The notes below the pieces were generated by a model. That model saw only the letters and a list, made by a program, of their open reading frames with translations. It ran no database searches and had not been told where the DNA came from. Source: Mycobacterium marseillense (lineage in GTDB: Bacteria; Actinomycetota; Actinomycetes; Mycobacteriales; Mycobacteriaceae). Taken from it: a stretch of DNA of 64,000 nucleotides. Of the stretch, positions 1 through 64,000 are shown in pieces; position 1 is the stretch's first letter; each line of letters starts with the position of its first letter. A program made the position numbers and the translations under genes. The DNA lies in assembly GCF_010731675.1 (NCBI RefSeq), contig NZ_AP022584.1, forward strand, positions 4,216,001 through 4,280,000, in the 5' to 3' direction.

Positions 1-257
1 GTGAAGGTGTGCTCCTGATAGCCGGCGGTGGATGCCGTCCCGCTGGCCTGGCAGTCCTTGGTGCCGCCGCGGCCGGTCGGCACCTGCCGGTTGATGGACG
101 CGTCGTTGGAGCCGTTGTGGCCCGGATCGATGAAAACCACCATGCCGGCGATGTTGGAGGGAACGCCCCACGCCGCGGGGGTGATCGCCGTCGAAGCGGC
201 AACGAGCACCCCAACCGCCACTTTGATCCCGACACGTCTGCTCAGTCGTAGGTCCAC
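1..257 (-). CDS. N-acetylmuramoyl-L-alanine amidase, N-terminal part (cut by window edge)
   Basis: The visible 85 residues match the start of the mycobacterial zinc-dependent peptidoglycan amidase Rv3717, which cleaves the bond between muramic acid and the stem peptide in the periplasm. A basic start (LSRRVGIK) and a hydrophobic stretch to about residue 31 form a signal peptide. The amidase_3 motif [11 protein letters not shown] follows at residues 42-52, and His47 is the expected zinc ligand. I chose the GTG at 257; another GTG at 221 is possible. The catalytic Glu and the rest of the domain lie outside the window. The gene is divergent from the ybaB-recR pair. Confidence 0.85.
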
Positions 258-355
258 GGCGCAAAGGTAACGGCGCGCGGTTTACGCTGGGTGTTCCGAA
301 TCGCCGGAGACTCACGAGCGAAATCAAGTCGAGACCAAGATGCGAGGGGACTGTC

Positions 356-700
356 ATGCAACCCGGAGGCGATATGTCGGCGCTGCTGGCCCAGGCGCAG
401 CAGATGCAGCAAAAGCTCATGGAAGCCCAGCAGCAACTGGCGAACGCCGAGGTGCATGGTCAAGCCGGCGGGGGTTTGGTCAGCGTCGTCGTCAAGGGCA
501 GCGGCGAGGTGGTCGCCGTGAAAATCGATCCCTCCGTCGTCGACCCGTCGGACGTCGAGACGTTGCAGGACTTGATCGTCGGCGCCATGGCCGACGCGTC
601 CAAGCAGGTCACCCGGATGGCGCAGGAGCGGCTCGGGTCGCTGGCCGGTGGGTTCGGGGCGCCACCGGGGCAACCGCCCGCGCCGGCGCCGGGGATTTAG
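356..700 (+). CDS. ybaB: YbaB/EbfC family nucleoid-associated protein
   Basis: This 114-residue protein is the Rv3716c counterpart. YbaB/EbfC proteins are small dimeric DNA-binding proteins usually encoded just upstream of recR. The sequence shows the family pattern: an N-terminal Gln-rich amphipathic helix ([19 protein letters not shown], residues 9-27), then the beta core with the [12 protein letters not shown] stretch, then a C-terminal helix and a Pro/Gly-rich tail. An alternative ATG at 374 would remove six residues. recR begins 13 bases downstream on the same strand, so the two are probably co-transcribed and a role in recombinational repair or nucleoid organisation is inferred from that linkage. 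Confidence 0.92.
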
Positions 701-713
701 ACCCCGCTCCGAC

Positions 714-1325
714 ATGTTCGAAGGACCCGTCCAGGATTTGATCGACGAGCTGGGCAAGCTGCCGGGCATCGGGCCCAAGAGCGCCCAGCGCATCGCGTTT
801 CACCTGTTGTCCGTTGAACCGCCGGACATCGACCGGTTGACCGCGGTGCTGGCCAAGGTGCGTGACGGCGTGCGGTTCTGTGCGGTGTGCGGCAACGTCT
901 CCGACAACGAGCGGTGCCGGATCTGCGCCGATCCCCGGCGGGACGGCTCGCAGGTGTGCGTCGTCGAGGAACCGAAGGACGTGCAGGCCGTCGAGCGCAC
1001 GCGCGAATTCCGCGGCCGCTATCACGTGCTGGGCGGCGCGCTCGATCCGCTGTCCGGGGTGGGGCCCGAGCAGCTGCGGATCCGCGAGCTGCTGAGCCGG
1101 ATCGGGGAGCGGGTCGACGACGTCGACATCACCGAGGTGATCATCGCCACCGACCCGAACACCGAGGGCGAGGCGACGGCCACCTACCTGGTCCGGATGT
1201 TGCGCGACATCCCCGGCCTGACCGTGACGCGGATCGCCTCCGGGCTGCCGATGGGCGGGGACCTGGAGTTCGCCGACGAGCTGACGCTCGGCCGCGCGCT
1301 GGCCGGCCGCCGGGCCATGGTCTGA
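714..1325 (+). CDS. recR: Recombination protein RecR
   Basis: 203 residues, the usual RecR length (Rv3715c). RecR works with RecO and RecF to load RecA on gapped DNA. In order the protein has a helix-hairpin-helix start ([20 protein letters not shown]), a four-cysteine zinc finger ([16 protein letters not shown]), and a Toprim domain ([14 protein letters not shown], then [14 protein letters not shown]). I used the ATG at 714, because a longer reading frame from 648 would overlap ybaB and add non-family residues. The gene converges on the secreted protein gene at 1332, with only 6 bases between the stop codons. Confidence 0.96.
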
Positions 1326-1331
1326 CGTTCG

Positions 1332-1769
1332 TCAGGTCTTGCTCAATTGGAACGACCTGGTGAAGGTCTTCCCCGCCTCTCCACCGCACGCGTCGGTCGT
1401 CGTCTGCTGGCCTTCGCCGGCAAGCGTCACGGCGTCGAAGCTGTAGTTGACGGTCACCGGAGCCGATGCGCCGTTCGGGCACGGGGCCGGGGCCGTGCCG
1501 CTGTGCGTCCATCGTCCATTGGCGAGGTGGAATTCCCAGCTGATGACGAACGTCCCGCCGTCTTGGGAGGTCGCCAGGATGCAGTCCGATCCGCACGGGA
1601 CGAAAAGCCAGGTGGTCGGTTTGTCGTTGTCCGCGTAGAGCACGTTGTACCGGCCGTTGAGCACTTCGGGGTTGGCGTGCGCCGGTGTCGACGACGCGAT
1701 GAACGCGGTGACCAGTGCGGCACCGGCGGCCAGGCTTTGGCGGATCGTCGTCATCTCGGCAAGCCTCAT
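1332..1769 (-). CDS. Small secreted protein of unknown function
   Basis: I do not recognise the family. The 145-residue product has a signal peptide (hydrophobic segment AAGAALVTAFIASSTPAHA) and a mature domain with Cys pairs (VPCGSDC, a Cys in PAPCPNG, a Cys near DACGG) suggesting disulfides. It occupies the position of Rv3714c but is much shorter than that gene product, and I cannot claim homology. Its ATG at 1769 overlaps the gatD stop codon as ATGA, so it is probably translationally coupled to murT-gatD. A second in-frame ATG at 1754 would give a tighter signal peptide. Confidence 0.75.
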   Translation of the reverse strand: MRLAEMTTIRQSLAAGAALVTAFIASSTPAHANPEVLNGRYNVLYADNDKPTTWLFVPCGSDCILATSQDGGTFVISWEFHLANGRWTHSGTAPAPCPNGASAPVTVNYSFDAVTLAGEGQQTTTDACGGEAGKTFTRSFQLSKT

Positions 1770-2473
1770 CGCGCCGCCAGCCGCTCGCGGCGCAGCAGGT
1801 CCACTTCCGGCATCGGCAGCGGGGACAGCTCACCGACGACCGTGGTCAGCAGTAGGTCGGCCAGCTGCGGGTTGCGGGCCAGGCAGGGCCCGTGCATGTA
1901 GGTCGCGATCACGCTGCCCTGCACGACGCCGTCGAATCCGTCTCCGGTCCGGTTGCCGGCGCCCTTGACCACTGCGCCCAGCGGCGCCGCCGACGGGCCC
2001 AGCACGGTGCCGCCGCGGTGGTTCTCGAACCCGGTGAGGCGCTCGGTCAGACCGGCCAGCAGGGGCTTGGTCGCCAGCTCCCCGATGGTGCGCGCCTCTT
2101 GCGGTGACGTCGTCGCGTCCAGCATGCCGACGCCGTCGACGCGTTCCCCGGCCGAGGTTTCGTACCAGTGCCCGAGCACCTGCACGGCCGCGCAGATCGC
2201 CAGGACCGGCGCGCCCCGTTCGGCGGCACGCTGCAGGCCCGGGTGCTTGATCAGGTGCCGGGTGGCCAGCCGCTGCGCGTAGTCCTCGGCCCCACCCAGC
2301 GTGTAGAGGTCCAACGACTCGGGCACCGGGTCGGCCAGGGTGATCTCGACGATCTCGGCGGGGATGCCGCGCAGCAGTAGCCGCTGCCGCAGCACGAGCG
2401 CGTTGCCGCCGTCTCCGTAGGTGCCCATCACGTCGGGCAGCACCAGCCCGATCCGCACCACCGAGTCAGCCAT
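1766..2473 (-). CDS. gatD: Lipid II isoglutaminyl synthase, glutaminase subunit GatD
   Basis: 235 residues, the Rv3713 (formerly cobQ2) counterpart. GatD is a class I glutamine amidotransferase that releases ammonia for MurT, which amidates the D-Glu of lipid II to D-isoglutamine. The nucleophile is Cys94 in LAICAAVQVLG and the catalytic His is His194 in ATYMHGPCLARNP, in the same places as the characterised S. aureus enzyme. The start overlaps the end of murT by 8 bases, as expected for a tightly co-translated heterodimer. The nucleophile elbow reads CAA rather than the more usual CAG, which is conservative. Confidence 0.95.
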   Translation of the reverse strand: MADSVVRIGLVLPDVMGTYGDGGNALVLRQRLLLRGIPAEIVEITLADPVPESLDLYTLGGAEDYAQRLATRHLIKHPGLQRAAERGAPVLAICAAVQVLGHWYETSAGERVDGVGMLDATTSPQEARTIGELATKPLLAGLTERLTGFENHRGGTVLGPSAAPLGAVVKGAGNRTGDGFDGVVQGSVIATYMHGPCLARNPQLADLLLTTVVGELSPLPMPEVDLLRRERLAAR

Positions 2474-3695
2474 GGCGCGCCAACGCTCGCTGCAACTGAA
2501 GGAAGGCGGTGTAGTTGGCGACGACCTCCACCCGCCCGGGCGGGCATGACGCGATCGCGGCGACGGTGTCGTGCACCAGGCTGTGCTCGACGCCCGCGTA
2601 ACCGAGGCGCACCGCGAGGTCGGTGCCGCGCTCGCCGGCGGCCACGACTTCCGTTTGCTCGAAGTGCTCGAACCGCACGTCCCACAACCAGGACAGGTCC
2701 TCCCCGTCGGGCACCTGGCCGTTGACGGAGATGACGACCCCGGCGGCGCGCTTGTCGACCATCGACAGCGCCTCCTGCCAGCCCGCCGGATTCTTGGCCA
2801 GCAGCATCCGCACCTCGTGGTCGCCGACGCGGACGATCCGGTAGCGCCCGGCGACCTCGTCGACCGCCGAGACGGCCGCGACCGCCGCCGTGGGATCGGC
2901 GCCCAACGCGACCGCGGCGGCCACCGCCTGAGCGGCGTTGCCCCGATTCACCGCGCCCGGCAGCGTCAACCGCATCGGCAGGGACAACCCGTCGGGGCCG
3001 TGCAGGGCGTGATCGTCGAACCACCACTGCGGGCTGGGCCGCTTGAAGTCGGCGCCGGTGGAGAACCAGTGCCCGTGCTCGCGGACGATGACCTCGCCGC
3101 TGCGCGGGCAGCTCACCGAGTCGTTCGACCACGAACCCCCGGCGGCCACCCACACCACATTGGGGCTGTCGTAGGCCGCCGACGTCATCAGCACGTCGTC
3201 GCAGTTGGCCACCACGACCGCGTTCGGGTGTCGGGCCAGCCCCGCGCGCAGGGTCCGCTCGATGACGTTGATCTCGCCGACCCGGTCCAGCTGGTCGCGC
3301 GACAGGTTGAGTAGCACGACGACGCCGGGCTCGACGGCGTCGGAAACGTGCGGGACGTGCATTTCGTCGACTTCCAGCGCCGCCAGGGACGCATGCCGGT
3401 TGGCGGCCAGCGCGGCCACCAGGCCGGCGTCCATGTTGGCGCCCTCGGCGTTGGTGGCGACCGGGCCCAGCGTTTCCAGCGCGGCCGACGTCATCCGGGT
3501 GGTGGTGGACTTGCCGTTGGTGCCGGTGACCACGACGGTGCGCCGCCCGGTGGCGAGTTGGCTGAGAACCGAGCGGTCCAGCGTCATCGCGATCAGGCCG
3601 CCGATCATCGCCCCGGCGCCGCGACCCGTCACCCGCGACGCCCAACGCGCGCTCGCTCCCGCGGCGAGGGCCAGACGGGCGCGGGTGGTAAGCAC
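2466..3695 (-). CDS. murT: Lipid II isoglutaminyl synthase, Mur-ligase-like subunit MurT
   Basis: 409 residues, counterpart of Rv3712. It has a Mur ligase ATP-binding motif (GTNGKSTTTRM, residues 58-68), the central ligase domain with NLSRDQLDRVGEIN, and a C-terminal DUF1727-type domain. It activates the alpha-carboxylate of D-Glu in lipid II for amidation with ammonia from GatD. The region that forms a four-cysteine zinc ribbon in firmicute MurT has a single cysteine here (C196 in SVSCPRSGEV), so the ribbon is degenerate. It is the first gene of the murT-gatD-1769 unit and diverges from dnaQ across a repeat-bearing intergenic region. Confidence 0.94.
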   Translation of the reverse strand: MLTTRARLALAAGASARWASRVTGRGAGAMIGGLIAMTLDRSVLSQLATGRRTVVVTGTNGKSTTTRMTSAALETLGPVATNAEGANMDAGLVAALAANRHASLAALEVDEMHVPHVSDAVEPGVVVLLNLSRDQLDRVGEINVIERTLRAGLARHPNAVVVANCDDVLMTSAAYDSPNVVWVAAGGSWSNDSVSCPRSGEVIVREHGHWFSTGADFKRPSPQWWFDDHALHGPDGLSLPMRLTLPGAVNRGNAAQAVAAAVALGADPTAAVAAVSAVDEVAGRYRIVRVGDHEVRMLLAKNPAGWQEALSMVDKRAAGVVISVNGQVPDGEDLSWLWDVRFEHFEQTEVVAAGERGTDLAVRLGYAGVEHSLVHDTVAAIASCPPGRVEVVANYTAFLQLQRALARHG

Positions 3696-3710
3696 CCGGG
3701 AAGTTTAAGG

Positions 3711-3799
3711 GCAGCGGGTCACCCGCATCGATTCCCGGGCGATCGGCAGCGCGGCGCTTGCCGCCGGGCGCAGCGGGTCGCCCGCATCGATTTCCGGGC
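3711..3799. repeat. Two 30-bp imperfect direct repeats between murT and dnaQ
   Basis: Copies at 3711-3740 and 3770-3799 (59 bp apart) differ at two positions. Each begins with an inverted repeat, GCGGGTCACCCGC in the first copy and GCGGGTCGCCCGC in the second, followed by CATCGATT. They fill most of the 159-bp gap between the divergent murT and dnaQ starts, so they overlap the likely promoters. They could be paired operators or an old intergenic duplication. Confidence 0.7.
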
Positions 3800-3854
3800 C
3801 GACACGGCGCCGCGTGACACCGGCGATGTCGGTCGGCCGTGCCATCCTCAGTGC

Positions 3855-4842
3855 ATGAGCGCGGTGTGCTGGGGTCGGCCTGCCAGCGAACCGGACGCGG
3901 GGTGGGCCGTGATCGACGTCGAAACCTCGGGCTTTCGCCCAGGTCAGGCACGGATCATCAGCCTCGCGGTGCTCGGTCTGGACGCCGACGGCGAGGTCGA
4001 GCGGTCGGTGGTGAGTCTGCTCAACCCGGGCGTCGATCCGGGGCCCACCCACGTGCACGGCCTGACCGCCGCCATGCTGGAAGACCAACCGCAGTTCGCC
4101 GACGTCGCCGCAGACGTGATCGACGTGTTGCGCGGCCGCACGCTGGTGGCCCACAACGTGGCGTTCGACTACGCCTTCCTGGCCGCCGAGGCCGAACTCG
4201 CCGACATCGAACTTCCCGTCGACTCGGTGATGTGCACGGTCGAGCTGGCCCGGCGCTTGGACCTCGGCGTCGACAACCTGCGGCTGGAAACGCTGGCGGC
4301 GCATTGGAGCGTGACCCAGGAGCGACCTCACGACGCCTTCGACGACGCGATGGTGCTGACCGGCGTGCTGGCCTCGGCGCTCAAGCTCGCCCGCGACGGC
4401 GACATCTGGCTGCCGGTGCATCCGGTGACCCGGCGCCGCTGGCCGAACGGCCGGGTCACCCACGACGAGCTGCGGCCGTTGAAGGTGCTGGCCTCCCGGA
4501 TGCCCTGCCCGTACCTCAACCCGGGCCCCTACGTGGGCGGCCGGCCACTCGTCCAGGGCATGCGGGTCGCCCTGGCCGCCGAGGTCGGCCGCACCCACGA
4601 GGAACTCGTCGAGCGGATCCTGCACGCCGGGCTGGCCTACAGCGACGCCGTCGATCGGGAGACGTCGCTGGTCGTCTGCAACGACCCCGCCCCCGAGCAG
4701 GGCAAAGGTTATCTGGCCCGCAAATTGGGGGTGCCGGTGATCTCCGACGCGACGTTCATCGACCGCGTCGGCGCCGTCATCGGCGGCACCAGCATGGACG
4801 ATTTCACCGACACCACCGACTCGGACCCGCAGCTCGCACTCT

Positions 4843-4847
<5 letters not shown>
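3855..4847 (+). CDS. dnaQ: DEDDh 3'-5' exonuclease with BRCT domain (DnaQ-like)
   Basis: 330 residues, counterpart of Rv3711c, annotated as the DNA polymerase III epsilon subunit. The exonuclease domain carries the full DEDDh set: D21 and E23 (VIDVETSG), D105 (HNVAFDYAFL), H159 and D164 (RPHDAFDDA). A BRCT-like domain covers roughly residues 240-315. The protein ends in QLALF, which fits the beta-clamp-binding pentapeptide consensus QL(S/D)LF. In mycobacteria the main proofreader is the DnaE1 PHP domain, so this enzyme probably has an accessory role. I used the ATG at 3855; the long upstream extension of the frame lies inside the murT promoter and gene. Confidence 0.92.
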
Positions 4848-6792
<1,945 letters not shown>

Positions 6793-6954
6793 TTACCGCT
6801 TTTGGCGCCACGGTAAAAATGCCGCCGGGACCGCGGCGCATCCGCGCGCCGGGGCAGCGGGTATCGCGACGTAAATCACCATGCGGTGGCACGTATTCTG
6901 TTGTGGACTTATACCCGAAATGAAGTGCCCAGGGCCGGAGAGGCAGGGAAAAAC

Positions 6955-9255
<2,301 letters not shown>

Positions 9256-9262
9256 TCAGCGG

Positions 9263-10420
9263 GTGAGCACCGCCCACACTCGCCTGGTCATGCGGTGCTC
9301 CCTGTTCGCCGCGTCGGCGGTGTGTTTGGTTGTGCCGCAATGGTTTTGGAGTGTCGCGCGCGCCGATCCCCCCGCTCCCGCCCCGGAGCCGATCCTGCAG
9401 CCGTTGGCGCCCGGTCAGGTGATGCGGATCGGACCCACCGCCGGAACCGGCACTCCCACAGGGGATTACGGCATCGGCGCGACCGACCTGTGTGAATTCG
9501 TCGAATTCCCCACCGAATTGCTGCAGGTCTGCGGTGACAGCTTCGCCGGCCAGGGCGTCGGGTTCGGCGGCTGGTATGCGCCCGTCGCGCTGCACGTGGA
9601 CACCACGTCGGTCGACGACCCGGCCGGGGTGCGCTACACCGGCGTCACCGGGATCAGCCACCCGTTGCTGGCCGATCCCGCCCCGCCCGACGCCTCCCAG
9701 CTGCCGGCCGGAGTGGTGCAGATCAACCGGCGCAACTACCTGATGGTGACGACGACGAAGGACCTGGAGCCGCAGAGCTCCCGGCTGGTGACCGCCGAAC
9801 CGGCGCGTGCGGGCTGGCAAACGATCCCGGATTCCCAGCGGCCCGCCTCGTATCAAGGCGGCTCACAGACGCAGATCAGCGGGTATTACGACCCGATCCC
9901 GACTCCGGAATCGCCGACCGGGTGGGTGTACATCGTGGCCGACAGCTTCACCCGCCGGGACCCGGTGGTCCTGTATCGCGCGACACCGCAGACGTTCACC
10001 GACCGGTCCCGCTGGCAGGGCTGGGCGGCCGGCCCGCACGGCGGCTGGGGCAAGCCGCCGACACCGCTGTGGCCGGACGCGGTGGGCGAGATGTGCATCA
10101 GGCAGATCGACGGCAAGGCCGTGTTGTCCTATTTCAATGCCGTCACGGGCAACATGGAGGTCCGCGTGGCCGACGACCCGACGGCGCTGGGCGACGCGCC
10201 GGTCACCACCGTCGTGCAGCACGACGAGTGGCCGGAGCCCGCGGAAAGCCTGCCGCCGCCCTACGACAACCGGCTCGCCCAACCGTATGGCGGCTACATC
10301 TCACCCGGTTCCACGCTCGATGAGATGCGAATCTTCGTGAGCCAGTGGGACACTCGCGCGCGGGTGGCCGCCCCGTACCGGGTCATCCAGTTCGCGGTCA
10401 ATCCGTTCAAGCCCGAGTAG
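9263..10420 (+). CDS. Secreted DUF4185-type protein
   Basis: 385 residues, counterpart of Rv3707c. A signal peptide (hydrophobic FAASAVCLVVPQWFWSVARA) is followed by a Pro-rich linker. The large extracytoplasmic domain resembles DUF4185 proteins, which are related to beta-propeller glycosidase-like folds; recognisable pieces are GDYGIGATDLCEFVEFP, VCGDSFAGQGVG, SGYYDPIPTPESPTGWVYIVADSF and GGYISPGSTLDEMRIFVSQW. The start is the GTG at 9263, 7 bases after asd; a later ATG at 9290 would still leave a signal peptide. No enzymatic activity can be assigned from the sequence. Confidence 0.8.
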   Translation: MSTAHTRLVMRCSLFAASAVCLVVPQWFWSVARADPPAPAPEPILQPLAPGQVMRIGPTAGTGTPTGDYGIGATDLCEFVEFPTELLQVCGDSFAGQGVGFGGWYAPVALHVDTTSVDDPAGVRYTGVTGISHPLLADPAPPDASQLPAGVVQINRRNYLMVTTTKDLEPQSSRLVTAEPARAGWQTIPDSQRPASYQGGSQTQISGYYDPIPTPESPTGWVYIVADSFTRRDPVVLYRATPQTFTDRSRWQGWAAGPHGGWGKPPTPLWPDAVGEMCIRQIDGKAVLSYFNAVTGNMEVRVADDPTALGDAPVTTVVQHDEWPEPAESLPPPYDNRLAQPYGGYISPGSTLDEMRIFVSQWDTRARVAAPYRVIQFAVNPFKPE

Positions 10421-10465
10421 GCGACTTTTCGGCGTTTAACGGCGGATCGTCGGCAGTCTTCTTGG

Positions 10466-10804
10466 CTAGGCACTAGGGCACAAATCGACGATCGCATAGT
10501 TGACGACATCGTTAGCCTGTGCGGGGCCGACCCCTTCGGAGCCCTGGCCGGTGTCTGAGTTGTAAAGGACCTGCGCCCTGAGCTGCTCGAGCGAAGCGCC
10601 GTCAGAGAGCTGCCTACACAAATCCCAACCCACCTGCAGCAGTGCCGAGTCGCCGCTCGCATCAACGATCCCTGCGTTGTGCAGGTCATTGAGATAGGCG
10701 GTCTCGTCGGCGCGGGCAGGTGCCGCGAATCCGGTCCCTGCGATTGCCGCGGCTGCCACAGCGGCTCCGGCGATGAAAACATTGCGAAATAACATGCTTC
10801 CCAA
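10466..10804 (-). CDS. DUF732 family secreted protein
   Basis: 112 residues. An Ala-rich signal peptide (FIAGAAVAAAAIAGTGFAAPARA) precedes a small helical domain with the DUF732 features: ETAYLNDLHNAGI, GWDLCRQLSDGAS with one Cys, and a C-terminal Cys in YAIVDLCPSA, probably disulfide-bonded to the first. DUF732 proteins are abundant, mycobacteria-specific exported proteins of unknown function. It stands alone between two genes on the other strand, converging with the DUF4185 gene. Confidence 0.88.
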   Translation of the reverse strand: MGSMLFRNVFIAGAAVAAAAIAGTGFAAPARADETAYLNDLHNAGIVDASGDSALLQVGWDLCRQLSDGASLEQLRAQVLYNSDTGQGSEGVGPAQANDVVNYAIVDLCPSA

Positions 10805-10994
10805 CCTCGCTGTTCAATGCCTTTGGTGTTTGACGACACCGCGATTGGTTGAGGGGAGCTTATGCGATTGGGCGGTTATTTATAGCGGCATTTGTGAAAA
10901 TCCCCGTGGCCCGCTGAGCGGCGGCGATGGTTCACAGCTGCTACATAAGTAGCGCATAGCCGCCACTACTGTTAACGGCTTCATCATTTGTCTC

Positions 10995-11420
10995 ATGAGC
11001 GAAACATCTGAAACCCCCACTGTGCGGACCTCCACCGCAACTGCACCGGCCGCAGCTGCAGCGGCCTACCGGGCCCCGCGGGTCTTCCAACTCGCCGCGT
11101 GGGTCGCCATCGTCGCCGGGATCGTGTTCATCGTCGCGGTCATCTTCTTCACCGGCTTCATCCTCGGCCACCGCGGCGGCCATCACGGCCACCACCACAA
11201 GCACCACCACCACCACGCGATGCTGCACCACCGCGGCCCCGGTGGCCCCGGTGGCCCCGGTGGCGTCGCCCCAGGTGGACCGAACGGGCCGGGTGCCACC
11301 ACCTCGCCCGCGCCGTCGTCCGTGCGGCCCAGTGGCATGGCCCCGGGACAGCTCCCGGCGTCGGTGTTCCACTCGGCGGCCTCGCACGAGGTCCCGAGCG
11401 TCATCGTGCTGACCAACTAG
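10995..11420 (+). CDS. His-rich, Gly/Pro-rich single-pass membrane protein (copy 1)
   Basis: 141 residues. The order is a Ser/Thr/Ala-rich cytoplasmic start, one transmembrane helix (AAWVAIVAGIVFIVAVIFF, about residues 34-52), a juxtamembrane histidine tract (GHRGGHHGHHHKHHHHH), then a Gly-Pro-rich tail. It is paralogous to the next gene, and the two occupy the place of the proline-rich proteins Rv3706c and Rv3705A. The His tract suggests metal binding at the membrane surface, which is inference. A strong hairpin after the stop separates it from its paralog. Confidence 0.82.
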   Translation: MSETSETPTVRTSTATAPAAAAAAYRAPRVFQLAAWVAIVAGIVFIVAVIFFTGFILGHRGGHHGHHHKHHHHHAMLHHRGPGGPGGPGGVAPGGPNGPGATTSPAPSSVRPSGMAPGQLPASVFHSAASHEVPSVIVLTN

Positions 11421-11435
11421 AACCCCAACCCACGA

Positions 11436-11468
11436 GTGGCCCGGCGCTCTCATCGAGCGCCGGGCCAC
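11436..11468 (+). terminator. Strong hairpin between the two His-rich genes
   Basis: A perfect 14-bp stem: GTGGCCCGGCGCTC (11436-11449) pairs with GAGCGCCGGGCCAC (11455-11468) around a 5-base loop. It starts 15 bases after the stop codon of the first gene. No U-run follows, which is common for mycobacterial terminators. Confidence 0.75.
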
Positions 11469-11561
11469 CTGTCATGCGCGGTAACCGCCGCGTCTCGATT
11501 CACAGCAATTTTGTCGCTGGGGCCTGTTACGGACCTCGCGTGCGGGGCAATATGGCATGGC

Positions 11562-12083
11562 ATGAGCGAGACACCCGAACCCCAAGCCGAGCCGACCCCT
11601 GCCGCCGCAGCCACTGCGCCTCCGCCGCCACCCCCGCAGCGGGTGAAGCCGCCGCGGCTCTACACGGCGGCGGCTTGGGTGGTGATCGTCGCGGGCATCG
11701 TGTTCATCATCTCGTCGGTGTTCTTCGTCGGCGCCTTCATTTGGAAGCACCACTACCACTGCCACCACCATCACCACGGCATGTTCCACCCGGGCGGCCC
11801 CGGACCGGGCAACGGGCCGTGGCAGTACGGCAACCCTGGGCCGGGTAACGGGCCCTGGCAGAACGGGCCCGGCGGTCCCGGCCCGTGGTACGGCGGCCCC
11901 GGTGGTCCCGGACCCGACAACGGGCCGTGGGGACCGGGGCCCGGCGGTCCCGGTTTGATCGTTCCGATGCCCCCTGGCGGCCCGGGTGGTCCCGGCGGCC
12001 CGGTCTCCGGTCCCGGCATCAGCGGCCCCGGTCAGCCGACGGTGGTCAGTCCGGCTCCGGGCACGCCCGCGCCGCGCCCTTAA
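11562..12083 (+). CDS. His-rich, Gly/Pro-rich single-pass membrane protein (copy 2)
   Basis: 173 residues from the ATG at 11562. The layout copies its neighbour: MSETPEP start (MSETSET in copy 1), Pro-rich linker, one transmembrane helix (AAWVVIVAGIVFIISSVFFVG), a His tract (KHHYHCHHHHHG) with one Cys, then a much longer tail of Gly-Pro-Gly repeats such as GPGPGNGPWQYGNPGPG. The tail resembles collagen-like or cell-wall-spanning low-complexity regions. Function unknown; metal binding and surface exposure are inferred from composition only. Confidence 0.82.
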   Translation: MSETPEPQAEPTPAAAATAPPPPPPQRVKPPRLYTAAAWVVIVAGIVFIISSVFFVGAFIWKHHYHCHHHHHGMFHPGGPGPGNGPWQYGNPGPGNGPWQNGPGGPGPWYGGPGGPGPDNGPWGPGPGGPGLIVPMPPGGPGGPGGPVSGPGISGPGQPTVVSPAPGTPAPRP

Positions 12084-12211
12084 CTCGCACCGGGCCGCAC
12101 GCTGGCGTAAACCGTTGGCGCACAATAGCATTGACCACGGCTGCGCGCCCGTTCGAAGTGCCGCCGCCGCGGGGGCTGACCGAACGTCCGGGCGCCTGGC
12201 ATGATCGCTGC

Positions 12212-12874
12212 ATGACCATGCGGGCTACGCAGGTTCACCGGGCCGTCCTCGCCGTCGGCTTCGCCTTGGCGGGCACGATCGCGCCTGCGGTCGCCGCCGC
12301 GCACCCGTCGGAGCCGGGCGTGGTGAACTACGCCGTCCTCGGCAAGGGGTCGGTCGGCAACATCGTCGGCGGACCGATGGGCTGGGAATCGGTGTTCACC
12401 CAGCCGGGACAAGGCCTCTGGGTGGATCTGCCGGAGTGCAACAACTGGGCGGACGTCGGGCTGTCCGAGGTCTACGACGATCCCGATCTGGCGTCGTTCA
12501 ACGGGGCCGTCACCCAGACGTCGGCGAGCGATCAAACGCATCTGGTCAAGCAGGCGGTCGGGGTGTTCGCCACCACCGACGCCGCGGCTCGGGCATTCCA
12601 TCGGGTGGTGGATCGAACGGCCGGCTGTTCGGGACAGACGACCGCGATCCACCTGGACAACGGCAGCACCCAGGTGTGGTCCTTCGACGGGGGCCCGGCC
12701 GGGCCCGCCGACGAGAACTGGACCAAACAGGAGGCGGGCACCGACCGGCGTTGCTTCGATCAAACCAGGCTGCGCGAAAACGTGTTGCTGCAGGCGAAAG
12801 TGTGCCAATCCGGCAACGCCGGACCCGCCGTGAACGTGCTAGCTGGGGCGATGCAGAACGCGCTGGGTCAATAG
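12212..12874 (+). CDS. Secreted PknH-type sensor domain protein
   Basis: 220 residues, counterpart of Rv3705c. A signal peptide (AVLAVGFALAGTIAPAVAAAHP) leads to a domain like the extracellular part of the kinase PknH: PECNNWADVGL, TDAAARAFHRVVDRTAGCSGQT, and a second Cys pair in RRCFDQTRL and AKVCQSGNAG, so two disulfides are expected. PknH-like domains are thought to bind ligands outside the membrane, but here no kinase is attached. It directly precedes the ergothioneine genes on the same strand with 178 bases between, so operon membership is uncertain. Confidence 0.8.
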   Translation: MTMRATQVHRAVLAVGFALAGTIAPAVAAAHPSEPGVVNYAVLGKGSVGNIVGGPMGWESVFTQPGQGLWVDLPECNNWADVGLSEVYDDPDLASFNGAVTQTSASDQTHLVKQAVGVFATTDAAARAFHRVVDRTAGCSGQTTAIHLDNGSTQVWSFDGGPAGPADENWTKQEAGTDRRCFDQTRLRENVLLQAKVCQSGNAGPAVNVLAGAMQNALGQ

Positions 12875-12954
12875 TCGAGCGATTGGGTATCCGTCCTTGC
12901 CGTCTGGCCACTTAGCGCGGGAAGGGAATATGTCGGGGGCGTCTGATAGATGAA

Positions 12955-12973
12955 GCACTAGACGAAGTAGTGC
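12955..12973. promoter_or_regulatory. Inverted repeat in the egtA upstream region
   Basis: GCACTA (12955-12960) and TAGTGC (12968-12973) are separated by 7 bases, about 80 bases before the egtA ATG. It could be an operator for the egt operon or part of a terminator for the preceding gene; nothing in the sequence decides between them. Confidence 0.35.
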
Positions 12974-13052
12974 CGGATATCGTTCGATTAGCTGCGCAGG
13001 GAAGTGGTCCGCAGGTGTGTTCAGCCTTCGCCGGGCCCGAAGGGATCGTGAT

Positions 13053-14363
13053 ATGACGTTCGCCCCGATCACTGCGGCGGATCCGCGGTCGACCGGCGCC
13101 GACCCTGCCCCGGAGCTGAAAGTCGCCGAACTGACCGATTCCGCGGCCGTCGCGCAATACATCGCCGAGGGTTGCCTGGTGGACGCCCCGCTAGGGCGGG
13201 TGGGCCTGGAACTCGAGGCCCACTGCCACGACCCGGCCGCCCCGCACCGCAGGCCCGGCTGGGGCGAAATCGCCGCGGTGCTCGACGCGCTGCCGCCCCT
13301 GCCGGGCGGCAGCAGGGTCACCGTGGAACCCGGGGGCGCGGTCGAACTTTCCGGACCCCCGGCCGACGGCGTCCTCCCCGCGATCGACGCGATGCAACGC
13401 GACCAGGCCGTGCTGCAGCCGGCGTTTGCCGAGGCCGGCCTGGGCCTGGTCTTCCTCGGCGCCGACCCGCTGCGATCGCCCCAGCGCATCAACCCCGGCC
13501 CCCGGTACCGCGCCATGGAACAGTTCTTCGCCACCAGCCGCTCCGGGGAGGCGGGCGCGGCGATGATGACGTCCACCGCGTCGATTCAGGTCAACATCGA
13601 CGCCGGGCCGCGCGAGGGCTGGGCGGCGCGGGTTCGCCTGGCGCATGCCTTGGGGCCCACCATGATTGCGATCACAGCCAACTCGCCGATGCTGGCCGGC
13701 GACTTCACCGGGTGGGCCTCCAGCCGGCAGCGGGTGTGGGGACAGATGGATTCGGCGCGCTGCGGCCCCATCCTGGGTACCAGCGGCGACGACCCGGGCA
13801 TCGACTGGGCGCGCTACGCCCTCAAGGCGCCGGTGATGCTGGTGCACACCCCCGACGCGGAGGCGGTCACGCATTGGGTGCCCTTTGCCGACTGGGTCGA
13901 CGGCCGGGCGTTGCTCGGCGATCGCCGCCCCAGCGTCGCCGACCTGGAGTACCACCTGACCACCTTGTTCCCCCCGGTCCGCCCCCGCCAGTGGCTCGAG
14001 ATCCGCTATCTGGACAGCGTCCCGGACGCGTTGTGGCCCGCGGTGGTGTTCACCCTGGTCGCCCTGCTCGATGACCCGGTCGCCGCCGACGCCGCGGCCG
14101 CGGCCGTCGAATCGGTGGCCACTGCCTGGGACGTCGCGGCCCGGGCAGGGTTGCGGGACCCGCGGCTCTACGCGGCCGCCAATGCGTGCGTGACCATCGC
14201 CGCCGAGAGGGCGCCCGCCGAACTCGGCGACGCGATGCAGCGGCTGATCCGCCTCGTCGAACAGGGCCGGTGTCCCGGCGACGACTTCGCCGACCAGGTG
14301 ATCAAACACGGCGTCACCGCCGAGGTTTCGCGGCTGGCTCGATCGGCGCAAGGGGGACTGTGA
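13053..14363 (+). CDS. egtA: Glutamate-cysteine ligase EgtA (ergothioneine synthesis)
   Basis: 436 residues, counterpart of Rv3704c. EgtA makes gamma-glutamylcysteine, the sulfur donor used by EgtB. The GCS2-type ligase fold shows [13 protein letters not shown] (the E-x-E metal site near residue 54), [16 protein letters not shown], and [24 protein letters not shown] chose the ATG at 13053; the frame runs open to 13017 but no better start appears. The stop overlaps the egtB GTG. It is first in the five-gene operon egtABCDE. Confidence 0.95.
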
Positions 14364-15670
14364 CGTCACGCGAGGCCCTTGCCGACCAGTTGGCGCGGAC
14401 GCGGACGCGGACATTGCGGCTGGTCGACTTCGACGATGCCGAACTGTGCCGCCAATACGACCCGCTGATGAGCCCGCTGGTGTGGGATCTGGCGCACATC
14501 GGCCAGCAAGAAGAGCTGTGGCTGTTGCGGGGCGGTGATCCCGCCCGGCCCTCGATGCTGTCGCCGGACGTCGAGGGGCTCTACGACGCCTTCGTGCACT
14601 CGCGCGCCAGTCGGGTCGACCTGCCGCTGCTGCCGCCGGACCAGGCGCACGCGTACTGCCGGACGGTGCGGTCCGCCGTGCTCGACGCCCTGGACGCGCT
14701 GCCCGACAACCCCGCGGGCGACGAGGCCGCCTTCGCGTACGCGATGGTGGTCAGCCACGAAAACCAGCACGACGAAACCATGTTGCAGGCACTGAATCTG
14801 CGCAGCGGCGCGCCGCTGCTGCGCGACACCTCGGTGCTGCCGCCCGCCCGCCCGGGCCTGGCCGGCAGCTCGGTGCTGGTGCCCGGCGGCGAGTTTGTGC
14901 TGGGTGTGGACCCCGCCAGGGAGCCCTTCTCGCTGGACAACGAGCGCCCGGGCCATGTCGTCGACCTCCCGGCGTTCCGGATCGGCCGGGTGCCCGTGAC
15001 CAACGGCGAATGGCGGCACTTCGTCGACGATGGGGGCTACGACCAGCCGCGGTGGTGGTCGGAGCGCGGCTGGCAGCATCGCCACGCCGCCGGCCTGAGG
15101 GCGCCACAGTCCTGGAATCCCGACGGCGCCACCCGCATCCGGTTCGGCCACGTCGAAGACATCCCCGCCGACGAACCCGTCCAGCACGTCAGCTATTTCG
15201 AGGCCGAGGCGTACGCGGCCTGGGCCGGCGCGCGACTGCCCACCGAGATGGAATGGGAGAAGGCGTGCGCGTGGGACCCGTCGACGGGCGCGCGGCGCCG
15301 GTACCCGTGGGGCGCCCAGGAGCCGAGCGACGCGCTGGCCAACCTCGGCGGCGCCGCGCTGCGTCCGGCTCCCGTCGGGGCCTATCCCGCCGGCGCCTCG
15401 GCGTACGGAGCCGAGCAGATGCTCGGCGATGTGTGGGAGTGGACGAGCAGTCCGCTGCGGCCCTGGCCCGGGTTCGTCCCGATGCTCTACGAGCGCTATT
15501 CGCAGCCGTTCTTCGACGGCGATTATCGGGTGCTGCGCGGCGGATCGTGGGCGGTGGAGCCGGGCATCCTGCGGCCGAGTTTCCGCAACTGGGATCACCC
15601 GTACCGGCGCCAGATCTTCTCGGGTGTCCGGTTGGCCTGGGACGTTTCCGACCACGGCGAGATCGCCTGA
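14360..15670 (+). CDS. egtB: Hercynine oxygenase EgtB
   Basis: 436 residues from the GTG at 14360, overlapping the egtA stop as GTGA. EgtB is a non-haem iron sulfoxide synthase joining gamma-glutamylcysteine to hercynine. The N-terminal DinB-like domain carries the three-His iron site: H46 ([11 protein letters not shown]), then H133 and H137 ([10 protein letters not shown]). The C-terminal formylglycine-generating-enzyme-like domain includes [43 protein letters not shown] and [12 protein letters not shown]. Upstream in-frame sequence belongs to egtA. The protein is full length and all expected motifs are intact. Confidence 0.96.
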
Positions 15671-16383
15671 TGTGCCGGCATCTGGGGTGGCTCGGGGCCG
15701 ACGTCACGGTCTCCTCGCTGCTGCTCGATCCCCCGTTCGGGCTGCGGGTGCAGGCCTACGCGCCACGCCGCCAAAAGCATTGCCTGTTGAACGCGGACGG
15801 TTGGGGCGTCGGGTTTTTCGATGCCGCTTCGGATGGCGCCCCGCCCCGGCGCTGGCGTAGCCAGCTGCCGCTGTGGGGCGACGTGTCGTTCGAGTCCGTC
15901 GCGCCGGCGCTGCGCAGCCGCTGCGTGGTGGCCGCGGTGCGCTCGGCGACGGTCGGCATGCCGATCGAAACCAGCGCGACGGCGCCGTTCACCGACGGGC
16001 AGTGGTTGTTGTCGCACAACGGAATTGTTGACCGGGCCGTGCTGCCGGCGACGTCGCAGGCCGAATCGGTCTGCGACAGCGCGATGCTGGCGGCCGTCAT
16101 CTTCGAGCGCGGCCTCGACGCGCTCGGCGACACCATCGCCGAGATCGCTGCGGCCGACCCCCAGGCTCGGCTGAACATACTGGCCGCCAACGGTTCTCGC
16201 ATGCTGGCGACGGCCTGGGGGGACACGCTGTCCATCCTGCGCCGCCCGGACGGCGTGGTCCTGGCCAGCGAACCCTATGACAACGACTCCGACTGGGAGG
16301 ACGTGCCGGACCACCACCTCGTCGAAGTCACCGAAAACGGTGTCACGATGACTCCGCTGGATCATCCGAAAGGCTCTCGATGA
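15670..16383 (+). CDS. egtC: Gamma-glutamyl hercynylcysteine sulfoxide hydrolase EgtC
   Basis: 237 residues. EgtC removes the glutamyl group from the EgtB product. It is a class II glutamine-amidotransferase-fold (Ntn) hydrolase: Cys2 directly after the initiator Met (MCRHLGWLG) becomes the N-terminal nucleophile. [10 protein letters not shown] and LLSHNGIVD are the typical substrate-pocket motifs. The ATG shares one base with the egtB stop (TGATG), and the stop overlaps the egtD ATG, confirming the start. Confidence 0.95.
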
Positions 16384-17341
16384 CGCTGTCGCTGTCGAAC
16401 CACCTCGCCGCCGACTCGGCTTACCATGCGTTACGCCGTGACGTGTTCGACGGCCTGCAGCAGACGCCGAAGTCGTTGCCGCCCAAGTGGTTCTACGACG
16501 CCGTGGGCAGCGACCTGTTCGACCAGATCACCCGGTTGCCGGAGTACTACCCTACCCGCGCCGAGGCCGAGATCCTGCGCGCGCGGGCGGCCGAAATCGC
16601 TTCGGCCAGCGAGGCTGACACCCTGGTGGAACTGGGCAGCGGAACATCGGAGAAGACGAGGCTGCTGCTCGACGCCCTGCGCGCCAGCGGGTCGCTGCGC
16701 CGGTTCGTCCCGTTCGACGTCGACGCCAGCATCCTGTCGACGGCCGCGGCGGCCATTCAGCAGGAGTACGAAGGCGTCGAAATCAAGGCCGTCTGTGGCG
16801 ATTTCGAAGAACACCTGACCGAGATCCCGCGGGGCGGGCGGCGGCTGTTCGTGTTCTTGGGGTCGACGATCGGCAACCTCACGCCCGGACCGCGCTCGGA
16901 CTTCCTCACCGCGCTGTCGGACCAGATGCGGCCCGGCGACAGCCTGCTGCTGGGCACCGACTTGGTCAAGGATATCGAGCGACTGGTGCGGGCCTACGAC
17001 GATTCCGCCGGGGTGACGGCGGCGTTCAACCGCAACGTGCTGACGGTCGTAAACCGGGAACTGGACGCCGATTTCGATGTCGATGCCTTCCGGCACGTGG
17101 CGCGGTGGAACCCGTCCGAGGAACGCATCGAGATGTGGTTGCGGGCCGAACATCGCCAGCGGGTGCGTGTCGGTGCGCTCGAACTGACCGTGGACTTCGA
17201 GGCTGGCGAGGAGATGCTCACCGAGGTGTCGTGCAAGTTCCGCCCCGAAACGGTGAGTGCCGAACTGGCCGCCGTCGGATTGCGTCGCACGCGATGGTGG
17301 ACCGACGGCGCCGGTGACTTCGGGTTGTCGTTGGCCGTGAA

Positions 17342-17345
<4 letters not shown>
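16380..17345 (+). CDS. egtD: Histidine N-alpha-trimethyltransferase EgtD
   Basis: 321 residues, counterpart of Rv3701c. EgtD transfers three methyl groups from SAM to histidine, giving hercynine. The SAM-binding region contains [19 protein letters not shown] and [11 protein letters not shown], and the N-terminal [27 protein letters not shown] sequence (residues 39-61) is characteristic of the DUF2260/EgtD family. The gene starts with an ATGA overlap on egtC and ends with an overlap on egtE. Confidence 0.96.
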
Positions 17346-20671
<3,326 letters not shown>

Positions 20672-20776
20672 ACCGCAGATGCAACAGGGTTCCCGCGCGT
20701 AACGCAAGCTCTCCGGCGTCGTGGTTCCGGCCGCGCACGCCGGGCGGGTAGACCATGATGGACTTTTGCCGCAAAA

Positions 20777-22333
20777 GTGTCAGAGCTCACGGGTGGAGGA
20801 GAGCAGTTGGCCGAGTTCGCCGAATTCGTGGCCGCGATCGACCAGGGAACGACCAGCACGCGCTGCATGATCTTCGATCACGAGGGTGCCGAGGTGGCCC
20901 GCCACCAACTCGAGCACGAACAGATCCTGCCTCAAGCGGGCTGGGTCGAGCACGATCCGGTCGAGATCTGGGAACGCACCTCCTCGGTGCTGACCTCGGT
21001 GCTCAACCGCGCCAACCTGACGTCGAAAAACATTGTCGCGCTGGGCATCACGAACCAGCGCGAGACGACGCTGGTCTGGAACCGTAAGACCGGACGGCCC
21101 TATTACAACGCGATCGTCTGGCAGGACACCCGCACCGACCGGATCGCGTCGGCACTGGATGGCGACGGCCGGGGGGAGGTGATCCGCCGCAAGGCCGGAC
21201 TTCCCCCGGCGACCTACTTCTCCGGCGCGAAGCTGCAATGGATCTTGGAGAACGTCGACGGGGTGCGCGAGGCCGCCGAGCGGGGCGACGCGTTGTTCGG
21301 CACGGCCGACACCTGGGTGTTGTGGAATCTGACCGGGGGCCCGAGGGGCGGCGTGCACGTCACCGACGTGACCAACGCCAGCCGGACCATGCTGATGGAC
21401 CTGGAGACCCTGGACTGGGACGACGAGTTGTTGTCGTTGTTCGCCATCCCCCGCGCGATGCTGCCGCGGATCGGGCCGTCGTCGTCGCGGCAGCCCTACG
21501 GGGTGACGACCGAGACCGGGCCCGCCGGGGGAGAGATTCCGATCACCGGCGTGCTCGGCGACCAGCACGCGGCGATGGTGGGACAGGTGTGTCTGGCCGA
21601 GGGGGAAGCGAAGAACACCTACGGCACCGGCAATTTCCTGCTACTCAACACCGGCGAGACGATAGTGCGGTCCGACAACGGGCTGCTGACCACCGTCTGC
21701 TATCAGTTCGGGGACGCCAAACCCGTTTACGCACTTGAGGGTTCGATCGCGGTAACGGGAGCGGCCGTGCAGTGGCTGCGCGATCAGCTGGGCATCATCA
21801 GCGGCGCTGCGCAAAGCGAGGCGCTGGCCCGCCAGGTCGACGACAACGGCGGGGTCTACTTCGTTCCGGCGTTTTCCGGTCTGTTTGCGCCCTACTGGCG
21901 ATCCGACGCCAGGGGCGCGATCGTGGGGCTGTCCCGGTTCAACACCAACGCGCATCTGGCGCGGGCCACCCTGGAGGCGATCTGCTACCAGAGTCGCGAC
22001 GTGGTGGACGCGATGGCGGCCGATTCCGGTGTGCGCCTTGAGGTTTTGAAGGTCGACGGCGGGATCACCGGCAACGACCTGTGCATGCAGATCCAGGCGG
22101 ACGTGCTGGGCGTGGACGTGGTGCGTCCGGTCGTCGCCGAGACGACCGCGCTGGGCGCCGCGTACGCGGCCGGGCTGGCCGTGGGGTTCTGGTCCGATCC
22201 TGCGGATCTGCGTGCCAACTGGCAGGAAGGCAGGCGTTGGTCGCCGGCCTGGAACGACGAGCAGCGCGCCGAGGGGTATGCGGGCTGGCGCAAGGCCGTG
22301 CAGCGGACCCTGGATTGGGTCTCCATCACCTGA
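20777..22333 (+). CDS. glpK: Glycerol kinase
   Basis: 518 residues, counterpart of Rv3696c. GlpK phosphorylates glycerol to glycerol 3-phosphate. Motifs are [16 protein letters not shown] (phosphate 1), [28 protein letters not shown] and the hinge region [17 protein letters not shown] with [15 protein letters not shown]. The GTG at 20777 aligns with the M. tuberculosis start. The Arg-Gly-Gly-Val codons after residue 189, where I recall a homopolymer tract in M. tuberculosis glpK, read AGG GGC GGC GTG here and so are interrupted. A 6-G run exists at 21171-21176. A very strong hairpin overlaps the 3' end. Confidence 0.97.
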
Positions 22334-22357
22334 GGTGACCCGATCCAGGGTCCGCTG
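22301..22357. terminator. Bidirectional terminator between glpK and padR
   Basis: A 20-bp stem with one G-U pair joins 22301-22320 to 22338-22357. The loop contains the palindrome TCACCTGAGGTGA (22326-22338). The left arm is the last codons of glpK, and the glpK stop (22331-22333) lies in the loop. It can serve both convergent genes. Confidence 0.8.
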
Positions 22358-22364
22358 ACCGGAG

Positions 22365-23081
22365 TCAGTCCTCGCCGAGAATGCCGTAGATCTCGCGTCG
22401 CGCGTTGTTGAGAATGTCGACGATGCGCTGCTGCTGCTCGGCCGAAGCGGTGTGGGCGGACTGCCCGACCGCGCCGAACAGCTGGCCGATGGCCGCCCTC
22501 AGGTTCAGGTGACCGGGGTCCGCGCCTTCGGTGATCTCGTCCCACGGCGGGGTCTCGATCTTCTCGGCCGCGCCGCGGCCCTGTTCGGTCAGTTCGAAGA
22601 GCTTCTTGCTGCCCGCGGTTTCGCTCGCGGTGATCAGGCCTTCGTCGTCGAGCAGCTGCAGGGTCGGGTACACCGAGCCAGGGCTCGGCTTCCACAGCCC
22701 GTTGCTGCGTTCGGCGATCTGCTGGATCATCTCGTAGCCGTGCATCGGCCGCTCGGCCAGCAGGGTCAGGATGGCGGCTCGCACGTCACCGCGCTTGCCG
22801 CGGCCCGGACCGCCACGGCGCCAACCGCCGCGCCGGCCGCCGGGACCGAAGCCGAAGCCGGGGCCAAAGCCCGGGCCGAAACCGGGGCCGAAGCCAAGTG
22901 GGCCGTCGTAGCCGCCGGGGTGGCCGCCGGCGTGATCGCGCAGGTGCTCGCGGAAGTCCCGCCGCGCCTGGCGCCGTGCCTCGTGCAGGGCGCGGCGGTC
23001 GACCGGGCCTGCGCCAAAGCCGAATCCGAAACCGGGCCGGCCGCCGAATGGACCCTCGGGAGGGGTGAATGGGTTGCTCAT
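22365..23081 (-). CDS. PadR-family transcriptional regulator with Gly/Phe-rich N-terminus
   Basis: 238 residues. The C-terminal half is a PadR winged helix: RAAILTLLAERPMHGYEMIQ, SPGSVYPTLQLLDDEGLI, and GSKKLFELTEQGRGA, followed by a dimerisation helix. Before it come about 100 residues rich in Gly, Phe, Pro and Arg with GFGPGFGPGFGPGFGF repeats, an unusual low-complexity extension. PadR proteins commonly repress a neighbouring gene and their own. The upstream region contains AT-rich palindromes at 23129-23144 and a divergent membrane protein gene, the likely target. Confidence 0.88.
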   Translation of the reverse strand: MSNPFTPPEGPFGGRPGFGFGFGAGPVDRRALHEARRQARRDFREHLRDHAGGHPGGYDGPLGFGPGFGPGFGPGFGFGPGGRRGGWRRGGPGRGKRGDVRAAILTLLAERPMHGYEMIQQIAERSNGLWKPSPGSVYPTLQLLDDEGLITASETAGSKKLFELTEQGRGAAEKIETPPWDEITEGADPGHLNLRAAIGQLFGAVGQSAHTASAEQQQRIVDILNNARREIYGILGED

Positions 23082-23128
23082 TTTCTGTCCTTACGTTCAT
23101 GGGCTGCGCACCGGACGTGCGCTACGGA

Positions 23129-23144
23129 ATATCACGATATATCG
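23129..23144. promoter_or_regulatory. Putative PadR operator
   Basis: Two overlapping AT-rich palindromes, ATATCACGATAT (23129-23140) and CGATATATCG (23135-23144), stand out in the GC-rich intergenic region between the PadR gene and the divergent membrane protein. They have the symmetry and base composition typical of PadR sites. Assignment to this regulator is inference from position. Confidence 0.5.
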
Positions 23145-23281
23145 GAAACTAACGTGATGCAACGGGATATGTCCAGAAATACCGCTTCCTAGCGCTGAGC
23201 TGCGGAAATCCGCGGCCCGACTGCCCGGCCCGATCCCGTGGGCCGGTTTGCACAGGGCAGGCGGCGGGTAGGAACTGTTGG

Positions 23282-23665
23282 ATGGACGCTGACAACGACG
23301 TGACGGTCGATCGCGGGGCCGCCGGGGCGGCGTCGTTGGGGGATGGTGCCCCGCGCCGGAACCCGTGGCCCTGGGTGAACTGGGGATTGGCGCTGTCGAC
23401 GGTGCCCGCCGCCGCGATCGTGATGCTTTTTGCCCTCGGTGGCGTGATGAGCACCGCCGGTTGCAGCGACCGCAGTTGCCCCAACCTCGGCCACGGCGGC
23501 ATCGACTTCGGTGTCGCGTTCTACGGCGCGCCCGCGGTCGCGGTCGTCGTCATCGTCATCTCGGTCTTCACCGCCAAACACCGCGGCGGCATCGCGGTCC
23601 CGCTGCTCGGGTGGGCACTGCTGATCGCCGACGTCGCCCTCATGGCGGCGAGCGTCGCCGGTTAG
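23282..23665 (+). CDS. Small three-helix membrane protein
   Basis: I do not recognise the family. The 127-residue product has three predicted transmembrane helices: LALSTVPAAAIVMLFALGGV, FYGAPAVAVVVIVISVF, and VPLLGWALLIADVALMAAS. Between the first two lies an outside loop with two close Cys residues (TAGCSDRSCPNLGHGG), which could be disulfide-bonded or bind metal. It is divergent from the PadR gene and may be its regulatory target. Confidence 0.7.
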   Translation: MDADNDVTVDRGAAGAASLGDGAPRRNPWPWVNWGLALSTVPAAAIVMLFALGGVMSTAGCSDRSCPNLGHGGIDFGVAFYGAPAVAVVVIVISVFTAKHRGGIAVPLLGWALLIADVALMAASVAG

Positions 23666-23674
23666 CGGCGGCCG

Positions 23675-24550
23675 TCAATGAGGCGGTGCGAATCCGCCCG
23701 GTGAACTTCCGTAGCCCGGCCCCGGGGCCGGCGGTCCTGGCTCCGGCCATGGCGCCGGGTATTGCGGCGCCGCCCCCGGCGGGACGCCCGGCCAGCCCGG
23801 CGCGGGCGCGGTCGGGCGCAGCCGCGCCAGTTCGCGGCGATGCCGCTCGGCGAGAACGGCGGCCAGCACCAGTTCCGGCGGTGCCCCGGGTGGCGGTGGC
23901 GGCGCAATGCGAGCCACGACGTCACCGGCGATGCGGTAAGCCATCTGCGTGCGTAGCTGGCGGTCGAGCTGCGGTGCCCGGGAAAGGAATTGGCGTGCGA
24001 CTTCGGCTTGGCCGACGGAGAGCCCCGACAACTGCAGCGACGCCGCCCACCAGGCCAGCGCCGGAGGCATCACCGGCGGCGGCCCCAGCCGGGGTCCGCG
24101 CTCGTTGACCACCACCGTGCCGGCGAAGATGTCGCCGATCCGTTTGGCCTTGGGCGACAGGATGCTGCAGATGACGGCGGGGCTCCCGAAGAGCATCCAG
24201 ATCTCCACCAGGGAGGCCAGGGCGCGAAACAGGGCCTGGCGGAAGCGTTCTGGGCCGCCGTCGTCGGACACCACGCGCAGGCCCAGGGCGATCTTGCCCA
24301 CCGAGCGTCCCCGTGTGGCGGTCTCGAGGATCAACGGGTAGCCGACAATTACCAGCACCGTAAATATCAGCAGGATGGCGTTGCTCAGCGCGGTGTCGAA
24401 CTGAGTCAGGGTGGCCGCCCACAGCATCAGCCCGAGCAGGTAGCCGATCACCATGACGGCAATATCGATCAGTGCGCTCACCGTCCGCACCGGCAGCTGG
24501 GCGATCTGCACGTCCAGCACCACGGCGTCCCCGGTCACCACCTCCGACAT
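23675..24550 (-). CDS. RDD family membrane protein
   Basis: 291 residues, counterpart of Rv3695. The RDD domain has three transmembrane helices, with the family residues in LPVRTVSALIDIAVMVIGYL and the ETATRGRSVGKIALGLRVV motif after the second helix. A long cytoplasmic C-terminal part is helical and then Pro/Gly-rich (PAPGWPGVPPGAAPQYPAP). The RDD, SpoIIM, DUF58, MoxR, DUF4350 and DUF4129 genes are a conserved actinobacterial cluster. It is divergent from the SpoIIM gene. Confidence 0.87.
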   Translation of the reverse strand: MSEVVTGDAVVLDVQIAQLPVRTVSALIDIAVMVIGYLLGLMLWAATLTQFDTALSNAILLIFTVLVIVGYPLILETATRGRSVGKIALGLRVVSDDGGPERFRQALFRALASLVEIWMLFGSPAVICSILSPKAKRIGDIFAGTVVVNERGPRLGPPPVMPPALAWWAASLQLSGLSVGQAEVARQFLSRAPQLDRQLRTQMAYRIAGDVVARIAPPPPPGAPPELVLAAVLAERHRRELARLRPTAPAPGWPGVPPGAAPQYPAPWPEPGPPAPGPGYGSSPGGFAPPH

Positions 24551-24627
24551 AACTTCGAACGGTACAGGCCGGGCGGGTGTGGCCGGCCGTACTTGGTTGT
24601 GCCCGCGGGGCGATTAGGCTGCCCAGG

Positions 24628-25620
24628 GTGGACGTCGACGCATTCGTGCTGGCCCATCGCGGCACATGGGACCGCCTCGATCGATTGATCGGGAAGCGGC
24701 GGTCGCTGTCCGGCGCGGAAATCGACGAACTTGTCGAGCTCTATCAGCGGGCGTCCACGCAACTGTCGATACTGCGTTCGGCGTCGTCGGATTCGATGCT
24801 GGTCGGCCGGCTCTCCAGCCTGGTCGCGCGGGCCCGTTCCGCGGTGACCGGCGCCCACGCGCCGCTGAGCAGCACATTCACCCGGTTCTGGACGGTGTCG
24901 TTCCCCGTTGTCGCGTACCGGACCTGGCGGTGGTGGCTGGCCACCGGTGCGGCGTTCTTAGCGGTGGTTGTGGTCATCGCGCTGTGGGTCGCCGGCAGTC
25001 CCGAGGTGCAGTCAGCGCTCGGAACGCCCAGTGACATCGAGCAATTGGTCAACCACGACGTGGAGTCGTACTACAGCGAGCATCCCGCCGCCGCGTTCGC
25101 GCTGCAGATCTGGGTGAACAACTCCTGGGTTTCCGCGCAATGCATCGCGCTGTCCGTGGTGCTGGGGCTGCCCATTCCCTTTGTGCTGTTTGAAAATGCC
25201 GCCAATCTGGGCGTGATCGCGGGCCTGATGTTCCCGGCCGGCAAGGGCGGCGTGCTGCTGGGATTGCTTGCCCCGCATGGGTTGTTGGAGCTGTCAGCGG
25301 TCTTCCTCTCGGGGGCGGCGGGAATGCGGCTGGGATGGTCGGTGATCTCGCCCGGCGACCGGCCCCGGGGGCAGGTGCTGGCCGAACAGGGCCGTGCCAT
25401 CGTCTCGGTGGCCGTGGGCCTGGTGGCCGTGCTCGGTGTCTCCGGGTTGATCGAAGCGCTGGTGACACCGGCGCCGCTACCGACCGTCGTACGGGCCGGC
25501 ATCGGCATCATCGCCGAGGCGGCGTTCTTGTCCTACATCGTCTACTTCGGCCGCCGGGGGGTCAAAGCCGGGGAAAGCGGCGACATCGAAGACGCGCCGG
25601 ATGTGATCCCCACCGGCTGA
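24628..25620 (+). CDS. SpoIIM-like (stage II sporulation protein M family) membrane protein
   Basis: 330 residues from the GTG at 24628, matching the start of Rv3694c. It belongs to the SpoIIM/DUF95 family: a cytoplasmic helical N-terminus (DAFVLAHRGTWDRLDRLIGK), several membrane helices, and the hallmark FVLFENAANLGVIAGLM and LLAPHGLLELSAVFLSGAAG stretches. Mycobacteria do not sporulate, so the name reflects homology only. The gene faces the DUF58 gene tail to tail and belongs with the MoxR block. Confidence 0.87.
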   Translation: MDVDAFVLAHRGTWDRLDRLIGKRRSLSGAEIDELVELYQRASTQLSILRSASSDSMLVGRLSSLVARARSAVTGAHAPLSSTFTRFWTVSFPVVAYRTWRWWLATGAAFLAVVVVIALWVAGSPEVQSALGTPSDIEQLVNHDVESYYSEHPAAAFALQIWVNNSWVSAQCIALSVVLGLPIPFVLFENAANLGVIAGLMFPAGKGGVLLGLLAPHGLLELSAVFLSGAAGMRLGWSVISPGDRPRGQVLAEQGRAIVSVAVGLVAVLGVSGLIEALVTPAPLPTVVRAGIGIIAEAAFLSYIVYFGRRGVKAGESGDIEDAPDVIPTG

Positions 25621-25646
25621 GCGCGCCAAAGCTACAGGCGCCCGGT
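25612..25646. terminator. Hairpin between the convergent SpoIIM-like and DUF58 genes
   Basis: ACCGG (25612-25616) and GCGCC (25623-25627) pair with CCGGT (25642-25646) and GGCGC (25637-25641), with a 6-base bulge and a 9-base loop. It includes the stop codon of the SpoIIM-like gene. Candidate bidirectional terminator. Confidence 0.5.
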
Positions 25647-26954
25647 TGCTTTCATCGCCAGGTAGTGGTCGGCGAGGGCGGGCGCCAGTTCGGCGGGCGG
25701 AGCGTCGACGACTTCCACCCCGGAGCGGCGCAGCCGCGTGGCCATGGTGCCGCGATCGTTGCGGGATCGTTCGGCGGCGGCGGCGTCGTACACCGCCGCG
25801 GCGTCCGAGCGGCCGGCGGCCATCTGGTCGACCCGGGGGTCGGAGACCGCGGCCAGCAGCAGGTGGTGCTTGGCCGACAGCTGCGGCAGCACGGGTAGCA
25901 GCCCCTCGTCGAGGGCGGTTGGATTGAGGTCGGTCAGCAGCACCACCAGCGAGCGCCGGCGCGCCCGCAGCGCGATCGCGGAAGCCATTGCCCGCCAATC
26001 GGATTCGACGAGCGTGGGCTGCAGGGGCGCCATCGCGTCGACGAGCTGGGCGAGCAGTTCGGTGCGCGAGGCGCCGAAGACGCCGGCCCGGCTCACCCGG
26101 TCGTGGGCCAGGAAGTCGACATTGTCGCCCGCCCGCGACGCGAGCGCGGCCAGCAGCAGGGCGGCATCCATCGACCAGTCCAGCCGCGGCCAGCCCGCGG
26201 GATCGGAGGCGGTCGGGTCGACGCCCACCCGGCCCGCCGCGGTGCGGCCGGTGTCGAGCACGATCACCACGCGCCGGTCGCGTTCGGGGCGCCAGGTGCG
26301 CACCACCACGTCGGCGCGGCGCGCGGTGGCGCGCCAATCGATCGAGCGCACGTCGTCGCCGACGACATACTCTCGCAGCGAATCGAATTCGGTTCCCTGC
26401 CCGCGCACCAGGGTGGGCAGCAGGCCGTCGATCTCGCGCAGCCTGGCGAGGCGCGACGGCAGATGCTTGCGCGACAGAAATGGTGGCAGCACCCGTAGCT
26501 GGCCGGGCACCGATTGCGAACCTTGCCGTCCCGCCAGGCCCAGGGGCCCGATCGATCGCGCGGTGATCACCGTGGCGCGCTGGTCGCCGCGGCGCACCGG
26601 TTCGAGTCGGGTCGCGACGTGCTGATCGTGCCCGGCGGGGATGTCCACCGGGTGGGTGCGCGGGTGCGCTCGCGCGCTGGGCGGCCACGCGTCACGGATC
26701 TGGCCGCGGAACCGGCGCCGGCCGTCGTTGTGGATCGACAGCTCACAATCCACCTGCTGCCCCAGTCGGGCGGAGCGATCCGGAGAGCGGACGTAGCGCA
26801 GGCTGGTGGTGCGGGCCGCCAATCCGACGTCGACGGCGACGGCGACGGCCAGTGCCACCAGCAAGGCCACGAAAGCCGTTGCCGGCCAAGGTGAGACGGC
26901 GATGGGCAGGACGCAGATCAGCGCGACCAGCCCGGTGCGTCCGGTCAGGACCAC
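25632..26954 (-). CDS. DUF58 domain protein
   Basis: 440 residues, counterpart of Rv3693. Two N-terminal transmembrane helices (LVALICVLPIAVSPWPATAFVALLVALAV region, residues 9-38) are followed by the DUF58 signature SLREYVVGDDVRSIDWRATAR and a von Willebrand A-like fold (VIVLDTGRTAAGR). DUF58 proteins work with MoxR AAA ATPases in chaperone-like maturation systems. The GTG start overlaps the moxR stop by one base. Confidence 0.88.
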   Translation of the reverse strand: MVLTGRTGLVALICVLPIAVSPWPATAFVALLVALAVAVAVDVGLAARTTSLRYVRSPDRSARLGQQVDCELSIHNDGRRRFRGQIRDAWPPSARAHPRTHPVDIPAGHDQHVATRLEPVRRGDQRATVITARSIGPLGLAGRQGSQSVPGQLRVLPPFLSRKHLPSRLARLREIDGLLPTLVRGQGTEFDSLREYVVGDDVRSIDWRATARRADVVVRTWRPERDRRVVIVLDTGRTAAGRVGVDPTASDPAGWPRLDWSMDAALLLAALASRAGDNVDFLAHDRVSRAGVFGASRTELLAQLVDAMAPLQPTLVESDWRAMASAIALRARRRSLVVLLTDLNPTALDEGLLPVLPQLSAKHHLLLAAVSDPRVDQMAAGRSDAAAVYDAAAAERSRNDRGTMATRLRRSGVEVVDAPPAELAPALADHYLAMKATGRL

Positions 26955-27931
26955 TAGCGTGGCACCGGAACCGACGCCAGAATCCCGTCGAGCACGCCGT
27001 CGGGCGTGGCGCCCTCGAGTTCGGCTTCGGGTCGCAGCATCACCCGGTGCCGCAGCGTCGGGCGGGCCATGGCCTTCACGTCGTCGGGGGTGACGTAGTT
27101 GCGGCCCGACAGCCAGGACCAGGAGCGCGCCGTGGCCAACAAAGCCGTCGCCCCGCGGGGGGACGCGCCCAGCTGCAGCGCGGGGGAAGACCGGGTGGCC
27201 CCGACGATATCGACGATGTAGCCGAGCACCTCGTCGGCGACCAGCACGTGCCGTACGGCGTCGCGGCCGGCGGCCAGGTCGGAGGGCCCGGCCACCGGCT
27301 TGATCGCCGACAGGTCGCGGGGGTCGAAGCCGTGCGCATGCCGGTGCAGGATGGCGATCTCGGCGTCGCGCGGGGGCAGCGTCACATTCAGTTTGAGGAG
27401 AAAGCGATCCAGTTGGGCCTCAGGCAGCTGGTAGGTGCCCTCGTACTCGACCGGGTTCTGTGTCGCGGCGACGATGAAGGGGTCCGGCAGCGGCTGGGAT
27501 TCGCCCTCGACGCTGACCTGACGCTCCTCCATCGCCTCGAGCAGCGCGGCCTGGGTCTTGGGTGGGGTGCGGTTGATCTCGTCGGCGAGCAGCAGGTTGG
27601 TGAACACCGGACCGGGCCGGAACACGAACGCGGCGGTGCGCGCGTCGTACACCAGGGAACCCGTCACGTCGCCGGGCATCAGGTCGGGGGTGAACTGCAC
27701 CCGCTTGAACTCCAGTTGCAACGCCGCGGACAGGGCCCGGACCAGCAGTGTCTTCGCCACTCCCGGAACGCCTTCCAGCAGCACATGCCCGCGGCACAGC
27801 AGCGCGATCACCAGTCCGCTAACCACGCCCTCCTGCCCGACGACGGCCTTGGCGAGTTCGGCGCGCAACGCCAGCAGCGCCTCGCGTGCCGATTCGGCGG
27901 TGGGGGACTCGGCGGTTGACGGTTGTGTCAC
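26954..27931 (-). CDS. moxR2: MoxR-family AAA ATPase
   Basis: 325 residues, counterpart of Rv3692. Walker A is GVPGVAKTLLVRAL, Walker B LLADEINRTPPKTQAALLEAM, and sensor 1 FIVAATQNPVEYEGTYQLPEAQLDRF. MoxR ATPases act as chaperones for metal-centre or complex assembly with vWA/DUF58 partners. The start overlaps the stop of the DUF4350 gene (ATGA), and the stop overlaps the DUF58 start, so this is a single operon running down from 30911. Confidence 0.94.
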   Translation of the reverse strand: MTQPSTAESPTAESAREALLALRAELAKAVVGQEGVVSGLVIALLCRGHVLLEGVPGVAKTLLVRALSAALQLEFKRVQFTPDLMPGDVTGSLVYDARTAAFVFRPGPVFTNLLLADEINRTPPKTQAALLEAMEERQVSVEGESQPLPDPFIVAATQNPVEYEGTYQLPEAQLDRFLLKLNVTLPPRDAEIAILHRHAHGFDPRDLSAIKPVAGPSDLAAGRDAVRHVLVADEVLGYIVDIVGATRSSPALQLGASPRGATALLATARSWSWLSGRNYVTPDDVKAMARPTLRHRVMLRPEAELEGATPDGVLDGILASVPVPR

Positions 27932-29067
27932 GGGCGTGCGACCTGCCTTTCGATGTCGTCGAGCGCACGGGCAAGTTGTAACAGGTCATGGTCGGTCGTC
28001 GGGGGCGGACCGAACAGATGGTAGGAGACGAACCCGGGATCGGAACCGGTGCGCTGGGCCACGGTGGACACCACCGCCGCCGGTGCGGCGCCCGCGCCCA
28101 GGCCGAGTCGCGGCAGCAGCCGCGCCACCGCGGCCGCGCGCAGCGCCGCGGCGGCGCGATCGCGTGCCCGCCGGGACCGATACAGTCGGCCGCGCCCCTC
28201 GACGGTCTCCGACGCGCGCACCACCACCGGCAACTCCTCGGCCACCAACGGGCCGGGCCGGCGACCCTTCCACGCGGCGACCAGCAGCACCACCAGCGCC
28301 AGTTGCCACACGATCCAGCTCACGTTGGGTGGAATCAGGTCGAAAAGTGATGCCTTGGCCGAGGATTCACCCTCGACGTGATGGGGTGTGTACCACACGA
28401 GCCGCGGCCGGTCCCCGGCCAGGTTCATCGCCAGCGCGGCGTTGCCCGCTTGCAACAGGCTGCCGTTGGTCATGAAGTCTGTGCTGCCGACCGCGGTGAC
28501 GACCCGCCCGCCGTCCCGGAAGCGGATCAGCGCGCCTTCGTAGCAGCGGGCCATCGCCCGACCGTCCTTGGCCTTATAGGTGTTCGTCGGGCCGAACCGG
28601 ACCGAACCGGACCGAACCGCTTCGCGCAGAGTGCAATTCGGCTCGCTGTCGAAACCGCTGGCGCCGGACACATCAATGCCCGGCAGCAGCGCCTCGCGGA
28701 CCCTCGTCGTCGGTTCCACCAGCAGCAGATCCGAATGGATCTTGCCCAGCCGGTCGGCCACCGCGTCGCTCAGATACTGGCTCTGGGCCACCAGGATCAG
28801 CGCGTCGGGGCGCGCCGCGCGTTCGACGTCGGCGATGTTGTCGGCCACGACGACGTCGACGCCGGCGTTGCGGAGCAACTCCACCAGTGCATGCGCGCCG
28901 TCCGGGCCGGTCGACGCCGGATCCATCCGCGCGCCCGGGCGCGGCGCGGTCAGGTAGGCATCGACCCCGGCGATGACGGCGAGCACCAGCAGGATGACGA
29001 CCACCCAGCGCCAGGAGCGCCGGCGCCGGGGCGCGGTTTGTTGGTGGGCATCGGTGATCGTGGCCAT
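27928..29067 (-). CDS. DUF4350 domain membrane protein
   Basis: 379 residues from the ATG at 29067, which overlaps the upstream stop (TGATG); a longer frame to 29382 is an artefact over that gene. Counterpart of Rv3691. It has an N-terminal helix (WVVVILLVLAVIAGVDAYL), an extracytoplasmic DUF4350 domain (TGPDGAHALVELLRNAGVDV, ALILVAQSQYLS), a second helix near NVSWIVWQLALVVLLVAAW, and a cytoplasmic tail. A 10-bp tandem repeat lies inside the coding sequence at 28592-28619. Part of the MoxR operon. Confidence 0.85.
   Translation of the reverse strand: MATITDAHQQTAPRRRRSWRWVVVILLVLAVIAGVDAYLTAPRPGARMDPASTGPDGAHALVELLRNAGVDVVVADNIADVERAARPDALILVAQSQYLSDAVADRLGKIHSDLLLVEPTTRVREALLPGIDVSGASGFDSEPNCTLREAVRSGSVRFGPTNTYKAKDGRAMARCYEGALIRFRDGGRVVTAVGSTDFMTNGSLLQAGNAALAMNLAGDRPRLVWYTPHHVEGESSAKASLFDLIPPNVSWIVWQLALVVLLVAAWKGRRPGPLVAEELPVVVRASETVEGRGRLYRSRRARDRAAAALRAAAVARLLPRLGLGAGAAPAAVVSTVAQRTGSDPGFVSYHLFGPPPTTDHDLLQLARALDDIERQVARP
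28592..28619. repeat. 10-bp tandem repeat inside the DUF4350 gene
   Basis: CCGAACCGGA is repeated 2.8 times. Because the unit is not a multiple of three, gain or loss of one copy would shift the frame of the protein around residues encoding RSGSVRFGP. Confidence 0.85.
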
Positions 29068-29720
29068 CACCGCACCTGCGCCCACGAGTCGGGGACGGCG
29101 GGGCTGCCGGCCCCCGCCGGGACCCCCTGCCAGCGGGACCGCAAGTGGTCGTCGAGGTCGGCGATCATCTGGTAGGCGTTCTGGGTTCCGGGCTGCTCGC
29201 CGTAGGTGACGTCGTTGAAAGCCGTTGCTGCTTGCGACAATTCGCCGGCAAGGTGGGGCAGCGCGGCGCCGGCGTCGCGAGCCAGCTCGTTGGCGGTGCG
29301 GCCGGGCGCGGCCGCCAGCACACCGGTCTCCTCGAGCTGGCGGGCGACGGCGCGTAGCCGGTGGCGTATCGCCGCCGCCCAATCGCCCTGGGCCGCATAG
29401 CCCTCGGCCGTCGCGCGATGCTGGGCGGCCGTCAGCTGCGCGGCCTCGAACAGCAGATGGTCACCGCCGCGGCGGGCGCGCATGGTGCGCCGCGCGACGT
29501 GGACGGCGACCACCACCGCGATCGCCAGCAGGATCAGAAGCACTGTCGCCGTGAACCATCCGCCCGGCACCGTCGACGCCTTGTGCAGCATCCGGTAGAT
29601 CAGGTCGTTGAGCCAGTCGAGGAACTGGTCGCCGGCCGAACCCTTGGAATAGATCGGCTTGTCGAGTTCGTCCTGCGCGGCGCGGTGCGCGGCATCGCGG
29701 TCGATGTCGATGGAAGGCAT
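29067..29720 (-). CDS. DUF4129 domain membrane protein
   Basis: 217 residues, counterpart of Rv3690. One transmembrane helix (WFTATVLLILLAIAVVVAVHVA) separates a short outside segment from a cytoplasmic DUF4129 domain with AEGYAAQGDWAAAIRHRLRAVARQLEETGVL and the PGRTANELARDAG motif. DUF4129 domains are typical partners of MoxR/DUF58 systems and of transglutaminase-like proteins. The start is 24 bases after the next upstream gene's stop, in the same operon. Confidence 0.86.
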   Translation of the reverse strand: MPSIDIDRDAAHRAAQDELDKPIYSKGSAGDQFLDWLNDLIYRMLHKASTVPGGWFTATVLLILLAIAVVVAVHVARRTMRARRGGDHLLFEAAQLTAAQHRATAEGYAAQGDWAAAIRHRLRAVARQLEETGVLAAAPGRTANELARDAGAALPHLAGELSQAATAFNDVTYGEQPGTQNAYQMIADLDDHLRSRWQGVPAGAGSPAVPDSWAQVR

Positions 29721-29744
29721 GCTCAGCTAGTCCTCGCTCGGCCG

Positions 29745-30911
29745 TTACTGCGGCCGCGTGAGCCAGAGATGGTCGGTGGAAGCGGCCGCGTAGGGTCCCT
29801 GGGCGGCTCCGGTCTGCAATACCAGGTCGAACGCCTCGGCGCGCATCCGGCGGTCGGTGTAGAGCAGCACGATGACTCCGGCGTTGAACGGTGCGGTGAT
29901 GATCTCGCCGATCGCCGCCCCCACGGACAGAATCGCGGTGCTGATCAAGAAAGCCGCGCCGGACGAGGTGATCTGGAAAAACTGGCCGGCGATGCTGAAC
30001 GGTACCGCGACGGCGTTCGCGACGATGGAGGCCACCAGGAAAGTGAGCGTGCGGATGCCCAGCACCCGCCAGAAGCCGTTGCGGATCAGCTTGAACGATC
30101 GCGTGATCGCGTCGAGCACGGGGAGCCGCTCCAGCACGATCAGCACCGGGGCGAACAGCACCACCGTGTACAGGTACACCAGCGCCGCGACGACGGCCAG
30201 CACCAGCGGGATGCCGAACACCACGGCCGCCGCCGCGCTGCCGATGGCCGCCAGCACCCCGATGATCACCGCGACCAGTCCGGCGAGGGCGGCCACCACG
30301 ACGGCCTCGACCAGCGCCAGGCCGAGCAGGGCCGGCAGCCGCCCGCGAATCCTGGCCCAGGTTTCGCCGATGGTGATCGGCGACCCGAACACCGCCCGCC
30401 CGACGATGACGGTGAGCATTCCGGACAACAGCATGCCGCCCAGCCAGCCGACGAGGAGGCCGGCACCCACCGACGCTGTCCAGGCGCCCAGGACCCCCGC
30501 GGTCAAGGTGTCGGACTCGCCGGTGGTGAACCGGTCGTGGGCGGCCAACGGCCCGAAGAAGGCGACCTTGGTGATGATCTGCATGACCACCACGACGATC
30601 GCGGTCAGGCCCAACGTCGCTTTCGGATTGGCGCGGACGTAGCCGACCGCGCCGTTGAAGATGTCGCCGAGGGTGAGCGGCCGCAGCGGGATGATGCCGG
30701 GTTTGACCGTGCCGTAGCCCGGCGGCGGCCCGAAGGGGGGCGGCGGCCCGTAGCCCGGCGACCCGTAGCCCGGCGGGGGTGGATAACCCGGCGGGGGCGC
30801 GTAGCCCGGCGGGGGACCATAGGTCGGGTAAGGCGGGGGCGGGCCGTATTGAGGTGGTGGGCCATACGCCGGCGGCGGGCCAACCGGATAACCAGGCGGC
30901 GGCGCGCTCAC
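29745..30911 (-). CDS. Multi-pass membrane protein with Pro/Gly/Tyr-rich N-terminus
   Basis: 388 residues from a GTG at 30911, counterpart of Rv3689. The first 80 residues are low-complexity (GYPPPPGYGSPGYGPPPPFG), then LRPLTLGDIFNGAVGYVRANPKATL leads into about six transmembrane helices, as in the DUF7544/glycerophosphoryl-diester-like membrane domain proteins. The start is uncertain: a 22-codon frame, MEPMTNDAPGCRASLQGLGVR, ends in a TGA that overlaps this GTG (GTGA). It is either an upstream coupling peptide or the true N-terminus separated by a frameshift. First gene of the MoxR operon. Confidence 0.75.
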   Translation of the reverse strand: MSAPPPGYPVGPPPAYGPPPQYGPPPPYPTYGPPPGYAPPPGYPPPPGYGSPGYGPPPPFGPPPGYGTVKPGIIPLRPLTLGDIFNGAVGYVRANPKATLGLTAIVVVVMQIITKVAFFGPLAAHDRFTTGESDTLTAGVLGAWTASVGAGLLVGWLGGMLLSGMLTVIVGRAVFGSPITIGETWARIRGRLPALLGLALVEAVVVAALAGLVAVIIGVLAAIGSAAAAVVFGIPLVLAVVAALVYLYTVVLFAPVLIVLERLPVLDAITRSFKLIRNGFWRVLGIRTLTFLVASIVANAVAVPFSIAGQFFQITSSGAAFLISTAILSVGAAIGEIITAPFNAGVIVLLYTDRRMRAEAFDLVLQTGAAQGPYAAASTDHLWLTRPQ

Positions 30912-31035
30912 CGAACCCCGAGGCCTTGCAAACTCGCTCTGCAGCCGGGCGCGTCGTTCGTCATGGGCTCCATCCTGTCGGCGGTCGTGGCATTTCACAA
31001 TGTTGAGCGCGTTCACCGCGCGTAGCGTCTCAGGC

Positions 31036-31500
31036 ATGGCGGAACTCAAATCCCGGCTCCGGACGGACCTGACCGCGGCGATGAAGGCCCAGGACAAGCT
31101 CCGGACGGCCACCCTGCGCATGCTGCTGGCCGCGATCCAAACCGAGGAAGTGTCCGGTAAGCAGGCCAAAGAGCTGACCGACGACGAGGTCATCAAGGTG
31201 CTGGCCAAGGAATCGCGCAAACGCGGCGAATCCGCGGAGATCTACACCCAGAACGGGCGCGGAGACCTCGCCGCCAACGAGCACGCCGAGGCCCGGATCA
31301 TCGACGAGTACCTGCCGACGCCCCTCACGGAGGCCGAGGTGGCCGACGTCGCCGACACCGCGATCGCGCAGGTGGCCGAGGAAATCGGCGAGCGCCCGAG
31401 CATGAAACAGATGGGGATGGTGATGAAGGCCGCCACCGCGATCGCGGCCGGCAAGGCCGACGGTGCCCGCTTGTCGGCCGCCGTCAAAGAGCGCCTTTAG
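31036..31500 (+). CDS. GatB/YqeY domain protein
   Basis: 154 residues, counterpart of Rv3688c. YqeY-like proteins share the tRNA-binding tail domain of GatB, but their function is unsettled. Family features are LKSRLRTDLTAAMKAQDKLRTATLRMLLAAI, the VIKVLAKESRKRGES helix, and ERPSMKQMGMVMKAA near the C-terminus. I took the ATG at 31036; an upstream start at 31000 lacks support. It is divergent from the MoxR block and precedes the block of genes added at this locus. Confidence 0.92.
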   Translation: MAELKSRLRTDLTAAMKAQDKLRTATLRMLLAAIQTEEVSGKQAKELTDDEVIKVLAKESRKRGESAEIYTQNGRGDLAANEHAEARIIDEYLPTPLTEAEVADVADTAIAQVAEEIGERPSMKQMGMVMKAATAIAAGKADGARLSAAVKERL

Positions 31501-31521
31501 CCGCACCGGTTCGGCGGTGTC

Positions 31522-31546
31522 GTTTGCCCTCGGGGCAGCCGGGTAC
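31522..31546 (+). promoter_or_regulatory. SigF-like promoter for the F420-type oxidoreductase
   Basis: GTTT (31522-31525), 15-base spacer, GGGTAC (31541-31546) closely matches the mycobacterial SigF consensus GTTT-N15-17-GGGTAT. The expected transcription start falls within a few bases of the ATG at 31557, so the mRNA may be nearly leaderless. Confidence 0.65.
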
Positions 31547-31556
31547 CCAACTGCGC

Positions 31557-32543
31557 ATGACCAATTTTGGCTACACTTTGATGACCGAACAGAGTGGACC
31601 CAAAGAGCTTGTCCAGTATGCCATTTCGGCCGAACAGCGCGGTTTCGACTTTCACGTCTGCAGTGATCACTTCTCACCGTGGCTCAGCTCGCAGGGACAC
31701 GCGCCCAACGCCTGGACGGTTCTGGGGGCGGTGGCGCAGGCCACCGAACGGGTGGACCTCTACACCTATGTGACGTGTCCGACGATGCGGTATCACCCCG
31801 CCATCGTCGCCCAGCAGGCCGCGACCGTGCAGATCCTGTCCGACGGCCGGTTCACCCTGGGCCTGGGCAGTGGGGAAAACCTCAACGAGCACGTCGTCGG
31901 CAAGGGCTGGCCGGCCGTCACCCGTCGCCAGGACATGCTGCGTGAGGCCATCAAGATCATCCGGGAACTGTTCGGCGGGCAGCTGGTGGACTTCACCGGC
32001 GACTACTTCCAGGTCGACTCCGCGCGGCTGTGGGACGTGCCCGACGTCCCGGTCGGCATCGGGGTGGCCATCGGCGGCACCAAGGCGATCGACAAGTTCG
32101 CCAAGCTGGCCGACCACCTGATCGCCACCGAACCGAAGGCCGAGCTCGTCCACGGCTGGCACGGCGCCCGGCAGGCCGCCAACCTGGCCGGTGGCGGCCG
32201 GGTGATCGGCCAGATACCGGTGTGCTGGGACCCCGACCGCGACACGGCCGTCAAACGCGCGCACGATCAGTTCCGCTGGTTTGCCGGCGGCTGGAAGGTG
32301 AACGCCGACCTGCCGACCCCGGCCGGCTTTGCGGGCGCGACCCAGTTCGTCCGCCCCGAAGACGTCGCCGACACCATTCCCTGCGGCCCCGACCTCGACG
32401 CCATCGTCGAGGGCGTCCGGCCCTACTGGGAAGCCGGGTTCACCGACATCGCGCTCATCCAGATCGGCGGGGACACCCAGGAGCGGTTCCTCAAAGAGGC
32501 CGCCGAGCCGTTGCTCGCCGCGCTGCGTGAGGCAGCGAACTGA
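31557..32543 (+). CDS. LLM-class F420-dependent oxidoreductase
   Basis: 328 residues. The luciferase-like TIM-barrel fold and the closeness to F420-dependent glucose-6-phosphate-dehydrogenase-like proteins (TIGR03557 type) are seen in FHVCSDHFSPWLSSQGHAP, YVTCPTMRYHPAIVAQQAATV, FTLGLGSGENLNEHVVGKGWP and RRQDMLREAIKIIRELF. The expected cofactor is F420; the substrate is unknown. I chose the ATG at 31557 rather than 31524, since the longer form would start inside the predicted promoter. In M. tuberculosis no such gene lies between Rv3688c and Rv3687c, so the block starting here is an addition. Confidence 0.88.
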   Translation: MTNFGYTLMTEQSGPKELVQYAISAEQRGFDFHVCSDHFSPWLSSQGHAPNAWTVLGAVAQATERVDLYTYVTCPTMRYHPAIVAQQAATVQILSDGRFTLGLGSGENLNEHVVGKGWPAVTRRQDMLREAIKIIRELFGGQLVDFTGDYFQVDSARLWDVPDVPVGIGVAIGGTKAIDKFAKLADHLIATEPKAELVHGWHGARQAANLAGGGRVIGQIPVCWDPDRDTAVKRAHDQFRWFAGGWKVNADLPTPAGFAGATQFVRPEDVADTIPCGPDLDAIVEGVRPYWEAGFTDIALIQIGGDTQERFLKEAAEPLLAALREAAN

Positions 32544-32560
32544 TCGGCGGGAAGGCAACG

Positions 32561-32932
32561 ATGAGCGCCCGATCAGACGGCACCACAGCCACATTGGTCA
32601 AGGCGCTCGGCGGTGTCAGCTTCGCCCTGGGCATCAGCGAACTGGTGGCACCGGGGAAAGTCGCGGCGATCGCGGGTGTGGACGACACGGCCCGGACGCG
32701 GCGGGTGATCCGCGCGCTCGGAGTGCGCGAATGCGGCCACGGCGCGGCGTTGCTGGGCGGTCCCGACAAGCTGGTGTGGACGCGCGTGGGCGGGGATGTC
32801 CTGGACATGGCCCTGTTGGTCGCGGGTGTTGCCGCCCGGGGCCCCGGGCGGCGGCGCCAGGGCATCATCTGTGCGGCCGTCCTTTCCGGGATCGGAGCCC
32901 TGGACCTCTATACGGCGTTGCGGACTCTTTGA
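32561..32932 (+). CDS. Small membrane protein (DUF4267-like)
   Basis: 123 residues with three or four predicted helices: ALGGVSFALGISELVAPG, VRECGHGAALLGGP, GGDVLDMALLVAGVAA, and GIICAAVLSGIGALDLYTAL. The pattern of a membrane region with IRALGVRECGHG resembles the N-terminal part of cyclase/dehydrase-like membrane proteins and DUF4267. No function can be given. It follows the oxidoreductase by 17 bases with a GGGAAGG ribosome site, so the two share an mRNA. Confidence 0.72.
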   Translation: MSARSDGTTATLVKALGGVSFALGISELVAPGKVAAIAGVDDTARTRRVIRALGVRECGHGAALLGGPDKLVWTRVGGDVLDMALLVAGVAARGPGRRRQGIICAAVLSGIGALDLYTALRTL

Positions 32933-32970
32933 TCCGAGATGAATCGTCGATCGCAGGAAGGAAAACGGCG

Positions 32971-33525
32971 ATGTCAAACGAACTGCAAGGAAAGAAAATA
33001 GCGTTTCTCGCGGCCGACGGTGTGGAAAAGGTTGAACTCGAACAACCGCGCGCGGCGCTGCAAGAGGCCGGCGCGCACATCGAAGTGCTGTCGCTCAAGG
33101 ACGGCGAAATCCAGGCGCGCAACCATGATCTCGAGCCGGCCGGGACCTTCGCCGTCGATCGGAAAGTGTCGGAGGCCTCAGTGGACGAATTCGACGGCCT
33201 CGTGCTCCCGGGTGGCACCGTGAACCCGGACAAGCTGCGCATGGACGACGACGCCGTCTCGTTCGTCCGTGATTTCGTCAGGTCGGGGAAACCGGTGGCC
33301 GCCATCTGTCACGGACCCTGGACGCTGGTGGAAGCCGGTGTGGCAGTGGGCCGCAAGCTGACGTCCTACGCAAGCATCCGCACGGATCTGCGCAACGCGG
33401 GCGCCCACGTCGTCGACGAAGAGGTGGTCGTCGACGGCAATTTGATCACCAGTCGGTCGCCATCGGACCTCCCGGCCTTCTGCGCGGCGATCCTCAAGCA
33501 GTTTGCCCATGCGACGGCCGGTTAG
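32971..33525 (+). CDS. DJ-1/PfpI family protein
   Basis: 184 residues. The DJ-1/PfpI core is clear: KIAFLAADGVEKVELEQPRAAL with the conserved Glu, FDGLVLPGGTVNPDKLR, and the nucleophile elbow VAAICHGPWTLVEAGV with Cys followed by His. ITSRSPSDLPAFCAAIL closes the fold. Members act as deglycases, chaperones or proteases under stress; this one looks like the general stress (YhbO/PfpI) branch. An AGGAAGG site precedes the ATG. It is probably the third gene of the SigF-type transcript starting near 31550. Confidence 0.9.
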   Translation: MSNELQGKKIAFLAADGVEKVELEQPRAALQEAGAHIEVLSLKDGEIQARNHDLEPAGTFAVDRKVSEASVDEFDGLVLPGGTVNPDKLRMDDDAVSFVRDFVRSGKPVAAICHGPWTLVEAGVAVGRKLTSYASIRTDLRNAGAHVVDEEVVVDGNLITSRSPSDLPAFCAAILKQFAHATAG

Positions 33526-33549
33526 CCATGGCCACTTTTCGGCCGGTCG

Positions 33550-33575
33550 GTTTGAATGCCTTGGTTTGCGGGCAT
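33550..33575 (+). promoter_or_regulatory. SigF-like promoter for the methyltransferase-CDGSH pair
   Basis: GTTT (33550-33553), 16-base spacer, GGGCAT (33570-33575). One base differs from the GGGTAT consensus. It lies about 57 bases before the GTG of the methyltransferase. Confidence 0.45.
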
Positions 33576-33631
33576 TATCCCGCCAGGCCGTGATCAGCGG
33601 CGATCCGTATTGGGTTCTCGAAAGGCCAACA

Positions 33632-34321
33632 GTGACGACCACATATCCCGAGCCCGCCGTCTTGCCCACGCAGAACGTCTATCAGCCGCAGGAGGATTCC
33701 AGACTGCTGGTCGACGTGATGCACGACACCGGTCTGATTCCGGGACGGCGAGTTCTGGACCTGTGCACCGGGAGCGGCTTCGTCGCGATCGCGGCGGCGG
33801 CGATGGGCTGCACCGACGCGACGGCCTTCGACATCTGCCCGCAGGCGGTTCGCTGCGCCCGGAGCAACGCCGCGGTTGCCGGCGTCGATGTCGACGTGCG
33901 CGAGGGGTCGTGGATAGCAGCAGTCGAGTGTGCGCCGTTCGACGTCGTGGTGTCGAACCCGCCCTACGTGCCGACGCCGCCCGGTGCCGAGCTGCAAGAA
34001 ATTTGCCCGGCCGCCGGACCGTCGTGGGCCTGGAATGCCGGCCGAGACGGACGGCTGATCCTCGACCCCCTGTGCGAGTCGGCGCCGAAGTTGTTGCGCG
34101 ACGGCGGATCCCTGCTGCTGGTGCACTCGGCGCTCGCCGGTGTCCAGCAGTCGCTGGATTCCCTCAAGTGGGCCGGTATGGACGCGCAAGTGATTGCGTC
34201 GAAATGGATTCCCTTCGGCCCGGTGATGACCTCCCGGGCGCAGTGGCTGGAAGACGTCGGCCTGATCCCGCGCGGACGCCGGGAAGAGGAACTGATCGTG
34301 ATCCGGGCCGAAAAGCGATGA
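33632..34321 (+). CDS. HemK2/MTQ2-like SAM-dependent methyltransferase
   Basis: 229 residues from the GTG at 33632, preceded by AAAGG; the frame is open to 33503 but that part overlaps the promoter. The N-terminal VYQPQEDSRLLVD is typical of HemK2/MTQ2 proteins, motif I is VLDLCTGSGFVAIAAAAMG, and the catalytic NPPY motif appears as VVSNPPYVPTP. The NPPY group methylates amide or amino nitrogens, often glutamine in a GGQ loop. Here the target is unknown. It overlaps the CDGSH gene by ATGA, so the two proteins are made together. Confidence 0.85.
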   Translation: MTTTYPEPAVLPTQNVYQPQEDSRLLVDVMHDTGLIPGRRVLDLCTGSGFVAIAAAAMGCTDATAFDICPQAVRCARSNAAVAGVDVDVREGSWIAAVECAPFDVVVSNPPYVPTPPGAELQEICPAAGPSWAWNAGRDGRLILDPLCESAPKLLRDGGSLLLVHSALAGVQQSLDSLKWAGMDAQVIASKWIPFGPVMTSRAQWLEDVGLIPRGRREEELIVIRAEKR

Positions 34322-34566
34322 GCCCCACCCGTGTTCAGGTGGTTCCCAACGGGCCGGTGCTGGTATCGGGCCCGGTGCGCATCGAGATGCCCGGCGGCGA
34401 GGTCGTCGAGTCCGACCGTTTCATGGTGGCCATCTGTACCTGCCGACGCAGCGGCAGGTACCCCTTGTGCGACACCAGCCACCGCAGATGCAAGCGCCTG
34501 AACAAGACGACCGCTACGGCAGCGGCTGCCGCAACGACGTCTGATCCCGCTTCCACGACGCCATAA
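34318..34566 (+). CDS. CDGSH iron-sulfur domain protein
   Basis: 82 residues; too short for many gene callers. The motif CTCRRSGRYPLCDTSH matches C-x-C-x2-S-x3-P-x-C-D-x3-H exactly: C40, C42, C51 and H55 bind one [2Fe-2S] cluster in the family. The N-terminal NGPVLVSGPVRIEMPGGEVV is the usual lead-in strand. CDGSH clusters can transfer electrons or clusters. The start overlaps the methyltransferase stop, and the last 53 bases overlap the 3' end of the opposite-strand di-iron oxidase gene. Confidence 0.92.
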   Translation: MSPTRVQVVPNGPVLVSGPVRIEMPGGEVVESDRFMVAICTCRRSGRYPLCDTSHRRCKRLNKTTATAAAAATTSDPASTTP

Positions 34567-35515
34567 TCGTTTCCGCCAAGCGGTTTTCGACCGCGGCGTG
34601 CGCGCGAATCCCGAAGATGACGTCCTGCTCGAGCTGTGGCTCCCTGGCGACAAGATCGCCGACCACGTCGCCGCGCACCACGTGTTCGTGAACCGCGTCG
34701 GCCTCCACGTGCTCGCTGTAGAACGTGACGCAGGCCGCCGGTGCCTGCAAACGCTCCAAGGCCCGCACCATCCGCTGGGATCCCGGCGGCGACGTAATCT
34801 CGGTCGACGCGAAATGCCCGATCGCCGCGCCGCGCAACGCGCGGTGCAGTCCGAACAGCGACATCAAATTGACCACCGCCAGCGATTCGGCGGAAACCGC
34901 GTCGACGTAACCCCAATACGTCGCGTCCAGCCCGGCCGCCGCCAGCAGATCGGCGAACAGCTGCTGATGCAGGCGCGGGCCCTGCCCGGCGCCGTACTCG
35001 TCGAACTCCACCGCCACGAAGGCCGCCTTGGCGGTGCCCATCAGGCGGGGGATGGCCCAGGCGTGCGGATCGCCCTCTTTGAGGTGATACAGCGAGCGGT
35101 GCACGAAGTATTCGCGCATCTGCTGCCACGTTCCGGTGTCACGCAGGTAATACGACGGGCCGGTGCCGTCGACGGGTTCGACTGAAATCGCCTCCATTTC
35201 GGCCGCCGCCGTCCGATCGGGCTCGATGGGCCCGACGTCGCGGCGCACCCCCGCCAAGAACACGCGCTCCAGTTCGGCGCGCAGCGTCAGCAGCGCCGGA
35301 TTCCACTCCCACGCGGGGTCGACGCCGGCGAAACCGCGGTAGTGCAGCTCGTAGCACACCGATAGCGCCAGCTGCAGATCCAGACCATAGGGGTCGGAAT
35401 CGCGTACGGATGCGCCGATGCGTGCGAACTGGTCGACCGACGGCGGGCCCGCCAGCGCGCAACGAACGGCTGTCGACAGGGGCCCGTGCGCCGCCGGCAG
35501 GACGGGTTCAGTCAT
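34514..35515 (-). CDS. Haem-oxygenase-like di-iron oxidase (iron-containing redox enzyme family)
   Basis: 333 residues from the ATG at 35515. The sequence matches the iron-containing redox enzyme (Haem_oxygenas_2) group: VAVEFDEYGAGQGPRLHQQLF, GHFASTE, and FYSEHVEADAVHEHVV. The putative ligands E147, E173, H183, E239, H269, D273 and H276 have the same spacing as the di-iron ligands I recall for the HDO domain of SznF, including the H-x3-D-x2-H helix. A di-iron oxygenase or desaturase activity is likely; the substrate is not known. It converges on the CDGSH gene with a 53-base overlap and has its own SigF-like promoter. Confidence 0.85.
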   Translation of the reverse strand: MTEPVLPAAHGPLSTAVRCALAGPPSVDQFARIGASVRDSDPYGLDLQLALSVCYELHYRGFAGVDPAWEWNPALLTLRAELERVFLAGVRRDVGPIEPDRTAAAEMEAISVEPVDGTGPSYYLRDTGTWQQMREYFVHRSLYHLKEGDPHAWAIPRLMGTAKAAFVAVEFDEYGAGQGPRLHQQLFADLLAAAGLDATYWGYVDAVSAESLAVVNLMSLFGLHRALRGAAIGHFASTEITSPPGSQRMVRALERLQAPAACVTFYSEHVEADAVHEHVVRGDVVGDLVAREPQLEQDVIFGIRAHAAVENRLAETIMASWKRDQTSLRQPLP

Positions 35516-35541
35516 GGTCGATGTGCGGGTCACGCCGGTGA

Positions 35542-35567
35542 CTACCCCTAACCGGGGCCCGGCAAAC
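35542..35567 (-). promoter_or_regulatory. SigF-like promoter for the di-iron oxidase
   Basis: On the minus strand GTTT (35567-35564), 16-base spacer, GGGTAG (35547-35542), 26 bases before the ATG. Only the last base departs from GGGTAY. It lies in the 78-base gap after the stressosome operon, so read-through from that operon is also possible. Confidence 0.6.
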
Positions 35568-35593
35568 GGTGCCACAACACTTTTCGATGCCCC

Positions 35594-37819
35594 CTAGCCG
35601 GATTCCGTGGGCAATTGGAAGGTGATGTCGGCGGTGGTGCCGGTGGCCGCGGTGTCGAGTTGCGTCGACTGGCTGAGCGCCCTGATCAGCGGCAAACCGC
35701 GCCCGCCGTTGACCGGGTTGGCGGCCGGCGCCTTCCACGAACCGTAATCGGTGATCCGGGTGCGCACTTCGCCGTCGCCAAGGCTGGCCTCGACCACCAT
35801 GGTGCCCGCGACGAAGCCCCGGTAGGCATGCTCGACGCAATTGGTGCAGGCCTCGTTGACGACCAGCACGATGTCGGCGGCCAGCTCATCTGTGATGTGG
35901 GCGGCGCGCAGCCAGTCCGCGAGGCGGTGTCTGATGCGAACCAATTGGTCTGCGGTGGCGTCACTTTCGATGCGCAGCGGCGTCTGGTGGTGGCGGTAGA
36001 TCACCATCGCCACATCGTCGTCATAACCACCTTCGGGCGCCAGTTCACGAAGCACCTCGTCGGCGACGACGTCCAGCGGCAATGGCATCGTCTGCGCCAG
36101 AACGTCTGCCGCGCGCTCGATTCCGTCGTCGATCGACTCGTGTTTGCGTTCCACCAGCCCATCGGTGAACAACATCAAAGTCGAGCCGGGCGGCAGCATC
36201 CGGGTGGCCTGGGGGCGCGGTTGGTCTCGGCGGACCGCCAGCGGTACCGAAGCGGCGTCGGTCAGCAGGGTCGTCGTCCCCGGCGCGGGCCCGGTGAGCA
36301 CGGCGGGCATGTGCCCGGCGTTGCTGTATTGCAGCACCCCGGTTTCGGTGTCCAGGATCGCGAGAAAGACGGTGGTGCAGTAGGCGTTCGGGATCAGCGA
36401 TGCCGCCGAGTCGAGTTGATCGAGCAGCACCGCGGGCTCGGCGCCGTTGATCAACAGCGCCCGCGCCGAACTGCGTAGCTGTCCCATGATGGCCGCGGCC
36501 GGCAGGCCGCGACCCACGCAGTCGCCGACGACGATGCCGATGCGGTGATCGCCGATCGGCAGCACGTCGTACCAGTCACCGCCGATCTCCAACGGCGGCA
36601 CCGCGGGTTCGTAGCGCACCGTGAAACCCGACGGGGGTTCCACCGGCGGGAGCATGGCGCGCTGCAACGTCAGCGACGTCTCGCGGGCGCTCTCGAACTG
36701 ACGGACGTGCTGCATGGCCAGGCTGAGATGGCTGATCAGCACGGTGACCAGCAGGCGGTCTTCGCCGCTGACCCAGCGAGGTGTGCGCAGCTCCAGCCAC
36801 AGCGCCAGGTCCCCGGTGCCGGAGAGCACCGCGACCAATCCCTGCGCCTTACCGGGATGATCGGGCGCCTCAACGGTTTTCGCCGTCAGCGGCAGCTGCT
36901 GACGCGCGTCGGTGAACGTGTGACGCAACCATGGATCCAGCTTGCGCCACGACGTTTCCGAGGGTTCGCCCGCGGCGTGGACCGTGGGGTCTCCCTCGCC
37001 GCCGGGCCACAAGACCGCGACCACGCGTTGCACATCGATTGCCGCGCGGCACTCGTCGAGCGTGATCGACAGCAACTCGTCCACGCTCTTGGCCACCGCC
37101 ACGGCCGTGGCCAGGCGCAGCACCGCGCTCTCCCGCGCCGCGAAGGCGCGTTCCGCGGTGATATCTCGCACGGTCCCGACGTAGGCGTCGCGGTCGCTGC
37201 CGGATTCCTTGACCGCGTTGATGCTCACCTTCACCCAGGCCAGATGCCCGTCACCGTGGCGTATCGGCGTTTCGTAGTCGGCCCTGCCATGGTTCATCAC
37301 CAGGCCTATTTGTTCGGCCGCCGTCTTGGTGTCGACCAGCCACGGGTGCGGCCACCGATACGGCAAACCCTCGGTGGGAAAGCCGATGATGTCGATGAAG
37401 GCGCTGTTCATTTCGATCACCGAGCCCTCGTGGTCGGCGACGAAGAATCCCTCCTGCAGCGAATTCACCAGCGCGTTGCGGAATTTGTCGCGGTCGGCCA
37501 GCCCCTCGGCGCGGGCCCGCTGTTCCGCGTAGCGCTTGTTGCCGTCGATGAACCCGCGCATGGCCACGTCGAGCGGAACCAGCAGCTGCAGCAGGAATTC
37601 CAGCGCGATCGGCCCATCGATGCGCACGTCCTTCGCGATCTCGAAAACCAGCCGGACGTGGTTCTCGACGATTTCGAGCAGGCTGACTTGATTCTGTAGG
37701 GCGGTGCGGCCCAGCTCGTATCCGATCGCCAGGCTGGCCTCGTCGCGAGCGTCCAGATAGGTCCGCAACGCGGTGGCGTACTGCGCGTGAAAGCCGTCCG
37801 TGGAGATGTCGTCGCTCAC
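35594..37819 (-). CDS. rsbU: RsbU-like phosphatase with PAS, GAF, PP2C and HATPase domains
   Basis: 741 residues. The first 95 residues look like the RsbT-binding four-helix domain of Bacillus RsbU (LRTYLDARDEASLAIGYELGR, VSLLEIVENHVRLVFEI). Then come a PAS domain (about 115-230; SLQEGFFVADHEGSVIEMN), a GAF-like region (about 235-370), an SpoIIE/PP2C phosphatase (about 400-600; IGGDWYDVLPIGDHRIGIVVGD, YSNAGHMPAVL, MLFTDGLVE, YDDDVAMVIYR), and a C-terminal GHKL kinase domain (NEACTNCVEHAYRG, GRGLPLIRAL). It therefore joins phosphatase and anti-sigma-kinase parts, as Rv1364c does. Last gene of the stressosome operon, overlapping rsbX by 4 bases. Confidence 0.9.
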   Translation of the reverse strand: MSDDISTDGFHAQYATALRTYLDARDEASLAIGYELGRTALQNQVSLLEIVENHVRLVFEIAKDVRIDGPIALEFLLQLLVPLDVAMRGFIDGNKRYAEQRARAEGLADRDKFRNALVNSLQEGFFVADHEGSVIEMNSAFIDIIGFPTEGLPYRWPHPWLVDTKTAAEQIGLVMNHGRADYETPIRHGDGHLAWVKVSINAVKESGSDRDAYVGTVRDITAERAFAARESAVLRLATAVAVAKSVDELLSITLDECRAAIDVQRVVAVLWPGGEGDPTVHAAGEPSETSWRKLDPWLRHTFTDARQQLPLTAKTVEAPDHPGKAQGLVAVLSGTGDLALWLELRTPRWVSGEDRLLVTVLISHLSLAMQHVRQFESARETSLTLQRAMLPPVEPPSGFTVRYEPAVPPLEIGGDWYDVLPIGDHRIGIVVGDCVGRGLPAAAIMGQLRSSARALLINGAEPAVLLDQLDSAASLIPNAYCTTVFLAILDTETGVLQYSNAGHMPAVLTGPAPGTTTLLTDAASVPLAVRRDQPRPQATRMLPPGSTLMLFTDGLVERKHESIDDGIERAADVLAQTMPLPLDVVADEVLRELAPEGGYDDDVAMVIYRHHQTPLRIESDATADQLVRIRHRLADWLRAAHITDELAADIVLVVNEACTNCVEHAYRGFVAGTMVVEASLGDGEVRTRITDYGSWKAPAANPVNGGRGLPLIRALSQSTQLDTAATGTTADITFQLPTESG

Positions 37820-38442
37820 GTCGAGGCCCCCCTGTGCCGCGCCGTCAGCACCATCGCATCGTCGGTTTCCTTAGCGTCCTTCCCGAGGAGTTCTTCAGCG
37901 ATGGCCACGGCGGCGGCCGAGAAGTCGATGTGGTCCAAGTAGTCTTCGGCGATTCCGTCGGTCCGCATCACGAGCAGGTCTCCGGGACGAATCGAAACCA
38001 CCTGTGCGGGCCTGATTTCCGGGATGCGGTAGCCGACGATGCCCGAGGTGATGCGTGCACTGGATCGGACGTGGACACCGGTCGGTGCCTTGGCCACCAG
38101 ATCCGCGGACACGTTGCCAACACCGGCCCACGTCAGCACATTGGTGCCAAAGTCGACCCGCGCCAACGTCATTGCGACCCCCCTGGTGCCGGCTAACACC
38201 CGGTGGCAGAGCTGAATCAAAACTTCTATCCGCTCGGAACTGGCGCGGTCGACCGTATCGATAGCACGCAGCGCGGCTTCGGCGGCAGCAGGCCCATGGC
38301 CGAGGCCGTCCACCACGCCGAAAAGCGCTGCCTCACCGTCGATGTCGACCGCGATACCGCGATCACCGGAGGTGTACTCGCTGGGCAGAGGGCGACCCGC
38401 CCTCGCCCACTCGATGGGTCCGAAACGGCCGTTTTCATGCAC
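37816..38442 (-). CDS. rsbX: RsbX-like PP2C serine/threonine phosphatase
   Basis: 208 residues. A minimal SpoIIE/PP2C phosphatase: FGVVDGLGHGPAAAEAAL carries the metal-binding Asp, NVLTWAGVGNVSADL follows, and GDLLVMRTDGIAEDY and KETDDAMVLTARH hold the later Asp ligands. In Bacillus RsbX dephosphorylates RsbR and RsbS to reset the stressosome, and the gene position right after rsbT supports that role. It overlaps rsbT by 8 bases. Confidence 0.87.
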   Translation of the reverse strand: MHENGRFGPIEWARAGRPLPSEYTSGDRGIAVDIDGEAALFGVVDGLGHGPAAAEAALRAIDTVDRASSERIEVLIQLCHRVLAGTRGVAMTLARVDFGTNVLTWAGVGNVSADLVAKAPTGVHVRSSARITSGIVGYRIPEIRPAQVVSIRPGDLLVMRTDGIAEDYLDHIDFSAAAVAIAEELLGKDAKETDDAMVLTARHRGAST

Positions 38443-38848
38443 GAGGAGGGACCCATTTCCACATCTCGATAACGGTGCCCTGGCCGACCGTGGACTCGAC
38501 GACCAACCGGTCCATCAGGCGGCGCGCGCCCGGCAACCCCATTCCCAGTCCGCGGCCGGTCGAATAGCCGTCTTCCATCGCGCGTTCGATGTCGGCGATC
38601 CCGGGCCCTTGATCCTCGGCGCGCACCACCAGGGCCTTGCGGCCGTCCCGGTCGGCCACCCCGACCCGGACGGAGCCGCGGCCCGCGTAGCTGGTGATGT
38701 TGCGCGCGATTTCGGAGATCGCGGTGGCGATCATCGTGACGTCGGTCAGCGAGAATCCCAGATCGAGGGCGAGCTGGTGTCCCGCCTTGCGGGCTTCGAC
38801 GATGTCGTCGGGATTGTCGATGGCGACGACGATATCAGCCGCCACCAT
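38435..38848 (-). CDS. rsbT: RsbT-like switch kinase
   Basis: 137 residues. A GHKL ATPase with N-box SEIARNITSYAGRGSVRVG, G1 box VRAEDQGPGIADIERAM, and a G2 loop STGRGLGMGLPGARRLMD. In stressosomes RsbT phosphorylates RsbS and RsbR, is released on stress and then binds and activates RsbU. The RsbT-binding-type domain on the phosphatase at the end of this operon fits. It overlaps rsbS by 14 bases. Confidence 0.93.
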   Translation of the reverse strand: MVAADIVVAIDNPDDIVEARKAGHQLALDLGFSLTDVTMIATAISEIARNITSYAGRGSVRVGVADRDGRKALVVRAEDQGPGIADIERAMEDGYSTGRGLGMGLPGARRLMDRLVVESTVGQGTVIEMWKWVPPRA

Positions 38849-39224
38849 CGCGCCCGATCGTCGGTTTCCGTTGCGCCAGTTGGCGATTCAGAAGAGATAA
38901 GCCCTCTTCCAGGTCCAGCGCGGTGTTCATGTCGTCGAATGCCAGGCCGAGCTGGACCATCGCGAACGCCACTTCCGGCTGCAGGCCGACGATCACCGTG
39001 TCCGCGCCGCGCAGCCGGGTCATGTGCGCGATCGTGCGCAGCGACCGGGCCGCGAAGGAATCCATGACGTCGATGGCCGTGACGTCGACGATGATGCCCT
39101 GCGCGCGGAACCGGCTGACACGTTCCATGAGGTCATAACGCAGCCGTTCGGCGTCGGAGTCTGACAGCGCGGCCTGCACCGACGCGATGAGGATCGAACC
39201 CTGTTTCAGGATCGGTACTGGCAT
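38835..39224 (-). CDS. rsbS: RsbS-like STAS protein
   Basis: 129 residues, a single STAS domain and the scaffold partner of RsbR. The phosphorylatable serine is S56 in IDVMDSFAARSLRTIA, equivalent to Ser59 of Bacillus RsbS. The start (VPILKQGSILIASVQ) is typical of the family. It begins 22 bases after the rsbR stop, and overlaps rsbT. Confidence 0.93.
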   Translation of the reverse strand: MPVPILKQGSILIASVQAALSDSDAERLRYDLMERVSRFRAQGIIVDVTAIDVMDSFAARSLRTIAHMTRLRGADTVIVGLQPEVAFAMVQLGLAFDDMNTALDLEEGLSLLNRQLAQRKPTIGRDGGG

Positions 39225-39246
39225 GCGGCGCTCGCGTTCCTAACTG

Positions 39247-40149
39247 TCAACCGGTCTGCTCGCCGGTACGAGTCACCTCGTAGCCCAGCAGTCGCTCGGC
39301 TTCCTCGATACCGCCCTGCAGGTCACCGACCGCGTTCATCTTCGACAGGTCCAGGCCGATCGTCACCAGCGTCAGCGCAATCTCGGAGGACAGGCCGGTG
39401 ATGATCACGCTGGCGCCCATCAGCCCCGACGCGTCGACGGTCTGCACCAGGTGGTTGGCCACCGTCGAGTCGATGGTCGGCACACCCGTGATGTCGATGA
39501 CCACCACCTTCGCGCGGTTGGCGCGGATGGCGCGCAGCAGCTGTTCGGTGACCTGGCGGGCGCGCTGGCTGTCCAACACTCCGATGATCGGCAGGATCAG
39601 CAACTGCTCACGCACCTGCAGCACCGGCGTCGAGAGCTCCCGGATCGCCTCCTGCTGCTGGCGGATGATGCGCTCACGTTCCTGCACGAAGCTGACCGCC
39701 ACGGTGTTGGCGATCCGGTTGGCGGCGGGCTCGTAGGCGTCCAGCACCCGGTTGAGCATCTCGAATTCGGTCTGGTACTTCTCGAACAGCGAGCGCGCCA
39801 GCACGTCGCGCAACAGCAGCACGATGCCGACGACCTCGTCGGTTTCCACGCCACGCGGGATGATGCGTTCGGACAGGTCGCGGGCGTAGGCCTGCAGCGC
39901 CTCGACGCTACCGGTCTCGAGCACCTCGACGTAGTTGTCGTAGACGGCCGTCGCTTCGGAAAAGAGCTCCTCGGGCGTCATCGCGGTGAGCAACTCTGCC
40001 TCGGTGATGCGGCGGGCCCATTCCTCCCGCAAAACGGTCCGATTCTGCCGTAGATGCTGAACGAGCTGGGGCAACAACCCCTCGCTGGAAATGCCGACGA
40101 CTTGCGCTGTGGTGCCGGTACTGTTGAAATCCGACGGCGAATCCGACAT
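39247..40149 (-). CDS. rsbR: RsbR-like stressosome sensor protein
   Basis: 300 residues from the ATG at 40149, with GGGAGG just upstream; a GTG at 40173 is less likely. The N-terminal half is an all-helical, non-haem-globin-like sensor domain (REEWARRITEAELLTAMTPEEL, then PRGVETDEVVGIVLLLRDVLARSLF). A linker (QQQEAIRELSTPVLQV) leads to a C-terminal STAS domain with VVIDITGVPTIDSTVANHLV. In Bacillus RsbRA two Thr residues are phosphorylated; the matching places here are the T of LSTPVL and the S of IDSTVA. First gene of the stressosome operon, divergent from rsfB. Confidence 0.92.
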   Translation of the reverse strand: MSDSPSDFNSTGTTAQVVGISSEGLLPQLVQHLRQNRTVLREEWARRITEAELLTAMTPEELFSEATAVYDNYVEVLETGSVEALQAYARDLSERIIPRGVETDEVVGIVLLLRDVLARSLFEKYQTEFEMLNRVLDAYEPAANRIANTVAVSFVQERERIIRQQQEAIRELSTPVLQVREQLLILPIIGVLDSQRARQVTEQLLRAIRANRAKVVVIDITGVPTIDSTVANHLVQTVDASGLMGASVIITGLSSEIALTLVTIGLDLSKMNAVGDLQGGIEEAERLLGYEVTRTGEQTG

Positions 40150-40319
40150 CTGGCCTCCCGAGTGCCCCGTCACGCCCTGCGATCTGGCAGTTCCTGTTGC
40201 GAGACTAGCCTGGGTTGTCGCGGGGCACGGGTAGAGGGCATATTCTTCTCGCAGTTCGTAACGCAGGCTAGGGTTGAACCACGCTTAAGGCACCCAAGGC
40301 CCAGGACAAAGGATTGCCA

Positions 40320-40688
40320 TTGTCAGCTCCTGATTCGATTACCACGTTGGTTGAAGACCACGACGGCGTTTCTGTGGTCAGTGTCAGCGGCGAAATCGAT
40401 TTGGTCACGGCTCCTGCCCTGGAACAGGCCATCGGCGCGGTCGTTGCGGAGAGTCCCACGGCACTGGTCATCGATCTCTCAGCGGTGGAATTCCTCGGCT
40501 CGGTCGGGCTGAAGATCCTGGCCGCGACGTACGAGAAGCTGGGCAAGGACACCGGGTTCGGTGTGGTCGCGCGCGGCCCGGCCACCCGACGGCCGATTCA
40601 CCTGACCGGTCTGGACAAGACCTTCCCGCTGTACCCGACGCTTGACGACGCGCTGACCGCGGTGCGGGACGGCAAACTCAACGGCTAG
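40320..40688 (+). CDS. rsfB: Anti-anti-sigma factor RsfB
   Basis: 122 residues from the TTG at 40320 (AAAGGA 6 bases upstream), the same length as Rv3687c. RsfB is a STAS-domain antagonist that frees SigF from its anti-sigma factor UsfX (RsbW). The switch serine lies in LSAVEFLGSVGLKILA. The TTG at 40314 would add two residues. It is divergent from rsbR with a 170-base shared upstream region, placing a SigF regulator back to back with a stressosome that could control it. Confidence 0.94.
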   Translation: MSAPDSITTLVEDHDGVSVVSVSGEIDLVTAPALEQAIGAVVAESPTALVIDLSAVEFLGSVGLKILAATYEKLGKDTGFGVVARGPATRRPIHLTGLDKTFPLYPTLDDALTAVRDGKLNG

Positions 40689-40708
40689 TAACCGGGCCTC
40701 CGCCAGCC

Positions 40709-41208
40709 ATGGGTGTCGATCATCCGGAAGACGACCAGCGATGGGACCGCAGCCAGCGCGGTGAAACCGAAATCGAACGCCTGGACCGCAATTGGAACAG
40801 CCTGTTGCAGGAGCTGCGCGTGGTGCAGACCGGCGTCCAGCTGCTCACCGGGTTCTTGTTGACACTGCCGTTCCAGCAGCGCTTCGACGTTCTCAGCGGA
40901 CCGATGCGGATCGTGTATCTGGCGACGGTGGGTTGTTCGGTGGGCGCAACGGTGCTGCTGATCGCCCGGTCGCCATTCACAGGCTGCTGTTCAGGCGGCA
41001 CCGCCTCCAGGCGCTCGTATCGGCCGCGCACCGGTGTGCCTACGCCGGGCTGACGTTGCTGGGAGCGGCGCTGACCGGGGTGACGGTCATCATCTTTGTC
41101 GCGGTGGCCGGGGCTACGGCGGGGTTCATCGCCGGAGCGTGCGCAGTGGTGCTGTTTGCGATCTTCTGGTGGGCGTTACCCCTGTCGCTGCGCACGCACG
41201 GAATGTAG
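40709..41208 (+). pseudogene. DUF6328 membrane protein, disrupted by a frameshift
   Basis: The first frame (40709 on) reads a normal DUF6328 start: WNSLLQELRVVQTGVQLLTG, FLLTLPFQQRF, then VGATVLLIA. After the CCC at 40965-40967 it becomes nonsense and stops at 41053. The second frame resumes the family: AIHRLLFRRHRLQALVSAAHR, then two helices and WALPLSLRTHGM, ending at 41208. Adding one C to the CCC run restores a single frame of about 166 residues with IAPVAIHR at the join. Either a recent mutation or a sequencing error in a short C run. Confidence 0.85.
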
Positions 41209-41904
41209 TCAGCCGCCGGGCACCCATTCCGCGATTCGGGTGGTGTCCAGATGATCGAGCAGGTCTTGCGGGTCGGCGAAGATCGGGGCGGCCCCGGCCT
41301 CCTGCAACTCCGCGCGGGCGATGCCGCCGCTGAGCAGTCCGATGCACGGCACGTGCGCGCCCGCCGCGGCGTGCGCGTCCCACACGGCATCCCCGACGAA
41401 CACGGCGTGCCCGGCGTCCACCCGGGCCCGGTCCAGCGCCACCTGCACGATGCCCGGTTCGGGTTTGGCGGTGTCGACGTCACGGGATGACGTGGTTTCG
41501 GAGATGACGTCGTCGCAATCGAGCACCTTTCGCAAGATCTCCAACTCGTCCTCGGGCGCCGAGCTGGCGAGCACGACCTGCAGTCCCAGGTCCGCGACGC
41601 GGCGCAGCAATGCGCGGGCCCCGGGCAACGGCTCCAGTAGCGCGGTGATCTCCCGGTAGTACTGGCTGTGCTTGTCGCTGAGGCGCTCCTGCACGTCGTC
41701 GGGGGCGTCGTCGGACAGCGCCCGCACCAGCCTCGAGCCGTCCATGCCGATGCAGCGGTGGATCTGCCACGACGCCACCACGATGCCTTCGGCGTCGAAC
41801 GCGCGCCGCCACGCGTGGACATGCAGGTAGTTGGAATCCACCAGGGTGCCGTCGACGTCGAAGAGGACGGCGGGTGCGCCGCCCGCACCCGATCGCAACG
41901 TCAT
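41209..41904 (-). CDS. HAD-family phosphatase (beta-phosphoglucomutase-like)
   Basis: 231 residues. HAD motif I is VLFDVDGTLVDSN with both Asp residues, motif II VVLASSAPEDEL, motif III Lys in TAKPEPGIVQVAL, and motif IV VFVGDAVWDAHAA. The helical cap after motif I makes it subfamily IA. Substrate unknown. It begins nearly at the predicted transcription start of a SigF-like promoter and ends directly against the frameshifted DUF6328 gene. Confidence 0.9.
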   Translation of the reverse strand: MTLRSGAGGAPAVLFDVDGTLVDSNYLHVHAWRRAFDAEGIVVASWQIHRCIGMDGSRLVRALSDDAPDDVQERLSDKHSQYYREITALLEPLPGARALLRRVADLGLQVVLASSAPEDELEILRKVLDCDDVISETTSSRDVDTAKPEPGIVQVALDRARVDAGHAVFVGDAVWDAHAAAGAHVPCIGLLSGGIARAELQEAGAAPIFADPQDLLDHLDTTRIAEWVPGG

Positions 41905-41913
41905 GTGGCGGGC

Positions 41914-41940
41914 ATACCCACGCCGGGGCGGGCTGACACC
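41914..41940 (-). promoter_or_regulatory. SigF-like promoter for the HAD phosphatase
   Basis: On the minus strand GGTGT (41940-41936), 16-base spacer, GGGTAT (41919-41914). The -10 is a perfect match to the mycobacterial SigF element; the -35 has one change from GGTTT. The ATG is 10 bases after the -10, so the message would be leaderless or nearly so. Confidence 0.55.
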
Positions 41941-42162
41941 AGCCGCTGGTGCGGCGTCGTGGTGGCCCGCGCACCGGCGTCGACGTCGATGCCGGTCCTG
42001 CGCGCGAATAACGTTGGCACCCAGCGGCTCTCACGAACGGGCGCTTAGGGTCGGCCCGCGGGCCGCCCGGTCGGTGGCACCGGGCCGGCGGGGGAGACCT
42101 CCTGGCGCGTAACTGGCGCGGAAGGGGATGCGGGCCGCGGCCGAAATTTCTTTTCCCAGAGT

Positions 42163-42189
42163 GGTGTAGGGCGTGCGCGAACGGGGTAC
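42163..42189 (+). promoter_or_regulatory. SigF-like promoter for the DUF4193 gene
   Basis: GGTGT (42163-42167), 16-base spacer, GGGTAC (42184-42189), with the same -35 variant as the divergent HAD promoter. The ATG lies 64 bases downstream. Confidence 0.55.
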
Positions 42190-42253
42190 TGCCTGCGCCA
42201 CGGGTGAGTACAGGAAAGTGCGTCAGCCCGTTTGAGAGCAGGGAGGAACTCCG

Positions 42254-42556
42254 ATGGCGACCACCACTGACTACGACGCACGCCGTGTATCCGACAACGA
42301 CACCCAGGACAAGTCCCCGCTGCGCGAGCTGGCACCAACCCTGCACGGGGCCGCCACCACCGTGGCCGACGAGGACCCCAATGATGTCCACTTCTTCGAG
42401 CTGCCCGGCGCCGACCTGTCCGGGGAGGAGCTGACGGTGACCGTCATCCCCCAGCGGGCCGACGAGTTCACCTGCTCGAGTTGCTTTTTGGTGCAGCACC
42501 GCAGCCGGATGCGTCGCTCCAGCTCCGGCCTGCCGGTCTGTGCCGACTGCGCGTAA
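42254..42556 (+). CDS. DUF4193 zinc-ribbon protein
   Basis: 100 residues. The acidic middle (ADEDPNDVHFFELPGADLSGEEL) and the C-terminal four-cysteine ribbon (CSSCFLVQHRSRM, then CADC at the end) are those of DUF4193 proteins such as Rv2699c. The family is actinobacterial and uncharacterised. The ATG is preceded by GGGAGG. This copy is unusual in having a long polar N-terminus and a stress-type promoter. Confidence 0.85.
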   Translation: MATTTDYDARRVSDNDTQDKSPLRELAPTLHGAATTVADEDPNDVHFFELPGADLSGEELTVTVIPQRADEFTCSSCFLVQHRSRMRRSSSGLPVCADCA

Positions 42557-42677
42557 CGCGCCGATAGCTCCGCTCGGCCGCGGCTAGGGCCACCACGCGC
42601 CTGCGCCGAAATGTCACAGGCTTGAACTACGTTCATCGGACAAGTCTGCGTCGGCGCGAACGGCACGTTGAGGAGTC

Positions 42678-43262
42678 ATGGAGAAGATTCTCGGGTCGCT
42701 TCTCTTGCTGGGGTTTGCTCTCCCTTGGTATTTCACGCAAAAAGCCACCGGCAGCCCGTCGGCGGGATTCCTGGCCGGCCTGGGCGGGCTCGCGCTCGCG
42801 GTCGCCGTCCTGTGGTGGCTCTCAGTGCAGCGGGACCGCCGTCAGGCCGACGCACGCCGCCGGCGCGACCTCAAATGTGCGAAATCCGGGCTGCGCGCCA
42901 TCGATCGAATGTCGGGCACCGACTTCGAGGAATTCGTTGCCGCGCAGTTGCGCGTCGCCGGCTACAGCGTCATGCCGACGGCGAGCACCGGCGACTACGG
43001 AGTAGATCTCATCGCCAAGAAGGACGGCGTCCGCATGGCGGTGCAATGCAAAAGGCTGGCCAAGGCCGTCGGCGTCGCCGCGGTGCAACAGGTCGTGTCC
43101 GGGTCGCGCCACCACGGCTGCAACCGGGCGGTCGTGGTGACCAACCAGACGTTCACGAAGGCGGCCCGCGCATTGGCGATCACCCACCACTGCCGCCTGG
43201 TGGGTCGCACGCAACTGCAGAACTGGACGCGGGTGGCGTCCCTTCCCGCGCGCGGTAGCTAG
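42678..43262 (+). CDS. Membrane-anchored Mrr-type restriction endonuclease-like protein
   Basis: 194 residues. Two N-terminal transmembrane helices (ILGSLLLLGFALPWYF and AGLGGLALAVAVLWWLS) place the rest in the cytoplasm. The C-terminal domain is a PD-(D/E)xK nuclease of the Mrr group: DFEEFVAAQLRVAGYSV, then GDYGVDLIAKKDG with the catalytic Asp and AVQCKRLAKAVG with the Q-x-K. No methyltransferase or helicase is next to it, so a solitary membrane-bound nuclease is implied. Role in defence or DNA processing is unknown. Confidence 0.88.
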   Translation: MEKILGSLLLLGFALPWYFTQKATGSPSAGFLAGLGGLALAVAVLWWLSVQRDRRQADARRRRDLKCAKSGLRAIDRMSGTDFEEFVAAQLRVAGYSVMPTASTGDYGVDLIAKKDGVRMAVQCKRLAKAVGVAAVQQVVSGSRHHGCNRAVVVTNQTFTKAARALAITHHCRLVGRTQLQNWTRVASLPARGS

Positions 43263-43305
43263 AATCCGCGAGATACCCTGAACCGCAGCGCATTCGGTTG
43301 GCTCG

Positions 43306-43995
43306 TCAGCGCCGGGTTGCGTCCTCGATGACCCGGCGCGCGATATCGCGCAACGGGGTGTTCATGCTCTGCGAGAGTTTGATCAGTGTGTTGAACGCCG
43401 TGTGGTCATCGAGGTCATAGCGCTCCATCAGGATGCCTTTGGCTTGCCCGATCGTGTCGCGGGTGCTCAGGGCCTCCATGAACTGCTGGGTGCGGACGAC
43501 GTTGCTCCACGCCAGGGCGCCCAGCGTGGCGAAGACGGCGGCCACTCGGCGAGAGTCGTCGGAAAAGGCCTGCGGGCTTTCGGCATAAAAGTTCAGCGCT
43601 CCCATGCTCAGTTCGTCGGCGTACATCGGTAGTGACAGGATGCTGCGAACGGGCGTCTGGGCGAGCGCGTCGGCTTGGTATTTCGGCCAGCGCGAGTCGG
43701 TCTCGAGGTCGTTGATGATGACGACCTTGCGGGTCCACGCGGCGTGCACGCACGGCCCTTCGAGGTGGCGTTGCTGGAACTCGTCGAGCAACCTGGCGCA
43801 GTCGTCGGTGACCGACGGGCTGCTGACCTCGTTCTGCCGGCTGGTGACGGTGATCCCCGCCTCCTTCGCGCCGGGCACCCACCGCGCCGCCGCCCTGGTC
43901 AGCTCGTCCAGCACCTGCGGGAAGTCGGCCGCGTCCGCCGAATAGATGGCGCGCAGAACGTCGGTGAGCAGGGTGAAATCTTCAAAATTGGTCAC
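43306..43995 (-). CDS. GAF-ANTAR transcription antitermination regulator
   Basis: 229 residues from the GTG at 43995, with GAAGGCG upstream; an ATG at 44079 would add 28 residues. A GAF sensor domain covers about residues 30-165 (GPCVHAAWTRKVVIINDLETDSRW, SILSLPMYADELSMGALNFYA). The C-terminal ANTAR domain (AKGILMERYDLDDHTAFNTLIKLSQ) binds RNA hairpins and prevents termination in the family. The signal is unknown. A long hairpin lies in its leader region. Confidence 0.9.
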   Translation of the reverse strand: MTNFEDFTLLTDVLRAIYSADAADFPQVLDELTRAAARWVPGAKEAGITVTSRQNEVSSPSVTDDCARLLDEFQQRHLEGPCVHAAWTRKVVIINDLETDSRWPKYQADALAQTPVRSILSLPMYADELSMGALNFYAESPQAFSDDSRRVAAVFATLGALAWSNVVRTQQFMEALSTRDTIGQAKGILMERYDLDDHTAFNTLIKLSQSMNTPLRDIARRVIEDATRR

Positions 43996-44015
43996 TGAAT
44001 GTCGCCTTCGTGCGT

Positions 44016-44067
44016 CGAGACCGGTTCCAGGCAAAATCCCGCGCCGTTTCAGCAGCCTGCGGTCTCG
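44016..44067 (-). promoter_or_regulatory. Long hairpin in the leader of the GAF-ANTAR gene
   Basis: CGAGACCG (44016-44023) pairs with CGGTCTCG (44060-44067), and CAGGC (44028-44032) pairs with GCCTG (44055-44059), with a 4-base bulge and a 22-base loop. It lies 20-70 bases before the GTG. It could be an ANTAR-controlled leader structure, though it does not show the paired six-base-loop hairpins usual for ANTAR sites. Confidence 0.4.
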
Positions 44068-44238
44068 CGAGGCGATCATTTGTCAGTTATGACGGCGACG
44101 AATGTCAATGCTGTCTGCTCAGCATTACGGTGAGATCCACTATATCGGCCGGGTTTTGGGGGATTGCGCCCGACACCGACCCGGCCGGATGATCCCGCCG
44201 GCGGTCATCCGCCGAAGAGCGGATGAGCGATACCTGAC

Positions 44239-44315
<77 letters not shown>

Positions 44316-44376
44316 CCTGAAGCTCCGACAGCCTATCGCACCGGGCTATCGGCTGGCCAAACCGCGGTGCCCCACG

Positions 44377-45483
44377 TCACTTCCACGAGCACGAACGCTC
44401 GAACTCGACCAGCGCCTCGGCCGGGCCCGTCGGGTCGAGTCCCTGCGCCGCGACCCACTCGTCGCTGAAGTAGGTGTCGCGGTAGCGGTCGCCGCTGTCG
44501 GCGAGCAGCGTCACCACCGAGCCGCTGCGGCCTTCGGCGACCATCTCGGCGAGCAGGCCGAACGCGCCCCACACGTTGGTGCCCGTGGACGGCCCCACCC
44601 GGCGGCCCAAAACGGCGCTGACGTGGCGCGCGGCCGCGATCGAGGCCGCGTCCGGGACGGCCACCATGCGATCGACCACGCCGGGGAGAAACGACGGCTC
44701 CACCCGCGGGCGGCCGATGCCCTCGATGCGCGACGAGCCGGGCATCACTACGTCGTCGCGGCCTTGGGCGTAGGCGGGAAAGAAGGCGGAGTTCTCCGGG
44801 TCGACGACGCACAACCGGGTGGCGTGGCGCCGGTAGCGGATGTAGCGGCCGATCGTGGCGCTGGTCCCGCCGGTGCCGGCGCCGACCACGATCCACTCGG
44901 GGACGGAAAAGCGCTCCTCGCCCATCTGCTCGAAGATCGACTCGGCGATGTTGTTGTTGCCCCGCCAGTCGGTGGCGCGTTCGGCGTTGGTGAACTGGTC
45001 CAGGTAGTGTCCGCCGGTCTCGCGGGCGACGCGCTCGGCTTCGGCATACATCTCGCCGGCGCTCTGCACGAAATGGCAACGGCCGCCGTGGGCTTCGATG
45101 AGCACCACCTTCGATGCGCTCGTCGCCGCCGGCATCACCGCGACGAATGGGAGCCCCAGCAGGGCCGCGAAATAGGCCTCCGACACCGCCGTGGAACCCG
45201 ACGACGCCTCGACGACCGTGGTGCCCTCGTCGATCCAGCCGTTGCACAGCGCGTAGAGGAACAACGAGCGGGCCAGCCGGTGCTTGAGGCTGCCGGTGAT
45301 GTGGGTGGTCTCGTCCTTGAGGTACAGCGCGATGTCGGCGCCAGCGCTCCACGCCGACGGCAGCGGATAGCGCAGCAGGTGGGTGTCGGCGCTGCGATGG
45401 GCGTCGGCGTGGATCAACCGGATCGCGTCGTCGGTCCAGCGACGTGAGCGGCTGCGGACCGCGATCCGGGTCCGCCCGGTCAA
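44377..45483 (-). CDS. cds1: L-cysteine desulfhydrase Cds1 (cysteine-synthase fold)
   Basis: 368 residues, counterpart of Rv3684, which has been reported to release hydrogen sulfide from cysteine. It is a fold type II PLP enzyme: PLP lysine K67 in [15 protein letters not shown], the [21 protein letters not shown] loop, [16 protein letters not shown] for phosphate binding, and [15 protein letters not shown]. The start is a TTG overlapping the stop of the upstream metallophosphoesterase gene (TTGA); no better start is present. Loss of that coupling would change the assignment. Confidence 0.87.
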
Positions 45484-46439
45484 CGCACGGAAGCTGTTGG
45501 CTGCGAACGGCTCAGGTCACTGGCCGCGTCGCGGTCGCCCATCGGGGTGGCGATCAACGTCAGCATGGTCGCCTCCGGCCGGCAGCAGAACCGCACCGGC
45601 GCGAACGGCGAGGTCCCCACCCCCGCGGAGACGTGCAGCTGCATGTGCGCGCCCCACCGCGACGGCCCCTTGGCGCGTGAGCGGTCCAGCCCGCAGTTGG
45701 TCACCACCGCGCCGTAGAACGGTAGGCAGACCTGTCCGCCGTGGGTGTGTCCGGCCATCACCAGTTGATAGCCGTCGGCGGCGAAGCGGTCCAGCACCCT
45801 GGGTTCCGGGGAATGGGTCAGCCCCAGCCGCAGGTTCGCCGCCGGGCTGGCCGGGCCCGCGACGGTGTCGTAGCGGTCCCGGTCGAGGTGCGGGTCGTCC
45901 ACGCCTGCCGCCGCGACGTGCAGGCCGGCCACCTCGAACTCGCGCCGGGTGTGGGTGAGGTCGAGCCAGCCGCGCTCGGTGAACGCCGCGCGCAGGTCCT
46001 GCCAGGGCAGCGGCTCGCCGCGCACCCGGTGCGACGGGTTGGTCACGTAGTTCAGCGGGTTCTTCAGGCGCGGCCCGAAGTAGTCGTTGCTGCCGAAGAC
46101 GAAGACACCCGGCCGCGACAACAGGTCGCCCAGGGCCTGGACGACGGCCGGGACGGCCTTCGGGTGGGCCAGGTTGTCGCCGGTGTTGACCACCAGGTCC
46201 GGCTCCCAGCCGGCCAGCTCGCGCAGCCACGCCTGTTTGCGCCGCTGGCCGGGCGTCATGTGGAGGTCACTGATGTGCAGCACGCGCAACGGTGTGGAGC
46301 CCGGGCTCAGCACGGGCATGGTGATCTCGCGCAGGACGAAGGCGTTGCGCTCGACGATCGCGGCGTAGCCGAGGCCGGCGACGCTCGAACCGAGCGCCAC
46401 GGCACTGGCACGGATCAGGGCGGGCAGAACATCGGCCAT
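45480..46439 (-). CDS. Metallophosphoesterase
   Basis: 319 residues, counterpart of Rv3683. The calcineurin-like metal site is complete: [37 protein letters not shown] and [13 protein letters not shown]. An N-terminal hydrophobic segment ([20 protein letters not shown]) suggests a membrane anchor, as in YkuE/YaeI-like enzymes. The substrate is not known. It lies 91 bases downstream of ponA2 on the same strand, and a shared transcript is plausible. Confidence 0.92.
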
Positions 46440-46530
46440 GATGGCAGCCTACTGCCGGTCGCGGACCTGCTCCGTATCTCCTGCGTCACGCGCGCCGCAC
46501 GACGAGCGGGGCGCCGGGGAGTGCGGAGGT

Positions 46531-48963
46531 CTACGGGGGTGGCGCACCGGGCGGGGCCGGCGGTGGCGGCGCCATCAGGGGGATGGTGATCGGCGGCAGC
46601 CCCGGAATCTCGACCACCTGCGAGCCGACCGGCACCGGCGCCCCCTCGGGGGGCGGCGGCGGGGCGGGCGGAATGCCGTTGCTGACCTGAATGGTGACGA
46701 TCGAGCCCGGAATCGTCGCGCCGCTCGGTGTCGTGCCGACCACCTCGCCCTGCTTGGCGCTGCTGTTGACGAAGTTGTTCTGGTCGGCGACCTGGAAGCC
46801 CGCCTCCTTGATGCGTTGCCGCGCCGCGTCGATGTCCAGGCCCGCCACACTCGGCACCCGCGACCCGGGTGAGCCGTCGACGTAGCGCGGGTCGGTGGGT
46901 GGCAGTTGCACCGGCCCGAAGTTGGTGGCGATCGGTTTCATCGCGGTGAACCACGTGCGCGCGGGCTCGTTACCGCCGTAGAGGTCGCCCTCGCCGCAGT
47001 GCCGCAACGGGGACGAACACAGGTCCGTGGGGTTGGTGGAGTCGTCGTAGATGTAGTTGGCCGCCGCGTAGTGGTTGGTGAATCCGACGAAGCCCGACGA
47101 GCGATGCGCCTCGGTGGTGCCGGTCTTACCCGAGACCGGCAGGTCCCAGCCCGCCGCGCCGGCCGAACCGGCCGCCGTGCCACCACCCAGCGCGTCCTTG
47201 CTCATCGCGTTGGCCAGGGTGTTGGCCAGACCCTCGGGGACCACCTGATCGCAGGTCTCGGTCGTCACCGCGACCTCGTTGCCCTTGCGGTCGACCAGCT
47301 TGTCGATCGGGTTCGGCGGGCACCAGGTGCCACCCGAGGCCAGCGTGGCCGCGACGTTGGACAGCTCCAGCGCGTTCACCTCGATCGGGCCCAGGGTGAA
47401 CGAGCCGATGTTCTGCCGTTTGACGAAGTCGGCCAGGCTCTCGTTGCTGTCGGGGTTGTAGTCGCGGGCGGTGCCCGGGTCGGCGTAGGACCGCAGGCCG
47501 AGCTTGATCGCCATGTCCACCGTGCGCGTCACCCCGACCTGCTGGATCAGCTTGGCGAACGCGGTGTTCGGCGAGGTGGCCAACGCGTCGGTCACGTTCA
47601 TCGACCCGCGGTAGTTACCGGCGTTGATCACGCACCAGTTGTCCTTCGGGCAGCCCTTGGCCCCGCCGCTACCCATGCCCTTGGCCTGGAACCGGCCCGG
47701 CACCTCGAGGGTGGCGTTGATGCCCATCCCCATATCCAGGGCCGCGGCCGTGGTGAAGATCTTGAAGACCGATCCCGCGCCGTCGCCGACCAGGGAGAAG
47801 GGTTGCGGCCGCATGGTTTGGCCGGCGTCGACGTCCAGCCCATACGTGCGGTTGCTGGCCATCGCCATCACCTTGTGCGACGTCTTGCCGGGCTGGATCA
47901 CGCTCATCACGCTCGAGATGCCCGGCAGCGTCGGGCTGGCGAACTTGTCGATCGCCGACTTGACCGGGAGTTGCACGTCGGGGTCCAACGTGGTCTTGAT
48001 CAGATAGCCGCCCCGGGCCACCTGTTCCTTACTGATCCCGGCGCGGGAGAGGTACTCCTGCACGTAGTCGCAGAAGAACGCCCGATCGCCCGCCGCGATG
48101 CAGCCGCGCGGCAGCTCGTTGGGCTGCGGCAGGATGCCCAGCGGCGCGGCCTTGGCGGCCTGGAGCGCCTCGGCCTCCTGTGGGATGTTCTCGATCATGG
48201 TGTCCAGCACCAGGTTTCGCCGCGCGAGGGCGCCCTCGGGGTTGGTGTACGGGTTGAGCGCGCTGGTCGATTGCACCATGCCCGCCAGCAGCGCCGCCTG
48301 CTGCCAGTTCAGGTCGGCGGCGTTGATGCCGAAGTAGGTCTGGGCGGCGTCCTGCACGCCGAACGAGTTGTTGCCGAACGAGACCAGGTTCAGGTAGCGG
48401 GTCAGGATCTCGGGCTTGGTGAACGTCTTGTCCAGGGTCAGCGCCATCCGGATCTCGCGCAGCTTGCGCGCCGGGGTGGTCTCCACCGCCGCCCGCTTCT
48501 CCGCGTCGGTCTTCGCGGTGACCAGCAGCTGGTAGTTCTTGATGTACTGCTGCTCGATGGTCGAACCGCCACGCGTGTCCACGTCACCGCGCGCGTAGCC
48601 CGCCAGGCCGGTCAGGGTGCCCTTCCAGTCCACCCCGTTGTGGTCGGCGAACCGCTTGTCCTCGATGGAGACGATCGCCAGCTTCATCGTGTTGGCGATC
48701 TTGTCGCTGGGCACCTCGAATCGGCGTTGCGAGTACAGCCACGCGATGGTGTTGCCCTTGGTGTCGACCATCGTCGTCACGGCCGGCACCTCGCCCTCGA
48801 GCAGCTGCGCGGAGCCGTTGGCGACCACTTCCGAAGCCCGATTGGACACCAGTCCTATGCCACCGGCGACGGGGAACAGGAGTGCGGTGGCGACGACGCT
48901 GGCCAACAAACAGAACCCCGCGAGCTTCAAAATCGTGAGCGCGGCCGGGGGGCGGTCTGACAT
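46531..48963 (-). CDS. ponA2: Bifunctional penicillin-binding protein PonA2
   Basis: 810 residues, counterpart of Rv3682. A short cytoplasmic tail and one helix (LLASVVATALLFPVAGGIGLV) lead to the glycosyltransferase domain (SIEDKRFADHNGVDWKGTL, GGSTIEQQYIKNY). The transpeptidase domain has the SVFK active-site motif in GAGSVFKIFTTAAAL, SPNTAFAKL, and SGKTGTTEAH. A single PASTA domain follows (PSVAGLDIDAARQRIKEAGF), then a Pro-rich tail. PonA2 builds peptidoglycan and is linked to dormancy and stress survival in mycobacteria. It is divergent from whiB4. Confidence 0.97.
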   Translation of the reverse strand: MSDRPPAALTILKLAGFCLLASVVATALLFPVAGGIGLVSNRASEVVANGSAQLLEGEVPAVTTMVDTKGNTIAWLYSQRRFEVPSDKIANTMKLAIVSIEDKRFADHNGVDWKGTLTGLAGYARGDVDTRGGSTIEQQYIKNYQLLVTAKTDAEKRAAVETTPARKLREIRMALTLDKTFTKPEILTRYLNLVSFGNNSFGVQDAAQTYFGINAADLNWQQAALLAGMVQSTSALNPYTNPEGALARRNLVLDTMIENIPQEAEALQAAKAAPLGILPQPNELPRGCIAAGDRAFFCDYVQEYLSRAGISKEQVARGGYLIKTTLDPDVQLPVKSAIDKFASPTLPGISSVMSVIQPGKTSHKVMAMASNRTYGLDVDAGQTMRPQPFSLVGDGAGSVFKIFTTAAALDMGMGINATLEVPGRFQAKGMGSGGAKGCPKDNWCVINAGNYRGSMNVTDALATSPNTAFAKLIQQVGVTRTVDMAIKLGLRSYADPGTARDYNPDSNESLADFVKRQNIGSFTLGPIEVNALELSNVAATLASGGTWCPPNPIDKLVDRKGNEVAVTTETCDQVVPEGLANTLANAMSKDALGGGTAAGSAGAAGWDLPVSGKTGTTEAHRSSGFVGFTNHYAAANYIYDDSTNPTDLCSSPLRHCGEGDLYGGNEPARTWFTAMKPIATNFGPVQLPPTDPRYVDGSPGSRVPSVAGLDIDAARQRIKEAGFQVADQNNFVNSSAKQGEVVGTTPSGATIPGSIVTIQVSNGIPPAPPPPPEGAPVPVGSQVVEIPGLPPITIPLMAPPPPAPPGAPPP

Positions 48964-49315
48964 GGCTACTACAGTAGCGGCCCCCAGTCACGCCGCCACG
49001 CTGCAACTTCAGGCAAAAATTTCGGCGCCGGCGCGCCCCGGACGCGCACCGAGAATTTGCGATTGCGTCACAGGTCAGACGGGTAGCCCAGTGTGCAAGA
49101 TCACTTTCGCACCCCATTTTTTGGACGAGACGGCACGCTCGTCCCAAAAAAAGCGTTATCGGACTGTTGCGCAATTGGCACCTGACCACCTAACTTAGAC
49201 ACACGGTGAGATTCAGGTAACACCGATGTACATGGTGAGGCGTAGATCGCAGGGTTGGATCTGCACCCAAGGAGGGCGGCCGTGACGGGCGGCCGGTAGG
49301 GAAAGGGAACGATTC
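48964..49315. other. ponA2-whiB4 intergenic region
   Basis: No gene is visible in these 352 bases. An inverted repeat GCTACT-AC-AGTAGC (48965-48978) abuts the ponA2 ATG and could mask its translation start or bind a regulator. GTGTGCAAGATCAC (49091-49104) resembles the mycobacterial Crp half-site arrangement GTGA-N6-TCAC with one mismatch. AAGGGAAC before the GTG at 49316 is the whiB4 ribosome site. Confidence 0.5.
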
Positions 49316-49666
49316 GTGTCACCAATACGGCCGGCGGCGCGTAGGACAAACATTGCAGCCGCACAAGGTGTACTCCGCAGCGTCGATGCTGAAGAACGGA
49401 TCGCTTGGGTCTCGAAAGCGCTCTGCCGCACGACCGACCCCGACGAACTGTTTGTCCGTGGCGCGGCCCAGCGCAAAGCGGCAGTGATCTGCCGGCACTG
49501 CCCGGTGATGCAGGAGTGCGCGGCAGACGCGCTGGACAACAAGGTCGAATTCGGGGTCTGGGGCGGCATGACCGAGCGGCAACGCCGCGCGCTGCTCAAG
49601 CAACACCCCGAGGTGGTGTCCTGGGCGGACTTCTTCGACAAGAGCAGAAGCCGCACCGCCGGCTGA
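49316..49666 (+). CDS. whiB4: WhiB4 redox-sensing iron-sulfur regulator
   Basis: 116 residues, counterpart of Rv3681c. The four cluster-binding cysteines are C37, C59, C62 and C68 (CRHCPVMQEC), followed by the WhiB signature EFGVWGGMTERQRRAL. In M. tuberculosis WhiB4 holds an oxygen-sensitive [4Fe-4S] cluster and controls the oxidative stress response. The start is a GTG. It is divergent from ponA2 and converges with the Get3-like ATPase pair. Confidence 0.97.
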   Translation: MSPIRPAARRTNIAAAQGVLRSVDAEERIAWVSKALCRTTDPDELFVRGAAQRKAAVICRHCPVMQECAADALDNKVEFGVWGGMTERQRRALLKQHPEVVSWADFFDKSRSRTAG

Positions 49667-49717
49667 CCCGGTGCCGCACAGTGACGGCCCACCCCGCCCG
49701 GTGCGGGGTGGCTCGGT

Positions 49718-50848
49718 CTAAGCGACCGACGTGATCTGGTCGGCGAGGGCTCGCAGCGCTTCCAGGTCCGAAACGTCAAACGGCAGCGACGGAACGCCGA
49801 TGACCGGCACGTGCGGATTGGCTCCGGTGAATCGGGACAGCAATCTGACTTCCCGCTTGGCGGTTAGCGCGCGGTCGGCATGGATCCGCAACACGGCCGC
49901 GGCCAGCGACGCGGCTTCGGAATCGGTGTCGTGCTCGAGCATTTCGGTGGCATCGATCGCCCGCTCGGCCGGCAGGGCGCACAACGTCGGATGCGTGCGG
50001 TTCAAGACCAGCCCGGCGAGCGGCATCCCTTCCTGCGACAAGCGGTCGACGAAGAAGGATGCTTCGCGCAGCGCGTCGGGCTCGGCCGCCGACACCACAA
50101 CGAATTGCGTGCCGCGCCTTTTCAGCAGGGCGTAGGTGCGATCCGCCTTCTCCCGGAAGCCGCCGAAGGTGGCGTCCAGCGATTGCACGAACGCCGCGGC
50201 GTCGCCGAGCATCTGTGAGCCCAGGATCGTGGAGATCGCCTTCATCGCCAAACCCATTGCGCCGGTGACCAATCGGCCGATTCCGCGGCCCGGCGCCAGT
50301 AGCAGCCGCCACAACCGGCTGTCCATGAAGCTGCCCAGTCGTTTCGGCGCGTCCAGGAAGTCCAGCGCATTGCGCGACGGCGGGGTGTCGACGACCACCA
50401 GGTCCCAGCGATCCTCGGCCAGCAGCTGCCCCAGCTTCTCCATCGCCATGTATTCCTGCGTGCCCGCGAGCGAACTCGCGACGGTCTGGTAGAACTGGTT
50501 GTCCAAAATCGCTTGTGCGCGACCGGGTCCGGAGTACTGGACCACCATTTCGTCGAAGGTGCGACGCATGTCGAGCATCATCGCGTGCAACTCGCCGGGG
50601 ACCTCCGCCGCCAGCGGGACGCGCTGCGGCGTATTGCCGAGGTCGTTGACCCCCAGCGCCTGGGCCAACCGCTTCGCCGGGTCGATCGTCAAGACGCAGA
50701 CGTTGCGGCCGTATTCGGCGGCGCGCAACGCGATCGCGGCGGCGGTGGTCGTCTTGCCCACACCGCCAGCGCCGCAGCACACCACCACCCGGTTCGATGT
50801 GTCGGCCAGGATGGCGGCCATGTCAAGCGGTTTCGGCGTGGTGCTCAT
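49718..50848 (-). CDS. ArsA/Get3-like ATPase, second subunit
   Basis: 376 residues, counterpart of Rv3680. Walker A is [19 protein letters not shown]; it lacks the signature lysine of the deviant KGGxGK(S/T) motif that its partner has. Switch regions are [13 protein letters not shown] and [17 protein letters not shown]. It overlaps the partner gene by ATGA, so a heterodimer is likely, as has been proposed for the mycobacterial pair. Proposed roles concern membrane protein or glycerol-related stress handling. Confidence 0.92.
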
Positions 50849-51864
50849 CGAACTCCCTGCTGTGCAAGCGATTCCGACAGTTCGTAAAGGCTACCCAAAT
50901 CGACACCGTCGGAGATCGCCGGCAGTTGGAGCCGCGGCACCTTCAGCGCATCAAGCTGTTGGGCGATCTCGGAGCGCGTGGCGATCACCGTCGCGTGCTC
51001 GATGGTCTCGGTCAACAGCCCGGCGAAGTCGTTGTCGTTCAACGTGATTCCGGACTTTTCCAGGCCGGCCCGCACCGAGTCGGCGTCGACGTCCCCCTCG
51101 GCGGCCTTCGCCAGATCCGCCGGCTGCAGGTAGGAGGGGATGTTGCGGTTGACGATCACGCTGCCGATCGGCAGCTGCATTTCGGCGAGCTCCTCGATGG
51201 CTTCCAGCGTCTCCTGGACGGGCAGCGCCTCCAACAGGGTGACCAGGTGAATGGCGGTCTGCTCGGAGTGCAGCAGCTTCACCACGCCGTCGGCCTGCGA
51301 GTGCACCGGGCCGCCCTTGGCCAGGTCGGAGACGGCCTTGGTGACATCCAGAAAGCGCGCGATCCGTCCCGTCGGAGGGGCGTCGACGACGATGGCGTCA
51401 TAGACGGGGAGCCGGTTCTTGTCGACGCGGATCACCGTCTCCTTGATCTTTCCGGTGAGCAGCACGTCGCGCAGGCCGGGCGCGATGGTCGTCGCGAACT
51501 CGATCGCACCGATGCGGCGCATCGCGCGGCCCGCGATGCCCAGGTTGTAGAACATGTCGAGGTATTCCAGGAACGCGGCCTCGATGTCGATCGCCAGGGC
51601 GTTGACCTGACCGCCGCGTTCGGCGGTCGCGATCTTCACCTCCTGGTACGGCAGGGGCGGGACGTCGAAGAGTTGCGCAATCCCTTGGCGGCCCTCGACT
51701 TCCACGAGCAGGACCTTGCGACCCCCCGCCGCCAGCGTCAGCGCCAGCGCCGCCGCGATCGTCGACTTGCCCGTACCGCCTTTGCCGGTCACAAAATGTA
51801 AGCGGGCCTTGGTCAAGCGCGCCGGCCAGCCGACGGCGCTACCGCCGCTCGATGTGGTTGCCAC
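50845..51864 (-). CDS. ArsA/Get3-like ATPase, first subunit
   Basis: 339 residues from a GTG at 51864, counterpart of Rv3679. The deviant Walker [20 protein letters not shown] includes the intra-dimer signature lysine, and [17 protein letters not shown] is the switch II region. The partner overlaps its stop codon. The pair is upstream-divergent from the small DUF4177 gene. Confidence 0.93.
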
Positions 51865-51927
51865 CTTCGCATGCTAGCCCGGCCGGGCAGGCCGGAGCGG
51901 TTCACCTCCGACCGATAAGCTCGCCGC

Positions 51928-52089
51928 ATGAGCGAACCGACCGCCTGGGAGTACGTCACCGTCCCGTTGCTGACGCACGCCACCAAACAGATCCTCGACC
52001 AGTGGGGGGCCGACGGCTGGGAGCTGGTGTCCGTGCTGAACGGCCCGACCGGCGAACAGCACGTCGCCTACCTCAAGCGCCCCAAGTAA
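51928..52089 (+). CDS. Small DUF4177-like protein
   Basis: 53 residues: MSEPTAWEYVTVPLLTHATK and then QILDQWGADGWELVSVL, which is the DUF4177 core, ending QHVAYLKRPK. It corresponds to Rv3678A. The ATG lies 27 bases after a GC-rich stretch and the stop is 2 bases before the RidA-family ATG, so they are co-transcribed. Function unknown. Confidence 0.85.
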   Translation: MSEPTAWEYVTVPLLTHATKQILDQWGADGWELVSVLNGPTGEQHVAYLKRPK

Positions 52090-52091
52090 AG

Positions 52092-52559
52092 ATGAGTGCC
52101 CAGCCTTCCTGGAAGGCCCGACTGGGCGAGCTCGGTCTAGCGCTACCGGAGGTGGTCGCGCCGCTGGCCTCCTACGTTCCGGCGGTGCGCACGGGCAACC
52201 TCGTCTACACCGCGGGCCAGCTGCCGATGGAGGCCGGAAAGCTGGTGGGCACCGGCAAGGTCGGCGCGGACGTCGCCCCGGACGAGGGCAAGGCGCTGGC
52301 GCGGATCTGCGCGCTCAACGCGCTGGCGGCGGTCGACTCGCTGGTGGGCATCGACTCGGTGACCCGGGTGGTGAAGGTGGTCGGGTTCGTCGCATCGGCG
52401 CCCGGATTCAATGGCCAGCCCAGCGTCATCAACGGGGCCTCCGATCTGCTCGCCGAGGTGTTCGGTGACCGGGGCGCGCACGCGCGGTCGGCGGTCGGCG
52501 TCTCGGAGCTGCCACTGGACGCGCCGGTGGAAGTGGAGCTGATCGTCGAGGTCGGCTGA
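52092..52559 (+). CDS. RidA/YjgF family protein
   Basis: 155 residues, counterpart of Rv3678c. The family trimerises and hydrolyses reactive enamine/imine intermediates. Conserved stretches are RTGNLVYTAGQLPMEAGKLVG, ALNALAAVDSLVGID, and VINGASDLLAEVFGDRGAHARSAVG, though the catalytic Arg of true RidA (in the ARxxVxV context) reads ARSAVGVSEL here. It sits between the DUF4177 gene and the metallo-hydrolase, all on one strand. Confidence 0.9.
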   Translation: MSAQPSWKARLGELGLALPEVVAPLASYVPAVRTGNLVYTAGQLPMEAGKLVGTGKVGADVAPDEGKALARICALNALAAVDSLVGIDSVTRVVKVVGFVASAPGFNGQPSVINGASDLLAEVFGDRGAHARSAVGVSELPLDAPVEVELIVEVG

Positions 52560-52564
52560 CGACC

Positions 52565-53356
52565 GTGTCCGAGGTTGCCGAGTCGCTGACCCACCCCGCA
52601 TACGGCAGGCTGCGGGCGGTCACGGACACGGTCTCGGTCCTGTTGGCGGACAATCCCGGCCTGATGACGCTGGAAGGCACCAACACCTGGGTGCTGCGCG
52701 GCCCGCGGAGCGACGAGCTGGTCATTGTGGATCCCGGGCCCGACGACGACGAGCACATCGCGCGGATCGCCGCGCTGGGCCGCATCAGTTTGGTGCTGAT
52801 CAGCCACCGGCACGGCGACCACACCGACGGCATCGACAAGCTGGTCGAGCGCACCGGCGCGACGGTCCGGTCGGCGGGCAGCGGCTTTCTGCGTGGGCTG
52901 GGCGGCGAGCTGGTGGACGGCGAGGTGATCGATGCGGCCGGACTCAAAATCAAAGTCATGGCTACCCCCGGCCACACCGCCGATTCGCTGTCCTTCGTGC
53001 TCGACGATGCCGTGCTGACCGCCGATACGGTCCTCGGTCGCGGCACCACCGTCATGGATTCCGAAGACGGCAACCTCACCGACTACCTGGAATCGCTGCA
53101 CCGGCTGCGCGGGCTGGGCCACCGCGCCGTGCTGCCCGGCCACGGGCCGGACCTGCCCGACCTGGACGCTGTCACGCGCGGATACATTGCGCACCGCCAT
53201 GAGCGACTGGAGCAGGTGCGGTCCGCGCTGCGCGAGCTGGGCGAGGACGCGGGGGCGCGCCAGATCGTCGAGCACGTCTACGTCGACGTCGACGAGAAGC
53301 TGTGGGACGCCGCCGAATGGTCGGTGCAGGTGCAGCTGAATCACCTGCGCGGCTAA
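52565..53356 (+). CDS. Metallo-beta-lactamase-fold hydrolase
   Basis: 263 residues from a GTG, counterpart of Rv3677c. The metal site HxHxDH is SHRHGDHTDG, with further ligands in ATPGHTADSLSFV and LPGHGPDLPD. The C-terminal helices match the LACTB2-like group, which includes endoribonucleases. Substrate unknown. It starts 5 bases after the RidA stop and faces crp. Confidence 0.92.
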   Translation: MSEVAESLTHPAYGRLRAVTDTVSVLLADNPGLMTLEGTNTWVLRGPRSDELVIVDPGPDDDEHIARIAALGRISLVLISHRHGDHTDGIDKLVERTGATVRSAGSGFLRGLGGELVDGEVIDAAGLKIKVMATPGHTADSLSFVLDDAVLTADTVLGRGTTVMDSEDGNLTDYLESLHRLRGLGHRAVLPGHGPDLPDLDAVTRGYIAHRHERLEQVRSALRELGEDAGARQIVEHVYVDVDEKLWDAAEWSVQVQLNHLRG

Positions 53357-53381
53357 GGGCGAACTCGCCCTGCGAGCGTTC

Positions 53382-53439
53382 GCGAGCGTAACGCCATTGC
53401 GAAATTGCGCGCCGGAAATCGCAGCCACGTTACGTTCGC
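53382..53439. terminator. Imperfect inverted repeat after the metallo-hydrolase gene
   Basis: GCGAGCGTAACG (53382-53393) pairs with CGTTACGTTCGC (53428-53439) with one mismatch, and inner bases TTGCGA / TCGCAG extend the pairing. It lies between two convergent genes and may end transcription from either side. Confidence 0.5.
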
Positions 53440-53460
53440 AGACCAAAGAGCACGCCCGCG

Positions 53461-53582
53461 CTTACCTCGCTCGGGGCTGGATTCTCGCTCGCTTGCGCCC
53501 GCGCTTCGCGCGCGCTTACCTCGCTCGGGACTGGATTCTCGCTCGGTTGCGCCCGCGCTTCGCGCGCGCTTACCTCGCTCGG
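53461..53582. repeat. 54-bp tandem repeat reaching into the crp 3' end
   Basis: Two full units (53461-53514 and 53515-53568) differ at two positions; a third begins at 53569 and is cut after 14 bases, inside the crp coding sequence. Each unit opens with CTTACCTCGCTCGG, which on the minus strand includes the crp stop codon (TAA at 53572-53570). The unit length and arrangement make this a VNTR/MIRU-type locus. Confidence 0.9.
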
Positions 53583-54244
53583 CGGGCCAGCCTCTCGGAG
53601 TCCGAGATCAGCACGCTCTTGCCCTCGAGGCGGATCCAGCCGCGGTGGGCGAAATCGGCCAGCGCCTTGTTCACCGTCTCCCGGGACGCCCCCACCAGCT
53701 GGGCGATCTCTTCCTGCGTCAGGTCGTGGGTGACCCGCATGGCGCCACCTTCTTGAGTGCCGAAACGCTGGGCGAGCTGCAGCAGCTGCTTGGCCACCCG
53801 ACCGGGCACGTCGGTGAAGATGAGGTCGGCCAGGTTGTTGTTGGTGCGGCGCAGCCGTCGGGCCAGCACTCGCAACAACTGCTCGGCGATCTCGGGGCGA
53901 TCGGCGATCCATGCCCGCAGCGCGTCACGGTCCATCGACACCGCGCGCACCTCGGTGATGGTGGTGGCGCTGGACGTTCGCGGACCCGGGTCGAAGATCG
54001 ACAGTTCCCCGAACATGTCCGACGGGCCCATGATCGTCAGCAGGTTCTCGCGTCCATCGGGCGAGCGGCGACCGATCTTCACCTTCCCCGCGACGATGAT
54101 GTAGAGCCGATCCCCCGGTTCCCCCTCAGCGAAGACTGTGTGTCCGCGGGGGAAGTCGACGGGTTGTAGCTGCTTGGTCAGCGCGGTGACCGCGCCGGGC
54201 TCAACCCCTTGGAAGATTCCTGCCCTTGCCAGGATCTCGTCCAC
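53570..54244 (-). CDS. crp: cAMP receptor protein Crp
   Basis: 224 residues, the length of Rv3676. Crp is a global cAMP-responsive regulator. The cyclic-nucleotide domain shows [18 protein letters not shown] and the cAMP-pocket motif [19 protein letters not shown]; the C-terminal winged helix is [20 protein letters not shown] with recognition helix residues RETVNK. The start is a GTG. The stop codon falls inside the third, truncated copy of the 54-bp repeat, so the exact C-terminus LARRAR is encoded by repeat sequence. Confidence 0.97.
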
Positions 54245-54348
54245 GTTGCCTCTTCAACTTTCCCAGAAAATTACTGTGATACGGGCAGGCTGATCCCATG
54301 CTCGCGTGACGAGTCTAGAGGAACGCCATTGTGTCTAACGTGCCAACG

Positions 54349-54744
54349 CTACACACGATTGGCGTGTCGAGGTGCCCTAAATTGCGGATTGACGTGCGAA
54401 TGGCCGTGGATTCGCGTGGGCAGCGTCATCTCGTCGCGGTCGACGAAGCCGACGGCGAATGACGGGGCCGCGTGGCGCGGGCCGTCGTTGCGCCCCGTCA
54501 ACACGGGGCCGGGCAGTTGTCGGGCCTCGCGGCGGTGCAGGTATTCGAGCGCCTCGGGCATGCCTTCGGAGGCCAACGTGCGCATGTCGACGCCGCCCGC
54601 GAGCTCGAGAAATTCGTTGACGTCGGTCACCACCATGGCGTCTTGGGTGAGCTCGGATTCGAGCCGCCCCAGACCCAGCGCCGCCAGCATCAGCAGCGCC
54701 GGAACTCCGGCTACCAGCAACCATGACACACGAAGAGTAAACAT
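54349..54744 (-). CDS. Small membrane protein upstream of crp
   Basis: 131 residues, in the position of Rv3675. It has one N-terminal transmembrane helix ([21 protein letters not shown]) and a polar tail with [29 protein letters not shown], ending RHANRV. No known domain is recognisable. It lies 104 bases upstream of crp and is divergent from nth. Confidence 0.75.
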
Positions 54745-54800
54745 GGCCTTGCATCAACACGAGGTCTCGGCGAGATCACGAAATCAGTACTCTGTCGGAG

Positions 54801-55598
54801 GTGACAGTCGCAAAGTCGTCCGGCCGTTCGAAGTCAACGCCGGCCCAGCCCGGCGGCGGCGAGGCCGGACACCGGTCGCAGGAATCCCGAGTTGGGTTGG
54901 TGCGACGGGCGCGGCGGATGAATCGTGCACTGGCACAAGCGTTTCCGGACGCGCACTGCGAACTGGACTTCACCACGCCGCTGGAGCTGGCCGTCGCCAC
55001 CATCCTGTCCGCGCAGAGCACCGACAAGCGGGTGAATCTGACGACGCCGGCGTTGTTCAAGCGGTATCCGTCGGCGCTGGATTACGCGCAAGCGGACCGC
55101 GCCGAACTGGAAAATCTCATCCGCCCGACGGGATTCTTCCGCAATAAGGCGTCCTCGCTGATCGGTCTCGGCCAGGCCCTGGTCGAACGGTTCGAGGGCG
55201 AGGTGCCCGCCACCATGACCGAACTGGTCACCCTGCCCGGCGTGGGACGCAAGACGGCCAACGTCATCCTGGGCAACGCCTTCGGCATCCCCGGCATCAC
55301 CGTCGACACGCATTTCGCACGGCTCGTGCACCGGTGGCGCTGGACCACGGACAAGGACCCGGTCAAGATCGAGCACTCGGTCGGCGAGCTCATCGAGCGC
55401 AGTGAATGGACGATGCTGAGCCACCGGGTGATCTTTCACGGCCGCCGGGTGTGCCACGCGCGCAAACCCGCGTGCGGCGTCTGCCTGATCGCCAAGGATT
55501 GCCCCTCCTTCGGGCTGGGTCCCACCGAAGCGCCGCTGGCCGCCGCGCTGGTGAAGGGCCCGGAAACCGAGCACCTGCTCGCGCTGGCCGGGCTGTAG
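54801..55598 (+). CDS. nth: Endonuclease III (DNA glycosylase/AP lyase)
   Basis: 265 residues from the GTG at 54801. Nth removes oxidised pyrimidines. The helix-hairpin-helix [13 protein letters not shown] contains the catalytic K151, D169 lies in [13 protein letters not shown], and the [4Fe-4S] cysteines C218, C225, C228 and C234 ([14 protein letters not shown]) have the C-x6-C-x2-C-x5-C spacing. The basic N-terminal extension of about 30 residues is common in actinobacterial Nth. Confidence 0.96.
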
Positions 55599-55630
55599 CC
55601 CGCGCCGGAACCGAACCGCACAGGGACCGC

Positions 55631-56299
55631 ATGTCGACTTGGAGGCCGACACTCACCCGGAAGGCTCGCTGGCACATCGCGATTCTGGCGGTGGTGGTCG
55701 CGCTGATCGCGGCGCTGGTGGCGCAGCTGCGCGACCACTCCGCGGCGCCGGGGGCGCCCGCGACCGATCGTGCAACGGCGGACCGGGAACACCGCGACGC
55801 CGATACCCCCGCGGCGCTGGCCGGTCCGCGGCAACGGGCCGGCCTGGCGCCGTGTCCCGGCGCCGGAAGCGGTCTCGGCCCCGAGGCGCTGCGCGGCGTG
55901 ACGGCCGAATGCGCCGCCGACGGGTCGGTGGTCGACGTCGCCCGCGCGGTGGCCGGGCGCCGCGTGGTCCTCAACTTGTGGGCCTATTGGTGCGCGCCGT
56001 GCGCCGCCGAACTGCCCGCGATGGCCGAGTATCAACGACGGGCCGGTTCGGACGTGACGGTGGTGACGGTGCATCAAGACGAGAACGAGACCGCCGCCTT
56101 GCTGCGGCTCGCCGAGCTCGGCGTTCGGCTGCCGACCCTGCAGGACGGTCGCCGCCGGGTCGCGGCCGCGCTGCGGGTGGTAAATGTGATGCCCGCGACG
56201 GTGGTCCTGCGGCCGGACGGTAGCGTTGCGCAGACGCTGCCGCGAGCTTTCACCTCGGCCGACGAGATCGCGGCGGCGATCGGAACCGACCGGGGATAA
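55631..56299 (+). CDS. Membrane-anchored TlpA-like thioredoxin
   Basis: 222 residues, counterpart of Rv3673c. A single N-terminal helix (WHIAILAVVVALIAALVAQL) anchors an extracytoplasmic thioredoxin domain with LNLWAYWCAPCAAELPAM, whose WCAPC holds the redox pair. The cis-Pro region is NVMPATVVLRPDG. It may reduce or isomerise exported protein disulfides, or take part in cytochrome maturation. It lies 32 bases after nth, on the same strand. Confidence 0.9.
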   Translation: MSTWRPTLTRKARWHIAILAVVVALIAALVAQLRDHSAAPGAPATDRATADREHRDADTPAALAGPRQRAGLAPCPGAGSGLGPEALRGVTAECAADGSVVDVARAVAGRRVVLNLWAYWCAPCAAELPAMAEYQRRAGSDVTVVTVHQDENETAALLRLAELGVRLPTLQDGRRRVAAALRVVNVMPATVVLRPDGSVAQTLPRAFTSADEIAAAIGTDRG

Positions 56300-56328
56300 G
56301 CGGAAAAATTGAACCGACTGGAGGGGCC

Positions 56329-57147
56329 GTGAGTGCTGGGGGTTCGCCCCTGCGGAATGGGGACCCCGCCCCCGCGCGCGGGACCGTTCCGCTGACGCCC
56401 GACGCCAGCCCGTCCTGGCTGCGTCCACTGGTCGACCACGTCGATGACATCCCGGATGCCGCCCGCCGCCGGCTGCCGGCCGACGTGTTGGCGATGATCA
56501 CGAGCAAGGCCGCCTCGGCGGTCACCACGCTGCGCGGAGCCGCCCGCGAAGCCGCGGTGCTGGTGTTGTTCTCCGGCCCGCAAACGGGCCCGCCCGGTGG
56601 CGGCCCGCCCGACGACGCCGACCTGTTGGTCACCGTGCGGGCGTCGACCCTGCGCCACCACGCCGGCCAGGCGGCGTTCCCCGGCGGCGCCGCCGATCCC
56701 ACCGACGACGGCCCGGTCTCCACCGCTTTGCGCGAGGCCCACGAGGAAACCGGAATCGACCTCAGCAGGCTGCATCCCCTGGCCACCATGGAGCGGATGT
56801 TCATCGCGCCGTCGCAGTTTCACGTCGTCCCGGTGCTGGCGTACTCGCCGGATCCCGGTTCGGTGGCCGTCGTCAACGAGGCCGAGACGGCGATCGTGGC
56901 GCGAGTTCCGGTGCGCGCCTTCATCAATCCGGAAAACCGGTTGATGGTGTACCGCGGCGACCTCGGCCGCCGGTGGGCCGGGCCGGCGTTTCTCCTCAAC
57001 GAGATGCTGGTCTGGGGCTTCACTGGCCAGGTGATCTCCGCATTGCTCGACGTCGCCGGCTGGGCGCAGCCATGGGACACCGCCGACGAGCGGGAGTTGG
57101 ACACGGCGATGGCGCTGGTCGGTGAACGGGGTGAGCCCCTCCGATGA
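56329..57147 (+). CDS. NUDIX hydrolase (CoA pyrophosphatase-like)
   Basis: 272 residues from a GTG, counterpart of Rv3672c. The NUDIX box is GGAADPTDDGPVSTALREAH followed by EETGI, and the UPF0035-type motif LRHHAGQAAFPGG upstream of it points to the CoA-pyrophosphatase branch. The N-terminal 70 residues are an additional helical region. It overlaps marP by ATGA, so the two are co-translated. Confidence 0.9.
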   Translation: MSAGGSPLRNGDPAPARGTVPLTPDASPSWLRPLVDHVDDIPDAARRRLPADVLAMITSKAASAVTTLRGAAREAAVLVLFSGPQTGPPGGGPPDDADLLVTVRASTLRHHAGQAAFPGGAADPTDDGPVSTALREAHEETGIDLSRLHPLATMERMFIAPSQFHVVPVLAYSPDPGSVAVVNEAETAIVARVPVRAFINPENRLMVYRGDLGRRWAGPAFLLNEMLVWGFTGQVISALLDVAGWAQPWDTADERELDTAMALVGERGEPLR

Positions 57148-58352
57148 ACATGAATTCGATGTCCCCGTCGCAGTGGCTGGATATCGCCGTGCTGGCGGTC
57201 GCCTTCATCGCGGCGGTCTCGGGCTGGCGATCGGGGGCGCTGGGTTCGCTGCTGTCGTTCGTCGGGGTGTTGCTCGGCGCGATCGCCGGTGTGCTGCTGG
57301 CGCCCCACCTCGTCAGCCACATCGCCGCGCCGCGCGCCAAATTGTTTGCGGCACTGTTTTTGATCCTCGCGCTCGTCGTCATCGGTGAGGTCGCGGGCGT
57401 GGTGTTGGGGCGAGCCGTCCGGGGCGCGATCCGGAGCCGCTCCATCCGAACCGTCGACTCGGTCATCGGGGTGGGAGTCCAGCTGGTCGTGGTGCTGACC
57501 GCCGCCTGGCTGCTGGCGACGCCGCTGACGCAGTCGAAGGACCAGCCGGAACTGGCGGCCGCCGTGCGGGGTTCGCGAGTGTTGGCTCAGGTCAACGATG
57601 TGGCGCCGCCGTGGCTCAAGACGGTGCCCAAGCGACTGTCCGCGCTGCTGAACACATCCGGCTTGCCCGCCGTGTTGGATCCGTTCAGCCGCACCCCGGT
57701 CATCCCGGTCGCCTCACCCGATCCCGAGCTGGCCACCAACCCGGTCGTGCAGGCCACCGCTCCGAGCGTGGTCAAGGTGCGCAGCCTTGCCCCCAGCTGC
57801 CAGAAAGTGTTGGAGGGCAGCGGATTCGTGATCGCGCCCGACCGGGTGATGACCAACGCGCACGTGGTGGCCGGATCCAACAGCGTTCAGATCTACGCCA
57901 GTGGTAATCCGCTGGACGCCACCGTGGTGTCCTACGATCCGTCGGTCGACGTCGCGATACTGGCGGTCCCCAACTTGCCGCCGCCACCGTTGCCTTTCGC
58001 ACAGACCGACGCGAAAACGGGGACCAGTGTCGTCGTGCTGGGTTACCCGGGTGGGGGCAACTTCACTGCGACCCCGGCCAGGATCCGGGAGCTGATCAAG
58101 TTGAGCGGGCCGGACATCTACCGGGACCCGGCGCCGGTCACCCGTGACGTCTACACAATCAGAGCCAGTGTGGAGCAAGGTAATTCGGGTGGACCGTTGA
58201 TCGACCTCGACGGCCACGTTCTCGGTGTGGTGTTCGGCGCGGCCGTCGACGACCCCGACACCGGGTTTGTGCTGACCGCCGACGAGGTAGCCGGTCAGCT
58301 CGCCAAAATCGGTGACACGCAGACGGTGGGCACCGGGTCCTGCGTCAGTTGA
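57144..58352 (+). CDS. marP: Membrane serine protease MarP
   Basis: 402 residues, counterpart of Rv3671c, a periplasmic protease needed for acid resistance and cell-wall hydrolase activation in M. tuberculosis. Four CvpA-like transmembrane helices span about residues 12-125. The chymotrypsin-fold domain has H240 (MTNAHVVAG), D269 (PSVDVAIL) and S348 (EQGNSGGPL). The regulatory disulfide cysteines are C219 and C400. The 5-residue shift relative to the published numbering (H235, D264, S343) suggests that the ATG at 57159 could be the real start, but the ATGA overlap favours 57144. Confidence 0.95.
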   Translation: MNMNSMSPSQWLDIAVLAVAFIAAVSGWRSGALGSLLSFVGVLLGAIAGVLLAPHLVSHIAAPRAKLFAALFLILALVVIGEVAGVVLGRAVRGAIRSRSIRTVDSVIGVGVQLVVVLTAAWLLATPLTQSKDQPELAAAVRGSRVLAQVNDVAPPWLKTVPKRLSALLNTSGLPAVLDPFSRTPVIPVASPDPELATNPVVQATAPSVVKVRSLAPSCQKVLEGSGFVIAPDRVMTNAHVVAGSNSVQIYASGNPLDATVVSYDPSVDVAILAVPNLPPPPLPFAQTDAKTGTSVVVLGYPGGGNFTATPARIRELIKLSGPDIYRDPAPVTRDVYTIRASVEQGNSGGPLIDLDGHVLGVVFGAAVDDPDTGFVLTADEVAGQLAKIGDTQTVGTGSCVS

Positions 58353-59316
58353 GCTTGGCCCGCGACCCGTGAACCTGGTCGAGAAATCTCGTCAGGTGCC
58401 TGTTGACTTCTTCGGGAGCCTCTTCGTGGCTGAAATGCCCTGCGCCCGCGATGGATACGTAACGCCCCTGCGGCGCATAGCGTTGCGTCCGATCGACCGG
58501 GTCGGCCAGCACGTAGGGGTCGGCCTCACCGCGTAGGTGCAACAGCGGCACGCTGAGCTGCTGGCACATCGACCCCATGAACCGCCGGCCTTCGTCGCGC
58601 AGTTGGCTGCGCGCCGCCCAGCGCTGGTATTCCAGCGCGCAGTGTGCGGCCCCCGGGATCTGTATCACCGTTCGCAGATGACCGATGGTCTCGGAAAAAT
58701 CCTCGGATGCAAGCCATTTCGCGCAGCTGCGACTGCGGACCAGGCGTTCGATCTCCGCGGCGTTGTCGCGGGTCAGCAGGCGCTCGGGCCACAACGGCAC
58801 TTGGTAGGGCAGCAGCGTCTGCAACAGCGCATAACCCTGGTCGCGTCGCGTCAACGTGGATCGCCGCAACGCCGCCGGGTGCGGCGAGCTGATCAGCGCG
58901 ATTGCCGACACCAGCCGCGAATGCAGCAGCGCGGTGGCCCAGCAGGCCAACCCGCCGTCGGCGTGGCCGACCAGCGTCGCCGAGGAGTGCCCGAGCGCAC
59001 GGATGAGTCCGGCCGTGTCCCCGGCCAGCGTCCAGCCGTCGTAGCCGCGGGGCGGCTTGTCGCTGCCGCCGTAGCCGCGCAGGTCGACCGCGACCACGCG
59101 CGCGCCGGTCAGACCGCGCAGTTGGTGACGCCAGGACCACCAGAACGAGCCGAATCCGTGCAACAGCATCACCAACGGCCGCGCCGTCGGCGGCAGGCCT
59201 CCGGCATCGCGGACCCCTACGGCCTCGACGACGTGAAAACGGATGCCGTTGGCGTGCACATCCAGGTGGCGCCATGGCCCGTCGATGCGGGTTACCGACG
59301 GATCCGGTGGCGCCAT
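58345..59316 (-). CDS. ephE: Alpha/beta hydrolase, epoxide-hydrolase-like EphE
   Basis: 323 residues, counterpart of Rv3670. The oxyanion region is LLHGFGSFWWSW (HGF rather than HGxP), and the nucleophile elbow is LVGHADGGLACW with Asp120. The acid/His end is GAGHFSHEEAPEE. Epoxide hydrolase activity is a family annotation; the exact substrate is unknown. Its last 8 bases overlap the 3' end of marP on the other strand. Confidence 0.88.
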   Translation of the reverse strand: MAPPDPSVTRIDGPWRHLDVHANGIRFHVVEAVGVRDAGGLPPTARPLVMLLHGFGSFWWSWRHQLRGLTGARVVAVDLRGYGGSDKPPRGYDGWTLAGDTAGLIRALGHSSATLVGHADGGLACWATALLHSRLVSAIALISSPHPAALRRSTLTRRDQGYALLQTLLPYQVPLWPERLLTRDNAAEIERLVRSRSCAKWLASEDFSETIGHLRTVIQIPGAAHCALEYQRWAARSQLRDEGRRFMGSMCQQLSVPLLHLRGEADPYVLADPVDRTQRYAPQGRYVSIAGAGHFSHEEAPEEVNRHLTRFLDQVHGSRAKLN

Positions 59317-59868
59317 CTACCCACCCGAGGGATCGCCGGTGGCGTCGTCGCCGCGCTTCGCGTGCCTGCCGTGGCTCTCGGTGAGTTGCTTGGCCCTCAA
59401 TTCCGGGCCGGCGGCCTTGTCATGGCCCGGCGTGAGCGCGGTGCGGGTCTCCTTGACCGATTCGATCGTCTGGCGCGGCCCTCGAATTCGGCGCACCTTG
59501 AGGAAGCCCAGCAGGGCCAGCGCGGCGCCGACCACCACCATGATCCCGAAGACGATCAGGTACGCCACCCAACGCCACAGCCAGGTGTCGAGCAGTTCGG
59601 CGACGAAGAAGAAGAAAAAGAAGGTGGAGTAAAACAGCACCACCAGTGCGGCGATGAAGAAAACGCTACCGGTGAGGCCCTTTTTGACGTCGCGGGTAAT
59701 TTCGGCGCGGGCCAGTTCGACTTCGGCGCGCACCAGCGTGGAGACCTGAGTGGTCGCGTCCTTGATCAGGTCGCCGATCGACGACTCGGCGGGCTTGGCG
59801 TGCGGGTCGGTCAACGGGATTGTGGTCAGCGTGCTGGGCACACCGTTCTTGCCATCGCCTTTGCTCAC
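59317..59868 (-). CDS. Phage-holin-superfamily / DUF1469-like membrane protein
   Basis: 183 residues, counterpart of Rv3669. A conserved amphipathic start (IGDLIKDATTQVSTLVRAEVELARAEI) is followed by two long transmembrane helices (SVFFIAALVVLFYSTFFFFFFV and VAYLIVFGIMVVVGAALALLG), as in actinobacterial holin-like proteins, which are not phage genes here. A charged C-terminal tail follows. It starts next to ephE without a gap, so the two share a transcript. Confidence 0.88.
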   Translation of the reverse strand: MSKGDGKNGVPSTLTTIPLTDPHAKPAESSIGDLIKDATTQVSTLVRAEVELARAEITRDVKKGLTGSVFFIAALVVLFYSTFFFFFFVAELLDTWLWRWVAYLIVFGIMVVVGAALALLGFLKVRRIRGPRQTIESVKETRTALTPGHDKAAGPELRAKQLTESHGRHAKRGDDATGDPSGG

Positions 59869-60034
59869 AGATCCTCTTTCGTCGTCGCCAGCCTCGCTGT
59901 CGTCGCGGTTTATGTTGCCATGTGGCGCCTGGACAGGAGAAGCCAGACGAGGCCAGCCGAACGCCGACGGGTCCGCCGGGTCGCAAGGTTTGGCGTGTTG
60001 CCCGTGGCATCGCGAAGTCGCTCGGCGCTCTCAT

Positions 60035-60706
60035 CTACAGGCGACTCGCGGCGAAGTCCGCGCCCTGGCCGACCAAACCGTCGGCATACGCCGAGGCGCT
60101 GTGCGCGGCGATTTTTGCCCCCTCGGAGCAAACGGGGTCCACAGGAGCGCACAGCTGGAGGGTTTTGTCGGCATACGGCGGGCCGATGACGACCGGCGGT
60201 TGGCCGAGGAAATTCATGATCCGGGCATTCGGTGTGCCGAACAGGACGACCGCCGCGACATGGGCAGCAATCTCGGGTGGCAGTGAATCGGGCACGGTCG
60301 CGGGATCGACACCGTCGGGAATCTGACCCGAGGTGAGGTAGCCCATCAGGGTGGCGCCCTGGGAATAACCGCTCAGCACCATTCTGGTGTCCGGGCACTC
60401 CGCCGCCATGGAGGCCACGTGAGCGGCTCCGTCCCTGATGCCGTCGATCCCGGTGGGCCAATCGCCGCTGGCGGGATAGCTGACGGCGTACACCCCGACC
60501 GAACTCTCGTCGAGGCGCGACCGAAGGCTGTCGACGAACGGCGCCCCGACGCCGCCGAGCCCGGGCGCCTCGCCGGTACCGCGGGCGAACACCACCTGGG
60601 CAAAGGGGCACGAGCCGGCGGTTGCGGACGGGATCGGCGCGGCGAGCGGGGGGCCGATGGTTACGACCCCAGCCGCCATTATTCGCACGATGCGCGACGC
60701 ACCCAC
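60035..60706 (-). CDS. Cutinase-family secreted esterase
   Basis: About 223 residues from a GTG at 60706. The start is uncertain; GTG 60688 and ATG 60679 are alternatives, and the open frame continues to 60775. A signal peptide (IMAAGVVTIGPPLAAP) precedes the cutinase fold: VVFARGTGEAPG, the nucleophile motif VLSGYSQGATLMGYL with Ser, and PVDPVCSEGAKIAAHSAS for the Asp and His. Such proteins in mycobacteria hydrolyse lipids or esters outside the cell. Confidence 0.88.
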   Translation of the reverse strand: MGASRIVRIMAAGVVTIGPPLAAPIPSATAGSCPFAQVVFARGTGEAPGLGGVGAPFVDSLRSRLDESSVGVYAVSYPASGDWPTGIDGIRDGAAHVASMAAECPDTRMVLSGYSQGATLMGYLTSGQIPDGVDPATVPDSLPPEIAAHVAAVVLFGTPNARIMNFLGQPPVVIGPPYADKTLQLCAPVDPVCSEGAKIAAHSASAYADGLVGQGADFAASRL

Positions 60707-60917
60707 GTCGGGAACATGCCCCCGGCGAGACGTCGCCAACCTTAGAGCTCTCTGTGGGTATCGCTGCGGCCGCACGTTCGTTCCACCGAGCTTCCCGGCG
60801 ATCTCGTTGAGTCGGAAGGCAATAAACGCGGCGGTATGGCGTTGCCACCGACCACTGCGTCCCTCACATCGTTGCCGACTAGACTGACCGGGCTGCTCAG
60901 GATGTCGGGACCGCTTG

Positions 60918-61628
60918 ATGGGAGTGTGCGCTTTGCAGACGGCCTACCGTTGCTACATGGCGGCGATGGTAGCCGTGCTCGTGGCGCTCATCAGCGTCCC
61001 AGCCACTGCTCTCGCCGATGCCCGGGTCCCGCTGGGCGGCGGTGCGGGCATCGTCATCAACGGCGACACCATGTGCACCCTGACCACCATCGGTGGCGAC
61101 GCCGCGGGCGAACTCATCGGATTCACCTCCGCGCATTGCGGGGGGCCCGGCGCTCAGGTCGCCGCCGAGGGCGCCGAAAACGCGGGCGTGTTGGGCACCA
61201 TGGTCGCCGGCAACGACAACCTCGACTACGCGGTGATCAAGTTCGATCCGGCCAAGGTGACCCCGGTGGCGAACTTCAACGGCTTCTTGATCAGCGGCAT
61301 CGGTCCGGACCCGGCCTTCGGCGAGATCGCCTGCAAACAGGGCCGCACGACCGGGAATTCGTGCGGGGTCACCTGGGGGGCGGGGCAGAATCCCGGCACC
61401 ATCGTGATGCAGGTCTGTGGTCAACCCGGTGATTCCGGGGCGCCGGTCACCGTCAACAACGAGCTGGTCGGGATGATTCACGGCGCGTTCAGCGACAACC
61501 TGCCGACCTGCATCGTCAAGTACATCCCGTTGCACACGCCGGCCGTCGTTCAGTCCTTCAACGCGATCCTGGGCGACATCAACGACAAGCACCGCCCCGG
61601 TGCGGGGTTCAGCCCGCTGCCGGCCTGA
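60918..61628 (+). CDS. Secreted trypsin-like serine protease
   Basis: 236 residues from the ATG at 60918 (a TTG at 60915 is also possible), counterpart of Rv3668c. A signal peptide (MAAMVAVLVALISVPATALA) leads to a chymotrypsin fold with FTSAHCGGPG (His), LDYAVIKFDP (Asp) and VCGQPGDSGAPVTV (Ser). Cysteines at TMCTL, AHCGG, EIACKQ, NSCGV, QVCGQ and PTCIV suggest several disulfides. It converges on acs. Confidence 0.92.
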   Translation: MGVCALQTAYRCYMAAMVAVLVALISVPATALADARVPLGGGAGIVINGDTMCTLTTIGGDAAGELIGFTSAHCGGPGAQVAAEGAENAGVLGTMVAGNDNLDYAVIKFDPAKVTPVANFNGFLISGIGPDPAFGEIACKQGRTTGNSCGVTWGAGQNPGTIVMQVCGQPGDSGAPVTVNNELVGMIHGAFSDNLPTCIVKYIPLHTPAVVQSFNAILGDINDKHRPGAGFSPLPA

Positions 61629-61638
61629 ACGCCACCGG

Positions 61639-63594
<1,956 letters not shown>

Positions 63595-63729
63595 TGGCTT
63601 CTCCTGTGTCGAGACTTCGCCGTGGGGCGGCCGACTGCGAGCCTAGCTGTGTGGGGCGTGGCTCTGCGAGCGGTAGCTGTGCGCCCGAATCCGGGGTCAA
63701 AGTGTGCCCCCAGGGCGGATAATCACCGT

Positions 63730-64000
63730 GTGCCGGGTCATGGGCGGAGCATCCGCCGACTAGTCCCCAGCCTTGCCGTGGCCGCAACGAGTTACGCCGC
63801 CGCCACGGTGCTGGGGTGGCCCGCAGCGGCCATGCCGGCCGACACCATCGACGCGCCGACGCCGTGCTGGTCGGATCAGATCGCCGTGTCCGCCGCGCCC
63901 ACCGTGGGCGCGATGGGGCATCGCGCGGTGACCCTGATCTTCACCCTCGCCGGCGGCGCGGAGCCCTGCACCATCGCCGGATACGCCGGCGTCGACTCGG
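63730..64000 (+). CDS. Secreted DUF4232-like protein, N-terminal part (cut by window edge)
   Basis: 90 residues are visible from a GTG at 63730. After a signal peptide (SLAVAATSYAAATVLGWPAAAMP) the sequence PTPCWSDQIAVSAAPTVGAMGH, HRAVTLIFTLAGGAEPCTIA and GYAGVDS matches the start of DUF4232 domains, which are common in actinobacterial lipoproteins and exported proteins. The rest is outside the window. In M. tuberculosis the dppA gene is next here, so this is another difference from that genome. Confidence 0.72.
   Translation, partial: MPGHGRSIRRLVPSLAVAATSYAAATVLGWPAAAMPADTIDAPTPCWSDQIAVSAAPTVGAMGHRAVTLIFTLAGGAEPCTIAGYAGVDS

Follow-up and report, generated by a model that had tools for sequence, protein, structure and literature searches.

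A putative stress-controlled gene trio encoding a haem-oxygenase-like dimetal oxidase, a CDGSH protein and a HemK2-like methyltransferase in mycobacteria and other Actinomycetota

In a Mycobacterium genome of 5.5 Mb, a gene encoding a haem-oxygenase-like dimetal oxidase (HDO) faces a two-gene operon that encodes a HemK2-like methyltransferase (MT) and a CDGSH [2Fe-2S] protein, which raises the question of whether these three proteins work together and, if they do, to what end. We found no description of this combination in the open-access literature covered by one library. The locus, whose nearest named relative is found in Mycobacterium sp. 852002-10029 (95% identical), was analysed within a stretch of 64,000 nucleotides (the window, to which all positions refer). 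Its features are as follows.

33550..33574, plus strand: SigF-type promoter box GTTT-N16-GGGCA of the MT-CDGSH operon (pattern search)
33632..34321, plus strand: MT, a HemK2/MTQ2-type methyltransferase with a GTG start, 229 aa (TIGR00537)
34318..34566, plus strand: CDGSH [2Fe-2S] protein, 82 aa (PF09360, 58 bits; PDB 3tbm, E 4.6e-05)
34514..34566, no strand: 53 bases shared by the ends of the CDGSH and HDO coding sequences (coordinates)
34514..35533, minus strand: HDO dimetal oxidase, 333 aa (ATG at 35515) or 339 aa (GTG at 35533) (PF14518)
35543..35567, minus strand: SigF-type promoter box GTTT-N16-GGGTA of the HDO gene (pattern search)
35594..37819, minus strand: RsbU-type regulator (RsbU_N, PAS, SpoIIE phosphatase, HATPase), given as context outside the trio (Pfam scan)

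The HDO gene is convergent with the MT-CDGSH operon, has its stop at 34514 on the minus strand, and is adjoined by the gene for the RsbU-type regulator. An earlier note on this DNA had delimited the locus at 33550 and 35567, which are the first bases of the two SigF-type boxes, about which its text is silent. The ATGA overlap by which that note had joined the MT and CDGSH genes is found at 34318-34321, and the 53-base 3′ overlap of the CDGSH and HDO genes that it had described lies between coding regions (34514-34566). The coding regions overlap in 70 of 78 mycobacterial loci; since the length of the overlap varies and it is absent in 8 of the 78, we ruled out that the 53 bases are a fixed functional element. 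On the far side of the HDO, positions 35594-40688 of the window hold a run of regulator-type genes, in which the RsbU-type PAS/SpoIIE/HATPase gene is followed by ORFs that, by eye, resemble HATPase and STAS.

The three proteins

In a Pfam scan the HDO scores 190.5 bits for PF14518 against a cut-off of 28.9; this is the sole domain detected, and the scan found no cupin domain in the 333-aa protein. Seven metal ligands had been proposed for it (E147, E173, H183, E239, H269, D273 and H276), with the same spacing as those of SznF. All seven are at the positions claimed, and they align without gaps to residues 189, 215, 225, 281, 311, 315 and 318 of SznF (PDB 6m9r), which in this alignment makes a complete 3-His/4-carboxylate (3H/4C) set of the SznF type. 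They are invariant in all 80 mycobacterial loci and in all 62 rows of a further alignment (A4). A predicted model of the HDO (pLDDT 94.5) matches HrmI, SznF, RohS, FlcD, CADD and UndA, in keeping with a haem-oxygenase-like helical fold. The proposed metal site is backed by the SznF alignment and by the superposition of this confident model on HrmI and SznF, and the seven ligands would be expected to converge on one such site.

The best matches by fold and by profile are HrmI, SznF and RohS, though at only 17-18% identity. HrmI, an enzyme of an antibiotic pathway that acts as an L-lysine N-oxygenase (PDB 9n1x), is 18% identical to the HDO. SznF, an N-oxygenase of streptozotocin biosynthesis (PDB 6vzy, 6m9r), is 17% identical, but has a C-terminal cupin domain that the HDO lacks, and its gene setting differs. 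The site of HrmI is 3H/3C, whereas the HDO has seven ligands (PMC13108848; here and below, published statements are given as they stand in the available portions of the cited papers). Given the 3H/3C site of HrmI and the 17-18% identity to all three proteins, these relatives do not fix the reaction of the HDO. A function is known for about a dozen HDOs, mainly on fatty or amino acids; the closest solved ones take amino-acid-type substrates, and for those studied so far a protein effector is, in the portion of the paper used here, described as not needed (PMC13108848).

The CDGSH protein (PF09360, 58 bits in the Pfam scan) carries the motif C40-x-C42...C51-D-T-S-H55, followed by R56, and the ligands C40, C42, C51 and H55 are kept in 78 of 78 loci. 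A single motif with three Cys and one His and a basic residue after the His places it among the type 4 CDGSH (CISD) proteins, for which the rule is K or R after the His and which are mostly actinobacterial and firmicute (PMC3174974). Its best solved relative (PDB 3tbm, E 4.6e-05), RsCISD, is a type 4 protein with the same arrangement of motif, ligands and basic residue. The available portion of the same source names no partner for type 4 proteins (PMC3174974), whereas the protein described here has an HDO and an MT as neighbours.

The MT scores 108.5 bits for TIGR00537 (HemK2/MTQ2) against a cut-off of 87. Its motif N109PPY112 is kept in all 77 loci in which that stretch of the MT is aligned, and its C-terminal part beyond HemK2 profile position 182 is aligned in structure only. 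HemK2/N6AMT1 is its nearest match, PrmA and PrmC are close relatives, and AerE and Asc-Orf2, which are NPPY-type natural-product enzymes, are also among its matches. We considered a housekeeping release-factor enzyme and ruled this out, since a separate PrmC over the cut-off is encoded elsewhere in the host genome.

Inheritance of the trio

Absence of a conserved neighbourhood in other genomes had been set beforehand as refuting a link between the three genes, and the neighbourhood turned out to be conserved both in mycobacteria and in Actinomycetota. All three genes were matched in 78 of 80 mycobacterial loci; the remaining two (L064 and L066) sit at contig ends that follow directly on the HDO gene. 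The full trio is present in 102 of 118 Mycobacterium genomes with a completeness of 95% or more, 14 have none of it and 2, both fragmented, are mixed, when only the long form of the HDO is counted, thresholds are E 0.001 for CDGSH and E 1e-35 for the MT, and six genomes with weak PF14518 hits alone are taken as being without the HDO. In one mixed genome (G161) CDGSH and MT are present and the HDO is a fragment at the end of a contig; the other (G271, in 520 contigs) has CDGSH only. In an rpoB tree of 28 genomes, 13 without and 15 with the trio, the supported branches force at least six state changes (the tree was drawn from 30 genomes, G189 having given no hit and the fragment from G271 being omitted). 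Since a single deletion can take three neighbours, such joint loss alone is no proof of a common function.

Cases in which the genes have moved apart are informative here. The trio is kept in three genomes in which the MT is unlinked (G023, G124 and G199), and in 8 of 12 unusual genomes chosen by hand it is kept with CDGSH adjoining the MT, though the HDO is 5.2-20.3 kb from CDGSH. That CDGSH stays by the MT while the HDO lies 5-20 kb off means that the MT might be its closer partner; within the mycobacteria the link of CDGSH to the MT is closer than that to the HDO, which leaves the HDO as only a candidate redox partner. One genome of 3.3 Mb shows decay of the module: its HDO is reduced to a short remnant that contains a stop codon (G219, contig C1, 2522016-2522162), and CDGSH and MT are absent.

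A search for co-occurrence in other genomes, which the earlier note had suggested, upheld the pairing well beyond the genus. In 149 Actinomycetota genomes, a CDGSH gene lies within 2 kb of 20 of the 24 genes for a long HDO (PF14518 at 170 bits or more), whereas of 40 other PF14518 genes none has a CDGSH gene within 5 kb and one has it within 10 kb. This difference, together with the pattern in the 118 genomes, rules out chance or an annotation artefact. HDO-CDGSH pairs occur in both convergent and co-directional orders, also outside the class Actinomycetes. Four long HDOs have no CDGSH gene within 5 kb (the second copy in G078 and those of G025, G140 and G040), and that of G025 has one about 8 kb away. 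At the level of whole genomes, CDGSH is present somewhere in 21 of 22 with a long HDO, and 32 of 53 CDGSH-bearing genomes are without a long HDO. Each of the 10 genomes that carry a HemK2-type gene over the cut-off also has a long HDO, and 8 of 11 HemK2-type genes are no more than 5 kb from it. Of the 22 long-HDO genomes, 12 have no HemK2-type gene over the cut-off. Given those 32 and these 12 genomes, neither partner is exclusive or universal.

In some of these lineages another enzyme stands where the MT would be. Profiles were used to read 30 loci, 10 of them from plasmids: CDGSH is present in 26, the MT in 11, a conserved GT2-type glycosyltransferase of about 340 aa in 8, and neither MT nor GT2 in 11 (one with a broken HDO). 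MT and GT2 never occur together (0 of 30 loci); the probability expected for this under independence is 0.013, a value that ignores relatedness, and in this set each of two locus pairs shares a single genome and a number of contigs are short. The occurrence of GT2 in some lineages where others have the MT suggests a tailoring step. The GT2-type protein matches PDB 6yv7 (E 1e-4), the two members scanned gave no Pfam hit, and the family had no match in the host genome in a search run without a positive control genome. In L116, L118, L121, L122, L124, L125, L134 and L143, the gene lies beside or overlaps that of the HDO and the protein of about 340 aa has a hydrophobic C-terminal part.

Plasmid records gave 13 matches, all from Actinomycetota, and the phage records searched in this follow-up gave none. 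The whole trio is found on plasmids of Kitasatospora sp. NBC_00039, where it adjoins SpoIIE phosphatase and STAS genes, of Streptomyces sp. CA-256286, where it adjoins genes for two SigB/SigF/SigG sigma factors, STAS and GAF-ANTAR, and of Streptomyces sp. NBC_00984, where gas-vesicle genes are nearby. In addition, the 62-kb Curtobacterium plasmid pW21 (L138) has HDO and CDGSH, and a 103-kb plasmid of Gordonia polyisoprenivorans (L142) has an HDO split over two frames, so plasmids can carry the module or parts of it.

Promoter boxes and stress control

The mycobacterial SigF consensus is GTTT-N14-19-GGGTA (PMC4694148). The box of the HDO fits this consensus, and that of the MT has GGGCA instead, a variant tabulated for MSMEG_1770 (PMC4694148). 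There are 4 strict boxes in the window versus 2.07 expected after shuffling, which is unremarkable alone; it is conservation across loci that counts as evidence. We rely on the 80 mycobacterial loci, searched for GTTT-N14-17-GGG[T/C]A up to 150 nt upstream of each gene. A box is found upstream of the HDO in 61 of 80 loci and upstream of the MT in 72 of 77, and upstream of the operon-internal CDGSH gene in none of 78; chance level is 1.7% of random windows from the same loci. For other genes nearby, the counts are 2 of 69 for a DJ-1 gene, 1 of 66 for a phosphatase gene and 55 of 70 for an F420-dependent LLM gene. Boxes outside mycobacteria had no chance control and are left out of the argument.

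The position of the box also bears on the start of the HDO. In the 64 loci with a box (GGGAA also being accepted in this count), the first in-frame start after it is at 9 nt in 45, at 10 nt in 6 and at 3-4 nt in 13. The 9-nt spacing in 45 of 64 loci makes it likely that the HDO has a leaderless start at GTG 35533, 9 nt past its box.

The conserved boxes suggest that both the HDO gene and the MT-CDGSH operon may be under SigF control. At the level of sequence, it is well supported that the three genes belong together, by conserved neighbourhood, by joint presence or absence and by shared promoter type.

Published work on M. smegmatis is consistent with such control. MSMEG_1771 (a methylase), MSMEG_1772 and MSMEG_1773 are SigF-dependent with boxes of the same type, MSMEG_1772 using the box of MSMEG_1771 and MSMEG_1773 its own box 11 nt before the start, and expression of MSMEG_1770-1774 falls in a sigF mutant (PMC4694148). 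Cells that have been spray-dried repeatedly show raised levels of the cluster MSMEG_1750-1804 (PMC5445863). Judging from layout alone, MSMEG_1771-1773 could correspond to MT, CDGSH and HDO. A published 32-base string was found in none of 396 genomes of the genus, and none of the 80 loci matched convincingly (at best 10 mismatches for 1771 and 11 for 1773). The SigF-type boxes and the adjoining regulator genes point to a role in general stress more than to an antibiotic-type pathway.

Possible functions of the trio

A small stress-induced oxidative pathway fits the combination of an N-oxygenase-like HDO, a [2Fe-2S] carrier of single electrons, a group-transfer enzyme and SigF-type promoters. 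Our preferred reading, to which we would give somewhat less than an even chance, is that the trio is one general-stress redox module, in which the HDO oxidises, CDGSH supplies electrons and the MT or GT2 finishes the product. Under stress, SigF would switch on the HDO and MT-CDGSH transcripts. The HDO would activate O2 at a diiron site and oxidise, most likely N-oxygenate, an amine-bearing small molecule or peptide, and the CDGSH protein would re-reduce the iron site between turnovers. The HemK2-like MT would methylate the substrate or the product, a place that GT2 would fill in other lineages. The product might then guard cells at rest or under stress, for instance from oxidation or drying; both the promoters and DtpC (see below) hint at such a protective role. 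Weighing against this reading are the genomes in which CDGSH or the long HDO lacks a partner, the four long HDOs with no CDGSH gene within 5 kb, the closer tie of CDGSH to the MT in mycobacteria, the possibility that one deletion accounts for joint loss, the low identity to the N-oxygenases, and the published statement that the HDOs studied so far need no effector protein (PMC13108848).

MboA and MboB of the mangotoxin pathway offer a parallel for an HDO served by its own Fe-S redox partner, since there the second oxidation by MboA requires MboB (PMC13185094). However, MboB is an NAD(P)H/flavin/Fe2S2 reductase, whereas the partner here would be a CDGSH protein, and the available portion of that paper does not report stress control (PMC13185094). 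A CDGSH protein as the dedicated electron donor of an HDO would be new, and actinobacterial type 4 CDGSH proteins would thereby gain a partner and a function. Many SigF outputs are listed just as conserved hypothetical proteins (PMC4694148); since the genes of the trio are retained or lost together almost without exception, the function of the HDO, the partner of CDGSH and these SigF outputs become testable together. In its fullest form, the preferred reading would make this the first N-oxygenase-type HDO serving general stress, with a dedicated type 4 CDGSH donor and an exchangeable MT or GT2, whose product, made in much of the Actinomycetota, would be an N-oxygenated metabolite or lipid with a protective effect; in that form we regard it as possible but rather doubtful.

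The trio would be the second setting, after DtpC of Acinetobacter baumannii, in which an HDO may aid stress survival. The likeness is drawn from the published description: the metal ligands of DtpC are required for survival of drying, DtpC limits H2O2 in dried cells, and E143 and H153 of DtpC have the same spacing of 10 as E173 and H183 of the HDO, but DtpC is in an operon with katE, whereas the HDO lies beside CDGSH and MT (PMC13232832). The HDO could thus be a protective oxidase or a handler of iron or peroxide like DtpC, which receives electrons from CDGSH, makes no small-molecule product, and lowers H2O2 or binds free iron. The SigF-type boxes at the HDO and the MT, as well as the rise of MSMEG_1750-1804 in spray-dried cells (PMC5445863), would fit this. 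However, the MT and its GT2 substitute would be left without a role, and the authors of the DtpC study themselves leave open, in the portion available, whether DtpC makes a small molecule (PMC13232832), so that we consider this explanation unlikely.

The affinity of the MT to HemK2/N6AMT1 and to the protein modifiers PrmA and PrmC, as well as the separate PrmC, which implies another target for the MT, could instead indicate a system that modifies a protein, perhaps of the translation machinery, with the MT methylating one side chain and the HDO oxidising another residue. Such a system, which we judge to be distinctly improbable, is at odds with the amino-acid-type substrates of the closest solved HDOs (PMC13108848) and with the presence of AerE and Asc-Orf2 among the matches of the MT, and a glycosyltransferase substituting for the MT fits a methylated protein poorly. 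Finally, the three could be separate stress genes that are neighbours under common SigF control but have no joint pathway, which we find very unlikely. In favour are the box of the neighbouring F420-dependent LLM gene (55 of 70 loci), the fact that one deletion can explain joint loss, and the 32 genomes that have CDGSH but no long HDO. Against it, HDO-CDGSH pairs occur in both orders and beyond the class Actinomycetes, and the trio is kept with the HDO 5-20 kb away or with the MT unlinked (G023, G124, G199).

Two other boxes of this type in the window precede genes outside the trio. The F420-dependent LLM oxidoreductase (TIGR03557 family; 31522-32543) has its own box at 31522-31545 on the plus strand and, as this box recurs across loci, may be a fourth stress-controlled redox gene. 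Further away, in the interval 23246-23665, a box at 23246-23270 (plus strand) directly precedes a membrane-protein-like ORF of 127 aa that starts at 23282.
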